In this document: in pieces, positions 1 through 64,000 of the stretch | How positions within the stretch are numbered: the first letter of the stretch is position 1 | How the letters are laid out: every line of letters begins with the position of its first letter | Source of the DNA: Arenicola marina | Taxonomy: Eukaryota; Annelida; Polychaeta; Arenicolidae | Direction of reading: 5' to 3' | NCBI GenBank assembly: GCA_964019135.1 | Contig: OZ025258.1 | Location: 4,731,961 to 4,795,960 of the forward strand | Length of the DNA stretch: 64,000 nt | Notes under the pieces: model-generated | Told to the model about the DNA's origin: nothing | What the model saw: only the letters and a program-made list of their open reading frames with translations | Databases searched by the model: none | Made by a program: the position numbers and the translations under genes

Positions 1-3000
1 CCCAGCTCGTAACACAACCTGCTCATAGAACCACCTGCTCTCAACCCCCTGCTCGTAGCACAACCTGCTCTCAAACCCCAGCTCGTAGCACAACCTGCTC
101 TCAAACCCCTGCTCGTAGCACCACCTGCTCTCAACCCCCTGCTCGTAGTACAGCCTGCTCTCAACCCCCTGCTCGTAGCATCACCTGCTCTCAAACCCCA
201 GCTCGTACCACAACCTGTTCTCAACCCCCTGCTCGTAGCACAACCTGCTCTCACACCCCAGCTAGTAGCACAACCCGCTCTCAACCACCTGCTCCTAGTA
301 CAACCTGCTCGCGACCCCCTGCTCGTAGCACACCCTGCTCTCAAACCCCAGCTAGTAGCACAACCTGCTCTCATCCCCCTGCTCGTAGCACAACCTGTTC
401 TCAAACCCCAGCTCGTTGCACAACCTGCTCTCACACCCCAGCTAGTAGCACAGCCTGCTCTCAACCCACTGCTCGTAGCACAACCTGCTCGTAGCACAAC
501 CTACTCTCAACCCTCTGCTCGTAGAACGACCTGCTCTCAACCCCCTGCTCGTAGCACAACCTGCTCTCAAGTCCCAGCTCGTAACACAACCTGCTCTCAA
601 ACCCCAGCTCGTAGCACCACCTGCCCTCAACCCCATGCTCGTAGCACAACCTGCTCGTAGCACTACCTGCTCTCAACCCCCTGCTCGTAGCACAACCTGC
701 TCGTAGTACCACCTGCTCTCACACCCCAACTAGTAGCACAACCTGCTCTCAAACCCCAGGTCGTAGTACCAACTGCTCTCAACCCGCTGCTCGTAGCACA
801 ACCTGCTCTCAACCCCCTGCTTGTAGCACAACCTGCTCTCAAACCCCAGCTCGTAGCACAACCTGCTCTCAACCCCCAGCTCGTAGCACCACCTGCTCTC
901 AAACCCTTGCTCGTAGCACAACCTGCTCTCAAAACCCAGCTCGTGGCACCACCTGCTCTCAACCCCCTGCACGTAGCACAACCTGCTCGTAGATCCACCT
1001 GCTCTCAAACCCTGCGCGTAGCACAACCTGCTCGTAGCACAACCTGCTCTCAACCCCCTAGTCGTAGCACGACCTGCTCTCAACCCCCTGCTCGTAGCAC
1101 AACCTGCTCTCAACCCACTGGTAGTAGCACAACCTGCTCTCACACCCCAGCTTGTAGCACAACCTGCTCTCAACCCCCTACTCGTAGCACAACCTGGTCT
1201 TACACCCCAGCTAGTAGCACAACCTGCTCTCAAACCCCTGGTAGTAGCACAACCTGCTCTGAACCCCCTGCTCGTAGCACAACCTGCTCGTAGAACCACC
1301 TTCTTTCAACCCCTGCTCGTGGCACAACCTGCTCTCAACCCCCTGCTAGTAGCACAACCTGCTCTCAACCCCCTGCTCGTAGCACAACCTGCTCTGAACC
1401 CCCTGCTCGTAGCACAAACTGCTCTCAAACCCCAACTAGTAGCACAACCTGCTCTCAACCCCTGGTCGTAGCACAACCTGCTCTCAACCCCCTGCTCGTA
1501 GCACAACCTGCTCTCAAACCCCAGCCCGTAGCACCACCTGCTCTCAAACCCCAGCTTGTAGCACAACCTGCTCTCAAACCCCAGCCAGTAGCACAGCCTG
1601 CTCTCAACCACCTGCTCATAGAACCACCGGCTCTCAAACCCCAGCTCGTAGCACCACCTGCTCTCAAACCCCAGCTTGTAGAACAACCTGCTCTCAAACC
1701 CCAGCTAGTAGCACAACCTGCTCTCAACCTCCTGCTCGTAGCACAACCTGCTCTCACACCCCAGCTAGTAGGACAACCTGCTCTCAAACCCCAGCTTGTA
1801 GCACAACCTGCTCTCAAACCCCAGCTTGTAACACAACCTGCTCTCAAACACCTGCTCGTAGCACAACCTGCTCTCACACCCCAGCTAGTAGCACAACCTG
1901 CTCTCAACCCCCTGCTCGTAGCACCACCTGCTCTCAACCCCCTGCTCATAGAACCACCGGCTCTCAAACCCCAGCGCGTAGCACAACCTGCTCTCAAACC
2001 CCTGCTCATAGAACCACCTGCTCTCAACCCCCTGCTCGTAGCACAAGCTGCTCTCAACCCCCTGCTCGTAGCACCACCTGCTCTCAAACCCCAGCTCGTA
2101 ACACAACCTGCTCATAGAACCACCTGCTCTCAACCCCCTGCTCGTAGCACAACCTGCTCTCAAACCCCAGCTCGTAGCACAACCTGCTCTCAAACCCCTG
2201 CTCGTAGCACCACCTGCTCTCAACCCCCTGCTCGTAGTACAGCCTGCTCTCAACCCCCTGCTCGTAGCATCACCTGCTCTCAAACCCCAGCTCGTACCAC
2301 AACCTGTTCTCAACCCCCTGTTCGTAGCACAACCTGCTCTCACACCCCAGCTAGTAGCACAACCCGCTCTCAACCACCTGCTCCTAGTACAACCTGCTCG
2401 CGACCCCCTGCTCGTAGCACACCCTGCTCTCAAACCCCAGCTAGTAGCACAACCTGCTCTCATCCCCCTGCTCGTAGCACAACCTGCTCTCAAACCCCAG
2501 CTCGTTGCACAACCTGCTCTCACACCCCAGCTAGTAGCACAGCCTGCTCTCAACCCACTGCTCGTAGCACAACCTGCTCGTAGCACAACCTACTCTCAAC
2601 CCTCTGCTCGTAGAACGACCTGCTCTCAACCCCCTGCTCGTAGCACAACCTGCTCTCAAACCCCAGCTCGTAACACAACCTGCTCTCAAACCCCAGCTCG
2701 TAGCACCACCTGCCCTCAACCCCATGCTCGTAGCACAACCTGCTCGTAGCACTACCTGCTCTCAACCCCCTGCTCGTAGCACAACCTGCTCGTAGTACCA
2801 CCTGCTCTCACACCCCAACTAGTAGCACAACCTGCTCTCAAACCCCAGGTCGTAGTACCAACTGCTCTCAACCCGCTGCTCGTAGCACAACCTGCTCTCA
2901 ACCCCCTGCTTGTAGCACAACCTGCTCTCAAACCCCAGCTCGTAGCACAACCTGCTCTCAACCCCCAGCTCGTAGCACCACCTGCTCTCAAACCCTTGCT

Positions 3001-3637
3001 CGTAGCACAACCTGCTCTCAAAACCCAGCTCGTGGCACCACCTGCTCTCAACCCCCTGCACGTAGCACAACCTGCTCGTAGATCCACCTGCTCTCAAACC
3101 CTGCGCGTAGCACAACCTGCTCGTAGCACAACCTGCTCTCAACCCCCTAGTCGTAGCACGACCTGCTCTCAACCCCCTGCTCGTAGCACAACCTGCTCTC
3201 AACCCACTGGTAGTAGCACAACCTGCTCTCACACCCCAGCTTGTAGCACAACCTGCTCTCAACCCCCTACTCGTAGCACAACCTGGTCTTACACCCCAGC
3301 TAGTAGCACAACCTGCTCTCAAACCCCTGGTAGTAGCACAACCTGCTCTGAACCCCCTGCTCGTAGCACAACCTGCTCGTAGAACCACCTTCTTTCAACC
3401 CCTGCTCGTGGCACAACCTGCTCTCAACCCCCTGCTAGTAGCACAACCTGCTCTCAACCCCCTGCTCGTAGCACAACCTGCTCTGAACCCCCTGCTCGTA
3501 GCACAAACTGCTCTCAAACCCCAACTAGTAGCACAACCTGCTCTCAACCCCTGGTCGTAGCACAACCTGCTCTCAACCCCCTGCTCGTAGCACAACCTGC
3601 TCTCAAACCCCAGCCCGTAGCACCACCTGCTCTCAAC
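1..3637. repeat. 2,089-bp higher-order duplication in the 30-bp satellite
   Basis: Positions 1-1548 recur almost unchanged at 2090-3637, including rare variants such as the CTTCTTTCAACCC tract near 1300 and 3389 and the CTGCGCGTAGCACAACC tract near 1011 and 3100. The copies diverge at about 1549 and 3638. Parts of the same variant string appear a third time around 3764-4420. This is recent block duplication of about 70 units, as expected from unequal exchange. Confidence 0.85.
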
Positions 3638-5583
3638 CCCCTGCTCGTAGCACAACCTGCTCTCAAACCCCAGCTAGTAGCACAACCTGCTCTCAACCCC
3701 CTGCTCGTAGCACAACCTGCTCTCAACCCCCTGCTCGGTGCACAACCTGCTCTCACACCCCAGCTAGTAGCACAACCCGCTCTCAACCCCCTGCTCGTAG
3801 CACAACCTGCTCTCAACCCCCTGCTCGTAGCACAACCTGCTCGTAGCACAACCTACTCTCAACCCTCTGCTCGTAGAACCACCTGCTCTCAACCCCCTGC
3901 TCGTAGCACAACCTGCTCTCAAACCCCAGCTCGTAACACAACCTGCTGTCAAACCCCAGCTCGTAGCACCACCTGCCCTCAACCCCATGCTCGTAGCACA
4001 ACCTGCTCGTAGCACTACCTGCTCTCAACCCCCTGCTCGTAGCACAACCTGCTCGTAGTACCACCTGCTCTCACACCCCAACTAGTAGCACAACCTGCTC
4101 TCAAACCCCAGGTCGTAGTACCACCTGCTCTCAACCCGCTGCTCGTAGCACAACCGGCTCTCAACCCCCTGCTTGTAGCACAACCTGCTCTCAAACCCCA
4201 GCTCGTAGCACAACCTGCTCTCAAACCCCAGCTCGTAGCACCACCTGCTCTCAACCCCCTGCTCGTAGCACAACCTGCTGGTAGATCCACCTGCTCTCAA
4301 ACCCTGCGCGTAGCACAACCTGCTCGTAGCACAACCTGCTCTCAACCCCCTGGTCGTAGCACAACCTGCTCTCAACTCCCTGCTCGTAGCACAACCTGCT
4401 CTCAACCCCCCTATTAGTAGCACAACCTGCTCTCACACCCCAGCTTGTAGCACAACCTGCTCTCAACCCCCTACTCGTAGCACAACCTGGTCTTACACCC
4501 CAGCTAGTAGCACAACCTGCTCTCAAACCCCTGGTAGTAGCACAACCTGCTCTCAACCCCCTGATCGTAGCACAACCTGCTCTCAACGCCCTGCTCGTAG
4601 AACAACTTGCTCTCAACCCCCTGCTCGTAGCACAACCTGCTCTCAAACTCCAGCCCGTAGCACCACCTGCTCTCCACCCCCTGCTCGTAGCACAACCTGC
4701 TCTCAAACCCCAGCTCGTGGCACCACCTGCTCTCAACCCCCTGCTCGTAGCACAACCTGCTCGTAGAACCACCTGCTCTCAACCCCCTGCTCGTAGCGCA
4801 ATCTGCTCTCAACCCCCTGCTCGTAGCACAACCTGCTCTCAACCTCCTGCTCATAGAACAACCTGGTCTCAACCCCCTGCTCGTAGCACAACCTGCTCTC
4901 AAACCCCAGCCCGTAGCACAACCTGCTCTCGACCCCCTGCTCATGGAACAACCTGCTCTCAACCCCCTGCTCGTAGCACAACCTGCTCTCAAACCCCAGC
5001 CCGTAGCACAACCTGCTCTCAACCCCCTGCTCATGGAACAACCTGCTCTCAACCCCCTGCTCGTAGCACAACCTGCTCTCAAACCCCAGCTCGTAGCACA
5101 ACCTGCTCTCAACACCCTGCTCGTAGTACAGCCTGCTCTCAACCCTCGGCTCGTAGCACAACCTGCTCTCAACCCCCTGCTCGTAGCACAACCTGCTCTC
5201 AAACCCCTGCTCGTAGCACAACCTGCTCTCAAACCCCTGCTCGTAGAACAACCTGCTCTCAACCCCCTGCTCGTAGCACAACCTGCTCTCAAACCCCAGC
5301 TCGTAGCACAACCTGCCCTCAAACCCCAGGTCGTAGTACAACCTGCTCTCAAACCCTTGCTCGTAGCACAACCTGCTCTCACACCCCAGCTAGTAGCCCA
5401 ACCTGCTCTCAACCCCCTGCTCATAAAACAACCTGCTCTCAACCCCCTGCTCGTAGCACAACCTGCTCTCAAACCCCAGCTCGTGGCACCACCTGCTCTC
5501 AAACCCCTGGTGGTAGCACAACCTGCTCTGAACCACCAGCTCGTAGCACCACCTGCTCTCAAAACCCTGGTAGTAGCACAACC
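1..5583. repeat. 30-bp satellite array
   Basis: The array has a 30-bp period, alternating CCTGCTCTCAAACCCC-like and GCTCGTAGCACAA-like halves, with about 186 copies. It is open at the left window edge. Units vary at a few positions (GCTCGTAGC, GCTAGTAGC, GCTTGTAGC; AACCCCCT or AAACCCCA), and a few are shortened, for example CTGCTCGTAGCACAACCTGCTCGTAG near 648-660. Because 30 is divisible by 3, several frames stay open on both strands (a ten-residue GLRAGCATSR-type period on minus). The composition is low-complexity and nothing suggests translation. Confidence 0.97.
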
Positions 5584-5584
5584 A

Positions 5585-6650
5585 ACACATCAGCCTTTTA
5601 AATATGTATACAAGGCAGCAGTTGAACGTTGGGTGGAATTTTAATACCGGTCCGTATTTCCACACAACAAATGGAGTAAAGTAGGGGGCAGTATTGTCTC
5701 CTATCTTGTTCGGTGTTTATATAGACGAGTTGCTGCAACGGTTAAAGAGATCTGGATACGGCTGCACTATTGGTCATATGTACTGCGGTGCGTTTGGTTA
5801 TACAGACGACGTAAGTCTCCTCGCGCCTACACTGTATGCTCTAGAACAAATGTGTAACGTGTGTACAGAGTTTGCAAAAGAATTTTATCTTACGTTTAAC
5901 CCTTTGAAATGCAAACATCAATTTTAGTGTCAATAACGTAGAATTTTACTTCAACAATGAGCTTGTCAAAACGGTGAAAAGTGATATGCATCTCGGTCAC
6001 ACTATTGGCCCAAACGTCTCTGGCGACGTCATACGTCAGGCGTCTTACGACCTAACGCGCCGTACGAATGATGTATTAGCTAATTACGGGGTGTGCAACT
6101 TATTTGTGGTTTATCAACTTTTTAAGTCATACTGTAATACTTTCTACGGATGCCACTTATGGAATCTAGATGCCAGAGACATATCCCATTGTTTTACCAC
6201 ATGGAGGGTGTGCATGAGGAAAATTTGTTAGTTACCAGCACGCACTCACGGTAAACTAATTCCTGTCATAGCCGAGTGTCTTTCAGTCGCAGACCAGATT
6301 GCCATCCGCACTATTCGCTCACGGAGCACACAACAGTGCCAATAGCACCCTACGATTTCTTTGAAAAATCGCTGCTAGTGGTGGCGCGTCAACTTTTTCA
6401 TCTAACATAAGGCATATTTTAGCAACCTATAAGCTGTCTCTTAATCATATCATGTCTGACGCCAATCATATGAAGAGAACTTTATGGGGCTTTTGCCCAA
6501 ACTATTTTATACGAGCGAGACTTTTGTCACGGTGCTACGTCAACTGACGACATTTACTGTATACATAATTTTATCTGTACTACTTGAATACGTCGCTTTT
6601 TGACACTTATACGTATGAACTCACTGTGTACATGCTTTTATGCTACGTAG
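5585..6650 (+). pseudogene. non-LTR retrotransposon (LINE) reverse transcriptase, decayed 3-prime part
   Basis: The translation shows the middle and end of a LINE reverse transcriptase. It starts with a MYTRQQLNVGWN segment (5606 on), then TTNGVK and a stop where the NGV-x-QGxxLSP motif is expected (TAG near 5679). LSPILFGVYIDEL follows, then the catalytic loop FGYTDDV (YADD-type, Ala to Thr) near 5805-5822. A one-base frameshift occurs near 5918. The frame continues as NNVEFYFNNELVKTVKSDMH with the thumb-like LGHTIGP (5998 on). Another stop lies near 6229, with a further frameshift near 6410, and C-terminal sequence such as IRHILATYKLSLNHIMSD follows. The element is non-functional. Its left end coincides with the end of the 30-bp array, so the endonuclease half and the first RT motifs are missing. 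RT identity is firm; the clade is not assigned. Confidence 0.88.
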
Positions 6651-7547
6651 GAATAAAGATAGCGATGGTCGAGTGTCCCAATGTCTCTCGTGTCACTCAC
6701 CCATAGAAATAGCTCCACTCATGCTTAGCAATGGGGACCGCTTGGTCATGACTTTCCTGAGCCAGCTCTCACTGGGAAGGTCACTCGCTCCGAAATATGT
6801 TATCCTAGCCACAATTTAGGACACGGGACCGTGCAAACGGCGGAGATGGCGCGCCGAGCAAACGGTGGGTCCATTTTGGACTTCTATGCAACTTAAATAA
6901 GCACCAGCTAACTTTCTGGTGATAATATTTTGGTAGATGACACTTTGGTCTTCTATTTTGTCTGCGTCAATATCTCCATTCAGTAAACTTGGCGTATTGC
7001 AGTCGGCTGAATACAGAATATTTAAACTGATCTGACATGATATTATATTTTGTTCAAAAGAATCCATCAAGGCTTTACAACTTATTTTAAATAAAGCTAA
7101 ATAGAGATAACATTGATAAAAATAAGTCATATTTAATTGTCTTAACCTAATTATTATTCTATTGCATCCTCCTTTTTTTGCAAATATTTACTGCTAAATT
7201 ATCTACATTTTTGTTTCAGATATATTATCCATAGATACAGATCTAAACCAGAGAAAAAATATGTACGGTGTTAAATTTGCTTGTTTATTATAGTGGAATA
7301 GAGTTTCCTCCAAGTAAACGGTCAAATGACCATACCAATGCAATATTGCAAAACATTAATTACACCTAATTACAACGTAGTGGTAAAAATCAAGTAAATT
7401 TTAAAGAAATTAAATCGTTATCAGACTGCATTAAGGCCCTAAAACTATACAAAATGTTCTCACTGTCATGATGAATGTTGTCATCACGGATGGACCTAAT
7501 GTAGACAAACGCGCATGATTATTATATCCTATCAAACCGTGTTTATA
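6651..7547. other. AT-rich unique spacer, no gene recognised
   Basis: This is unique, AT-rich sequence. A minus-strand open stretch at 6816-7130 (104 codons) has no recognisable domain, and its first half has the biased composition of AT-rich non-coding DNA. No splice-flanked exon was identified. Confidence 0.6.
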
Positions 7548-8950
7548 ACCCGGGATATAACTCCGGGCTATAGCTCCGAGCTATGGCTCCGGTCGCCGAG
7601 CTATGGCTTCGGGCGCCGGACTATGGCTCGGAGCGATGGGCCATGGCTACAGCTCCGCCATAGCCCGGAGCCATAGCCCGGAGCCATAGCCCGGAGCCAT
7701 AGCCCGGAGCCATAGCCCGGAGCCATATCCCGGAGCCATAGCCCGGAGCCATAGCCCGGAGCCATAGGTCGGAGCCATAGCCCGCAGCCATAGCCCGAAG
7801 CAATAGCCTGCAGCTATAGCCCGAAGTCATGGCCCGGCCCCTGGGGTCGGTTTCATGTAGCGTAGATCGGTTATGCACATATTAGGGCGAAAGTAAAACA
7901 ATGTATTTTAATAGTGTGCCATTTAATGCATAGTCATAGCCCAGCAATCAGAGCCATAGCCCGGCGCCCGGAGCCATAGCCCGGCGCCCGGAGCCATAGC
8001 CGTCGCCCGGAGCCTTACCCCGGTGCCCGGAGCCTTACCCCGGCGCCCGGAGCCTTACTCCGGCGCCCGGAGCCTTACCCCGGTGCCCGGAGCCTTACCC
8101 CGGCGCCCGGAGCTTTACCCCGGTGCCCGGAGCTTTACTCCGGCGCCCGGAGCCTTACAACGAGGACTGGAGCCATAGCCCGGCTCCCGTGGCGATAGCC
8201 CGGGGCGCTAGCACGGGACCATAGCCCGCAGCCATAGCTCGGAGCCACAGCCCAGAGCCATAGCCCGATGCCGTAGCCCGGAGCCAAAGCCCGAAGCCGT
8301 AGCCCGGAGCCATAGCCCGGCGTTCAGAGCCATAGCCCGGCGTTCAGAGCCATAGCCCGGAGCCATAGCCCGGAGCCATAGCCCGGCGTTCAGAGCCATA
8401 GCCCGGAACCATAGCCCGGAGCCATAGCCCTGTGCTCGGAGCAATATCCCGGCGCCCGGAGCCATAGCCCGGCGTTCAGAGCCATAGCCCGGAACCATAG
8501 CCCGGAGCCATAGCCCGGCGTTCAGAGCCATAGCCCAGAACCATAGCCCGGAGCCATAGCCCGGCGTTCAGAGCCATAGCCCGGAACCATAGCCCGGAGC
8601 CACATCCCGGAGTTATATTCCCGACCCATAACACGGAGCCACAGCCCGGAGCCATATCCAAGAGCCATATCCAGGAGCTATAGTCCGGAGCCATAGCCCG
8701 GAACCATAACCCGGAGTTATATCCCGGAGCCATAGCCCGGAGCCACATCCCGGAGTTATATCCCCGACCCATAACCCGGAGCCACAGCCCGGAGCCATAG
8801 GCCTGAGACGTAGCCCGGAGTTATATCTCTGAGCCATAGCCCGGAAACGTAGTTCAGAGCCACATCCCGGAGGTGTAACCCGGAGGCATAGCCCGAAGCA
8901 TAGCCCGAAGCAATAGGCCGGCGCCCAGAGCCATAGCCCGCGCTTGGAGC
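7548..8950. repeat. 13-bp GC-rich array with 19-20-bp derivatives
   Basis: The basic unit is AGCCCGGAGCCAT (13 bp), cleanest at about 7660-7800. From about 7950 it is interspersed with longer units of the type CGGCGCCCGGAGCCTTACCC (20 bp). The array is degenerate, with many substitutions and mixed unit lengths. GGGCTATAGC and GGAGTTATATCC variants recur. It grades into the homogeneous 20-bp array that follows and is probably the older form of the same family. Confidence 0.93.
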
Positions 8951-11900
8951 CATAGCCCAGCGCCCAGGGCTACAGCCCAGCGCCCAGGGCTACAGCCCAG
9001 CGCCCAGGGCTACAGCCCAGCGCCCAGGGCTACAGTACAGCGCCTAGGGCTACAGCCCAGCGCCCAGGGCTACAGCCCAGCGCCCAGGGCTACAGCCCAG
9101 CGCCCAGGGCTACAGCCCAGCGCCCAGGGCTACAGCCCAGCGCCCAGGGCTACAGCCCAGCGCCCAGGGCTATAGCCCAGCGCCCAGGGCTACAGCCCAG
9201 CGCCCAGGGCTACAGCCCAGCGCCCAGGGCTACAGCCCAGCGCCTAGGGCTATAGCCCAGCGCCCAGGGCTACAGCCCAGCGCCCAGGGCTACAGCCCAG
9301 CGCCCAGGGCTATAGCCCAGCGCCCAGGGCTACAGCCCAGCGCCCAGGGCTACAGCCCAGCGCCCAGGGCTACAGCCCAGCGCCCAGGGCTACAGCCCAG
9401 CGCCCAGGGCTACAGCCCAGCGCCCAGGGCTACAGCCCAGCGCCCAGGGCTATAGCCTAGCGCCCAGGGCTACAGCCCAGCGCCCAGGGCTACAGCCCAG
9501 CGCCCAGGGCTACAGCCCAGCGCCCAGGGCTACAGCCTAGCGCCCAGGGCTACAGCCCAGCGCCCAGGGCTACAGCCCAGCGCCCAGGGCTACAGCCCAG
9601 CGCCCAGGGCTACAGCCCAGCGCCCAGGGCTACAGCCCAGCGCCCAGGGCTACAGCCCAGCGCCCAGGGCTATAGCCCAGCGCCCAGGGCTACAGCCCAG
9701 CGCCCAGGGCTACAGCCCAGCGCCCAGGGCTACAGCCCAGCGCCCAGGGGTACAGCCCAGCGCCCAGGGCTACAGCCCAGCGCCCAGGGCTACAGCCCAG
9801 CGCCCAGGGGTACAGCCCAGCGCCCAGGGCTACAGCCCAGCGCCCAGGGCTACAGCCCAGCGCCCAGGGCTATAGCCCAGCGCCCAGGGCTACAGCCCAG
9901 CGCCCAGGGCTACAGCCCAGCGCCCAGGGCTACAGCCCAGCGCCCAGGGCTACAGCCCAGCGCCCAGGGCTACAGCCCAGCGCCCAGGGCTACAGCCCAG
10001 CGCCCAGGGCTATAGCCCAGCGCCCAGGGCTATAGCCCAGCGCCCAGGGCTACAGCCCAGCGCCCAGGGCTACAGCCCAGCGCCCAGGGCCACAGCCCAG
10101 CGCCCAGGGCTACAGCCCAGCGCCCAGGGCTACAGCCCAGCGCCCAGGGCTACAGCCCAGCGCCCAGGGCTACAGCCCAGCGCCCAGGGCTACAGCCCAG
10201 CGCCTAGGGCTACAGCCCAGCGCCCAGGGCTATAGCCCAGCGCCCAGGGCTATAGCCCAGCGCCCAGGGCTACAGCCCAGCGCCCAGGGCTACAGCCCAG
10301 CGCCCAGGGCTATAGCCCAGCGCCCAGGGCTACAGCCCAGCGCCCAGGGCTACAGCCCAGCGCCCAGGGCTACAGCCCAGCGCCCAGGGCTACGGCTTAG
10401 CGCCCAGGGCTACAGCCCAGCGCCCAGGGCTACAGCCCAGCGCCCAGGGCTACAGCCCAGCGCCCAGGGCTACAGCCCAGCGCCCAGGGCTATAGCCCAG
10501 CGCCCAGGGCTACAGCCCAGCGCCCAGGGCTACAGCCCAGCGCCCAGGGCTACAGCCCAGCGCCCAGGGCTACAGCCCAGCGCCCAGGGCTACCGCCCAG
10601 CGCCCAGGGCTATAGCCCAGCGCCCAGGGCTACAGCCCAGCGCCCAGGGCTACAGCCCAGCGTCCAGGGCTACAGCCCAGCGCCCAGGGCTACAGCCCAG
10701 CGCCCAGGGCTACAGCCCAGCGCCCAGGGCTATAGCCCAGCGCCCAGGGCTACAGCCCAGCGCCCAGGGCTACAGCCCAGCGCCCAGGGCTACAGCCCAG
10801 CGCCCAGGGCTATAGCCCAGCGCCCAGGGCTATAGCCCAGCGCCCAGGGCTATAGCCCAGCGCCCAGGGCTATAGCCCAGCGTCCAGGGCTATAGCCCAG
10901 CGCCCAGGGCTACAGCCCAGCGCCCAGGGCTATAGCCCAGCGCCCAGGGCTATAGCCCAGCGCCCAGGGCTACAGCCCAGCGCCCAGGGCTACAGCCCAG
11001 CGCCCAGGGCTATAGCCCAGCGCCCAGGGCTACAGCCCAGCGCCCAGGGCTACAGCCCAGCGCCCAGGGCTACAGCCCAGCGCCCAGGGCTATAGCCCAG
11101 CGCCCAGGGCTACAGCCCAGCGCCCAGGGCTACAGCCCAGCGCCCAGGGCTACAGCCCAGCGCCCAGGGCTACAGCCCAGCGCCCAGCGCTACAGCCAAG
11201 CGCCCAGGGCTACAGCCCAGCGCCCAGGGCTATAGCCTAGCGCCCAGGGCTACAGCCCAGCGCCCAGGGCTACAGCCCAGCGCCCAGGGCTACAGCCTAG
11301 CGCCCAGGGCTACAGCCCAGCGCCCAGGGCTACAGCCCAGCGCCCAGGGCTACAGCCCAGCGCCCAGGGCTATAGCCTAGCGCCCAGGGCTATAGCCCAG
11401 CGCCCAGGGCTACAACCCAGCGCCCAGGGCTACAGCCTAGCGCCCAGGGCTACAGCCCAGCGCCCAGGGCTATAGCCCAGCGCCCAGGGCTATAGCCCAA
11501 CGCCCAGGGCTACAGCCCAGCGCCCAGGGCTACAGCCCAGCGCCCAGGGCTACAGCCCAGCGCCCAGGGCTATAGCCCAGCGCCCAGGGCTACAGCCCAG
11601 CGCCCAGGGCTACAGCCCAGCGCCCAGGGCTACAGCCCAGCGCCCAGGGCTACAGCCTAGCGCCCAGGGCTACAGCCTAGCGCCCAGTGCTACAGCCCAG
11701 CGCCCAGGGCTACAGCCCAGCGCCCAGGGCTATAGCCCAGCGCCCAGGGCTATAGCCCAGCGCCCAGGGCTATAGCCCAGCGCCCAGGGCTACAACCCAG
11801 CGCCCAGGGCTACAGCCCAGCGCCCAGGGCTACAGCCCAGCGCCCAGGGCTATAGCCTAGCGCCCAGGGCTATAGCCCAGCGCCCAGGGCTACAGCCCAG

Positions 11901-13615
11901 CGCCCAGGGCTACAGCCTAGCGCCAAGGGCCACAGCCCAGCGCCCAGGGCTACAGCCCAGCGCCCAGGGCTACAGCCCAGCGCCCAGGGCTACAGCCCAG
12001 CGCCCAGGGCTATAGCCCAGCGCCCAGGGCTACAGCCCAGCGCCCAGGGCTACAGCCCAGCGCCCAGGGCTATAGCCCAGCGCCCAGGGCTACAGCCCAG
12101 CGCCCAGGGCTATAGCCCAGCGCCCAGGGCTACAGCCCAGCGCCCAGGGCTACAGCCCAGCGCCCAGGGCTATAGCCCAGCGCCCAGGGCTACAGCCCAG
12201 CGCCCAGGGCTACAGCCCAGCGCCCAGGGCTACAGCCCAGCGCCCAGGGCTACAGCCCAGCGCCCAGGGCTACAGCCCAGCGCCCAGGGCTACAGCCCAG
12301 CGCCCAGGGCTATAGCCTAGCGCCCAGGGCTACAGCCCAGCGCCCAGGGCTACAGCCCAGCGCCCAGGGCTACAGCCCAGCGCCCAGGGCTACAGCCTAG
12401 CGCCCAGGGCTACAGCCCAGCGCCCAGGGCTACAGCCCAGCGCCCAGGGCTACAGCCCAGCGCCCAGGGCTACAGCCCAGCGCCCAGGGCTACAGCCCAG
12501 CGCCCAGGGCTACAGCCTAGCGCCCAGGGCTACAGCCCAGCGCCCAGGGCTACAGCCCAGCGCCCAGGGCTACAGCCCAGCGCCCAGGGCTACAGCCCAG
12601 CGCCCAGGGCTATAGCCCAGCGCCCAGGGCTACAGCCCAGCGCCCAGGGCTACAGCCCAGCGCCCAGGGCTACAGCCCAGCGCCCAGGGCTACAGCCTAG
12701 CGCCCAGGGCTACAGCCCAGCGCCCAGGGCTACAGCCCAGCGCCCAGGGCTACAGCCCAGCGCCCAGGGCTATAGCCCAGCGCCCAGGGCTATAGCCCAG
12801 CGCCCAGGGCTACAACCCAGCGCCCAGGGCTACAGCCCAGCGCCCAGGGCTACAGCCCAGCGCCCAGGGCTACAGCCCAGCGCCCAGGGCTATAGCCTAG
12901 CGCCCAGGGCTATAGCCCAGCGCCCAGGGCTACAGCCCAGCGCCCAGGGCTACAGCCTAGCGCCAAGGGCTACAGCCCAGCGCCCAGGGCTACAGCCCAG
13001 CGCCCAGGGCTACAGCCCAGCGCCCAGGGCTACAGCCCAGCGCCCAGGGCTACAGCCCAGCGCCCAGGGCTACAGCCCAGCGCCCAGGGCTACAGCCCAG
13101 CGCCCAGGGCTACAGCCTAGCGCCGAGGGCTACAGCCCAGCGCCCAGGGCTACAGCCCAGCGCCCAGGGCTACAGCCCAGCGCCCAGGGCTATAGCCCAG
13201 CGCCCAGGGCTATAGCCCAGCGCCCAGGGCTACAACCCAGCGCCCAGGGCTACAGCCCAGCGCCCAGGGCTACAGCCCAGCGCCCAGGGCTATAGCCTAG
13301 CGCCCAGGGCTATAGCCCAGCGCCCAGGGCTACAGCCTAGCGCCCAGGGCTATAGCCCAGCGCCCAGGGCTACAGCCCAGCGCCCAGGGCTACAGCCTAG
13401 CGCCAAGGGCTACAGCCCAGCGCCCAGGGCTACAGCCCAGCGCCCAGGGCTACAGCCCAGCGCCCAGGGCTACAGCCCAGCGCCCAGGGCTATAGCCCAG
13501 CGCCCAGGGCTACAGCCCAGCGCCCAGGGCTACAGCCTAGCGCCCAGGGCTACAGCCCAGCGCCCAGGGCTACAGCCCAGCGCCCAGGGCTACAGCCCTG
13601 GGCGCTGGGCTATAG
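8951..13615. repeat. 20-bp satellite array, about 232 copies in perfect register
   Basis: The unit is CGCCCAGGGCTACAGCCCAG. Every 60-base step from 8961 to 13561 starts on the same unit phase, so no insertion or deletion has accumulated over about 4.6 kb. Variation is by substitution, mainly TAC to TAT; the variant creates the perfect 12-bp palindrome GGGCTATAGCCC. Rare variants recur as groups: TACAACCCAG at 11791, 12811 and 13231; CGCCAAGGGC at 11921, 12961 and 13401. This indicates block duplications of about 1.02-1.04 kb and 0.42-0.44 kb. Confidence 0.97.
13570..13615. repeat. fold-back inversion ending the 20-bp array
   Basis: The last unit turns around. The left arm CCCAGCGCCCAGGGCT (13576-13591), a two-base spacer AC, and the right arm AGCCCTGGGCGCTGGG (13594-13609) form a perfect 16-bp inverted repeat. 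It extends to 22 bp per arm with one mismatch. Confidence 0.95.
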
Positions 13616-14673
13616 TCGTGCTTCGAGGCGAGATCGCGAGAACGCGAGAGGAAGATCGCCAGGGCGAGATCGCGAGTGGCACAAAAGTGCCACCATACTG
13701 GACTTGTATGATATGATTGTTTATACAGTGGGTGTGACGCAATTTAGAGGAAACACCCAGTCCTGTCTAAAAATAGATGGTTCTCCCTTGTCTTAGTGCC
13801 GGCAGCTTTTTTGCTTGAAACGCGGTTGGTCTTAGTTTATGACCGAGTCGTTAGTAGGATCAAGTTGGAGTCTTAGCGCTATGTCCGGTCATACGTTAAG
13901 ACCACTCTTCATGAAACCGGCCCCAGGCATTATTCATAACTATACAGTTACAAGAGTCAAAGATGAGACTAATCTCTCCATAATGTATATAGTCAGTCCG
14001 ATCAAACCGTTGAAAGCGTTGTATTTCGAGGCAGATCCTTCGCCTTATATGTAACAGAGATTCAGTGCCAGCCATTGGGGAGAATACATAGCACGTAGCA
14101 AATATTTTCTCTAAAATCGTTTTTTAGTTCAATCTAGTTAACAGTCGATAGCATAATTGGATGTTAAGGGTCGCCCAGCAGGGATTTCGCCTCAGAGTGC
14201 TTTTATCTAATTTGACAAATACTGAGAAATGAATTGACGTGACTTTCCCAATTCACGGTTTGCCCGTGAAATATGTTTGTTGATGTGTATCTTGTTTGTT
14301 GCCGTTGGCATGCTGTGTGGGGCCTTCTAAACCCCACCTTCGATGGGGTCCATTTATGTTTTAACGCGTTAATAAACATTGTATTAGCCTTTCTGCCATA
14401 CATGCTTGTACTTCTTTCCGTCGTCAAACTAGCTTCGCTCCCGTGGTATTCCACCACACGACCTGCCACATAAGGTGACCACAGTGTTGAACGGTTCAAT
14501 GTGTGTGTCTGAGGGTGGGGGGTGGGGGGGGGGGAGGAGGGCGGGATTGGGCGGCTCACCACGCGATAGAGGTGAGGCACTATGATGAAATATTTTCAGC
14601 TAATGCTGATTATATTAATATGAAGAGAGAAGACAGTTCGATATGGTGAGTTTATTATCAGGGCTTCCGCATA
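13616..14673. other. unique spacer with a GAGATCGCGAG element and a G-rich tract
   Basis: At 13627-13675 there are imperfect GAGATCGCGAG/GAACGCGAGAG/GAAGATCGCCAG repeats, followed by a perfect hairpin GTGGCAC-AAAA-GTGCCAC (13676-13693). These may be the edge of a dispersed element; that is inference. A G-rich tract at about 14513-14545 has G-quadruplex potential on plus. Open frames at 13839-14054 (plus) and 14203-14580 (minus) have no recognised domain and no convincing splice context. Confidence 0.55.
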
Positions 14674-14830
14674 GTGATTTCACCTAACTTCACCCAAAAC
14701 TATCATATGGTTTGAGTGATTTCATCTAACATCACCTAAAACTGTCATATGGTTTGAGTGATTTCATCTGACTTCACCCAAAACTGTCATATGGTTTGAG
14801 TGAGTTCACCTAACTTCACCGAAAACGCCT
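14674..14830. repeat. 42-bp tandem repeat, 3.7 copies
   Basis: Three full copies and one partial copy. The unit starts GTGATTTCACCTAACTTCAC and ends CATATGGTTTGA. Each copy carries the NdeI-like palindrome CATATG. Confidence 0.93.
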
Positions 14831-14865
14831 GACATGCGCGATTTACGTTACATAACACATCCGTT

Positions 14866-16307
14866 GATCGCCATGTATAGCCAAGTCCTAATCATGACGC
14901 CATGTATAGCCAAGTCCTAATCATGACGCCATGTATAGCCAAGTCCTAGTGATGACGCCATGTATAGCCAAGTCCTAATGATGACGCCATGTATAGACAA
15001 GTCCTAATGATGACGCCATGTATAGACAAGTCCTAATGATGACGCCATGTATAGACAAATCCTATTGATGACGCCATGTATAGACAAGTCCTAATGATGA
15101 CGCCATGTATAGACAAGTCTTAATGATGACGCCATGTATAGACAAGTCCTAATGATGACGCCATGTATAGACAAGTCCTAATGATGACGCCATGTATAGA
15201 CAAGTCCTAATGATGACGCCATGTATAGCCAAGTCCTAATCATTACGCCATGTATAGACAAGTCCTAATGATGACGCCATGTATAGACAAGTCCTAATGA
15301 TGACGCCATGTATAGACAAATCCTAATGATGACGCCATGTATAGCCAAGTCCTAATGATGACGCCATGTATAGACAAGTCCTAATCATTACGCCATGTAT
15401 AGACAAGTCCTAATGATGACGCCATGTATAGACAAGTCCTAATGATGACGCCATGTATAGACAAGTCCTAATGATGACGCCATGTAGACAAGTCCTAATG
15501 ATGACGCCATGTATAGACAAGTCCTAATGATGACGCCATGTATAGACAAGTCCTAATGATGACGCCATGTATAGACAAGTCCTAATGATGACGCCATGTA
15601 TAGCCAAGTCCTAATGATGACGCCATGTATAGACAAGTCCTAATGATGACGCCATGTATAGCCAAGTCCTAATCATTACGCCATGTATAGACAAGTCCTA
15701 ATGATGACGCCATGTATAGACAAGTCCTAATGATGACGCCATGTATAGCCAAGTCCTAATGATGACGCCATGTATAGCCAAGTCCTAATGATGACGCCAT
15801 CTAGACAAGTCCTAATGATGACGACATGTATAGACAAGTCCTAATGATGACGCCATGTATAGCCAAGTCCTAATCATTACGCCATGTATAGACAAGTCCT
15901 AATGATGACGCCATGTATAGACAAGTCCTAATGATGACGCCATGTATAGACAAGTCCTAATGATGACGCCATGTATAGCCAAGTCCTAATGATGACGCCA
16001 TGTATGGACAAGTCCTAATGATGACGCCATGTATAGCCAATTCCTAATCATTACGCCATGTATAGACAAGTCCTAATGATGACGCCATGTATAGCCAAGT
16101 CCTAATGATGACGCCATGTATAGACAAGTCCTAATGATGACGCCATGTATAGCCAAGTCCTAATGATGACGCCATGTATAGCCAAGTCCTAATGATGACG
16201 CCATGTATAGCCAAGTCCTAGTCATTACGCCATGTATAGCCAAGTCCTAATGATGACGCCATGTATAGCCAAGTCCTAATGATGACGCCATGTATAGACA
16301 AGTCCTA
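14866..16307. repeat. 29-bp satellite array, about 50 copies
   Basis: The unit is GACGCCATGTATAGACAAGT followed by CCTAATGAT. The main variants are GACAAG/GCCAAG and AATGATGAC/AATCATTAC. Small deletions occur near 15481 and 15799. The array ends 58 bp beyond the stop codon of the minus-strand VWD gene, so it occupies that gene's 3-prime flank or 3-prime UTR. Confidence 0.96.
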
Positions 16308-16364
16308 ACCATGGCGACATGTATCGTAGCTATGACGTCAATTGTATCCGATCGCTGTGGACGG

Positions 16365-16730
16365 TTATCCGGGATTCTGGTGGAGACCCTCGATCCATAA
16401 GTCGGACACCAGCCTCCGTCCCTCTGGCGTGTCCGGCTGCAGGTTTCCGGAGCTGTCCTCGAAGTCATTGGCCGTGTCCCCGTCACATCCGCCACAGAAT
16501 CCCTCCATGTGACCCTCATAGCCCGGCGTCACCTGCACAACGAACATGTCGCTCGAGGTTGCCAGGCCGTACGTGAAGGTCACCCTGTACTGGCACGTGC
16601 TGGTGCCGGGCGCCGTGCCCGTGAGCACGTAGGTCACGCCGTCAGATGTCGCCACCTCAACACGGGTCACGGGGTCACCCACCTCCTCAATGAAGTCGTT
16701 GCCAGGGCCAACGGCGACTGGCTGCGCCCC
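16365..16730 (-). CDS. von Willebrand type D domain protein, third visible exon (C-terminal half of VWD)
   Basis: The minus-strand exon opens after ...CGACAG (acceptor, CT at 16731-16732) in phase 0 and runs 121 codons to TAA at 16365-16367. Early residues are VGPGNDFIEEVGDPVTRVEV. The diagnostic block is GFCGGCDGDTANDFED, matching the conserved VWD C-terminal signature (GLCG-x-x-x-GD-x-x-DDF type). VWD domains are disulfide-rich modules of secreted and extracellular matrix proteins. The frame joins exactly to the preceding exon (16971-17126), whose donor is also phase 0. No good donor was seen before the stop, so this is probably the last exon, although the product ends soon after the VWD core. 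The acceptor overlaps a CTCF-like core, CAGGGGGCG. Confidence 0.8.
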   Translation of the reverse strand, partial: GAQPVAVGPGNDFIEEVGDPVTRVEVATSDGVTYVLTGTAPGTSTCQYRVTFTYGLATSSDMFVVQVTPGYEGHMEGFCGGCDGDTANDFEDSSGNLQPDTPEGRRLVSDLWIEGLHQNPG

Positions 16731-16734
16731 CTGT
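16724..16734 (-). promoter_or_regulatory. CTCF-like core (ACAGGGGGCGC)
   Basis: The minus strand reads ACAGGGGGCGC, matching the AGRGGGCG core of the bilaterian CTCF motif. It straddles the VWD exon acceptor, which may explain part of the sequence. One of five such cores in unique DNA of this window. Confidence 0.3.
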
Positions 16735-16970
16735 CGGCGAATACTGGGTTTGATATAACGCTAGACAGGATACATGTAATATTGACATCAATAAAAAACA
16801 ACATACAATTACTTTAACTCATCACTTATGTAGACACATTCTTGCGCGGTTTTGCTCCTTGACTTTAGTTACTGTAGTAAATTGTAATAAATGGAGCAGA
16901 ACGTTAAATGGCGGTTGATCCAGGTGCTGCCTTGAGGCGCCCGTGGATCTCGCGTGGTAATGCAACTGAC

Positions 16971-17126
16971 CGAGAAGTCCTGTCCCCGGAGCAGGATGAG
17001 GGGCATGTTGCTGTCGGTCACCCCCAGAATGATGTTGTTGCGGAACTTATTCTGGTTCTTGTGGATGCCGTAGCCGATGCCCAGCCAGGACAGGGCGCGT
17101 CCGTCGGCGTCAGTCGTGACACGCAT
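16971..17126 (-). CDS. von Willebrand type D domain protein, second visible exon
   Basis: This is a 156-bp, phase 0-0 exon (52 codons). The acceptor is strong: a TGCCTTGCTCTGTGTTGCCCAG tract ending at 17127 precedes ATGCGTGTCACG. The donor is TCG followed by GTCAGT (16965-16970). The translation contains MRVTTDADGRALSWLGIGYG and later NNIILGVTDSNMPLILLRGQ. This is the beta-rich centre of a VWD domain, between the N-terminal GHPDVHTFD block and the C-terminal GFCGGCDGD block. The first codon is ATG, but the position after a polypyrimidine tract and the phase match to 18116 indicate an internal exon, not a start. Confidence 0.82.
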
Positions 17127-18115
17127 CTGGGCAACACAGAGCAAGGCACTGCTGCGGTCAGGGAGGTCGTGGAGGTCATGGAGTTCATGGCGGTCATGGC
17201 GGTCATAGAGGTCATGGAGGTCATGGAGGTCGTGGAGGTAGTGGAGGTCACGGAGGGTCACGGAGGGTAATGGAGGTCATAGCGGTCACGGAGGTCACGA
17301 AGGATCACGGATGTCCCGGAGCGTAATAGAGGTTATGGAGGTCACGGAGGTCATAAAGGTCAGGGAGATACCGTGACCCTGGGAAGGTGTTAAACCAGTA
17401 GTTCCTTATTTAACTTGGTTCAATAAGAAGTTCGTTGTTGGTCTTACTATTAAGAATCGTATGCCACGATTTAACTGTCATTTCATTTGGCCTTTCTCCA
17501 GTGGCAGCTGTTACCCTAAATTGGGCAGCTCATCGTGAATAGATGGACTTCCAGGCCCGTCCGAAGCAAAATGACAGTGTGTGTGTGTGTGTGGTGGGGG
17601 GGGGGGTGTCAACAAAAATGGTGTTTACTGCGAAAATGTGTTCTTATAAATACTTCAATAGTCTAGGCCTATTGGCACAATCGCTCTTCCGACATCTGTC
17701 ACGCAGCACCGGTCAGTAGCAACATGAAAGTTGGGGGCAGAGGCAGCTTAAGCTTGTGACCGGGGTCGGGGGAGGAGGGCTAGCGGCCGGGGAGGTGAGG
17801 GGGGCCGGGTAGGGGGGGGGGGGGTGGCGGAATACTCGCCACTGGTGACGTCTTGACGCTGCAGCCATTCAATTTTTTGGGCACAGCCAAAAAAGTGTGT
17901 GTGGGGAAGAGCCTGACGGGTCTGAATTACAGATATCATGTCAACAGCTAATGAGTGCAACTCATCGTCAACACATGGCATTGTAAACAATTGCAATTAT
18001 CAACATAATGTCTGACTACAGATCATGCATACATCGTGTCCATCGTGACCACGTGGACTTCACAGAGCATACGTGCCATGCCTACACAGACAGGGCAGAG
18101 ACACGGGACCCACAC
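17127..18115 (-). other. VWD gene intron with 9-bp repeats, GT/G tract and G-rich tract
   Basis: This is an intron on minus. Next to the 3-prime splice site (about 17160-17380) lies a degenerate 9-bp array, GGAGGTCAT on plus and pyrimidine-rich ATGACCTCC in the transcript. A (GT)n run plus G-run lies at about 17576-17608, and a longer G-rich tract at about 17759-17828. Splice sites are GTGTGG at 18110-18115 and the AG at 17127-17128. Confidence 0.65.
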
Positions 18116-18276
18116 CTGGAACTTGCAGGGGTTGTCTCCGTGGATGGGGCTCGTGCTGCGGGAGACGACGAACTTGTTGTCGGTGAAGAGCTGGAGCTTG
18201 GCGGCGTCAAAGGTGTGGACATCCGGGTGTCCGTCGGTGGTCGTGGCTCCCACAGTACAGGCGCAGGACGCGGGGT
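18116..18276 (-). CDS. von Willebrand type D domain protein, first visible exon (N-terminal part of VWD)
   Basis: The translation includes SCACTVGATTTDGHPDVHTF, the VWD opening block (normally C-x-x-x-GDPH-x-x-TFD; here GHPDVHTFD), then KLQLFTDNKFVVSRSTS and DNPCKFQ. The donor is CAG followed by GTGTGG, leaving phase 0 to match the next exon. The 5-prime boundary is uncertain. A good acceptor (GTGTGTGCTGCAG) places the start at 18276 in phase 1. The frame stays open upstream with a plausible Cys-containing stretch (CRPVTYDLRAVC), so an acceptor at about 18315 is also possible. Exons for the signal peptide and other domains must lie further upstream and were not found. The three exons give about 226 residues forming one complete VWD domain. 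Confidence 0.78.
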
Positions 18277-18718
18277 CTGCAGCACACACAGCACGGAGGT
18301 CATAGGTCACAGGCCTGCACATACTCCGCCGCACGGTGGCGCTCGGCACTTCCACAGATGGGAACGCTTACTTATATACATTTTGAAGTTTATATGACAA
18401 ATAACTTATTCAATCCTTAAACATAGTTGATAAGAAATAGACATAGAAATCATCGAAATTCACCCGGATCACATATGGCATGGTAATTAAGATGGAGCGC
18501 CCTCTGTTATACGAGGTTCTGTCGTGTAGCCACCTAGCGGAGCAAGGTGAGCGTGGAGATTGAGGCGGTCCCACGTCAAACCGCATGTACTATATAGACA
18601 CAATACTCACATGGGGCATGGGCGCGAATTCAAAGCCTACTACTATATAGGACCAACTGTAGTTTGAAAGGGATGTTGGATAGCAGAGTCACTTGAATTA
18701 ACGTAGAAAATAGGCAGT
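18277..18718. other. unique sequence upstream of the VWD exons
   Basis: Probably intron or 5-prime flank of the VWD gene. No further exon was recognised. It contains a CTCF-like core at 18497-18508 between the gene and the 46-bp satellite. Confidence 0.5.
18497..18508 (-). promoter_or_regulatory. CTCF-like core (AACAGAGGGCGC)
   Basis: The minus strand reads AACAGAGGGCGC, matching the CAGRGGGCGC core of CTCF sites. It lies 211 bp from the edge of the 46-bp satellite. Motif match only. Confidence 0.35.
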
Positions 18719-21700
18719 GAACACAGAGCGATATCTAATGACTGACACGTGTCATAGCCCCACAGAACACAGAGCGATATCTAATGACTGACACGTGTCA
18801 TAGCCCCACAGAACACAGAGCGATATCTAATGACTGACACGTGTCATAGCCCCACAGAACACAGAGCGATATCTAATGACTGACACGTGTCATAGCCCCA
18901 CAGAACACAGAGCGATATCTAATGACTGACACGTGTCATAGCCCCACAGAACACAGAGCGATATCTAATGACTGACACGTGTCATAGCCCCACAGAACAC
19001 AGAGCGATATCTAATGACTGACACGTGTCATAGCCCCACAGAACACAGAGCGATATCTAATGACTGACACGTGTCATAGCCCCACAGAACACAGAGCGAT
19101 ATCTAATGACTGACACGTGTCATAGCCCCACAGAACACAGAGCGATATCTAATGACTGACACGTGTCATAGCCCCACAGAACACAGAGCGACATCTAATG
19201 ACTGACACGTGTCATAGCCCCACAGAACACAGAGCGATATCTAATGACTGACACGTGTCATAGCCCCACAGAACACAGAGCGATATCTAATGACTGACAC
19301 GTGTCATAGCCCTACAGAACACAGAGCGATATCTAATGACTGACACGTGTCATAGCCCCACAGAACACAGAGCGATATCTAATGACTGACACGTGTCATA
19401 GCCCCACAGAACACAGAGCGATATCTAATGACTGACACGTGTCATAGCCCCACAGAACACAGAGCGATATCTAATGACTGACACGTGTCATAGCCCCACA
19501 GAACACAGAGCGATATCTAATGACTGACACGTGTCATAGCCCCACAGAACACAGAGCGATATCTAATGACTGACACGTGTCATAGCCCCACAGAACACAG
19601 AGCGATATCTAATGACTGACACGTGTCATAGCCCCACAGAACACAGAGCGATATCTAATGACTGACACGTGTCATAGCCCCACAGAACACAGAGCGATAT
19701 CTAATGACTGACACGTGTCATAGCCCCACAGAACACAGAGCGATATCTAATGACTGACACGTGTCATAGCCCCACAGAACACAGAGCGATATCTAATGAC
19801 TGACACGTGTCATAGCCCCACAGAACACAGAGCGATATCTAATGACTGACACGTGTCATAGCCCCACAGAACACAGAGCGATATCTAATGACTGACACGT
19901 GTCATAGCCCCACAGAACACAGAGCGATGTCTAATGACTGACACGTGTCATAGCCCCACAGAACACAGAGCGATATCTAATGACTGACACGTGTCATAGC
20001 CCCACAGAACACAGAGCGATATCTAATGACTGACACGTGTCATAGCCCCACAGAACACAGAGCGATATCTAATGACTGACACGTGTCATAGCCCCACAGA
20101 ACACAGAGCGATATCTAATGACTGACACGTGTCATAGCCCCACAGAACACAGAGCGATATCTAATGACTGACACGTGTCATAGCCCCACAGAACACAGAG
20201 CGATATCTAATGACTGACACGTGTCATAGCCCCACAGAACACAGAGCGATATCTAATGACTGACACGTGTCATAGCCCCACAGAACACAGAGCGATATCT
20301 AATGACTGACACGTGTCATAGCCCCACAGAACACTGAGCGATATCTAATGACTGACACGTGTCATAGCCCCACAGAACACAGAGCGATATCTAATGACTG
20401 ACACGTGTCATAGCCCCACAGAACACAGAGCGATATCTAATGACTGACACGTGTCATAGCCCCACAGAACACAGAGCGATATCTGATGACTGACACGTGT
20501 CATAGCCCCACAGAACACAGAGCGATATCTAATGACTGACACGTGTCATAGCCCCACAGAACACAGAGCGATATCTAATGACTGACACGTGTCATAGCCC
20601 CACAGAACACAGAGCGATATCTAATGACTGACACGTGTCATAGCCCCACAGAACACAGAGCGATATCTAATGACTGACACGTGTCATAGCCCCACAGAAC
20701 ACAGAGCGATATCTAATGACTGACACGTGTCATAGCCCCACAGAACACAGAGCGATATCTAATGACTGACACGTGTCATAGCCCCACAGAACACAAAGCG
20801 ATATCTAATGACTGACACGTGTCATAGCCCCACAGAACACAGAGCGATATCTAATGACTGACACGTGTCATAGCCCCACAGAACACAGAGCGATATCTAA
20901 TGACTGACACGTGTCATAGCCCCACAGAACACAGAGCGATATCTAATGACTGACACGTGTCATAGCCCCACAGAACACAGAGCGATATCTAATGACTGAC
21001 ACGTGTCATAGCCCCACAGAACACAGAGCGATATCTAATGACTGACACGTGTCATAGCCCCACAGAACACAGAGCGATATCTAATGACTGACACGTGTCA
21101 TAACCCCACAGAACACAGAGCGATATCTAATGACTGACACGTGTCATAGCCCCACAGAACACAGAGCGATATCTAATGACTGACACGTGTCATAGCCCCA
21201 CAGAACACAGAGCGATATCTAATGACTGACACGTGTCATAGCCCCACAGAACACAAAGCGATATCTAATGACTGACACGTGTCATAGCCCCACAGAACAC
21301 AGAGCGATATCTAATGACTGACACGTGTCATAGCCCCACAGAACACAGAGCGATATCTAATGACTGACACGTGTCATAGCCCCACAGAACACAGAGCGAT
21401 ATCTAATGACTGACACGTGTCATAGCCCCACAGAACACAGAGCGATATCTAATGACTGACACGTGTCATAGCCCCACAGAACACAGAGCGATATCTAATG
21501 ACTGACACGTGTCATAGCCCCACAGAACACAGAGCGATATCTAATGACTGACACGTGTCATAGCCCCACAGAACACAGAGCGATATCTAATGACTGACAC
21601 GTGTCATAGCCCCACAGAACACAGAGCGATATCTAATGACTGACACGTGTCATAGCCCCACAGAACACAGAGCGATGTCTAATGACTGACACGTGTCATA

Positions 21701-22400
21701 GCCCCACAGAACACAGAGCGATATCTAATGACTGACACGTGTCATAGCCCCACAGAACACAGAGCGATATCTAATGACTGACACGTGTCATAGCCCCACA
21801 GAACACAGAGCGATATCTAATGACTGACACGTGTCATAGCCCCACAGAACACAGAGCGATATCTAATGACTGACACGTGTCATAGCCCCACAGAACACAG
21901 AGCGATATCTAATGACTGACACGTGTCATAGCCCCACAGAACACAGAGCGATATCTAATGACTGACACGTGTCATAGCCCCACAGAACACAGAGCGATAT
22001 CTAATGACTGACACGTGTCATAGCCCCACAGAACACAGAGCGATATCTAATGACTGACACGTGTCATAGCCCCACAGAACACAGAGCGATATCTAATGAC
22101 TGACACGTGTCATAGCCCCACAGAACACAGAGCGATATCTAATGACTGACACGTGTCATAGCCCCACAGAACACAGAGCGATATCTAATGACTGACACGT
22201 GTCATAGCCTCACAGAACACAGAGCGATATCTAATGACTGACACGTGTCATAGCCCCACAGAACACAGAGCGATATCTAATGACTGACACGTGTCATAGC
22301 CCCACAGAACACAGAGCGATATCTAATGACTGACACGTGTCATAGCCCCACAGAACACAGAGCGATATCTAATGACTGACACGTGTCATAGCCCCACAGA
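18719..22400. repeat. 46-bp satellite, 80 copies in exact register
   Basis: The unit runs GAACACAGAGCGATATCTAA then TGACTGACACGTGTCATAGC then CCCACA. The unit anchor at 18721 recurs at 22355, exactly 79 periods later, so there is no net indel. Only about ten substitutions were seen, for example at 19191, 19929, 20333, 20795, 21100, 21255, 21677 and 22209. Each unit carries the perfect 12-bp palindrome TGACACGTGTCA with an E-box CACGTG centre, plus the palindrome GATATC. The homogeneity indicates very recent amplification or strong homogenisation. Confidence 0.98.
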
Positions 22401-22436
22401 TGCTCAATGCTCCCCGGTCAATCAACCATATTTAGA

Positions 22437-22765
22437 CACAATCCACTCCCATATAAACATCACACTCCCATATAAACATCACACTCCCATATAGACATCA
22501 CACTCCCATATAAACATCACACTCCCGTATAGACATCACAGTCTCATATAGACATCACAGTCTCATATAGACGGAATACACTGCCATATAGAAACATCAC
22601 ACTTCCATATAAACATCACAATCCCATATAGACATCACACTCCCATATAAACATCACACTCCCATATAGACATCACACTCCCATATAGACATCACACTCC
22701 CATATAGACATCACACTCCCATATAGACACTTCCATATAGACGCAACAGACTCTCATATACACAT
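22437..22765. repeat. 19-bp repeat array, about 17 copies
   Basis: The unit is CACTCCCATATAGACATCA, with variants TATAAACATCA and CAGTCTCATATAGACATCA and some irregular spacing near 22570 and 22730. Confidence 0.93.
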
Positions 22766-23139
22766 ATTCTGGGAGCTCCATTAATGCACGTCCAAGTTGC
22801 ATTCAAGTCACCCATAAAACTGTGGCGAGATCTCCGCCAGAGGCCTGAAAATAGACAAATTAAGAGAAAAAACGAAAGTGTTACGCAGCATTAAATCTAG
22901 TTCACGAGATCTACTCGTTGTGACCATTACAAATGTGTTGTATCAATACGTTCAATATAGTATTTTAAGACGGCAACAATACAGTTTTACTTATTTCCGT
23001 GACGGTAGTTAACAAACCATGACATATAACTGTTTTTTTTACTTTTTTTTAATTTTCCTAATCGTACAGCAATTTGTGACATCAGACAGACCGAATACAT
23101 GTTATATTGCTGAGAATCTACAACAGTGCACGAGCGGGA
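22766..23139. other. unique spacer, no gene recognised
   Basis: AT-rich unique DNA with T-runs near 23032-23050. An acceptor-like CTATTTTCAG on minus near 22850 leads into a short open frame, but no donor follows. Confidence 0.55.
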
Positions 23140-23409
23140 TCATACTAGAAGAGGAAGGACCCAAACAGGGGTAACATGAGCCCATTTACACTAATAGATA
23201 TATATTTTTCCAATTATAATTATGTGGTTAAGCAGGCGAGGAAAAGGCGAGTTTGTCACTCCTACCATCACTGAAATGAATGCGCCAATGTCTTGTTCAG
23301 TGACATTTCTATACAAAGCTATAATATCTGCTCCTAATGACTTCACTAGTTGACAATAATAAAATAGATGTTCTATAGTTTCACACTCGTATAACTGCCA
23401 TTTAAAGTA
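23140..23409 (-). pseudogene. LINE ORF2 C-terminus (zf-RVT-like region), relic
   Basis: On minus, from about 23400: WQLYECETIEHLFYYC, then LGADIIALYRNVTEQDIGAF and NHIIIIGKIYIY, a stop at 23191-23193, and CKWAH in the same frame after it. The E-T-x-x-H-x-x-x-x-C spacing followed by the NxIIxxxKxxIYxCK tail is typical of the zinc-binding C-terminal region of LINE polymerases (zf-RVT). In intact relatives the stop position is normally Lys, so it is probably a nonsense change. No catalytic RT core was seen upstream at 23410-23700. It lies opposite in strand to the LINE at 5585-6650. Confidence 0.72.
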
Positions 23410-24520
23410 CTGCTAAGACGTCATTCTATTGTCTAAACTGTACATTAATTTTAACGAATGTACTGTTTTAGCGAGCTGATAAATTGCGATTGACTCAGGG
23501 AGACCAAACAAGTGTTCTGTTGAACAATCGTCCTTCTGTTACAAAATCGACAATCGCCGGCAATGCCAATCATGAGCAATAAGTGAGCTTGTCTAAAACA
23601 GGTCACAACCACAATGGATGATGAACTGGAAGCTTGACGCCCGATGGAAAGCCCCAGCAAAAACAGATACAAATCACTCATCAAAACAAGCGTAGATCAC
23701 AAAATCCACTTTTAGAAACTGAATTTGAAATCATATGTAATTCATATGCAAAATACATACCGACATTTCCTTATATCCTATAATCACACTAGAAATCATT
23801 TTCTTTCTCGTGAATCTCACGAAAGTCAGTTTGCAAAGCGTATCCTATGCATCAACAACGCACTGGGTGTTACTTGTTTCAAACACCATCGCAACATCGC
23901 TACATATCATATCCTTTCAGTATGCAATAATTTGAACGATTGTATCATATTCCACATTCAAATGACCATTATCGCCTGTATAATGACACATAATCCATGC
24001 GAAGTAGCCTACGCGCCTTGATGCGAAACACGACTTCATTCATGCGATCTAAAGATGAACTAAACTGACTTGTGGCTGCAGCGTCCGACGTTCTTCCATG
24101 TCTGGGCAAACCACTGTTTCCGCTTAGCTCACGTATGACTCAAGTTTACCATTGCTACAACAATACATTTCGTGGGTTCTCAGATAGAATATGGACCGAC
24201 TTCAGTGAGCTATTTTATTGGTTTCGGAAGATGCAATTCGAGAGATGCAATGTACATCTTCAAAGAACTCTTATTCACGCTTCATGGACCACGTGAGGCT
24301 CACCGCGCGTACTTTAAGTCAGAAAATACCCGTGTAACAGTTCATTCTTGAAAAGATATGTACTCGGCTTGCGCCTCGTACATTCTTTTTTAAGAATGTA
24401 CTGTTACATGGGCATTCTCCTTACCATAACAGTTAAACCCATGGTGAACACTGTCCATTATGTGGCGGCTTTAAATCCTGGTGTACTGACATACCCCTGC
24501 GACAATGCGAGAGTGACATC
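23410..24520. other. unique spacer, no gene recognised
   Basis: Several short open frames occur on both strands (for example 23451-23684 minus, 23725-24021 plus, 24072-24296 plus). None has a recognisable motif or convincing splice context. The 23451-23684 minus frame may be further decayed LINE sequence given its neighbour. It also contains the inverted repeat described at 24329-24412. Confidence 0.5.
24329..24412. repeat. imperfect inverted repeat, arms of about 36 bp
   Basis: The left arm begins CCCGTGTAACAGTTCATTCT and the right arm ends AATGTACTGTTACATGGG; the arms are complementary with a few mismatches around a short loop (GGCTTGCGCC). Weaker complementarity extends about 10 bp outward. 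It resembles a small fold-back or MITE-like element. Confidence 0.75.
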
Positions 24521-25680
24521 ACAACCCCCGCCAGGGGCGGTGTCTACAACCCCGGCCAGGGGCGGTGTCTACAACCCCGGCCAGGGGCGGTGTCTACAAC
24601 CCCCGTCATAGGCGGTGTCTACAACCCCGGCCAGGGGCGGTGTCTACAACCCCCGTCATAGGCGGTGTCTACAACCCCGGCCAGGGGCGGTGTCTACAAC
24701 CCCGGCCAGGGGCGGTGTCTACAACCCCCGCCAGGGGCGGTGTCTACAACCCCGGCCAGGGGCGGTGTCTACAACCCCCGTCAGGGGCGGTGTCCACAAC
24801 CCCGGCCAGGGGCGGTGTCTACAACCCCCGCCAGGGGCGGTGTCTACAACCCCCGTCAGGGGCGGTGTCTACAACCCCCGCCAGGGGCGGTGTCTACAAC
24901 CCCCGTCATAGGCGGTGTCTACAACCCCGGCCAGGGGCGGTGTCTACAACCCCCGCCAGGGGCGGTGTCTACAACCCCCGTCAGGGGCGGTGTCCACAAC
25001 CCCCGTCAGGGGCGGTGTCCACAACCCCCGTCAGGGGCGGTGTCCACAACCCCCGTCATAGGCGGTGTCTACAACCCCGGCCAGGGGCGGTGTCCACAAC
25101 CCCGGCCAGGGGCGGTGTCTACAACCCCGGCCAGGGGCGGTGTCTACAACCCCCGCCAGGGGCGGTGTCTACAACCCCCGCCAGGGGCGGTGTCCACAAC
25201 CCCCGTCATAGGCGGTGTCTACAACCCCCGCCAGGGGCGGTGTCTACAACCCCCACCAGGGGCGGTGTCCACAACCCCCCTCAGGGGCGGTGTCCACAAC
25301 CCCCGTCAGGGGCGGTGTCCACAACCCCCGTCAGGGGCGGTGTCTACAACCCCGGCCAGGGGCGGTGTCTACAACCCCCGCCAGGGGCGGTGTCTACAAC
25401 CCCCGTCAGGGGCGGTGTCCACAACCCCCCTCAGGGGCGGTGTCCACAACCCCCGTCAGGGGCGGTGTCTACAACCCCCGCCAGGGGCGGTGTCCACAAC
25501 CCCCGTCAGGGGCGGTGTCCACAACCCCCCTCAGGGGCGGTGTCCACAACCCCCCTCAGGGGCAGTGTCTAAAATCCCCGTCAGGGGCGGTGTCTACAAC
25601 CCCCTTGAGGGGCGGTGTCCACAACCCCCTTAAGGGGCGGTGTCCCCAACCCCCTTCAGGGGCGGTGTCCACAACCACCG
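24521..25680. repeat. 25-bp GC-rich array, about 46 copies
   Basis: The unit is GGGGCGGTGTCTACAACCCC followed by CGCCA; variants are GTCTAC/GTCCAC and CGCCA/CGTCA/CGGCCA/CGTCATA. Almost every unit carries a GGGGCGG GC-box. The 25-residue periodic open frames in plus are a consequence of the period. Confidence 0.96.
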
Positions 25681-25900
25681 TTTTTCAGATATGTAGCTAT
25701 AGTTACAATGGTCACGACGTCAGTCAGGGGTTGTAATCCTAAACCATACTTAGCGTTAAGTACAACATTTTTCGAGCGTTCATGGGGTCCAAAATATAAA
25801 TATTCACCCAGGAAGCGGAATTTCGGAATTAAGAAAGTGACACGTAACTTGCGGCATTATTATACATACGGTCCCCGATCTTTATACCGACTACCTATCG
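25681..25900. other. short unique spacer between two arrays
   Basis: Unique sequence with an acceptor-like GTTTTTCAG on plus at its start. No exon was recognised. Confidence 0.5.
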
Positions 25901-26572
25901 GCTGCTGTCTCCAGGCCGCCACCCAGTGCCTCAGGGCTGTCTCCAGGCCGCCACCCAGTGCCCCAGGGCTGTGTCCAGGCCGCCACCCAGTGCCCCAGGG
26001 CTGTGTCTAGGCCGCCACCCAGTGTCCCAGGGCTGTGTCCAGGCCGCCACCCAGTGCCTCAGGGCTGTCTCCAGGCCGCCACCCAGTGCCCCAGGGCTGT
26101 GTCCAGGCCGCCACCCAGTGCCCCAGGGCTGTGTCCAGGCCGCCACCCAGTGCCCCAGGGCTGTGTCCAGGCCGCCACCCAGTGCCCCAGGGCTGTGTCC
26201 AGGCCGCCACCCAGTGCCCCAGGGCTGTGTCCAGGCCGCCACCCAGTGCCCCAGGGCTGTGTCCAGGCCGCCACCCAGTGCCCCAGGGCTGTGTCCAGGC
26301 CGCCACCCAGTGCCCCAGGGCTGTGTTCAGGCCGCCACCGAGTGCCCCAGAGCTGTGTTCCCACTGTCTCCAAGCCGCCACCCAGTGCCCCAGGGCTGTG
26401 TCCAGGCCGCCACCCAGTGCCCCAGGGCTGTGTTCCCACTGTCTCCAGGCCGCCACCCAGTGCCCCAGGGCTGTGTCCAGGCCGCCACCCAGTGCCCCAG
26501 GGCTGTGTCCAGGCCGCCACCCAATGCCCCAGGGCTGTGTTCCCACTGTCTCCACTGTCTCCACTGTGTCCG
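25901..26572. repeat. 32-bp GC-rich array, about 20 copies
   Basis: The unit is GGCTGTGTCCAGGCCGCCAC followed by CCAGTGCCCCAG. Copies at 26355, 26431 and 26541 have an inserted TTCCCACTGTCTCC, and the last copy ends in CCACTGTCT triplication before unique DNA. Confidence 0.95.
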
Positions 26573-26674
26573 GCTGGGTCCGGTCTGCCCGGCGTACTGT
26601 ACAAAGGTCGAGTCCAACATGCCGACATATTCACGTGTAGGTACAATTCCATGCCGTTCTTTAAAAGATTCCAT
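26327..26674 (-). CDS. uncharacterised open frame running into the 32-bp array
   Basis: The frame is ATG at 26674-26672 (context TCCATGG) and 115 codons. The first 37 codons lie in unique DNA and have balanced composition (MESFKERHGIVPTREYVG..., later FVQYAGQTGP). The rest is a translation of the 32-bp repeat. A TATA-like element lies about 200 bp upstream on the same strand. No domain was recognised. It could be a decayed coding fragment opened by chance into the array. Confidence 0.2.
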   Translation of the reverse strand: MESFKERHGIVPTREYVGMLDSTFVQYAGQTGPSRTQWRQWRQWEHSPGALGGGLDTALGHWVAAWTQPWGTGWRPGDSGNTALGHWVAAWTQPWGTGWRLGDSGNTALGHSVAA

Positions 26675-26725
26675 GGATATCCCGGGGTTTATGTCTAGTT
26701 CCTTTCTTACCACACAGACCCCTCC

Positions 26726-26771
26726 AACATCGCGATGTTACCACACAGACCCCTCTAACATCGCGATGTTA
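26726..26771. repeat. tandem pair of 31-bp units with perfect AACATCGCGATGTT palindromes
   Basis: AACATCGCGATGTT is a 14-bp perfect palindrome at 26726-26739 and again at 26757-26770 (16 bp, TAACATCGCGATGTTA, in the second). Both are preceded by ACCACACAGACCCCTC. Confidence 0.9.
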
Positions 26772-27622
26772 ACCTGACAAATTGGATTAATTACACCAAC
26801 TTTTCGTCGGTTATATGCTCCCCATTGATATTTCATCAATTTCTTGGAAAAAGCGATGTCTCAGACACTCACCACCCTTTATATAGTGTAGATACACTGG
26901 TCGCCAGGCGGCGCCCACTGTGCACGGCGCGCCAATCAGTTGCGCCACCAGACGGCAGACAGGCACGTTACACGGAGAGTGGGCGGCGACGTGAAGTCGA
27001 TGGCCCCGCATTGATCGTTCATTGTCAAAGCAAGACCCCTAATTTCACGGTTGTTGTTTCCGCGGTGACAGGCCGTCACCTGGAACACGATCTCACAGGT
27101 ACTCAGTCATGTAGGCATGTCACACCAGGCCAGCCCAGCCAGCCAATCAGCGCACCCGAGTGTGACCAGCGCGCCACCTGGCGACCAAAACACCTTGCTG
27201 GCAGGAACCGGAAATCTGAGTCGGCTTGTCATTACTTTAGTCGCTACAAGGAAATAATACTTGGCTACAGGGGCCGGAGGCACGTGCTGCTGTGACCTCT
27301 ATCTCAATGTAGTCAAGCTTAACATGGAGAATGTTTTGCTCCCTAGTATAACTCGCTAATTATTGGATTCGGGTTGCACGTGAAGAAGAATTTGACAGCT
27401 TATCTCCATGGTTTAAGGCTATGCTACCACTTTATAAGTCATGCCGACAATTCCACCTTGTTTTCTGCTGGCTTCTGTAGCGCCTAATGCATAGTCAGAT
27501 TAAATGAAACAACGTCAATGAAAATAAATTAATCGTTTATTGTATTCGTCTCATGTTAGTTATTCGATTATGTACATAATGTATAAATATCTACTATACG
27601 TTCATGACAACAGACATAGCTC
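26772..27622. other. unique, partly CpG-rich island between arrays
   Basis: Contains the TATA/CCAAT arrangement noted above and CTCF-related CGCCAGGCGGCGC (about 26902) and CGCCACCTGGCGA (about 27172). A plus-strand frame at 26825-27295 has no recognised domain. Confidence 0.5.
26877..26885 (-). promoter_or_regulatory. putative TATA box with upstream inverted CCAAT boxes
   Basis: The minus strand reads TATATAAAG. GCCAATCAG occurs on plus at 26931-26939 (47 bp upstream in the minus direction) and at 27142-27150. The spacing fits a CCAAT/TATA promoter with a start near 26850 on minus. The region is relatively CpG-rich. Motif-based only; no confirmed gene follows. Confidence 0.3.
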
Positions 27623-27670
27623 ACTACTCCCTCGCTGGTTAGGGTTAGGGTTAGGGTTAACTACTCCCTC
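27623..27670 (+). repeat. interstitial telomeric TTAGGG tract flanked by 11-bp direct repeats
   Basis: GGTTAGGGTTAGGGTTAGGG plus TTAA (27637-27660) contains three full TTAGGG units and a partial one. ACTACTCCCTC occurs immediately on both sides, at 27623-27633 and 27660-27670. The 65-bp satellite begins 26 bp further on. Confidence 0.93.
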
Positions 27671-27695
27671 CATGATACAGACAGTGGTACATACG

Positions 27696-30600
27696 TCAGG
27701 TTGGTCGGGGGACACAGCGAATGGGCCACGGGAACGGTGTGGATACCGCACTGAGTGGCGGCAGGTTGGTCGGGGGACCTAGCGAATGGGCCACGGGAAC
27801 GGTGTGGATACCGCACTGAGTAGCGGCAGGTTGGTCGGGGGACCTAGCGAATGGGCCACAGGAACGGTGTGGATACCGCACTGAGTGGCGGCAGGTTGGT
27901 CGGGGGACATAGCGAATGGGCCACGGGAACGGTGTGGATACCGCACTGAGTGGCGGCAGGTTGGTCGGGGGACATAGCGAATGGGCCACAGGAACGGTGT
28001 GGATACCGCACTGAGTGGCGGCAGGTTGGTCGGGGGACCTAGCGAATGGGCCACGGGAACGGTGTGGATACCCCACTGAGTGGCGGCAGGTTGGTCGGGG
28101 GACATAGCGAATGGGCCACAGGAACGGTGTGGATACCGCACTGAGTCGCGGCAGGTTGGTCGGGGGACCTAGCGAATGGGCCACAGGAACGGTGTGGATA
28201 CCGCACTGAGTAGCGGCAGGTTGGTCGGGGGACACAGCGAATGGGCCACGGGAACGGTGTGGATACCGCACTGAGTGGCGGCAGGTTGGTCGGGGGACCT
28301 AGCGAATGGGCCACGGGAACGGTGTGGATACCGCACTGAGTGGCGGCAGGTTGGTCGGGGGACCTAGCGAATGGGCCACGGGAACGGTGTGGATACCGCA
28401 CTGAGTGGCGGCAGGTTGGTCGGGGGACCTAGCGAATGGGCCACGGGAACGGTGTGGATACCGCACTGAGTGGCGGCAGGTTGGTCGGGGGACCTAGCGA
28501 ATGGGCCACGGGAACGGTGTGGATACCGCACTGAGTGGCGGCAGGTTGGTCGGGGGACATAGCGAATGGGCCACGGGAACGGTGTGGATACCGCACTGAG
28601 TGGCGGCAGGTTGGTCGGGGGACCTAGCGAATGGGCCACAGGAACGGTGTGGATACCGCACTGAGTGGCGGCAGGTTGGTCGGGGGACCTAGCGAATGGG
28701 CCACAGGAACGGTGTGGATACCGCACTGAGTGGCGGCAGGTTGGTCGGGGGACCTAGCGAATGGGCCACAGGAACGGTGTGGATACCGCACTGAGTGGCG
28801 GCAGGTTGGTCGGGGGACATAGCGAATGGGCCACGGGAACGGTGTGGATACCGCACTGAGTGGCGGCAGGTTGGTCGGGGGACCTAGCGAATGGGCCACA
28901 GGAACGGTGTGGATACCGCACTGAGTGGCGGCAGGTTGGTCGGGGGACCTAGCGAATGGGCCACGGGAACGGTGTGGATACCGCACTGAGTGGCGGCAGG
29001 TTGGTCGGGGGACCTAGCGAATGGGCCACGGGAACGGTGTGGATACCGCACTGAGTGGCGGCAGGTTGGTCGGGGGACACAGCGAATGGGCCACGGGAAC
29101 GGTGTGGATACCGCACTGAGTGGCGGCAGGTTGGTCGGGGGACCTAGCGAATGGGCCACGGGAACGGTGTGGATACCGCACTGAGTGGCGGCAGGTTGGT
29201 CGGGGGACATAGCGAATGGGTCACGGGAACGGTGTGGATACCGCACTGAGTGGCGGCAGGTTGGTCCGGGGACCTAGCGAATGGGCCACAGGAACGGTGT
29301 GGATACCGCACTGAGTGGCGGCAGGTTGGTCGGGGGACCTAGCGAATGGGCCACGGGAACGGTGTGGATACCCCACTGAGTGGCGGCAGGTTGGTCGGGG
29401 GACCTAGCGAATGGGCCACAGGAACGGTGTGGATACCGCACTGAGTGGCGGCAGGTTGGTCGGGGGACATAGCGAATGGGCCACGGGAACGGTGTGGATA
29501 CCGCACTGAGTGGCGGCAGGTTGGTCGGGGGACATAGCGAATGGGCCACGGGAACGGTGTGGATACCGCACTGAGTGGCGGCAGGTTGGTCGGGGGACAT
29601 AGCGAATGGGCCACGGGAACGGTGTGGATACCGCACTGAGTGGCGGCAGGTTGGTCGGGGGACATAGCGAATGGGCCACGGGAACGGTGTGGATACCGCA
29701 CTGAGTGGCGGCAGGTTGGTCGGGGGACATAGCGAATGGGCCACGGGAACGGTGTGGATACCGCACTGAGTGGCGGCAGGTTGGTCGGGGGACATAGCGA
29801 ATGGGCCACGGGAACGGTGTGGATACCGCACTGAGTGGCGGCAGGTTGGTCGGTGGACCTAGCGAATGGGCCACGGGAACGGTGTGGATACCGCACTGAG
29901 TGGCGGCAGGTTGGTCGGGGGACCTAGCGAATGGGCCACGGGAACGGTGTGGATACCGCACTGAGTGGCGGCAGCTTGGTCGGGGGACCTAGCGAATGGG
30001 CCACAGGAACGGTGTGGATACCGCACTGAGTGGCGGCAGGTTGGTCGGTGGACCTAGCGAATGGGCCACGGGAACGGTGTGGATACCGCACTGAGTGGCG
30101 GCAGGTTGGTCGGGGGACATAGCGAATGGGCCACAGGAACGGTGTGGATACCCCACTGAGTGGCGGCAGGTTGGTCGGGGGACATAGCGAATGGGCCACG
30201 GGAACGGTGTGGATACCGCACTGAGTGGCGGCAGGTTGGTCGGGGGACCTAGCGAATGGGCCACGGGAACGGTGTGGATACCGCACTGAGTGGCGGCAGG
30301 TTGGTCGGGGGACCTAGCGAATGGGCCACGGGAACGGTGTGGATACCGCACTGAGTGGCGGCAGGTTGGTCGGGGGACCTAGCGAATGGGCCACGGGAAC
30401 GGTGTGGATACCGCACTGAGTGGCGGCAGGTTGGTCGGGGGACATAGCGAATGGGCCACGGGAACGGTGTGGATACCGCACTGAGTGGCGGCAGGTTGGT
30501 CGGGGGACATAGCGAATGGGCCACGAGAACGGTGTGGATACCCCACTGAGTGGCGGCAGGTTGGTCGGGGGACATAGCGAATGGGCCACAGGAACGGTGT

Positions 30601-33600
30601 GGATACCGCACTGAGTGGCGGCAGGTTGGTCGGGGGACATAGCGAATGGGCCACAGGAACGGTGTGGATACCCCACTGAGTGGCGGCAGGTTGGTCGGGG
30701 GACATAGCGAATGGGCCACAGGAACGGTGTGGATACCGCACTGAGTGGCGGCAGGTTGGTCGGGGGACATAGCGAATGGGCCACGGGAACGGTGTGGATA
30801 CCCCACTGAGTGGCGGCAGGTTGGTCGGGGGACATAGCGAATGGGCCACAGGAACGGTGTGGATACCCCACTGAGTGGCGGCAGGTTGGTCGGGGGACAT
30901 AGCGAATGGGCCACAGGAACGGTGTGGATACCCCACTGAGTGGCGGCAGGTTGGTCGGGGGACCTAGCGAATGGGCCACGGGAACGGTGTGGATACCGCA
31001 CTGAGTGGCGGCAGGTTGGTCGGGGGACATAGCGAATGGGCCACAGGAACGGTGTGGATACCCCACTGAGTGGCGGCAGGTTGGTCGGGGGACATAGCGA
31101 ATGGGCCACAGGAACGGTGTGGATACCCCACTGAGTGGCGGCAGGTTGGTCGGGGGACCTAGCGAATGGGCCACGGGAACGGTGTGGATACCGCACTGAG
31201 TGGCGGCAGGTTGGTCGGGGGACATAGCGAATGGGCCACGGGAACGGTGTGGATACCGCACTGAGTGGCGGCAGGTTGGTCGGGGGACCTAGCGAATGGG
31301 CCACGGGAACGGTGTGGATACCGCACTGAGTGGCGGTCTATAGTTAATGGGCCACAGGAACGGTGTGGATACCGCACTGAGTGGCGGTCTATGGTTAATG
31401 GGCCACAGGAACGGTGTGGATACCGCACTGAGTAGCGGTCTATGGTTAATGGGCCACGGGAACGGTGTGGATACCGCACTGAGTGGCGGCAGGTTGGTCG
31501 GGGGACATAGCGAATGGGCCACGGGAACGGTGTGGATACCGCACTGAGTGGCGGCAGGTTGGTCGGGGGACATAGCGAATGGGCCACAGGAACGGTGTGG
31601 ATACCGCACTGAGTGGCGGCAGGTTGGTCGGGGGACATAGCGAATGGGCCACGGGAACGGTGTGGATACCGCGCTGAGTGGCGGCAGGTTGGTCGGGGGA
31701 CCTAGCGAATGGGCCACGGGAACGGTGTGGATACCGCACTGAGTCGCGGCAGGTTGGTCGGGGGACCTAGCGAATGGGTCACGGGAACGGTGTGGATACC
31801 GCACTGTGTGGCGGCAGGTTGGTCGGGGGACCTAGCGAATGGGCCACGGGAACGGTGTGGATACCGCACAGAGTCGCGGCAGGTTGGTCGGGGGACCTAG
31901 CGAATGGGTCACGGGAACGGTGTGGATACCGCACTGAGTGGCGGCAGGTTGGTCGGGGGACCTAGCGAATGGGCCACGGGAACGGTGTGGATACCGCACT
32001 GAGTCGCGGCAGGTTGGTCGGGGGACCTAGCGAATGGGTCACGGGAACGGTGTGGATACCGCACTGAGTGGCGGCAGGTTGGTCGGGGGACATAGCGAAT
32101 GGGCCACAGGAACGGTGTTGATACCGCACTGAGTGGCGGCAGGTTGGTCGGGGGACATAGCGAATGGGCCACAGGAACGGTGTGGATACCGCACTGAGTG
32201 GCGGCAGGTTGGTCGGGGGACATAGCGAATGGGCCACAGGAACGGTGTGGATACCGCACTGAGTGGCGGCAGGTTGGTCGGGGGACATAGCGAATGGGCC
32301 ACGGGAACGGTGTGGATACCGCACTGAGTGGCGGCAGGTTGGTCGGGGGACCTAGCGAATGGGCCACGGGAACGGTGTGGATACCGCACTGAGTGGCGGC
32401 AGGTTGGTCGGGGGACATAGCGAATGGGCCACGGGAACGGTGTGGATACCGCACTGAGTGGCGGCAGGTTGGTCGGGGGACATAGCGAATGGGCCACGGG
32501 AACGGTGTGGATACCGCACTGAGTGGCGGCAGGTTGGTCGGGGGACATAGCGAATGGGCCACGGGAACGGTGTGGATACCGCACTGAGTGGCGGCAGGTT
32601 GGTCGGGGGACATAGCGAATGGGCCACGGGAACGGTGTGGATACCGCACTGAGTGGCGGCAGGTTGGTCGGGGGACATAGCGAATGGGCCACGGGAACGG
32701 TGTGGATACCGCACTGAGTGGCGGCAGGTTGGTCGGGGGACATAGCGAATGGGCCACGGGAACGGTGTGGATACCGCACTGAGTAGCGGCAGGTTGGTCG
32801 GGGGACCTAGCGAATGGGCCACGGGAACGGTGTGGATACCGCACTGAGTGGCGGCAGGTTGGTCGGGGGACATAGCGAATGGGCCACGGGAACGGTGTGG
32901 ATACCGCACTGAGTGGCGGCAGGTTGGTCGGGGGACATAGCGAATGGGCCACGGGAACGGTGTGGATACCGCACTGAGTGGCGGCAGGTTGGTCGGGGGA
33001 CATAGCGAATGGGCCACGGGAACGGTGTGGATACCGCACTGAGTAGCGGCAGGTTGGTCGGGGGACCTAGCGAATGGGCCACGGGAACGGTGTGGATACC
33101 CCACTGAGTGGCGGCAGGTTGGTCGGGGGACCTAGCGAATGGGCCACAGGAACGGTGTGGATACCGCACTGAGTGGCGGCAGGTTGGTCGGGGGACATAG
33201 CGAATGGGCCACGGGAACGGTGTGGATACCGCACTGAGTGGCGGCAGGTTGGTCGGGGGACCTAGCGAATGGGCCACGGGAACGGTGTGGATACCGCACT
33301 GAGTGGCGGCAGGTTGGTCGGGGGACCTAGCGAATGGGCCACGGGAACGGTGTGGATACCGCACTGAGTGGCGGCAGGTTGGTCGGGGGACCTAGCGAAT
33401 GGGCCACGGGAACGGTGTGGATACCGCACTGAGTGGCGGCAGGTTGGTCGGGGGACATAGCGAATGGGCCACGGGAACGGTGTGGATACCGCACTGAGTG
33501 GCGGCAGGTTGGTCGGGGGACCTAGCGAATGGGCCACGGGAACGGTGTGGATACCGCACTGAGTGGCGGCAGGTTGGTCGGGGGACCTAGCGAATGGGCC

Positions 33601-36600
33601 ACGGGAACGGTGTGGATACCGCACTGAGTGGCGGCAGGTTGGTCGGGGGACCTAGCAAATGGGCCACGGGAACGGTGTGGATACCGCACTGAGTGGCGGC
33701 AGGTTGGTCGGGGGACATAGCGAATGGGCCACGGGAACGGTGTGGATACCGCACTGAGTGGCGGCAGGTTGGTCGGGGGACATAGCGAATGGGCCACGGG
33801 AACGGTGTGGATACCCCACTGAGTGGCGGCAGGTTGGTCGGGGGACATAGCGAATGGGCCACAGGAACGGTGTGGATACCGCACTGAGTGGCGGCAGGTT
33901 GGTCGGGGGACATAGCGAATGGGCCACGGGAACGGTGTGGATACCCCACTGAGTGGCGGCAGGTTGGTCGGGGGACATAGCGAATGGGCCACAGGAACGG
34001 TGTGGATACCGCACTGAGTGGCGGCAGGTTGGTCGGGGGACATAGCGAATGGGCCACAGGAACGGTGTGGATACCCCACTGAGTGGCGGCAGGTTGGTCG
34101 GGGGACATAGCGAATGGGCCACAGGAACGGTGTGGATACCGCACTGAGTGGCGGCAGGTTGGTCGGGGGACATAGCGAATGGGCCACGGGAACGGTGTGG
34201 ATACCCCACTGAGTGGCGGCAGGTTGGTCGGGGGACCTAGCGAATGGGCCACGGGAACGGTGTGGATACCGCACTGAGTGGCGGCAGGTTGGTCGGGGGA
34301 CCTAGCGAATGGGCCACGGGAACGGTGTGGATACCGCACTGAGTGGCGGCAGGTTGGTCGGGGGACATAGCGAATGGGCCACAGGAACGGTGTGGATACC
34401 CCACTGAGTGGCGGCAGGTTGGTCGGGGGACATAGCGAATGGGCCACAGGAACGGTGTGGATACCCCACTGAGTGGCGGCAGGTTGGTCGGGGGACCTAG
34501 CGAATGGGCCACGGGAACGGTGTGGATACCGCACTGAGTGGCGGCAGGTTGGTCGGGGGACATAGCGAATGGGCCACAGGAACGGTGTGGATACCGCACT
34601 GAGTGGCGGCAGGTTGGTCGGGGGACATAGCGAATGGGCCACGGGAACGGTGTGGATACCCCACTGAGTGGCGGCAGGTTGGTCGGGGGACCTAGCGAAT
34701 GGGCCACGGGAACGGTGTGGATACCGCACTGAGTGGCGGCAGGTTGGTCGGGGGACCTAGCGAATGGGCCACGGGAACGGTGTGGATACCGCACTGAGTG
34801 GCGGCAGGTTGGTCGGGGGACATAGCGAATGGGCCACAGGAACGGTGTGGATACCCCACTGAGTGGCGGCAGGTTGGTCGGGGGACATAGCGAATGGGCC
34901 ACAGGAACGGTGTGGATACCCCACTGAGTGGCGGCAGGTTGGTCGGGGGACCTAGCGAATGGGCCACGGGAACGGTGTGGATACCGCACTGAGTGGCGGC
35001 AGGTTGGTCGGGGGACCTAGCGAATGGGCCACAGGAACGGTGTGGATACCGCACTGAGTGGCGGCAGGTTGGTCGGGGGACCTAGCGAATGGGCCACGGG
35101 AACGGTGTGGATACCGCACTGAGTGGCGGCAGGTTGGTCGGGGGACATAGCGAATGGGCCACAGGAACGGTGTGGATACCCCACTGAGTGGCGGCAGGTT
35201 GGTCGGGGGACATAGCGAATGGGCCACAGGAACGGTGTGGATACCCCACTGAGTGGCGGCAGGTTGGTCGGGGGACCTAGCGAATGGGCCACGGGAACGG
35301 TGTGGATACCGCACTGAGTGGCGGCAGGTTGGTCGGGGGACATAGCGAATGGGCCACGGGAACGGTGTGGATACCGCACTGAGTGGCGGCAGGTTGGTCG
35401 GGGGACCTAGCGAATGGGCCACGGGAACGGTGTGGATACCGCACTGAGTGGCGGTCTATAGTTAATGGGCCACAGGAACGGTGTGGATACCGCACTGAGT
35501 GGCGGTCTATGGTTAATGGGCCACAGGAACGGTGTGGATACCGCACTGAGTAGCGGTCTATGGTTAATGGGCCACGGGAACGGTGTGGATACCGCACTGA
35601 GTGGCGGCAGGTTGGTCGGGGGACCTAGCGAATGGGCCACGGGAACGGTGTGGATACCGCACTGAGTGGCGGCAGGTTGGTCGGGGGACATAGCGAATGG
35701 GCCACAGGAACGGTGTGGATACCGCACTGAGTGGCGGCAGGTTGGTCGGGGGACATAGCGAATGGGCCACGGGAACGGTGTGGATACCGCACTGAGTGGC
35801 GGCAGGTTGGTCGGGGGACCTAGCGAATGGGCCACGGGAACGGTGTGGATACCGCACTGAGTCGCGGCAGGTTGGTCGGGGGACCTAGCGAATGGGTCAC
35901 GGGAACGGTGTGGATACCGCACTGAGTGGCGGCAGGTTGGTCGGGGGACCTAGCGAATGGGCCACGGGAACGGTGTGGATACCGCACTGAGTGGCGGCAG
36001 GTTGGTCGGGGGACCTAGCGAATGGGTCACGGGAACGGTGTGGATACCGCACTGAGTGGCGGCAGGTTGGTCGGGGGACCTAGCGAATGGGCCACGGGAA
36101 CGGTGTGGATACCGCACTGAGTCGCGGCAGGTTGGTCGGGGGACCTAGCGAATGGGTCACGGGAACGGTGTGGATACCGCACTGAGTGGCGGCAGGTTGG
36201 TCGGGGGACATAGCGAATGGGCCACAGGAACGGTGTGGATACCGCACTGAGTGGCGGCAGGTTGGTCGGGGGACATAGCGAATGGGCCACAGGAACGGTG
36301 TGGATACCGCACTGAGTGGCGGCAGGTTGGTCGGGGGACATAGCGAATGGGCCACAGGAACGGTGTGGATACCGCACTGAGTGGCGGCAGGTTGGTCGGG
36401 GAACCTAGCGAATGGGCCACGGGAACGGTGTGGATACCGCACTGAGTCGCGGCAGGTTGGTCGGGGGACCTAGCGAATGGGTCACGGGAACGGTGTGGAT
36501 ACCGCACTGAGTGGCGGCAGGTTGGTCGGGGGACATAGCGAATGGGCCACGGGAACGGTGTGGATACCGCACTGAGTGGCGGCAGGTTGGTCGGGGGACA

Positions 36601-39600
36601 TAGCGAATGGGCCACAGGAACGGTGTGGATACCGCACTGAGTGGCGGCAGGTTGGTCGGGGGACATAGCGAATGGGCCACGGGAACGGTGTGGATACCGC
36701 ACTGAGTGGCGGCAGGTTGGTCGGGGGACCTAGCGAATGGGCCACGGGAACGGTGTGGATACCGCACTGAGTCGCGGCAGGTTGGTCGGGGGACCTAGCG
36801 AATGGGTCACGGGAACGGTGTGGATACCGCACTGAGTGGCGGCAGGTTGGTCGGGGGACCTAGCGAATGGGCCACGGGAACGGTGTGGATACCGCACTGA
36901 GTCGCGGCAGGTTGGTCGGGGGACCTAGCGAATGGGTCACGGGAACGGTGTGGATACCGCACTGAGTGGCGGCAGGTTGGTCGGGGGACCTAGCGAATGG
37001 GCCACGGGAACGGTGTGGATACCGCACTGAGTCGCGGCAGGTTGGTCGGGGGACCTAGCGAATGGGTCACGGGAACGGTGTGGATACCGCACTGAGTGGC
37101 GGCAGGTTGGTCGGGGGACATAGCGAATGGGCCACAGGAACGGTGTGGATACCGCACTGAGTGGCGGCAGGTTGGTCGGGGGACATAGCGAATGGGCCAC
37201 AGGAACGGTGTGGATACCGCACTGAGTGGCGGCAGGTTGGTCGGGGGACATAGCGAATGGGCCACAGGAACGGTGTGGATACCGCACTGAGTGGCGGCAG
37301 GTTGGTCGGGGAACCTAGCGAATGGGCCACGGGAACGGTGTGGATACCGCACTGAGTCGCGGCAGGTTGGTCGGGGGACCTAGCGAATGGGTCACGGGAA
37401 CGGTGTGGATACCGCACTGAGTGGCGGCAGGTTGGTCGGGGGACATAGCGAATGGGCCACGGGAACGGTGTGGATACCGCACTGAGTGGCGGCAGGTTGG
37501 TCGGGGGACCTAGCGAATGGGCCACGGGAACGGTGTGGATACCCCACTGAGTGGCGGCAGGTTGGTCGGGGGACATAGCGAATGGGCCACGGGAACGGTG
37601 TGGATACCGCACTGAGTGGCGGCAGGTTGGTCGGGGGACATAGCGAATGGGCCACAGGAACGGTGTGGATACCGCACTGAGTGGCGGCAGGTTGGTCGGG
37701 GGACCTAGCGAATGGGCCACAGGAACGGTGTGGATACCGCACTGAGTGGCGGCAGGTTGGTCGGGGGACCTAGCGAATGGGCCACGGGAACGGTGTGGAT
37801 ACCCCACTGAGTGGCGGCAGGTTGGTCGGGGGACATAGCGAATGGGCCACGGGAACGGTGTGGATACCCCACTGAGTGGCGGCAGGTTGGTCGGGGGACA
37901 TAGCGAATGGGCCACAGGAACGGTGTGGATACCGCACTGAGTGGCGGCAGGTTGGTCGGGGGACCTAGCGAATGGGCCACAGGAACGGTGTGGATACCGC
38001 ACTGAGTGGCGGCAGGTTGGTCGGGGGACCTAGCGAATGGGCCACGGGAACGGTGTGGATACCCCACTGAGTGGCGGCAGGTTGGTCGGGGGACATAGCG
38101 AATGGGCCACAGGAACGGTGTGGATACCGCACTGAGTGGCGGCAGGTTGGTCGGGGGACATAGCGAATGGGCCACAGGAACGGTGTGGATACCGCACTGA
38201 GTGGCGGCAGGTTGGTCGGGGGACATAGCGAATGGGCCACGGGAACGGTGTGGATACCCCACTGAGTGGCGGCAGGTTGGTCGGGGGACCTAGCGAATGG
38301 GCCATGGGAACGGTGTGGATAGCCCACTGAGTGGCGGCAGGTTGGTCGGGGGACCTAGCGAATGGGCCACGGGAACGGTGTGGATACCGCACTGAGTGGC
38401 GGCAGGTTGGTCGGGGGACCTAGCGAATGGGCCACGGGAACGGTGTGGATACCGCACTGAGTGGCGGCAGGTTGGTCCGGGGACCTAGCGAATGGGCCAC
38501 AGGAACGGTGTGGATACCGCACTGAGTGGCGGCAGGTTGGTCGGGGGACCTAGCGAATGGGCCACAGGAACGGTGTGGATACCCCACTGAGTGGCGGCAG
38601 GTTGGTCGGGGGACATAGCGAATGGGCCACAGGAACGGTGTGGATACCCCACTGAGTGGCGGCAGGTTGGTCGGGGGACCTAGCGAATGGGCCAGGGGAA
38701 CGGTGTGGATACCACACTGAGTGGCGGCAGGTTGGTCGGGGGACCTAGCGAATGGGCCACAGGAACGGTGTGGATACCGCACTGAGTGGCGGCAGGTTGG
38801 TCGGGGGACCTAGCGAATGGGCCACGGGAACGGTGTGGATACCGCACTGAGTGGCGGCAGGTTGGTCGGGGGACATAGCGAATGGGCCACAGGAACGGTG
38901 TGGATACCGCACTGAGTGGCGGCAGGTTGGTCGGGGGACATAGCGAATGGGCCACAGGAACGGTGTGGATACCGCACTGAGTGGCGGCAGGTTGGTCGGG
39001 GGACCTAGCGAATGGGCCACAGGAACGGTGTGGATACCGCACTGAGTGGCGGCAGGTTGGTCGGGGGACCTAGCGAATGGGCCACGGGAACGGTGTGGAT
39101 ACCCCACTGAGTGGCGGCAGGTTGGTCGGGGGACATAGCGAATGGGCCACAGGAACGGTGTGGATACCGCACTGAGTGGCGGCAGGTTGGTCGGGGGACA
39201 TAGCGAATGGGCCACAGGAACGGTGTGGATACCGCACTGAGTGGCGGCAGGTTGGTCGGGGGACATAGCGAATGGGCCACAGGAACGGTGTGGATACCCC
39301 ACTGAGTGGCGGCAGGTTGGTCGGGGGACATAGCGAATGGGCCACAGGAACGGTGTGGATACCGCACCGAGTGGCGGCAGGTTGGTCGGGGGACATAGCG
39401 AATGGGCCACAGGAACGGTGTGGATACCCCACTGAGTGGCGGCAGGTTGGTCGGGGGACATAGCGAATGGGCCACAGGAACGGTGTGGATACCGCACTGA
39501 GTGGCGGCAGGTTGGTCGGGGGACATAGCGAATGGGCCACAGGAACGGTGTGGATACCGCACTGAGTGGCGGCAGGTTGGTCGGGGGACATAGCGAATGG

Positions 39601-42600
39601 GCCACAGGAACGGTGTGGATACCGCACTGAGTGGCGGCAGGTTGGTCGGGGGACCTAGCGAATGGGCCACCGGAACGGTGTGGATACCGCACTGAGTGGC
39701 GGCAGGTTGGTCGGGATGCCTAGCGAATGGGCCACGGGAACGGTGTGGATACCGCACTGAGTGGCGGCAGGTTGGTCGGGGGACCTAGCGAATGGGTCAC
39801 GGGAACGGTGTGGATACCGCACTGAGTGGCGGCAGGTTGGTCGGGGACATAGCGAATGGGCCACAGGAACGGTGTGGATACCGCACTGAGTGGCGGCAGG
39901 TTGGTCGGGGGGCCTAGCGAATGGGCCACGGGAACGGTGTGGATACCGCACTGAGTGGCGGCAGATTGGTCGCGGGACCTAGCGAATGGGCCACGGGAAC
40001 GGTGTGGATACCGCACTGAGTGGCGGCAGGTTGGTCGGGGGACCTAGCGAATGGGCCACGGGAACGGTGTGGATACCGCACTGAGTGGCGGCAGGTTGGT
40101 CGGGGGACCTATCGAATGGGCCACGGGAACGGTGTGGATACCGCACTGAGTGGCGGCAGGTTGGTCGGGGGACCTAGCGAATGGGCCACGGGAACGGTGT
40201 GGATACCGCACTGAGTGGCGGCAGGTTTGTCGGGGGACCTAGCGAATGGGTCACGGGAACGGTGTGGATACCGCACTGAGTGGCGGCAGGTTGGTCGGGG
40301 GACATAGCGAATGGGCCACAGGAACGGTGTGGATACCGCACTGAGTGGCGGCAGGTTGGTTGGGGGGCCTAGCGAATGGGCCACGGGAACGGTGTGGATA
40401 CCGCACTGAGTGGCGGCAGGTTGGTCCGGGGACCCAGGGAATGGGCCACAGGAACGGTGTGGATACCGACCTGAGTGGCGGCAGGTTGGTCGGGGGACAT
40501 AGCGAATGGGCCACGGGAACGGTGTGGATACCGCACTGAGTGGCGGCAGGTTGGTCGGGGGACCTAGCGAATGGGCCACGGGAACGGTGTGGATACCGCA
40601 CTGAGTGGCGGCAGGTTGGTCGGGGGACCTAGCGAATGGGCCACGGGAACGGTGTGGATACCGCACTGAGTGGCGGCAGGTTGGTCGGGGGACCTAGCGA
40701 ATGGGTCACAGGAACGGTGTGGATACCGCACTGAGTGGCGGCAGGTTGGTCGGGGGACCTAGCGAATGGGCCACGGGAACGGTGTGGATACCGCACTGAG
40801 TGGCGGCAGGTTGGTCGGGGGCCCTAGCGAATGGGCCACGGGAACGGTGTGGATACCGCACTGAGTGGCGGCAGGTTGGTCGGGGGACCTAGCGAATGGG
40901 CCACGGGAACGGTGTGGATACCGCGCTGAGTAGCGGCAGGTTGGTCGGGGGACCTAGCGAATGGGCCACGGGAACGGTGTGGATACCGCACTGAGTGGCG
41001 GCAGGTTGGTCGGGGGACCTAGCGAATGGGCCACGGGAACGGTGTGGATACCGCACTGAGTGGCGGCAGGTTGGTCGGGGGACCTAGCGAATGGGCCACG
41101 GGAACGGTGTGGATACCGCACTGAGTGGCGGCAGGTTGGTCGGGGGACCTAGCGAATGGGCCACAGGAACGGTGTGGATACCGCACTGAGTGGCGGCAGG
41201 TTGGTCGGGGGACCTAGCGAATGGGTCACAGGAACGGTGTGGATACCGCACTGAGTGGCGGCAGGTTGGTCGGGGGACCTAGCGAATGGGCCACGGGAAC
41301 GGTGTGGATACCGCACTGAGTGGCGGCAGGTTGGTCGGGGGCCCTAGCGAATGGGCCACGGGAACGGTGTGGATACCGCACTGAGTGGCGGCAGGTTGGT
41401 CGGGGGACCTAGCGAATGGGCCACGGGAACGGTGTGGATACCGCACTGAGTGGCGGCAGGTTGGTCGGGGGACCTAGCGAATGGGTCACAGGAACGGTGT
41501 GGATACCGCACTGAGTGGCGGCAGGTTGGTCGGGGGACCTAGCGAATGGGTCACAGGAACGGTGTGGATACCGCACTGAGTGGCGGCAGGTTGGTCGGGG
41601 GACCTAGCGAATGGGCCACGGGAACGGTGTGGATACCGCACTGAGTGGCGGCAGGTTGGTCGGGGGCCCTAGCGAATGGGCCACGGGAACGGTGTGGATA
41701 CCGCACTGAGTGGCGGCAGGTTGGTCGGGGGACATAGCGAATGGGCCACGGGAACGGTGTGGATACCGCACTGAGTGGCGGCAGGTTGGTCGGGGGACAT
41801 AGCGAATGGGCCACGGGAACGGTGTGGATACCGCACTGAGTGGCGGCAGGTTGGTCGGGGGACCTAGCGAATGGGCCACGGGAACGGTGTGGATACCGCG
41901 CTGAGTAGCGGCAGGTTGGTCGGGGGACCTAGCGAATGGGCCACGGGAACGGTGTGGATACCGCACTGAGTGGCGGCAGGTTGGTCGGGGGACCTAGCGA
42001 ATGGGCCACGGGAACGGTGTGGATACCGCACTGAGTGGCGGCAGGTTGGTCGGGGGACCTAGCGAATGGGCCACGGGAACGGTGTGGATACCGCACTGAG
42101 TGGCGGCAGGTTGGTCGGGGGACCTAGCGAATGGGCCACAGGAACGGTGTGGATACCGCACTGAGTGGCGGCAGGTTGGTCGGGGGACCTAGCGAATGGG
42201 CCACAGGAACGGTGTGGATACCGCACTGAGTGGCGGCAGGTTGGTCGGGGGACCTAGCGAATGGGCCACGGGAACGGTGTGGATACCGCACTGAGTGGCG
42301 GCAGGTTGGTCGGGGGACCTAGCGAATGGGCCACGGGAACGGTGTGGATACCGCACTGAGTGGCGGCAGGTTGGTCGGTGGACCTAGCGAATGGGCCACG
42401 GGAACGGTGTGGATACCGCCCTGAGTGGCGGTCTGTAGTTAATGGGCCACAGGAACGGTGTGGATACCGCACTGAGTGGCGGTCTATGGTTAATGGGCCA
42501 CGGGAACGGTGTGGATACCGCACTGAGTGGCGGCAGGTTGGTCGGGGGCCTAGCGAATGGGCCACGGGAACGGTGTGGATACCCCACTGAGTGGCGGCAG

Positions 42601-45600
42601 GTTGGTCGGGGGACATAGCGAATCGGCCACGGGAACGGTGTGGATACCGCACTGAGTGGCGGCAGGTTGGTCGGGGGACATAGCGAATCGGCCACGGGAA
42701 CGGTGTGGATACCGCACTGAGTGGCGGCAGGTTGGTCGGGGGCCTAGCGAATGGGCCACGGGAACGGTGTGGATACCGCACTGAGTGGCGGTCTATGGTT
42801 AATGGGCCACGGGAACGGTGTGGATACCGCCCTGAGTGGCGGTCTATAGTTAATGGGCCACAGGAACGGTGTGGATACCGCACTGAGTGGCGGTCTATAG
42901 TTAATGGGCCACAGGAACGGTGTGGATACCGCACTGAGTGGCGGTCTATGGTTAATGGGCCACGGGAACGGTGTGGATACCGCACTGAGTGGCGGCAGAT
43001 TGGTCGGGGGACCTAGCGAATGGGCCACGGGAACGGTGTGGATACCGCACTGAGTGGCGGCAGGTTGGTCGGGGGACCTAGCGAATGGGCCACAGGAACG
43101 GTGTGGATACCGCACTGAGTGGCGGCAGGTTGGTCGGGGGACCTAGCGAATGGGCCACAGGAACGGTGTGGATATCGCACTGAGTGGCGGCAGGTTGGTC
43201 GGGGGACCTAGCGAATGGGCCACAGGAACGGTGTGGATACCGCACTGAGTGGCGGCAGGTTGGTCGGGGGACCTAGCGAATGGGCCACGGGAACGGTGTG
43301 GATACCGCACTTAGTGGCGGCAGGTTGGTCGCGGGACCTAGCGAATGGGCCACGGGAACGGTGTGGATACCGCACTAAGTGGCGGCAGGTTGGTCGGGGG
43401 ACCTAGCGAATGGGCCCCGGGAACGGTGTGGATACCGCACTGAGTGGCGGCAGGTTGGTCGGGGGACCTAGGGAATGGGCCACAGGAACGGTGTGGATAC
43501 CGCACTGAGTGGCGGCAGGTTGGTCGGGGGACCTAGCGAATGGGCCACAGGAACGGTGTGGATACCGCACTGAGTAGCGGCAGGTTGGTCGGGGGACCTA
43601 GCGAATAGGCCACGGGAACGGTGTGGATACCGCACTGAGTGGCGGCAGGTTGGTCGGAGGACCTAGCGAATGGGCCACGGGAACGGTGTGGATACCGCAC
43701 TGAGTGGCGGCAGGTTGGTCGGGGGACCTAGCGAATGGGCCACAGGAACGGTGTGGATACCGCACTGAGTGGCGGCAGGTTGGTCGGGGGACCTAGCGAA
43801 TGGGCCACGGGAACGGTGTGGATACCCCACTGAGTGGCGGCAGGTTGGTCGGGGGACCTAGCGAATGGGCCACAGGAACGGTGTGGATACCGCACTGAGT
43901 GGCGGCAGGTTGGTCGGGGGACCTAGCGAATGGGCCACGGGAACGGTGTGGATACCGCACTGAGTGGCGGCAGGTTGGTCGGGGGACCTAGCGAATGGGC
44001 CACGGGAACGGTGTGGATACCGCACTGAGTGGCGGCAGGTTGGTCGGGGGACATAGCGAATGGGCCACAGGAACGGTGTGGATACCGCACTGAGTGGCGG
44101 CAGGTTGGTCGGGGGACCTAGCGAATGGGCCACGGGAACGGTGTGGATACCGCACTGAGTGGCGGCAGGTTGGTCGGGGGACCTAGCGAATGGGCCACGG
44201 GAACGGTGTGGATACCGCACTGAGTGGCGGCAGGTTGGTCGGGGGACCTAGCGAATGGGCCACGGGAACGGTGTGGATACCGCACTGAGTGGCGGCAGGT
44301 TGGTCGGGGGACCTAGCGAATGGGCCATGGGAACGGTGTGGATACCGCACTGAGTGGCGGCAGGTTGGTCGGGGGACCTAGCGAATGGGCCACGGGAACG
44401 GTGTGGATACCGCACTGAGTGGCGGCAGGTTGGTCGGGGGACATAGCGAATGGGCCATGGGAACGGTGTGGATACCGCACTGAGTGGCGGCAGGTTGGTC
44501 GGGGGACCTAGCGAATGGGCCACGGGAACGGTGTGGATACCGCACTAAGTGGCGGCAGGTTGGTCGCGGGACCTAGCGAATGGGCCACGGGAACGGTGTG
44601 GATACCGCACTGAGTGGCGGCAGGTTGGTCGGGGGACCTAGCGAATGGGCCACGGGAACGGTGTGGATACCGCACTGAGTGGCGGCAGGTTGGTCGGGGG
44701 ACCTAGCGAATGGGCCACGGGAACGGTGTGGATACCGCACTGAGTGGCGGCAGGTTGGTCGGGGGACCTAGCGAATGGGCCACGGGAACGGTGTGGATAC
44801 CGCACTAAGTGGCGGCAGGTTGGTCGCGGGACCTAGCGAATGGGCCACGGGAACGGTGTGGATACCGCACTGAGTGGCGGCAGGTTGGTCGGGGGACCTA
44901 GCGAATGGGCCACGGGAACGGTGTGGATACCGCACTGAGTGGCGGCAGGTTGGTCGGGGGACCTAGCGAATAGGCCACAGGAACGGTGTGGATACCGCAC
45001 TGATTGGCGGCAGGTTGGTCGGGGGACCTAGCGAATGGGCCACGGGAACGGTGTGGATACCGCACTGAGTAGCGGCAGGTTGGTCGGGGGACCTAGCGAA
45101 TGGGTCACGGGAACGGTGTGGATACCGCACTGAGTGGCGGCAGGTTGGTCGGGGGACCTAGCGAATGGGCCACAGGAACGGTGTGGATACCGCACTGAGT
45201 GGCGGCAGGTTGGTCGGGGGACCTAGCGAATGGGCCACGGGAACGGTGTGGATACCGCACTGAGTGGCGGCAGGTTGGTCGGGGGACCTAGCGAATGGGC
45301 CACGGGAACGGTGTGGATACCGCACTGAGTGGCGGCAGGTTGGTCGGGGGACCTAGCGAATGGGCCACGGGAACGGTGTGGATACCGCACTGAGTGGCGG
45401 CAGGTTGGTCGGGGGACCTAGCGAATGGGCCACAGGAACGGTGTGGATACCGCACTGAGTGGCGGCAGGTTGGTCGGGGGACCTAGCGAATGGGCCACAG
45501 GAACGGTGTGGATACCGCACTGAGTGGCGGCAGGTTGGTCGGGGGACCTAGCGAATGGGCCACGGGAACGGTGTGGATACCGCACTGAGTGGCGGCAGGT

Positions 45601-45779
45601 TGGTCGGGGGACCTAGCGAATGGGCCACAGGAACGGTGTGGATACCGCACTGAGTGGCGGCAGGTTGGTCGGGGGACCTAGCGAATGGGCCACAGGAACG
45701 GTGTGGATACCGCACTGAGTGGTGGCAGATTGGTCGCGGGACCTAGCGAATGGGCCACGGGAACGGTGTGGATACCGCA
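27696..45779. repeat. 65-bp satellite array (with a few 51-bp units)
   Basis: The unit is GTGGCGGCAGGTTGGTCGGG, GGACCTAGCGAATGGGCCAC, GGGAACGGTGTGGATACCGC, ACTGA. There are about 275 copies. Common variants are GACCTAG/GACATAG, CCACGGG/CCACAGG, ACCGCAC/ACCCCAC and GAGTGG/GAGTCG. Short 51-bp units occur as clusters near 31330-31480, 35450-35600, 42425-42520 and 42785-42985. Block duplication is visible: 31289-31804 matches 35407-35922 at an offset of 4,118 bp (61 x 65 + 3 x 51), and 36027-36442 matches 36937-37352 at 910 bp (14 x 65), sharing the private variant GGGGAACCTAG. Confidence 0.98.
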
Positions 45780-48299
45780 CTGAGTGGCGTTCTATAGTTA
45801 ATGGGCCACGGGAACGGTGTGGATACTGCACTGAGTGGCGGTCTATAGTTAATGGGCCACAGGAACGGTGTGGATACCGCACTGAGTGGCGTTCTATAGT
45901 GAATGGGCCACGGGAACGGTGTGGATACCGCACTGAGTAGCGGTCTATGGTTAATGGGCCACGGGAACGGTGTGTATACCGCACTGAGTGGCTGTCGATA
46001 GTTAATGGGCCACGGGAACGGTGTGGATACCGCACTGAGTGGCGGTCTATGGTTAATGGGCCACGGGAACGGTGTGGATACCGCACTGAGTGGCGGTCTA
46101 TGGTTAATGGGCCACGGGAACGGTGTGGATACCGCACTGAGTGGCGGTCTATAGTTAATGGGCCACGGGAACGGTGTGGATACCGCACTGAGTGGCGGTC
46201 TATGGTTAATGGGCCACGGGAACGGTGTGGATACCGCACTGAGTGGCGGTCTATAGTTAATGGGCCACGGGAACGGTGTGGATACCGCACTGAGTGGCGG
46301 TCTATAGTTAATGGGCCACGGGAACGGTGTGGATACTGCACTGAGTGGCGGTCTGTAGTTAATGGGCCACAGGAACGGTGTGGATACCGCACTGAGTGGC
46401 GTTCTATAGTTAATGGGCCACGGGAACGGTGTGGATACCGCACTGAGTGGCGTTCTATAGTTAATGGGCCACGGGAACGGTGTGGATACCGCACTGAGTG
46501 GCGGTCTATAGTTAATGGGCCACGGGAACGGTGTGGATACTGCACTGAGTGGCGGTCTATAGTTAATGGGCCACAGGAACGGTGTGGATACCGCACTGAG
46601 TGGCGTTCTATAGTTAATGGGCCACGGGAACGGTGTGGATACCGCACTGAGTGGCGGTCTATAGTTAATGGGCCACGGGAACGGTGTGGATACCGCACTG
46701 AGTGGCGGTCTATAGTTAATGGGCCACGGGAACGGTGTGGATACTGCACTGAGTGGCGGTCTGTAGTTAATGGGCCACAGGAACGGTGTGGATACCGCAC
46801 TGAGTGGCGTTCTATAGTTAATGGGCCACGGGAACGGTGTGGATACCGCACTGAGTGGCGTTCTATAGTTAATGGGCCACGGGAACGGTGTGGATACCGC
46901 ACTGAGTGGCGGTCTATAGTTAATGGGCCACGGGAACGGTGTGGATACCGCACTGAGTGGCGGTCTATAGTTAATGGGCCACGGGAACGGTGTGGATACC
47001 GCACTGAGTGGCGGTCTATAGTTAATGGGCCACGGGAACCCTGTGGATACCGCACTGAGTGGCGTTCTATAGTTAATGGGCCACGGGAACGGTGTGGATA
47101 CCGCACTGAGTGGCGGTCTATAGTTAATGGGCCACGGGAACGGTGTGGATACCGCACTGAGTGGCGGTCTATAGTTAATGGGCCACGGGAACGGTGTGGA
47201 TACTGCACTGAGTGGCGGTCTGTAGTTAATGGGCCACAGGAACGGTGTGGATACCGCACTGAGTGGCGTTCTATAGTTAATGGGCCACGGGAACGGTGTG
47301 GATACCGCACTGAGTGGCGTTCTATAGTTAATGGGCCACGGGAACGGTGTGGATACCGCACTGAGTGGCGTTCTATAGTTAATGGGCCACAGGAACGGTG
47401 TGGATACCGCACTGAGTGGCGGTCTATAGTTAATGGGCCACGGGAACGGTGTGGATACCGCACTGAGTGGCGGTCTATAGTTAATGGGCCACGGGAACGG
47501 TGTGGATACTGCACTGAGTGGCGGTCTATAGTTAATGGGCCACAGGAACGGTGTGGATACCGCACTGAGTGGCGTTCTATAGTTAATGGGCCACGGGAAC
47601 GGTGTGGATACCGCACTGAGTGGCGTTCTATAGTTAATGGGCCACGGGAACGGTGTGGATACCGCACTGAGTGGCGGTCTATAGTTAATGGGCCACGGGA
47701 ACGGTGTGGATACCGCACTGAGTGGCGGTCTATAGTTAATGGGCCACGGGAACCCTGTGGATACCGCACTGAGTGGCGGTCTATAGTTAATGGGCCACGG
47801 GAACGGTGTGGATACCGCACTGAGTGGCGTTCTATAGTTAATGGGCCACGGGAACGGTGTGGATACCGCACTGAGTGGCGGTCTATAGTTAATGGGCCAC
47901 GGGAACGGTGTGGATACCGCACTGAGTGGCGGTCTATAGTTAATGGGCCACGGGAACGGTGTGGATACTGCACTGAGTGGCGGTCTGTAGTTAATGGGCC
48001 ACAGGAACGGTGTGGATACCGCACTGAGTGGCGTTCTATAGTTAATGGGCCACGGGAACGGTGTGGATACCGCACTGAGTGGCGTTCTATAGTTAATGGG
48101 CCACGGGAACGGTGTGGATACCGCACTGAGTGGCGGTCTATAGTTAATGGGCCACGGGAACGGTGTGGATACCGCACTGAGTGGCGGTCTATAGTTAATG
48201 GGCCACGGGAACGGTGTGGATACTGCACTGAGTGGCGGTCTATAGTTAATGGGCCACAGGAACGGTGTGGATACCGCACTGAGTGGCGTTCTATAGTTA
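45780..48299. repeat. 51-bp satellite array, about 49 copies
   Basis: Same family as the 65-bp array, but the 24-bp segment CAGGTTGG...CTAGCGA is replaced by the 10-bp TCTATAGTTA (or TCTATGGTTA); the 41-bp remainder is shared. The variant GATACTGCAC recurs at spacings that are multiples of 51 (204, 204, 459, 306, 459, 255 bp), showing higher-order structure. Since 51 is divisible by 3, several frames stay open for over 780 codons on both strands. These are not considered genes. Confidence 0.97.
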
Positions 48300-49245
48300 C
48301 ATCTTAATTGTTGGGCAACGCAAGCAATCAGTCTTCCGGCAGAGGGCGTTCCGATTAAGCTACAGCCCCTCTGCTCCACGTCAGATTTAACCATCAGAAG
48401 TACACGAAAATTGGAAATGAATCTAAGAGATATATTCGCAATTTGGCATCAAATACGTAACTGTTTATCAGTTACTGTGCTACTGTGGTACAGCACCGGA
48501 CGCATTCATTCGATGTGGAGTAATTAGAAGCCAAGTTAATTTCGAAATATGGTCTGAACTTCGATCGAGGTCAAAGGCGTGAAGCGCTTTGAATTTTGAC
48601 CCCGTGTTATTGAAATATGCATCGACAATACAAAATTTAACCTAAACAACCCTCTAAAACGATTCGTTACCTCAGTCCTGTCGAGGTCAACCGTGAGGAA
48701 CGAGCTCCCTCTGCTGGCAGAGTGGCAAGGAATATCACTTCTCACACTAGCTTGGCGGTGTCCATGCGTGACGTCACGTCCGAGACAAACCCACTCCGCT
48801 CTCGGCGACTGGCTACTTCTAAATGCGACTTGTAACCCCTCGAGCGGAAAATTATTAATCTCCTAGAGTACTTGTGCTGAGATAAAACAACACTTGAACC
48901 AATGCCATCTGCATATTATCTGGTACCGTTGTTTTTCCAGTACCTGAGTTAGTTAACCAGTTAGTGGTAACATGACAACATTCGATCTTGTCAACTTCGA
49001 GGATTCGTTTTTCCTGAGAAGTTGAGCGTATGACCGCTAACTGCGCGGCGTCGTACCATTGCCAGAGAACCCCATAGGGGTGCCAATGCTAACTGGTACA
49101 CCATTGGCTGGCAGCACTAATCACAACACTGACAGACCAGGAATGGCGCACCGGGCCATAGGACATGAAATGAAATTACATGGTGCTTTAGGCCATTTAT
49201 GTGTACACAAGGGCTATATGAATGACGGTGAAGGGTGAATGGATG
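48300..49245. other. unique spacer, no gene recognised
   Basis: Unique DNA between the large satellite and the 45-bp array, with a CTCF-like site 37 bp beyond the satellite edge (48336-48348). A near match reads CCAGCAGAGGGAG on minus near 48708-48722. No exon was recognised. Confidence 0.55.
48336..48348 (+). promoter_or_regulatory. CTCF-like motif (CCGGCAGAGGGCG)
   Basis: CCGGCAGAGGGCG differs from the CCASYAGRKGGCR core at one position. It sits 37 bp beyond the end of the 20.6-kb satellite. Motif match only. Confidence 0.4.
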
Positions 49246-49877
49246 AAGCATGCCCAGATGGGGTCCCCGGCCCGGATTGGGGCTAACACGAAGTATGCCC
49301 AGATGGGGTCCCCGGCCCGGATTGGGGCTAACACAAAGCATACCCAGATAAGGTCCCCGGCCCGGATTGGGGCTAACACAACGCATGCCCAGATAAGGTC
49401 CCCGGCCCGGATTGGGGCTAACACAAAGCATGCCCAGATAAGGTCCCCGGCCCGGATTGGGGCTAACACAAAGCATGCCCAGATAAGGTCCCCGGCCCGG
49501 ATTGGGGCTAACACAAAGCATGCCCAGATAAGGTCCCCGGCCAGTATTGGGGCTAACACAAAGCATGCCCAGATAAGGTCCCCGGCCCGGATTGGGGCTA
49601 ACACAAAGCATGCCCAGATAAGGTCCCCGGCCCGGATTGGGGCTAACACAACGCATGCCCAGATGAGATCCCCGGCCAGGATTGGGGCTAACACAAAGCA
49701 TGCCCAGATGAGATCCGCGGCCAGGATTGGGGCTAACACAAAGCATGCCCAGATGAGATCCCCGGCCAGGATTGGGGCTAACACAAAGCATGCCCAGATG
49801 AGATCCCCGGCCAGGATTGGGGCTAACACAAAGCATGCCCAGATGAGATCCCCGGCCAGGATTGGGGCAAACATGAA
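49246..49877. repeat. 45-bp array, 14 copies in three homogeneous blocks
   Basis: The unit is GCATGCCCAGATAAGGTCCC, CGGCCCGGATTGGGGCTAAC, ACAAA. The first two copies have ATGGGGTCC, the next seven ATAAGGTCC, and the last five ATGAGATCC with GGCCAGG. It lies 118 bp downstream of the Ly6-family stop codon and could be in its 3-prime UTR. Confidence 0.95.
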
Positions 49878-49995
49878 AACACAAATAACGAGTCAGACAG
49901 AGACAAACAAAGCCGTGCCCCAGTCGGGAGCACCCCCTCCATCTCTCACCCTTCCCATCCCATCACAACGTGCCATGTCGCCATGGTGTGAGCCG

Positions 49996-50258
49996 TCAGT
50001 GCGTCACTCCAGGTCTGGCTGTCACCAGCACAAAGATGGCGGCCACCACGACGGCGGCCAGGGACGAGTTGGCTGTGGCGCCGGCCTGGTTGCAGTTGTT
50101 GGTGTTACAGAGACAGAGCTTGTTGAAGATGTTGTGGACGTTCTCGAAGCTGGTCCTCTTCTGGCAGTGCTCCATGGTCCTGTTGCGGTGGCGGTCGTGG
50201 GTCGGCAGGGTATCAATCTCGTCCTGCGTAGCGCAGCGCCGTATGATCACCTGCAGCC
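49996..50258 (-). CDS. Ly6/uPAR-type GPI-anchored protein, last exon
   Basis: The acceptor is GGTTGCAG (AG at 50259-50260). The phase-1 junction joins to the exon at 52583-52771. The translation reads LQVIIRRCATQDEIDTL, a sequon NRT, EHCQKR, KLCLCNTNNCNQ and then AGATANSSLAAVVVAAIFVL with a short polar tail and TGA at 49996-49998. C-x-C-x4-C-N closes the ten-cysteine Ly6/uPAR (three-finger fold) pattern. The small residues followed by a hydrophobic tail form a classic GPI-attachment signal, so the protein is expected on the outer face of the plasma membrane. Members of this family act as receptor ligands, channel chaperones or adhesion proteins; the role here is unknown. Confidence 0.87.
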
Positions 50259-50654
50259 CTGCAACCCACCACCAACACTGACAGTACAACACAGAACGGG
50301 CTTCTAAAGCAGCGTGTCGAGCTTTCCCCACCAACTCGAAGCCCAGGCGACATATATATCACAATTTGCAGAAAACTCGATTGTTTCATTCTATAAATTC
50401 AGATACCTAATAAACATCGCCGTTTCGGCTGTGATAAGAGCTCAAAGTAACTGGTGACCTACGTGTCCCATCACTACCCCCCACCAGTGGTTTGTCACAG
50501 AATCTCTGCGTGGGGGGGGGGGGGCGAATCCCCCTATTCTAACCTAAGACGCTCCTAAAATTGTAATCAGTTGGACAGGTAAACTATCGAAATTCGAAAC
50601 CCTATGAAGTATTTGATTCCGCTATATACTTACTTGACAGGGATTTCATTGTCT
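50259..50654 (-). other. 3-prime part of the last intron
   Basis: Unique intron sequence between the acceptor of the last exon and the splice-donor minisatellite, with a G12 run near 50511-50523. Confidence 0.7.
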
Positions 50655-52600
50655 GACCCCCAGACCGCCCCCCCACCCTCTGGCACTCTGTGCGGTACTC
50701 ACGCTGTCTGACGGTGTGGCCCCCCCCACCCTCTGGCACTCTGTGCGGTACTCACGCTGTCTGACGGTGTGGCCCCCCCCCACCCTCTGGCACTCTGTGC
50801 GGTACTCACGCTGTCTGACGGTGTGGCCCCCCCCACCCTCTGGCACTCTGTGCGGTACTCACGCTGTCTGACGGTGTGCCCCCCCCCCACCCTCTGGCAC
50901 TCTGTGCGGTACTCACGCTGTCTGACGGTGTGCCCCCCCCACCCTCTGGCACTCTGTGCGGTACTCACGCTGTCTGACGGTGTGGCCCCCCCCCACCCTC
51001 TGGCACTCTGTGCGGTACTCACGCTGTCTGACGGTGTGGCCCCCCCCACCCTCTGGCACTCTGTGCGGTACTCACGCTGTCTGACGGTGTGCCCCCCCCC
51101 CACCCTCTGGCACTCTGTGCGGTACTCACGCTGTCTGACGGTGTGGCCCCCCCCCACCCTCTGGCACTCTGTGCGGTACTCACGCTGTCTGACGGTGTGG
51201 CCCCCCCCCACCCTCTGGCACTCTGTGCTGTACTCACGCTGTCTGACGGTGTGGCCCCCCCCCCACCCTCTGGCACTCTGTGCGGTACTCACGCTGTCTG
51301 ACGGTGTGGCCCCCCCCCCCACCCTCTGGCACTCTGTGCGGTACTCACGCTGTCTGACGGTGTGGCCCCCCCCCACCCTCTGGCACTCTGTGCGGTACTC
51401 ACGCTGTCTGACGGTGTGGCCCCCCCACCCTCTGGCACTCTGTGCGGTACTCACGCTGTCTGACGGTGTGGCCCCCCCCCACCCTCTGGCACTCTGTGCG
51501 GTACTCACGCTGTCTGACGGTGTGCCCCCCCCCCCACCCTCTGGCACTCTGTGCGGTACTCACGCTGTCTGACGGTGTGGCCCCCCCCCCCACCCTCTGG
51601 CACTCTGTGCGGTACTCACGCTGTCTGACGGTGTGGCCCCCCCCACCCTCTGGCACTCTGTGCGGTACTCACGCTGTCTGACGGTGTGGCTCCCCCCCCA
51701 CCCTCTGGCACTCTGTGCGGTACTCACGCTGTCTGACGGTGTGGCCCCCCTACCCTCTGGCACTCTGTGCGGTACTCACGCTGTCTGACGGTGTGCCCCC
51801 CCCCCATCCTCTGGCACTCTGTGCGGTACTCATGCTGTCTGACGGTGTGCCCCCCCCCCACCCTCTGGCACTCTGTGCGGTACTCACGCTGTCTGACGGT
51901 GTGGCCCCCCCCCACCCTCTGGCACTCTGTGCGGTACTCACGCTGTCTGACGGTGTGGCCCCCCCCACCCTCTGGCACTCTGTGCGGTACTCACGCTGTC
52001 TGACGGTGTGGCCCCCTCCACCCTCTGGCACTCTGTGCGGTACTCACGCTGTCTGACGGTGTGGCCCCGCCCCCACCCTCTGGCACTCTGTGCGGTACTC
52101 ACGCTGTCTGACGGTGTGGCCCCCCCCCACCCTCTGGCACTCTGTGCGGTACTCACGCTGTCTGACGGTGTGGCCCCCCCCACCCTCTGGCACTCTGTGC
52201 GGTACTCACGCTGTCTGACGGTGTGGCCCCCCCACCCTCTGGCACTCTGTGCGGTACTCACGCTGTCTGACGGTGTGGCCCCCCCCCCACCCTCTGGCAC
52301 TCTGTGCGGTACTCACGCTGTCTGACGGTGTGGCCCCCCCCCACCCTCTGGCACTCTGTGCGGTACTCACGCTGTCTGACGGTGTGGCCCCCCCCACCCT
52401 CTGGCACTCTGTGCGGTACTCACGCTGTCTGACGGTGTGCCCCCCCCACCCTCTGGCACTCTGTGCGGTACTCACGCTGTCTGACGGTGTGGCCCCCCCC
52501 CCACCCTCTGGCACTCTGTGCGGTACTCACGCTGTCTGACGGTGTGGCCCCCCCACCCTCTGGCACTCTGTGCGGTACTCACGCTGTCTGACGGTGTGGC
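50655..52600 (-). repeat. minisatellite (about 53-55 bp, about 36 copies) containing an exon end plus 5-prime splice site
   Basis: In the gene sense (minus) each unit reads GGCCACACCGTCAGACAGC, then GTGAGTACCGCACAGAGTGC, then CAGAGG and a G-run of variable length. The first 19 nt are identical to the last 19 nt of the Ly6 exon at 52583-52771; the next part is the start of its intron, including donor GTGAGT. Unit length varies only in the G-run. All but one of the copies read by eye keep GTGAGT; the copy at 51828-51833 reads ATGAGT. The frame that continues the exon is stop-free in units whose length preserves it; another frame has TGA. The array abuts the exon directly. Confidence 0.95.
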
Positions 52601-52771
52601 CGAAGGGACGATACTTGTAGTCGATCTTGGTGCAGTACCCGAGACTGCAGGGCACGGCAAGAGGCTTCTTCTGTCCGGCCTCAAGGAGATCCCACTCCTG
52701 ACGGCAGAGATTGGAACTAGCGAGGTCCTGGGAGGTGTTCCGGGAGTCGCAGTTGTAGCACCAGACGCCCC
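52583..52771 (-). CDS. Ly6/uPAR-type GPI-anchored protein, main Ly6 exon
   Basis: This is a 189-bp, phase 1-1 exon. The acceptor is CTCCCACCAG (AG at 52772-52773) and the nearest donor is CAGACAGC followed by GTGAGT (52577-52582). The translation reads GVWCYNCDSRNTSQDLASSN, LCRQEWDLLEAGQKK, PCSLGYCTKIDYKYRPFGH and TVRQ. It starts the Ly6 domain with C-x2-C near the N-terminus and contains five of the ten cysteines plus a sequon NTS. Its last 19 nt are repeated about 36 times downstream together with the donor, so use of a more distal donor would lengthen the exon by multiples of about 54 nt, inserting HTVRQREYRTECQRVGG-like peptides. The acceptor coincides with a CTCF-like match. Confidence 0.88.
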
Positions 52772-52778
52772 CTGGTGG
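52766..52778 (-). promoter_or_regulatory. CTCF-like motif (CCACCAGGGGGCG)
   Basis: The minus strand reads CCACCAGGGGGCG, a full match to CCASYAGRKGGCR. It spans the acceptor and first bases of the Ly6 exon, so splicing and coding constraint may account for it. Confidence 0.4.
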
Positions 52779-53227
52779 GAGTGCTGTCGCTGGAAGGGGT
52801 CAACGCTGGAGTGTGGTTGTGTGTCATTATGATCGGTCGCTGCTAACGCTATTTCAACAGTCGTTCAAAGCCAAAATCCTGTCTTATTTTATCATGTATG
52901 GCCTTATTCCTGATGAATATTGTTGTTACTGAAATGTATTGCCTGGAGCAATCACAACCTCTATATGGCGGCTATATAAGGGGTGGGGTGGGGTGGGGGG
53001 GGGCCTTTTTCGATCTCCGCGATTGGCATCCAGGAATTCTTTGAGATTCGCCATCCGCTGTTGGGAATTTTGGGAGATCGTTATTAGTACAATTCCTGGT
53101 TCAACGCGAAGACCCTTTGCCTATTTACCGCGATCCGTTATAGCACCATTAAGGTTTTTTTTTTCGCGCCCAGCTTTAAAATGTCCTTATCTTGGAGATT
53201 CCAAATTGCTCTCCCCAATTCTGTGTG
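52772..53227 (-). other. intron sequence with G-rich tract
   Basis: This is the 3-prime end of the intron preceding the main Ly6 exon. Plus-strand GGGGTGGGGTGGGGTGGGGG near 52980-53000 has G-quadruplex potential, next to CTATATAAGG (TATA/CArG-like). No exon seen. Confidence 0.6.
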
Positions 53228-53948
53228 GATTCGCGATTCAGAGGGGGTATCCCCCATATAACAGCGATTCAGAGGGGGTGTCCCCCATATAACAACGATT
53301 CAGAGGGGGTGTCCCCCATATAACAGCGATTCAGAGGGGGTGTCCCCCATATAACAGCGATTCAGAGGGGGTGTCCCCCATATAACAGCGATTCAGAGGG
53401 ACTGTCCCCCATATAACAGCGATTCAGAGGGGGTGTCCCCCATATAACAGTGATTCAGAGGGATGTCCCCCATATAACAGCGATTCAGAGGGGGTGTCCC
53501 CCATATAACAGCGATTTAGAGGGGGTGTCCCCCATATAACAGCGATTCAGAGGGGGTGCCCCCCATATAACAGCGATTTAGAGGGGGTGTCCCCCATATA
53601 ACAGCGATTCAGAGGGACTGTCCCCCATATAACAGCGATTCAGAGGGGGTGTCCCCCATATAACAGTGATTCAGAGGGGGTGTCCCCCATATAACAGCGA
53701 TTCAGAGAGGGTGTCCCCCATATAACAGCGATTCAGAGGGGGTGTCCCCCATATAACAGCGATTCAGAGGGACTGTCCCCCATATAACAGCGATTCAGAG
53801 GGGCTGTCCCCCATATAACAGCGATTCAGAGAGGGTGTCCCCCATATAACAGCGATTCAGAGGGGCTGTCCCCCATATAACAGCGATTCAGAGGGGCTGT
53901 CCCCCATATAACAGCGATTCAGAGGGGGTGTCCCCCATATAACAGCGA
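53228..53948. repeat. 31-bp array, about 23 copies, each with a GGGGG-TGT-CCCCC hairpin
   Basis: The unit is CAGCGATTCAGAGGGGGTGT followed by CCCCCATATAA. Variants such as GGGACTGTCCCCC and GAGAGGGTGTCCCCC mostly keep a G-run opposite a C-run. It lies within a Ly6-family intron. Confidence 0.95.
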
Positions 53949-54349
53949 GCTACCCATAAATGTGTTACGTAGCAAACGTAGCTTCTAAGTAACGATCAGC
54001 TGTCAAGGAAAATAAAAATATTCTATCATATTCACTAATCCATTTGAAGCAAATTGTACAGTTCTGTTAAATGTAAATGGGAAACTTTCGTTGCAGCATA
54101 AATGACAATATTATTGGCTGAAGATATTTGTATCAATAACAGTAAGGCTTTATTTAAAAAATAATGGAGCCAATAATGGACTTCAATGATAGCATTATGC
54201 CTGATATTACTGCTGCTAATATTTGTAAAGTGTAGTGTTTTCAGACCTATCGTGCCGCCTATCAGTTAGATGTCTACAGTGGTTCAAGGTGCTTACAGTG
54301 GTTAAAGATGCCTGCTGTGGATACAGATGCCTGCACTAGTTAAAGATGC
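53949..54349 (-). other. unique intron island
   Basis: AT-rich. On minus there is a strong acceptor-like TTTTTATTTTCCTTGACAG near 53993-54011 and an AATAAA near 54145, but no downstream segment keeps the phase needed for an exon of this gene. Confidence 0.5.
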
Positions 54350-57300
54350 CTCCAGTGGTTACAGGTACAGCGGAAGTGGTCACTGACAGTGCTATCAGAT
54401 GTCTGTAGTGGTTACAGGTACAGCGGGAGTGGTCACTGACAGTGCTAGCAGATGTCCGTAGTGGTTACAGGTACAACGGGAGTGGTCACTGACAGTGCTA
54501 GCAGATGTCTGTAGTGGTTACAGGTACAGCTGGAGTGGTCACTGACAGTGCTAACAGATGTTTGTAGTGGTTACAGGTACAGCGGGAGTGGTCACTGACA
54601 GTGCTAACAGATGTTTGTAGTGGTTACAGGTACAGCGGTAGTGGTCACTGACAGTGCTAGCAGATGTCCGTAGTGGTTACAGGTACAGCGGGAGTGGTCA
54701 CTGACAGTGCTAACAGATGTTTGTAGTGGTTACAGGTACAGCGGTAGTGGTCACTGACAGTGCTAGCAGATGTCCGTAGTGGTTACAGGTACAGCGGTAG
54801 TGGTCACTGACAGTGCTAGCAGATGTTTGTAGTGGTTACAAGTACAGCGGGAGTGGTCACTGACAGTGCTAGCAGATGTCCGTAGTGGTTACAGGTACAA
54901 CGGGAGTGGTCACTGACAGTGCTAGCAGATGTCTGTAGTGGTTACAGGTACAGCGGGAGTGGTCACTGACAGTGCTAGCAGATGTCCGTAGTGGTTACAG
55001 GTACAACGGGAGTGGTCACTGACAGTGCTAGCAGATGTCTGTAGTGGTTACAGGTACAGCTGGAGTGGTCACTGACAGTGCTAACAGATGTTTGTAGTGG
55101 TTACAGGTACAGCGGGAGTGGTCACTGACAGTGCTAACAGATGTTTGTAGTGGTTACAGGTACAGCGGTAGTGGTCACTGACAGTGCTAACAGATGTCTG
55201 TAGTGGTTACAAGTACAGCGGGAGTGGTCACTGACAGTGCTAGCAGATGTCCGTAGTGGTTACAGGTACAACGGGAGTGGTCACTGACAGTGCTAACAGA
55301 TGTCTGTAGTGGTTACAAGTACAGCGGGAGTGGTCACTGACAGTGCTAGCAGATGTCCGTAGTGGTTACAGGTACAACGGGAGTGGTCACTGACAGTGCT
55401 AGCAGATGTCTGTAGTGGTTACAGGTACAGCGGGAGTGGTCACTGACAGTGCTAGCAGATGTCCGTAGTGGTTACAGGTACAACGGGAGTGGTCACTGAC
55501 AGTGCTAGCAGATGTCTGTAGTGGTTACAGGTACAGCTGGAGTGGTCACTGACAGTGCTAACAGATGTTTGTAGTGGTTACAGGTACAGCGGGAGTGGTC
55601 ACTGACAGTGCTAACAGATGTTTGTAGTGGTTACAGGTACAGCGGTAGTGGTCACTGACAGTGCTAGCAGATGTCCGTAGTGGTTACAGGTACAGCGGGA
55701 GTGGTCACTGACAGTGCTAACAGATGTTTGTAGTGGTTACAGGTACAGCGGTAGTGGTCACTGACAGTGCTAGCAGATGTCCGTAGTGGTTACAGGTACA
55801 GCGGGAGTGGTCACTGACAGTGCTAACAGATGTCTGTAGTGGTTACAGGTACAGCGGTAGTGGTCACTGACAGTGCTAGCAGATGTTTGTAGTGGTTACA
55901 GGTACAGCGGTAGTGGTCACTGACAGTGCTAGCAGATGTCTGTAGTGGTTACAGGTACAGCGGTAGTGGTCACTGACAGTGCTAACAGATGTTTGTAGTG
56001 GTTACAGGTACAGCGGGAGTGGTCACTGACAGTGCTTGCAGATGTCCGTAGTGGTTACAGGTACACCGGGAGTGGTCACTGACAGTGCTAACAGATGTCT
56101 GTAGTGGTTACAGGTACAGCGGTAGTGGTCACTGACAGTGCTAACAGATGTTTGTAGTGGTTACAGGTACAGCGGGAGTGGTCACTGACAGTGCTTGCAG
56201 ATGTCCGTAGTGGTTACAGGTACACCGGGAGTGGTCACTGACAGTGCTAGCAGATGTCCGTAGTGGTTACAGGTACAGCGGGAGTGGTCACTGACAGTGC
56301 TAACAGATTCCGTAGTGGTTACAGGTACGGCGGTAGTGGTCACTGACAGTGCTAACAGATGTCCCTAGTGGTTACAGGTACAGCGGGAGTGGTCAGTGAC
56401 AGTGCTAACAGATGTCCGTAGTGGTTACAGGTACAGCGGGAGTGGTCACTGACAGTGCTAGCAGATGTTTGTAGTGCTTACAGGTACAGCGGGAGTGGTC
56501 ACTGACAGTGCTAGCAGATGTTTGTAGTGGTTACAGGTACAGCGGGAGTGGTCACTGACAGTGCTAGCAGATGTCTGTAGTGGTTACAGGTACAGCGGGA
56601 GTGGTCACTGACAGTGCTTGCAGATGTCCGTAGTGGTTACAGGTACACCGGGAGTGGTCACTGACAGTGCTAACAGATTCCGTAGTGGTTACAGGTACGG
56701 CGGGAGTGGTCACTGACAGTGCTAACAGATGTCCCTAGTGGTTACAGGTACAGCGGGAGTGGTCAGTGACAGTGCTAACAGATGTCCGTAGTGGTTACAG
56801 GTACAGCGGGAGTGGTCACTGACAGTGCTAGCAGATGTTTGTAGTGCTTACAGGTACAGCGGGAGTGGTCACTGACAGTGCTAGCAGATGTCTGTAGTGG
56901 TTACAAGTACAGCGGGAGTGGTCACTGACAGTGCTAGCAGATGTCCGTAGTGGTTACAGGTACAACGGGAGTGGTCACTGACAGTGCTAGCAGATGTCTG
57001 TAGTGGTTACAGGTACAGCGGGAGTGGTCACTGACAGTGCTAGCAGATGTCCGTAGTGGTTACAGGTACAACGGGAGTGGTCACTGACAGTGCTAGCAGA
57101 TGTCTGTAGTGGTTACAGGTACAGCTGGAGTGGTCACTGACAGTGCTAACAGATGTTTGTAGTGGTTACAGGTACAGCGGGAGTGGTCACTGACAGTGCT
57201 AACAGATGTTTGTAGTGGTTACAGGTACAGCGGTAGTGGTCACTGACAGTGCTAGCAGATGTCCGTAGTGGTTACAGGTACAGCGGGAGTGGTCACTGAC

Positions 57301-59630
57301 AGTGCTAACAGATGTTTGTAGTGGTTACAGGTACAGCGGTAGTGGTCACTGACAGTGCTAGCAGATGTCCGTAGTGGTTACAGGTACAGCGGGAGTGGTC
57401 ACTGACAGTGCTAACAGATGTCTGTAGTGGTTACAGGTACAGCGGTAGTGGTCACTGACAGTGCTAGCAGATGTTTGTAGTGGTTACAGGTACAGCGGTA
57501 GTGGTCACTGACAGTGCTAGCAGATGTCTGTAGTGGTTACAGGTACAGCGGTAGTGGTCACTGACAGTGCTACCAGATGTTTGTAGTGGTTACAGGTACA
57601 GCGGGAGTGGTCACTGACAGTGCTTGCAGATGTCCGTAGTGGTTACAGGTACACCGGGAGTGGTCACTGACAGTGCTAACAGATGTCTGTAGTGGTTACA
57701 GGTACAGCGGTAGTGGTCACTGACAGTGCTAACAGATGTTTGTAGTGGTTACAGGTACAGCGGGAGTGGTCACTGACAGTGCTTGCAGATGTCCGTAGTG
57801 GTTACAGGTACACCGGGAGTGGTCACTGACAGTGCTAGCAGATGTCCGTAGTGGTTACAGGTACAGCGGGAGTGGTCACTGACAGTGCTAACAGATGTTT
57901 GTAGTGGTTACAGGTACAGCGGGAGTGGTCACTGACAGTGCTTGCAGATGTCCGTAGTGGTTACAGGTACACCGGGAGTGGTCACTGACAGTGCTAACAG
58001 ATGTCTGTAGTGGTTACAGGTACAGCGGTAGTGGTCACTGACAGTGCTAACAGATGTTTGTAGTGGTTACAGGTACAGCGGGAGTGGTCACTGACAGTGC
58101 TAGCAGATGTCCGTAGTGGTTACAGGTACAGCGGTAGTGGTCACTGACAGTGCTAGCAGATGTCCGTAGTGGTTACAGGTACACCGGGAGTGGTCACTGA
58201 CAGTGCTAGCAGATGTCCGTAGTGGTTACAGGTACAGCGGTAGTGGTCACTGACAGTGCTAACAGATGTTTGTAGTGGTTACAGGTACAGCGGGAGTGGT
58301 CACTGACAGTGCTTGCAGATGTCCGTAGTGGTTACAGGTACACCGGGAGTGGTCACTGACAGTGCTAACAGATGTCTGTAGTGGTTACAGGTACAGCGGT
58401 AGTGGTCACTGACAGTGCTAACAGATGTTTGTAGTGGTTACAGGTACAGCGGGAGTGGTCACTGACAGTGCTTGCAGATGTCCGTAGTGGTTACAGGTAC
58501 ACCGGGAGTGGTCACTGACAGTGCTAGCAGATGTCCGTAGTGGTTACAGGTACAGCGGTAGTGGTCACTGACAGTGCTAGCAGATGTCCGTACGGGTTAC
58601 AGGTACAGCGGGAGTGGTCACTGACAGTGCTAACAGATTCCGTAGTGGTTACAGGTACGGCGGTAGTGGTCACTGACAGTGCTAACAGATGTCCCTAGTG
58701 GTTACAGGTACAGCGGGAGTGGTCAGTGACAGTGCTAGCAGATGTCCGTAGTGGTTACAGGTACAGCGGGAGTGGTCACTGACAGTGCTAGCAGATGTTT
58801 GTAGTGCTTACAGGTACAGCGGGAGTGGTCACTGACAGTGCTAGCAGATGTTTGTAGTGGTTACAGGTACAGCGGGAGTGGTCACTGACAGTGCTAGCAG
58901 ATGTCTGTAGTGGTTACAGGTACAGCGGGAGTGGTCACTGACAGTGCTTGCAGATGTCCGTAGTGGTTACAGGTACACCGGGAGTGGTCACTGACAGTGC
59001 TAGCAGATGTCCGTAGTGGTTACAGGTACAGCGGGAGTGGTCACTGACAGTGCTAACAGATTCCGTAGTGGTTACAGGTACGGCGGGAGTGGTCACTGAC
59101 AGTGCTAACAGATGTCCCTAGTGGTTACAGGTACAGCGGGAGTGGTCAGTGACAGTGCTAACAGATGTCCGTAGTGGTTACAGGTACAGCGGGAGTGGTC
59201 ACTGACAGTGCTAGCAGATGTTTGTAGTGCTTACAGGTACAGCGGGAGTGGTCACTGACAGTGCTAGCAGATGTCTGTAGTGGTTACAGGTACAGCGGGA
59301 GTGGTCACTGACAGTGCTAACAGATGTTTGTAGTGGTTACAGGTACAGCGGGAGTGGTCACTGACAGTGCTAGCAGATGTCTGTAGTGGTTACCGGTAAA
59401 GCGGGAATGGTCACTGACAGTGCTAGCAGATGTTTGTAGTGGTTACAGGTACAGCGGGAGTGGTCACTGACAGTGCTAGCAGATGTTTGTAGTGGTTACA
59501 GGTACAGCGGGAGTGGTCACTGACAGTGCTAGCAGATGTTTGTAGTGGTTACAGGTACAGGGGGAGTGGTCACTGAGAGTGCTAGCAGATGTCTGTAGTG
59601 GTTACAGGTACAGCGGGAGTGGTCACGGAC
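54350..59630. repeat. 53-bp satellite array, about 100 copies
   Basis: The unit on plus is GTAGTGGTTACAGGTACAGC, GGGAGTGGTCACTGACAGTG, CTAGCAGATGTCC; variants include GCTAACAG, GCTTGCAG, CAACGGG, CACCGGG and TGTTTG. Marker variants (TTCCGTAGTGG, GTAGTGCTTACAGG) recur as blocks at 56312-56480, 56687-56855, 58639-58810 and 59060-59235. In the gene sense each unit contains AGCACTGTCAGTGACCAC, resembling the exon-end/donor sequence AGCACCAGGTCCGTGACCAC at 59614-59637, where the array ends. Confidence 0.96.
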
Positions 59631-59690
59631 CTGGTGCTTCTTGTGGTGTATCCGTCGTCGTCTCATTCCAATCTTGCGCTTGTGTTTTAC
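59631..59690 (-). CDS. candidate 60-nt linker exon of the Ly6-family gene
   Basis: This lies in the only unique island between the 53-bp and 14-bp arrays. On minus, TTTCTTGTCATTCTAAG (AG at 59691-59692) precedes a 60-nt open segment ending CACCAG, followed by GTCCGT (59625-59630). Read in phase 1, as required by both neighbouring exons, it encodes GKTQAQDWNETTTDTPQEAP, a polar sequence with an N-glycosylation sequon (NET) suited to the N-terminus of a secreted protein. It is symmetrical (phase 1-1), so it could also be skipped without loss of frame. The other frames give a highly basic peptide or early stops. Confidence 0.55.
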
Positions 59691-59708
59691 CTTAGAATGA
59701 CAAGAAAC

Positions 59709-62700
59709 ACTAACCATTAGACACCAACCATTAAACACCAACCATTGAACACCAACCATTAAACACCACCATTAAATACCAACCCTTAAACATCAACCAT
59801 TAAACACCAACCATTAAACACCAACCATTAAACACCAACCATTAAACACCAACCATAAAACACTAACCATTAAACACTAACCATTAAACACCAACCATTA
59901 AACACCAACCATTAAACACCAACCATTAAACACCAACCATTAAACACCAACCATTAAACACCAACCCTTAAACATCAGCCATTAAACACCAACTATTAAA
60001 CACCAACCATTAAACACCATCCATTGAACACCAACCATTAAACACCAACCATTAAACACCAACCATTAAACATCAACCCTTAAACACTAACCATTAAACA
60101 CCAACCATGAAACACCAACCATTAAACACCAACCATTAAACACCAACCATTAAACACCAACCATTAAACACCAACCATTAAACACCAACCCTTAAACATC
60201 AACCATTAAACACCAACCATTAAACACCAACCATTAAACACCAACCATAAAACACTAACCATTAAACACTAACCATCAAACACCAACCATTGAACACCAA
60301 CCATTAAACACTAACCATTAAACACTAACCATTAAACACCAACCATTAAACACCAACCATTAAACACCAACCATTAAACACCAACCATTAAACACCAACC
60401 ATTAAACACCAACCATTAAACATCAACCATTAAACACCAACCATTAAACACCAACCACTAAACACCAACCAATAAACATCAACCATTAAACACCAACCAT
60501 TAAACACCAACCATTAAACACTAACCATTAAACACTAACCATTAAACACCATTTAATAAACACCAACCCCTAGACATCAACCATTAAACACCAACCATTA
60601 AACACCAACCATTAAACACCAACCATTAAACACTAACCATTAAACACTAACCATTCAACACCAACCATTAAACATCAACCATTAAACACCAATCATTAAA
60701 CACTAACCATTAAACATCAACCATTAAACACCAACCATTAAACACCAACCATTAAACATCAACCAATAAACACCAACCACTAAACACTAACCATTAAACA
60801 CCAACCATTAAACACCAACCATTAAACACCAACCATTAAACACCAACCATTAAACACCAACCCTTAAACACCAACCATGAAACACCAACCCTTAAACACT
60901 AACCATTAAACACCAACCATTAAACACCAACCATTAAACACCAACCATTAAACACCAACCATTAAACACCAACCATTAAACACCAACCATTAAACACCAA
61001 CCCTTAAACATCAACCATTAAACACCAACCATTAAACACCAACCATTAAACACCAACCATTAAACACCACCCATTAAACACTAACCATTAAACACTAACC
61101 ATTAAACACTAACCATTAAACACCAACCATTAAACACCAACCATTAAACACCAACCATTAAACACCAACCATTAAACACCAACCATTAAACACCAACCCT
61201 TAAACACCAACCATTAAACACCAACCATTAAACACCAACCATTAAACACCAACCATTAAACACCGACCATTAAACACTAACCATTAAACACTAACCATTA
61301 AACACCAACCATTAAACACCAACCAGTAAACACCAACCATTAAACACCAACCATTAAACACCAACCATTAAACACCAACCATTAAACACCAACCATTAAA
61401 CATCAACCATTAAACACCTACCAATAGACACCAAGCACTAAACACCAACCATTAAACATCAACCTTTAAACACCAACCATTAAACACCAACCATTAAACA
61501 CCAACCATGAAACACCAACCCTTAAACATCAACCATTAAACACCAACCATTAAACACCAACCATTAAACACCAACCATTAAACACCAACCATTAAACACT
61601 AACCATTAAACACTAACCATTAAACACCAACCATTAAACACCAACCAATAAACACCAACCATTAAACATCAACCATTAAACACCAACCATTAAACACTAA
61701 CCATTAAACATCAACCATTAAACACCAACCATTAAACACCAACCATTAAACATCAACCAATAAACACCAACCATTAAACACTAACCATTAAACACCAACC
61801 ATTAAACACCAACCATTAAACACCAACCATTAAACACCGACCCTTAAACATCAACCATTAAACACCAACCATTAAACACCAACCATTAAACACCAACCAT
61901 TAAAGACCAACCATTAAACACTAACCATTAAACACTAACCCTTAAACACCAACCATTAAACACCAACCATTAAACACTAACCATTAAACACTAACCATTA
62001 AACACCAACCATTAAACACCAACCAATAAACGCCAACCATTAAACATCAACTATTAAACACCAACCATTAAACACCAACCATTAAACATCAGCCATTAAA
62101 CACCAACCCTTAAACATCAACCATTAAACACCAACCATTAAACACTAACCATTAAACACTAACCATTTAACACCAACCATTAAACACCAACCATTAAACA
62201 CCAACCATTAAACACCAACGCTTAAACACTAACCATTAAACACCAACCATTAAACACCAACCATTAAACACCAACCATTAAACACCAACCACTAAACACC
62301 AACCATTAAACACCAAGCATTAAACACCAACCATTAAACACCAACCATTAAACACCAACCATTAAACACCAACCCTTAAACATCAACCATTAAACACCAA
62401 CCATTAAACACCAACCATTAAACACCAACCATAAAACACCAACCATTAAACACTAACCATTAAACACTAACCATTAAACACCAACCATTAAACACCAACC
62501 ATTAAACACCAACCATTAAACATCAACCATTAAACACCAACCATTAAACATCAACCATTAAACACCGACCATTAAACACCAACCATTAAACACCAACCAT
62601 TAAACATCAACCATTAAACACCAACCATTAAACATCAACCATTAAACACCAACCTTTACACAACATCCATTTGAACAGCAACCATTAAACACCAAACATT

Positions 62701-62850
62701 AAACACCAACTATTAAACACCAACTATTAAACACCAACTATTAAACTCCAATCATTAAACACCAACTATTAAACACCAACCATTAAACACCAACTATTAA
62801 ACATTAAACCCTAAGCATTAAACACCAACCATTAAACACCAAATTGAATT
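59709..62850. repeat. 14-bp satellite array, about 224 copies
   Basis: The unit is AACCATTAAACACC, with frequent CACTAACC, CATCAACC, CCCTTAAAC, CCAATAAAC and CCATGAAAC variants and a few length changes, mostly near 60560 and beyond 62655. It fills the first intron of the Ly6-family gene up to about 18 bp before the candidate exon acceptor. Confidence 0.97.
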
Positions 62851-62873
62851 GGATTATACATATAGCCCAAATT

Positions 62874-62938
62874 GCCAGCCCCCGGGCTTCGCACCCATGA
62901 CCTGTTGGGACGCAGCTCGCTTACCCGCTCAGCGACTC
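62874..62938 (-). mobile_element. tRNA-derived SINE head
   Basis: The minus strand has an A-box-like TCGCTGAGCGGG (one mismatch to TRGCNNAGYNGG) and a B-box-like GGTGCGAAGCC (one mismatch to GGTTCGANTCC) at tRNA-like spacing. The linking sequence AGCTGCGTCCCAACAGGTCA resembles other invertebrate tRNA-derived SINEs. No full cloverleaf could be drawn. Confidence 0.6.
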
Positions 62939-63509
62939 ATTGTTGTTTGAGTGACAAACACGGTGATACAGAGACACATGGCATGGCGGGTCACAACGTT
63001 TATTGTTTTCTCAAGCCAGTAGACCGCTCTGTTCCGTCCGCCATCATTGCCCACCCAGTGGAGAATCTGCGCATGCGCGCATGTCGTCAAACAACACGCC
63101 AGCCATTGACACGCAATAAGCGAAACGCCACCTGGCGAAAGCCGCTGATAAAGAATGAGCAAATACGAAATGGCGCGATAAACAACACGAAAATCTCATT
63201 TCAACCGACTTGATAGTAATGCGATCACTTTGTTAGTTCATATGCATGTGGGTTTTGTGGTAAATATGAAGTTTAGGTATCATAGTACAAAATGACGATG
63301 GTTTGATGGATCGTGCCATTCAGAACACTTAGTCGCCCGCACAAACAAATCTTTCCCCCACATTTCCTGCCTGAGGATATGAGATTGTTGTGCAGAGCAA
63401 TAACTGTCTCATATGGGACTACATTCGTGCTGAATATCTCCTACGACCTTGGTAAAGGTCCCTTACGACCTTGGTAAAGGCCCTTACACATGCAGAACGC
63501 TCTACTCAC
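62939..63509 (-). other. 5-prime part of the first Ly6-family intron
   Basis: Unique intron sequence. TGCGCATGCGCG at 63068-63079 is a full match to the NRF-1 consensus YGCGCAYGCGCR and lies in an alternating purine-pyrimidine run. A small TTACGACCTTGGTAAAGG direct repeat occurs at about 63444-63483. The donor is GTGAGT at 63504-63509. Confidence 0.55.
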
Positions 63510-63573
63510 CGTGGAAGAGCTGGAGCAATCCGCAGAGGTAGATGATTTGCCAAGGTTTAAACTTAACATCCAT
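63510..63573 (-). CDS. Ly6/uPAR-type GPI-anchored protein, first coding exon (signal peptide)
   Basis: ATG at 63573-63571 begins MDVKFKPWQIIYLCGLLQLF then HG, a short basic N-region, hydrophobic core and small residue at the probable cleavage point. The exon ends CACG before a consensus donor GTGAGT, in phase 1, matching the phase of all downstream exons. An in-frame TAG lies upstream (about 63630). An upstream ATG at about 63634 opens an overlapping frame (MNRTKAFFREN...), which could act as a uORF if transcribed. A signal peptide exon with a phase-1 intron is the usual Ly6-family gene structure. With the exons at 59631, 52583 and 49996 the product is 191 residues (171 without the linker exon). 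Confidence 0.72.
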
Positions 63574-64000
63574 ATTATAAACACCTCGTAGATCACTTTG
63601 AAATTCTCCCGGAAGAAGGCTTTCGTCCTATTCATGAAGGGGAATCGCTACACTCTAATGGTACACAGTGACGCCCATGGTCGGCTATGGGTGCAGGTGA
63701 CGTGTTTTGTGAAGCTGGGCCTGTCCAGTGGTCAGTGCAACAGTATGACCGGGTCAAAATCTGTGCTCAGGACTTCAGCCATACCATGACAACACCGCAG
63801 CATAGCAACGTCAGGGGTGATGTTACATTCTCAACCGCCGAGTGTCTGCCGCCGTTGCACATAGAGGGCGCTTGTACATATTAATCACCAGGTTTATCTG
63901 TGCCACGGTGTTCCTACTTCTTGGCTTGGTAACGCAGCTACGTTAACTCGCTGCGAAAAAGAGCAAAATGTGTGGTTTGGTTGGACAAGCCTCCGTTGTT
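63574..64000 (-). other. 5-prime flank of the Ly6-family gene
   Basis: Unique sequence presumably holding the promoter and 5-prime UTR. No clear TATA box was seen. A CTCF-like core is at 63862-63870. Confidence 0.5.
63862..63870 (+). promoter_or_regulatory. CTCF-like core (TAGAGGGCG)
   Basis: TAGAGGGCG followed by C matches YAGRGGGCGY. It lies about 290 bp upstream of the first coding exon of the Ly6-family gene. Short core match only. Confidence 0.3.

Follow-up and report, generated by a model that had tools for sequence, protein, structure and literature searches.

A donor that has been copied dozens of times at the end of an exon raises the question of which copy the spliceosome would use and what protein would result. 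Such a case lies on the minus strand of the window, the 64,000-nucleotide stretch of DNA analysed here, in which one minisatellite occupies positions 50668-52601 (TRF: period 54, 36.0 copies, 96% matches, score 3568). The array begins within the terminal nucleotides of a Ly6/Quiver-type exon, exon A, as an earlier inspection of the letters alone (the sequence-only reading) had described it with about 36 copies. On the minus strand each unit reads CACACCGTCAGACAGC/GTGAGTACCGCACAGAGTGCCAGAG (the slash marks the exon-intron boundary), so that the exon end is followed by 25 nt of core intron that include the donor and then by G-rich sequence whose length varies. The last 16 nt of the exon are kept in 36/36 copies and the last 19 nt are exact in 28/36; the remaining eight have a single difference, which falls among the first three of the 19 exon nucleotides. 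The donor GTGAGT is present in 35 of the 36 copies, and copy 15 reads ATGAGT at 51828..51833 (minus strand), exactly where the sequence-only reading had placed the only lost donor. From donor to donor, the 35 spacings measure 52 (6), 53 (8), 54 (13), 55 (6) and 56 nt (2), and all three frame classes are represented, with 13, 12 and 10 spacings. Subtraction of the 19 exon nucleotides leaves an intronic part of 33-37 nt per unit, donor included. The coordinates and the one exception had been given correctly before, whereas the intronic part is longer than the donor plus 15-20 nt given before.

The longest G-run per unit ranges from 5 to 11. Across the 36 copies, the 41-nt core carries a substitution at 2 of 1,476 sites, one of which lies in a donor; the copies are recent or homogenised, and nothing suggests stronger conservation of the donor than of the remainder. 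Because the entire unit core is nearly invariant, the sameness of the donors is uninformative on selection or function, and selection on the donor is undemonstrable. Both flanks of the array are unique, and the copies differ from one another by variants and by G-run lengths. Eighteen consensus units, picked from 52 overlapping TRF rows with short and duplicate rows left out, were checked on both strands for GTRAG(T/G), and only the unit of this array contains it. In the whole window the plus strand has 3 occurrences of GTRAGT and the minus strand 42, of which the array accounts for 35. A G-quadruplex reading of the array was rejected, the canonical motif being found within a single unit in only 3 of 36 units. 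Just beyond the array, the intron at 50647..50666 (minus strand) is in register with the unit and shares GTCAGACA with the exon end, with 12 of 20 positions identical. Such an 8-nt run in register has a chance of about 0.0006 in 20,000 single-base shuffles. It may be either a short direct repeat that seeded the duplication or a decayed last copy. A single unrelated donor-like site, CAA/GTAAGT, also lies just past the array (50629..50634, minus strand, first base 50634).

The gene itself was modelled from two exons on the minus strand. Exon A (52583..52771) is 189 nt long, has phase 1 on both sides and contains the first half of a QVR domain; its acceptor would lie before 52771, judging from the AG and the frame. 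Exon B, read to its stop codon (49996..50258), contains the second QVR half and a hydrophobic C terminus that resembles a GPI signal. Joined in silico at donor 1, the two exons score 30.8 bits against Pfam QVR (curated cut-off 27.3) and remain below the cut-off when taken alone (15.7 for exon A, 17.1 for exon B). This match of the joined exons supports the exon independently of the array. Acceptors giving exon starts at 50300, 50303 and 50321 likewise keep the frame, and the tract before the 50258 acceptor is 45% pyrimidine; the exact 3' boundary is therefore less certain than the donor. A crude scan of 11 kb upstream yielded no convincing first exon, and a weak candidate at 63635-63488 was not accepted. 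A 45-bp array of 14 copies (49246-49873) begins some 120 nt downstream of the stop codon in exon B and may belong to the 3' UTR or to the flank.

Any RNA transcribed through this exon would contain 35 donors with the identical sequence GTGAGT, in agreement with the sequence-only reading, which had expected dozens of nearly equal ones. Of the 36, only donor 1 (AGC/GTGAGT, 52577..52582, minus strand), from which the intron measures 2,324 nt, preserves the C-terminal half of the protein. Donors 2-36 shift the frame, because the first unit has a length of 52 nt. With donor 2 a stop is reached in exon B; from donor 3 onward the stop is the TGA within the second copy's own GTGAGT. The products of the later donors are truncated, with 81 or 95 aa of the modelled part, and score 17.4 (donor 2) and 16.6 bits (the product common to later donors) against QVR; the CAA/GTAAGT site leads to the same 81-aa product. 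Joined to the 50258 acceptor, 0/35 later donors give a complete protein in this one haplotype. The search was widened to 1,260 donor-acceptor pairs (36 donors and 35 AG sites lying between donor 36 and a point 60 nt inside exon B), and again the C-terminal half with its cysteine motif was kept by donor 1 only. Insertion of in-frame repeats was accordingly rejected for this haplotype, with 0/35 later donors keeping the C-terminal half, and the length-variable in-frame exons proposed earlier were obtained neither with the 50258 acceptor (0/35) nor with the 35 AG sites of the wider search (0/35). Dependable use of the first copy, another of the options offered there, is the one that the frame analysis favours. 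The functional inference of the sequence-only reading is, on the whole, mostly not supported.

The frame result should not be taken as a sign of selection. When the real units were placed in shuffled order, 2,371 of 5,000 arrangements (47%) were likewise without an extra usable donor, the mean being 1.06 extra, and the argument that only donor 1 works was for this reason discarded. The result also rests on one haplotype and on the lengths of G-runs, which are error-prone in assemblies. It limits what the array can encode in this haplotype and gives no sign of selection. Splicing between copies was considered and set aside: the AG sites inside the array are without pyrimidine tracts, the best of 253 reaching 50% pyrimidine. 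This argument is a weak one because the 50258 acceptor, at 45%, is no better. On its exon side (AGC) the donor departs from the consensus, and the calculated U1 pairing of AGC/GTGAGT is -9.8 kcal/mol versus -14.1 kcal/mol for CAG/GTGAGT. As a means of ranking sites the U1 calculation was rejected, with G-rich sites such as AGGGTGGGGGG outscoring the array donor; the duplex is not anchored at the GT and the values are therefore a rough guide only.

The locus is probably a mirage-type minisatellite, of the kind known from amphioxus, that expanded over the 3' end of exon A, and the Ly6/Quiver-like gene would be spliced at the first copy. The expansion would have proceeded through slippage or unequal exchange at the G-rich stretch, leaving the exon end with its donor in 36 successive copies along the intron. 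That the array touches an exon needs no special cause, because tandem arrays with many unrelated units cover 80.6% of the window (51,596/64,000 bases; merged TRF rows). The 2,324-nt intron and the lack of a convincing first exon within 11 kb upstream suggest exon definition, in which the acceptor of exon A would pair across the exon with the nearest donor, donor 1, and the remaining 35 copies would be spliced out as part of the 2.3-kb intron. If a later donor were chosen, the 52-nt first unit would be added to the mRNA and bring a frameshift and a stop codon; the protein encoded by such an mRNA would be truncated, and the mRNA itself would probably be degraded. Some exon skipping may occur because the exon side of the donors (AGC) is imperfect.

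Published work on twin donors speaks in part for use of the first copy and in part against it. According to Carranza et al. 2022 (PMC9225289), the upstream one of near-equal donors with long flanking introns is preferred, and each of five exon-definition minigenes that carried a pair of identical strong donors used only the upstream one. Genome-wide, the upstream preference they describe is modest (60% of near-equal human pairs), and in pairs taken without a strength filter the downstream donor is favoured in about 60% (PMC9225289). When both twin donors were weakened, larger exons were mostly skipped (PMC9225289). These data are human and are carried over here to the array of a different animal.

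Four other readings were weighed. It is unlikely that the first few donors are used alternatively, in a manner resembling human IFI6, with a shift between full-length and truncated protein whose output is set by the G-run length of the first units. The 35 donors are identical across their 6-nt intronic side, downstream repeats do serve as donors in IFI6 (PMC4526556), and the longest G-runs of 5 to 11 per unit and spacings in all three frame classes provide the necessary variation; yet each later donor leads to a truncated protein in this haplotype, and the upstream twin was used exclusively in the five exon-definition minigenes (PMC9225289). Somewhat less probable again is a dead or little expressed gene in which the array is harmless junk. 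No homologous protein was found in two large-database searches (17 candidates, none at E 0.001, and 10 candidates, none at E 10). This outcome, together with an exon 1 that was not found in the 11-kb upstream scan, would fit such a gene, but two separate exons of matching phase that are open throughout and jointly exceed the QVR cut-off argue against this reading.

An array, or a copy number, that arose as an assembly artefact is very improbable. Near-perfect repeats with long G-runs are hard to assemble, the genome draft of amphioxus BflGb6 was judged to be aberrantly assembled (PMC3087553), and copy number differs between two assemblies of PGBD5 (PMC3902484). The array described here nevertheless has unique flanks and distinct variants and G-run lengths among its copies, and in the case of PGBD5, renewed inspection of Sanger data together with new Illumina data bore out the sequence and its arrays (PMC3902484). 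Equally remote is a tunable splicing switch, in which a changed G-run or the loss of unit 1 alone or of units 1 and 2 would give in-frame 18-aa repeat insertions in the Ly6-like domain or truncation, and which, if true, would let minisatellite mutation, even somatic, alter the protein between individuals or cells.

Several further features were recorded in the window. The longest tandem stretch is a 20.6-kb compound array of 65/51-bp units (27697-48299). Open frames of 786-888 aa occur on both strands at 45613-48394, mostly inside the 51-bp array; they are probably not genes, because the 51-bp unit is a multiple of three. The final part of a von Willebrand factor type D domain (Pfam VWD 25.6 bits, cut-off 22.9) is encoded by an exon on the minus strand at 16368-16760, which has the start of a 29-bp array (14869-16324) near its 3' side. 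A reverse-transcriptase fragment on the plus strand (5685-5924; RVT_1, 38.7 bits) adjoins the first array. Scans of the window against Rfam and for tRNAs gave no hits, and a search of the PDB gave two matches, both with E > 1.

The sequence-only reading knew of no described array of this kind, and literature searches made without the species name found no report of this particular locus; comparable arrays, however, have been described. Ebner et al. 2010 (PMC3087553) described amphioxus globin genes whose exon-intron boundaries are duplicated in tandem in the manner of a minisatellite, and took the name mirages from the work of Canestro et al. 2002 on Adh3. Similar arrays were reported in lancelet PGBD5, with citation of others in Adh and troponin C (PMC3902484). 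According to these reports, regular splicing is undisturbed by the globin and Adh3 mirages (PMC3087553, PMC3902484), and repeat number and length vary between haplotypes (PMC3087553). The units are 10-72 bp long in Adh3 and 150-160 bp in the globin genes BflGb6 and BflGb9 (PMC3087553, PMC3902484). Mirages and the present array are alike in consisting of tandem exon-intron boundary copies with splice signals in many of them. The unit found here spans the boundary with its splice signal and, at 52-56 nt, falls inside the reported range of 10 to about 160 bp. Further marks of mirages are germline or somatic instability of length and a distribution reported so far for cephalochordates. In human IFI6, a minisatellite of 26 copies of 12 nt begins near an exon end. 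Its units are short and its extra donors encode isoforms, whereas the units of the present array are 52-56 nt long and its later donors break the frame; judged by the frames, later units, if used as donors, would encode no such isoforms in this haplotype. The use as splice donors of two downstream repeat units in IFI6 (6-16) is given in PMC4526556, citing Turri et al. 1995.

The differences from the mirages concern gene and size: this array lies in a Ly6/Quiver-like gene and not in Adh3, a globin, troponin C or PGBD5, and it has 36 near-identical copies in comparison with the 2-7 given for amphioxus globin genes and PGBD5 in the reports cited. It offers a clean natural test of the spliceosome's choice among about 35 identical donors, with the reading frame built in as an error reporter. 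Because the amphioxus mirages and human IFI6 precede it, the array is a large example of an already described kind and no new class of element, and it strengthens the case that exon-boundary minisatellites can expand without breaking the gene.
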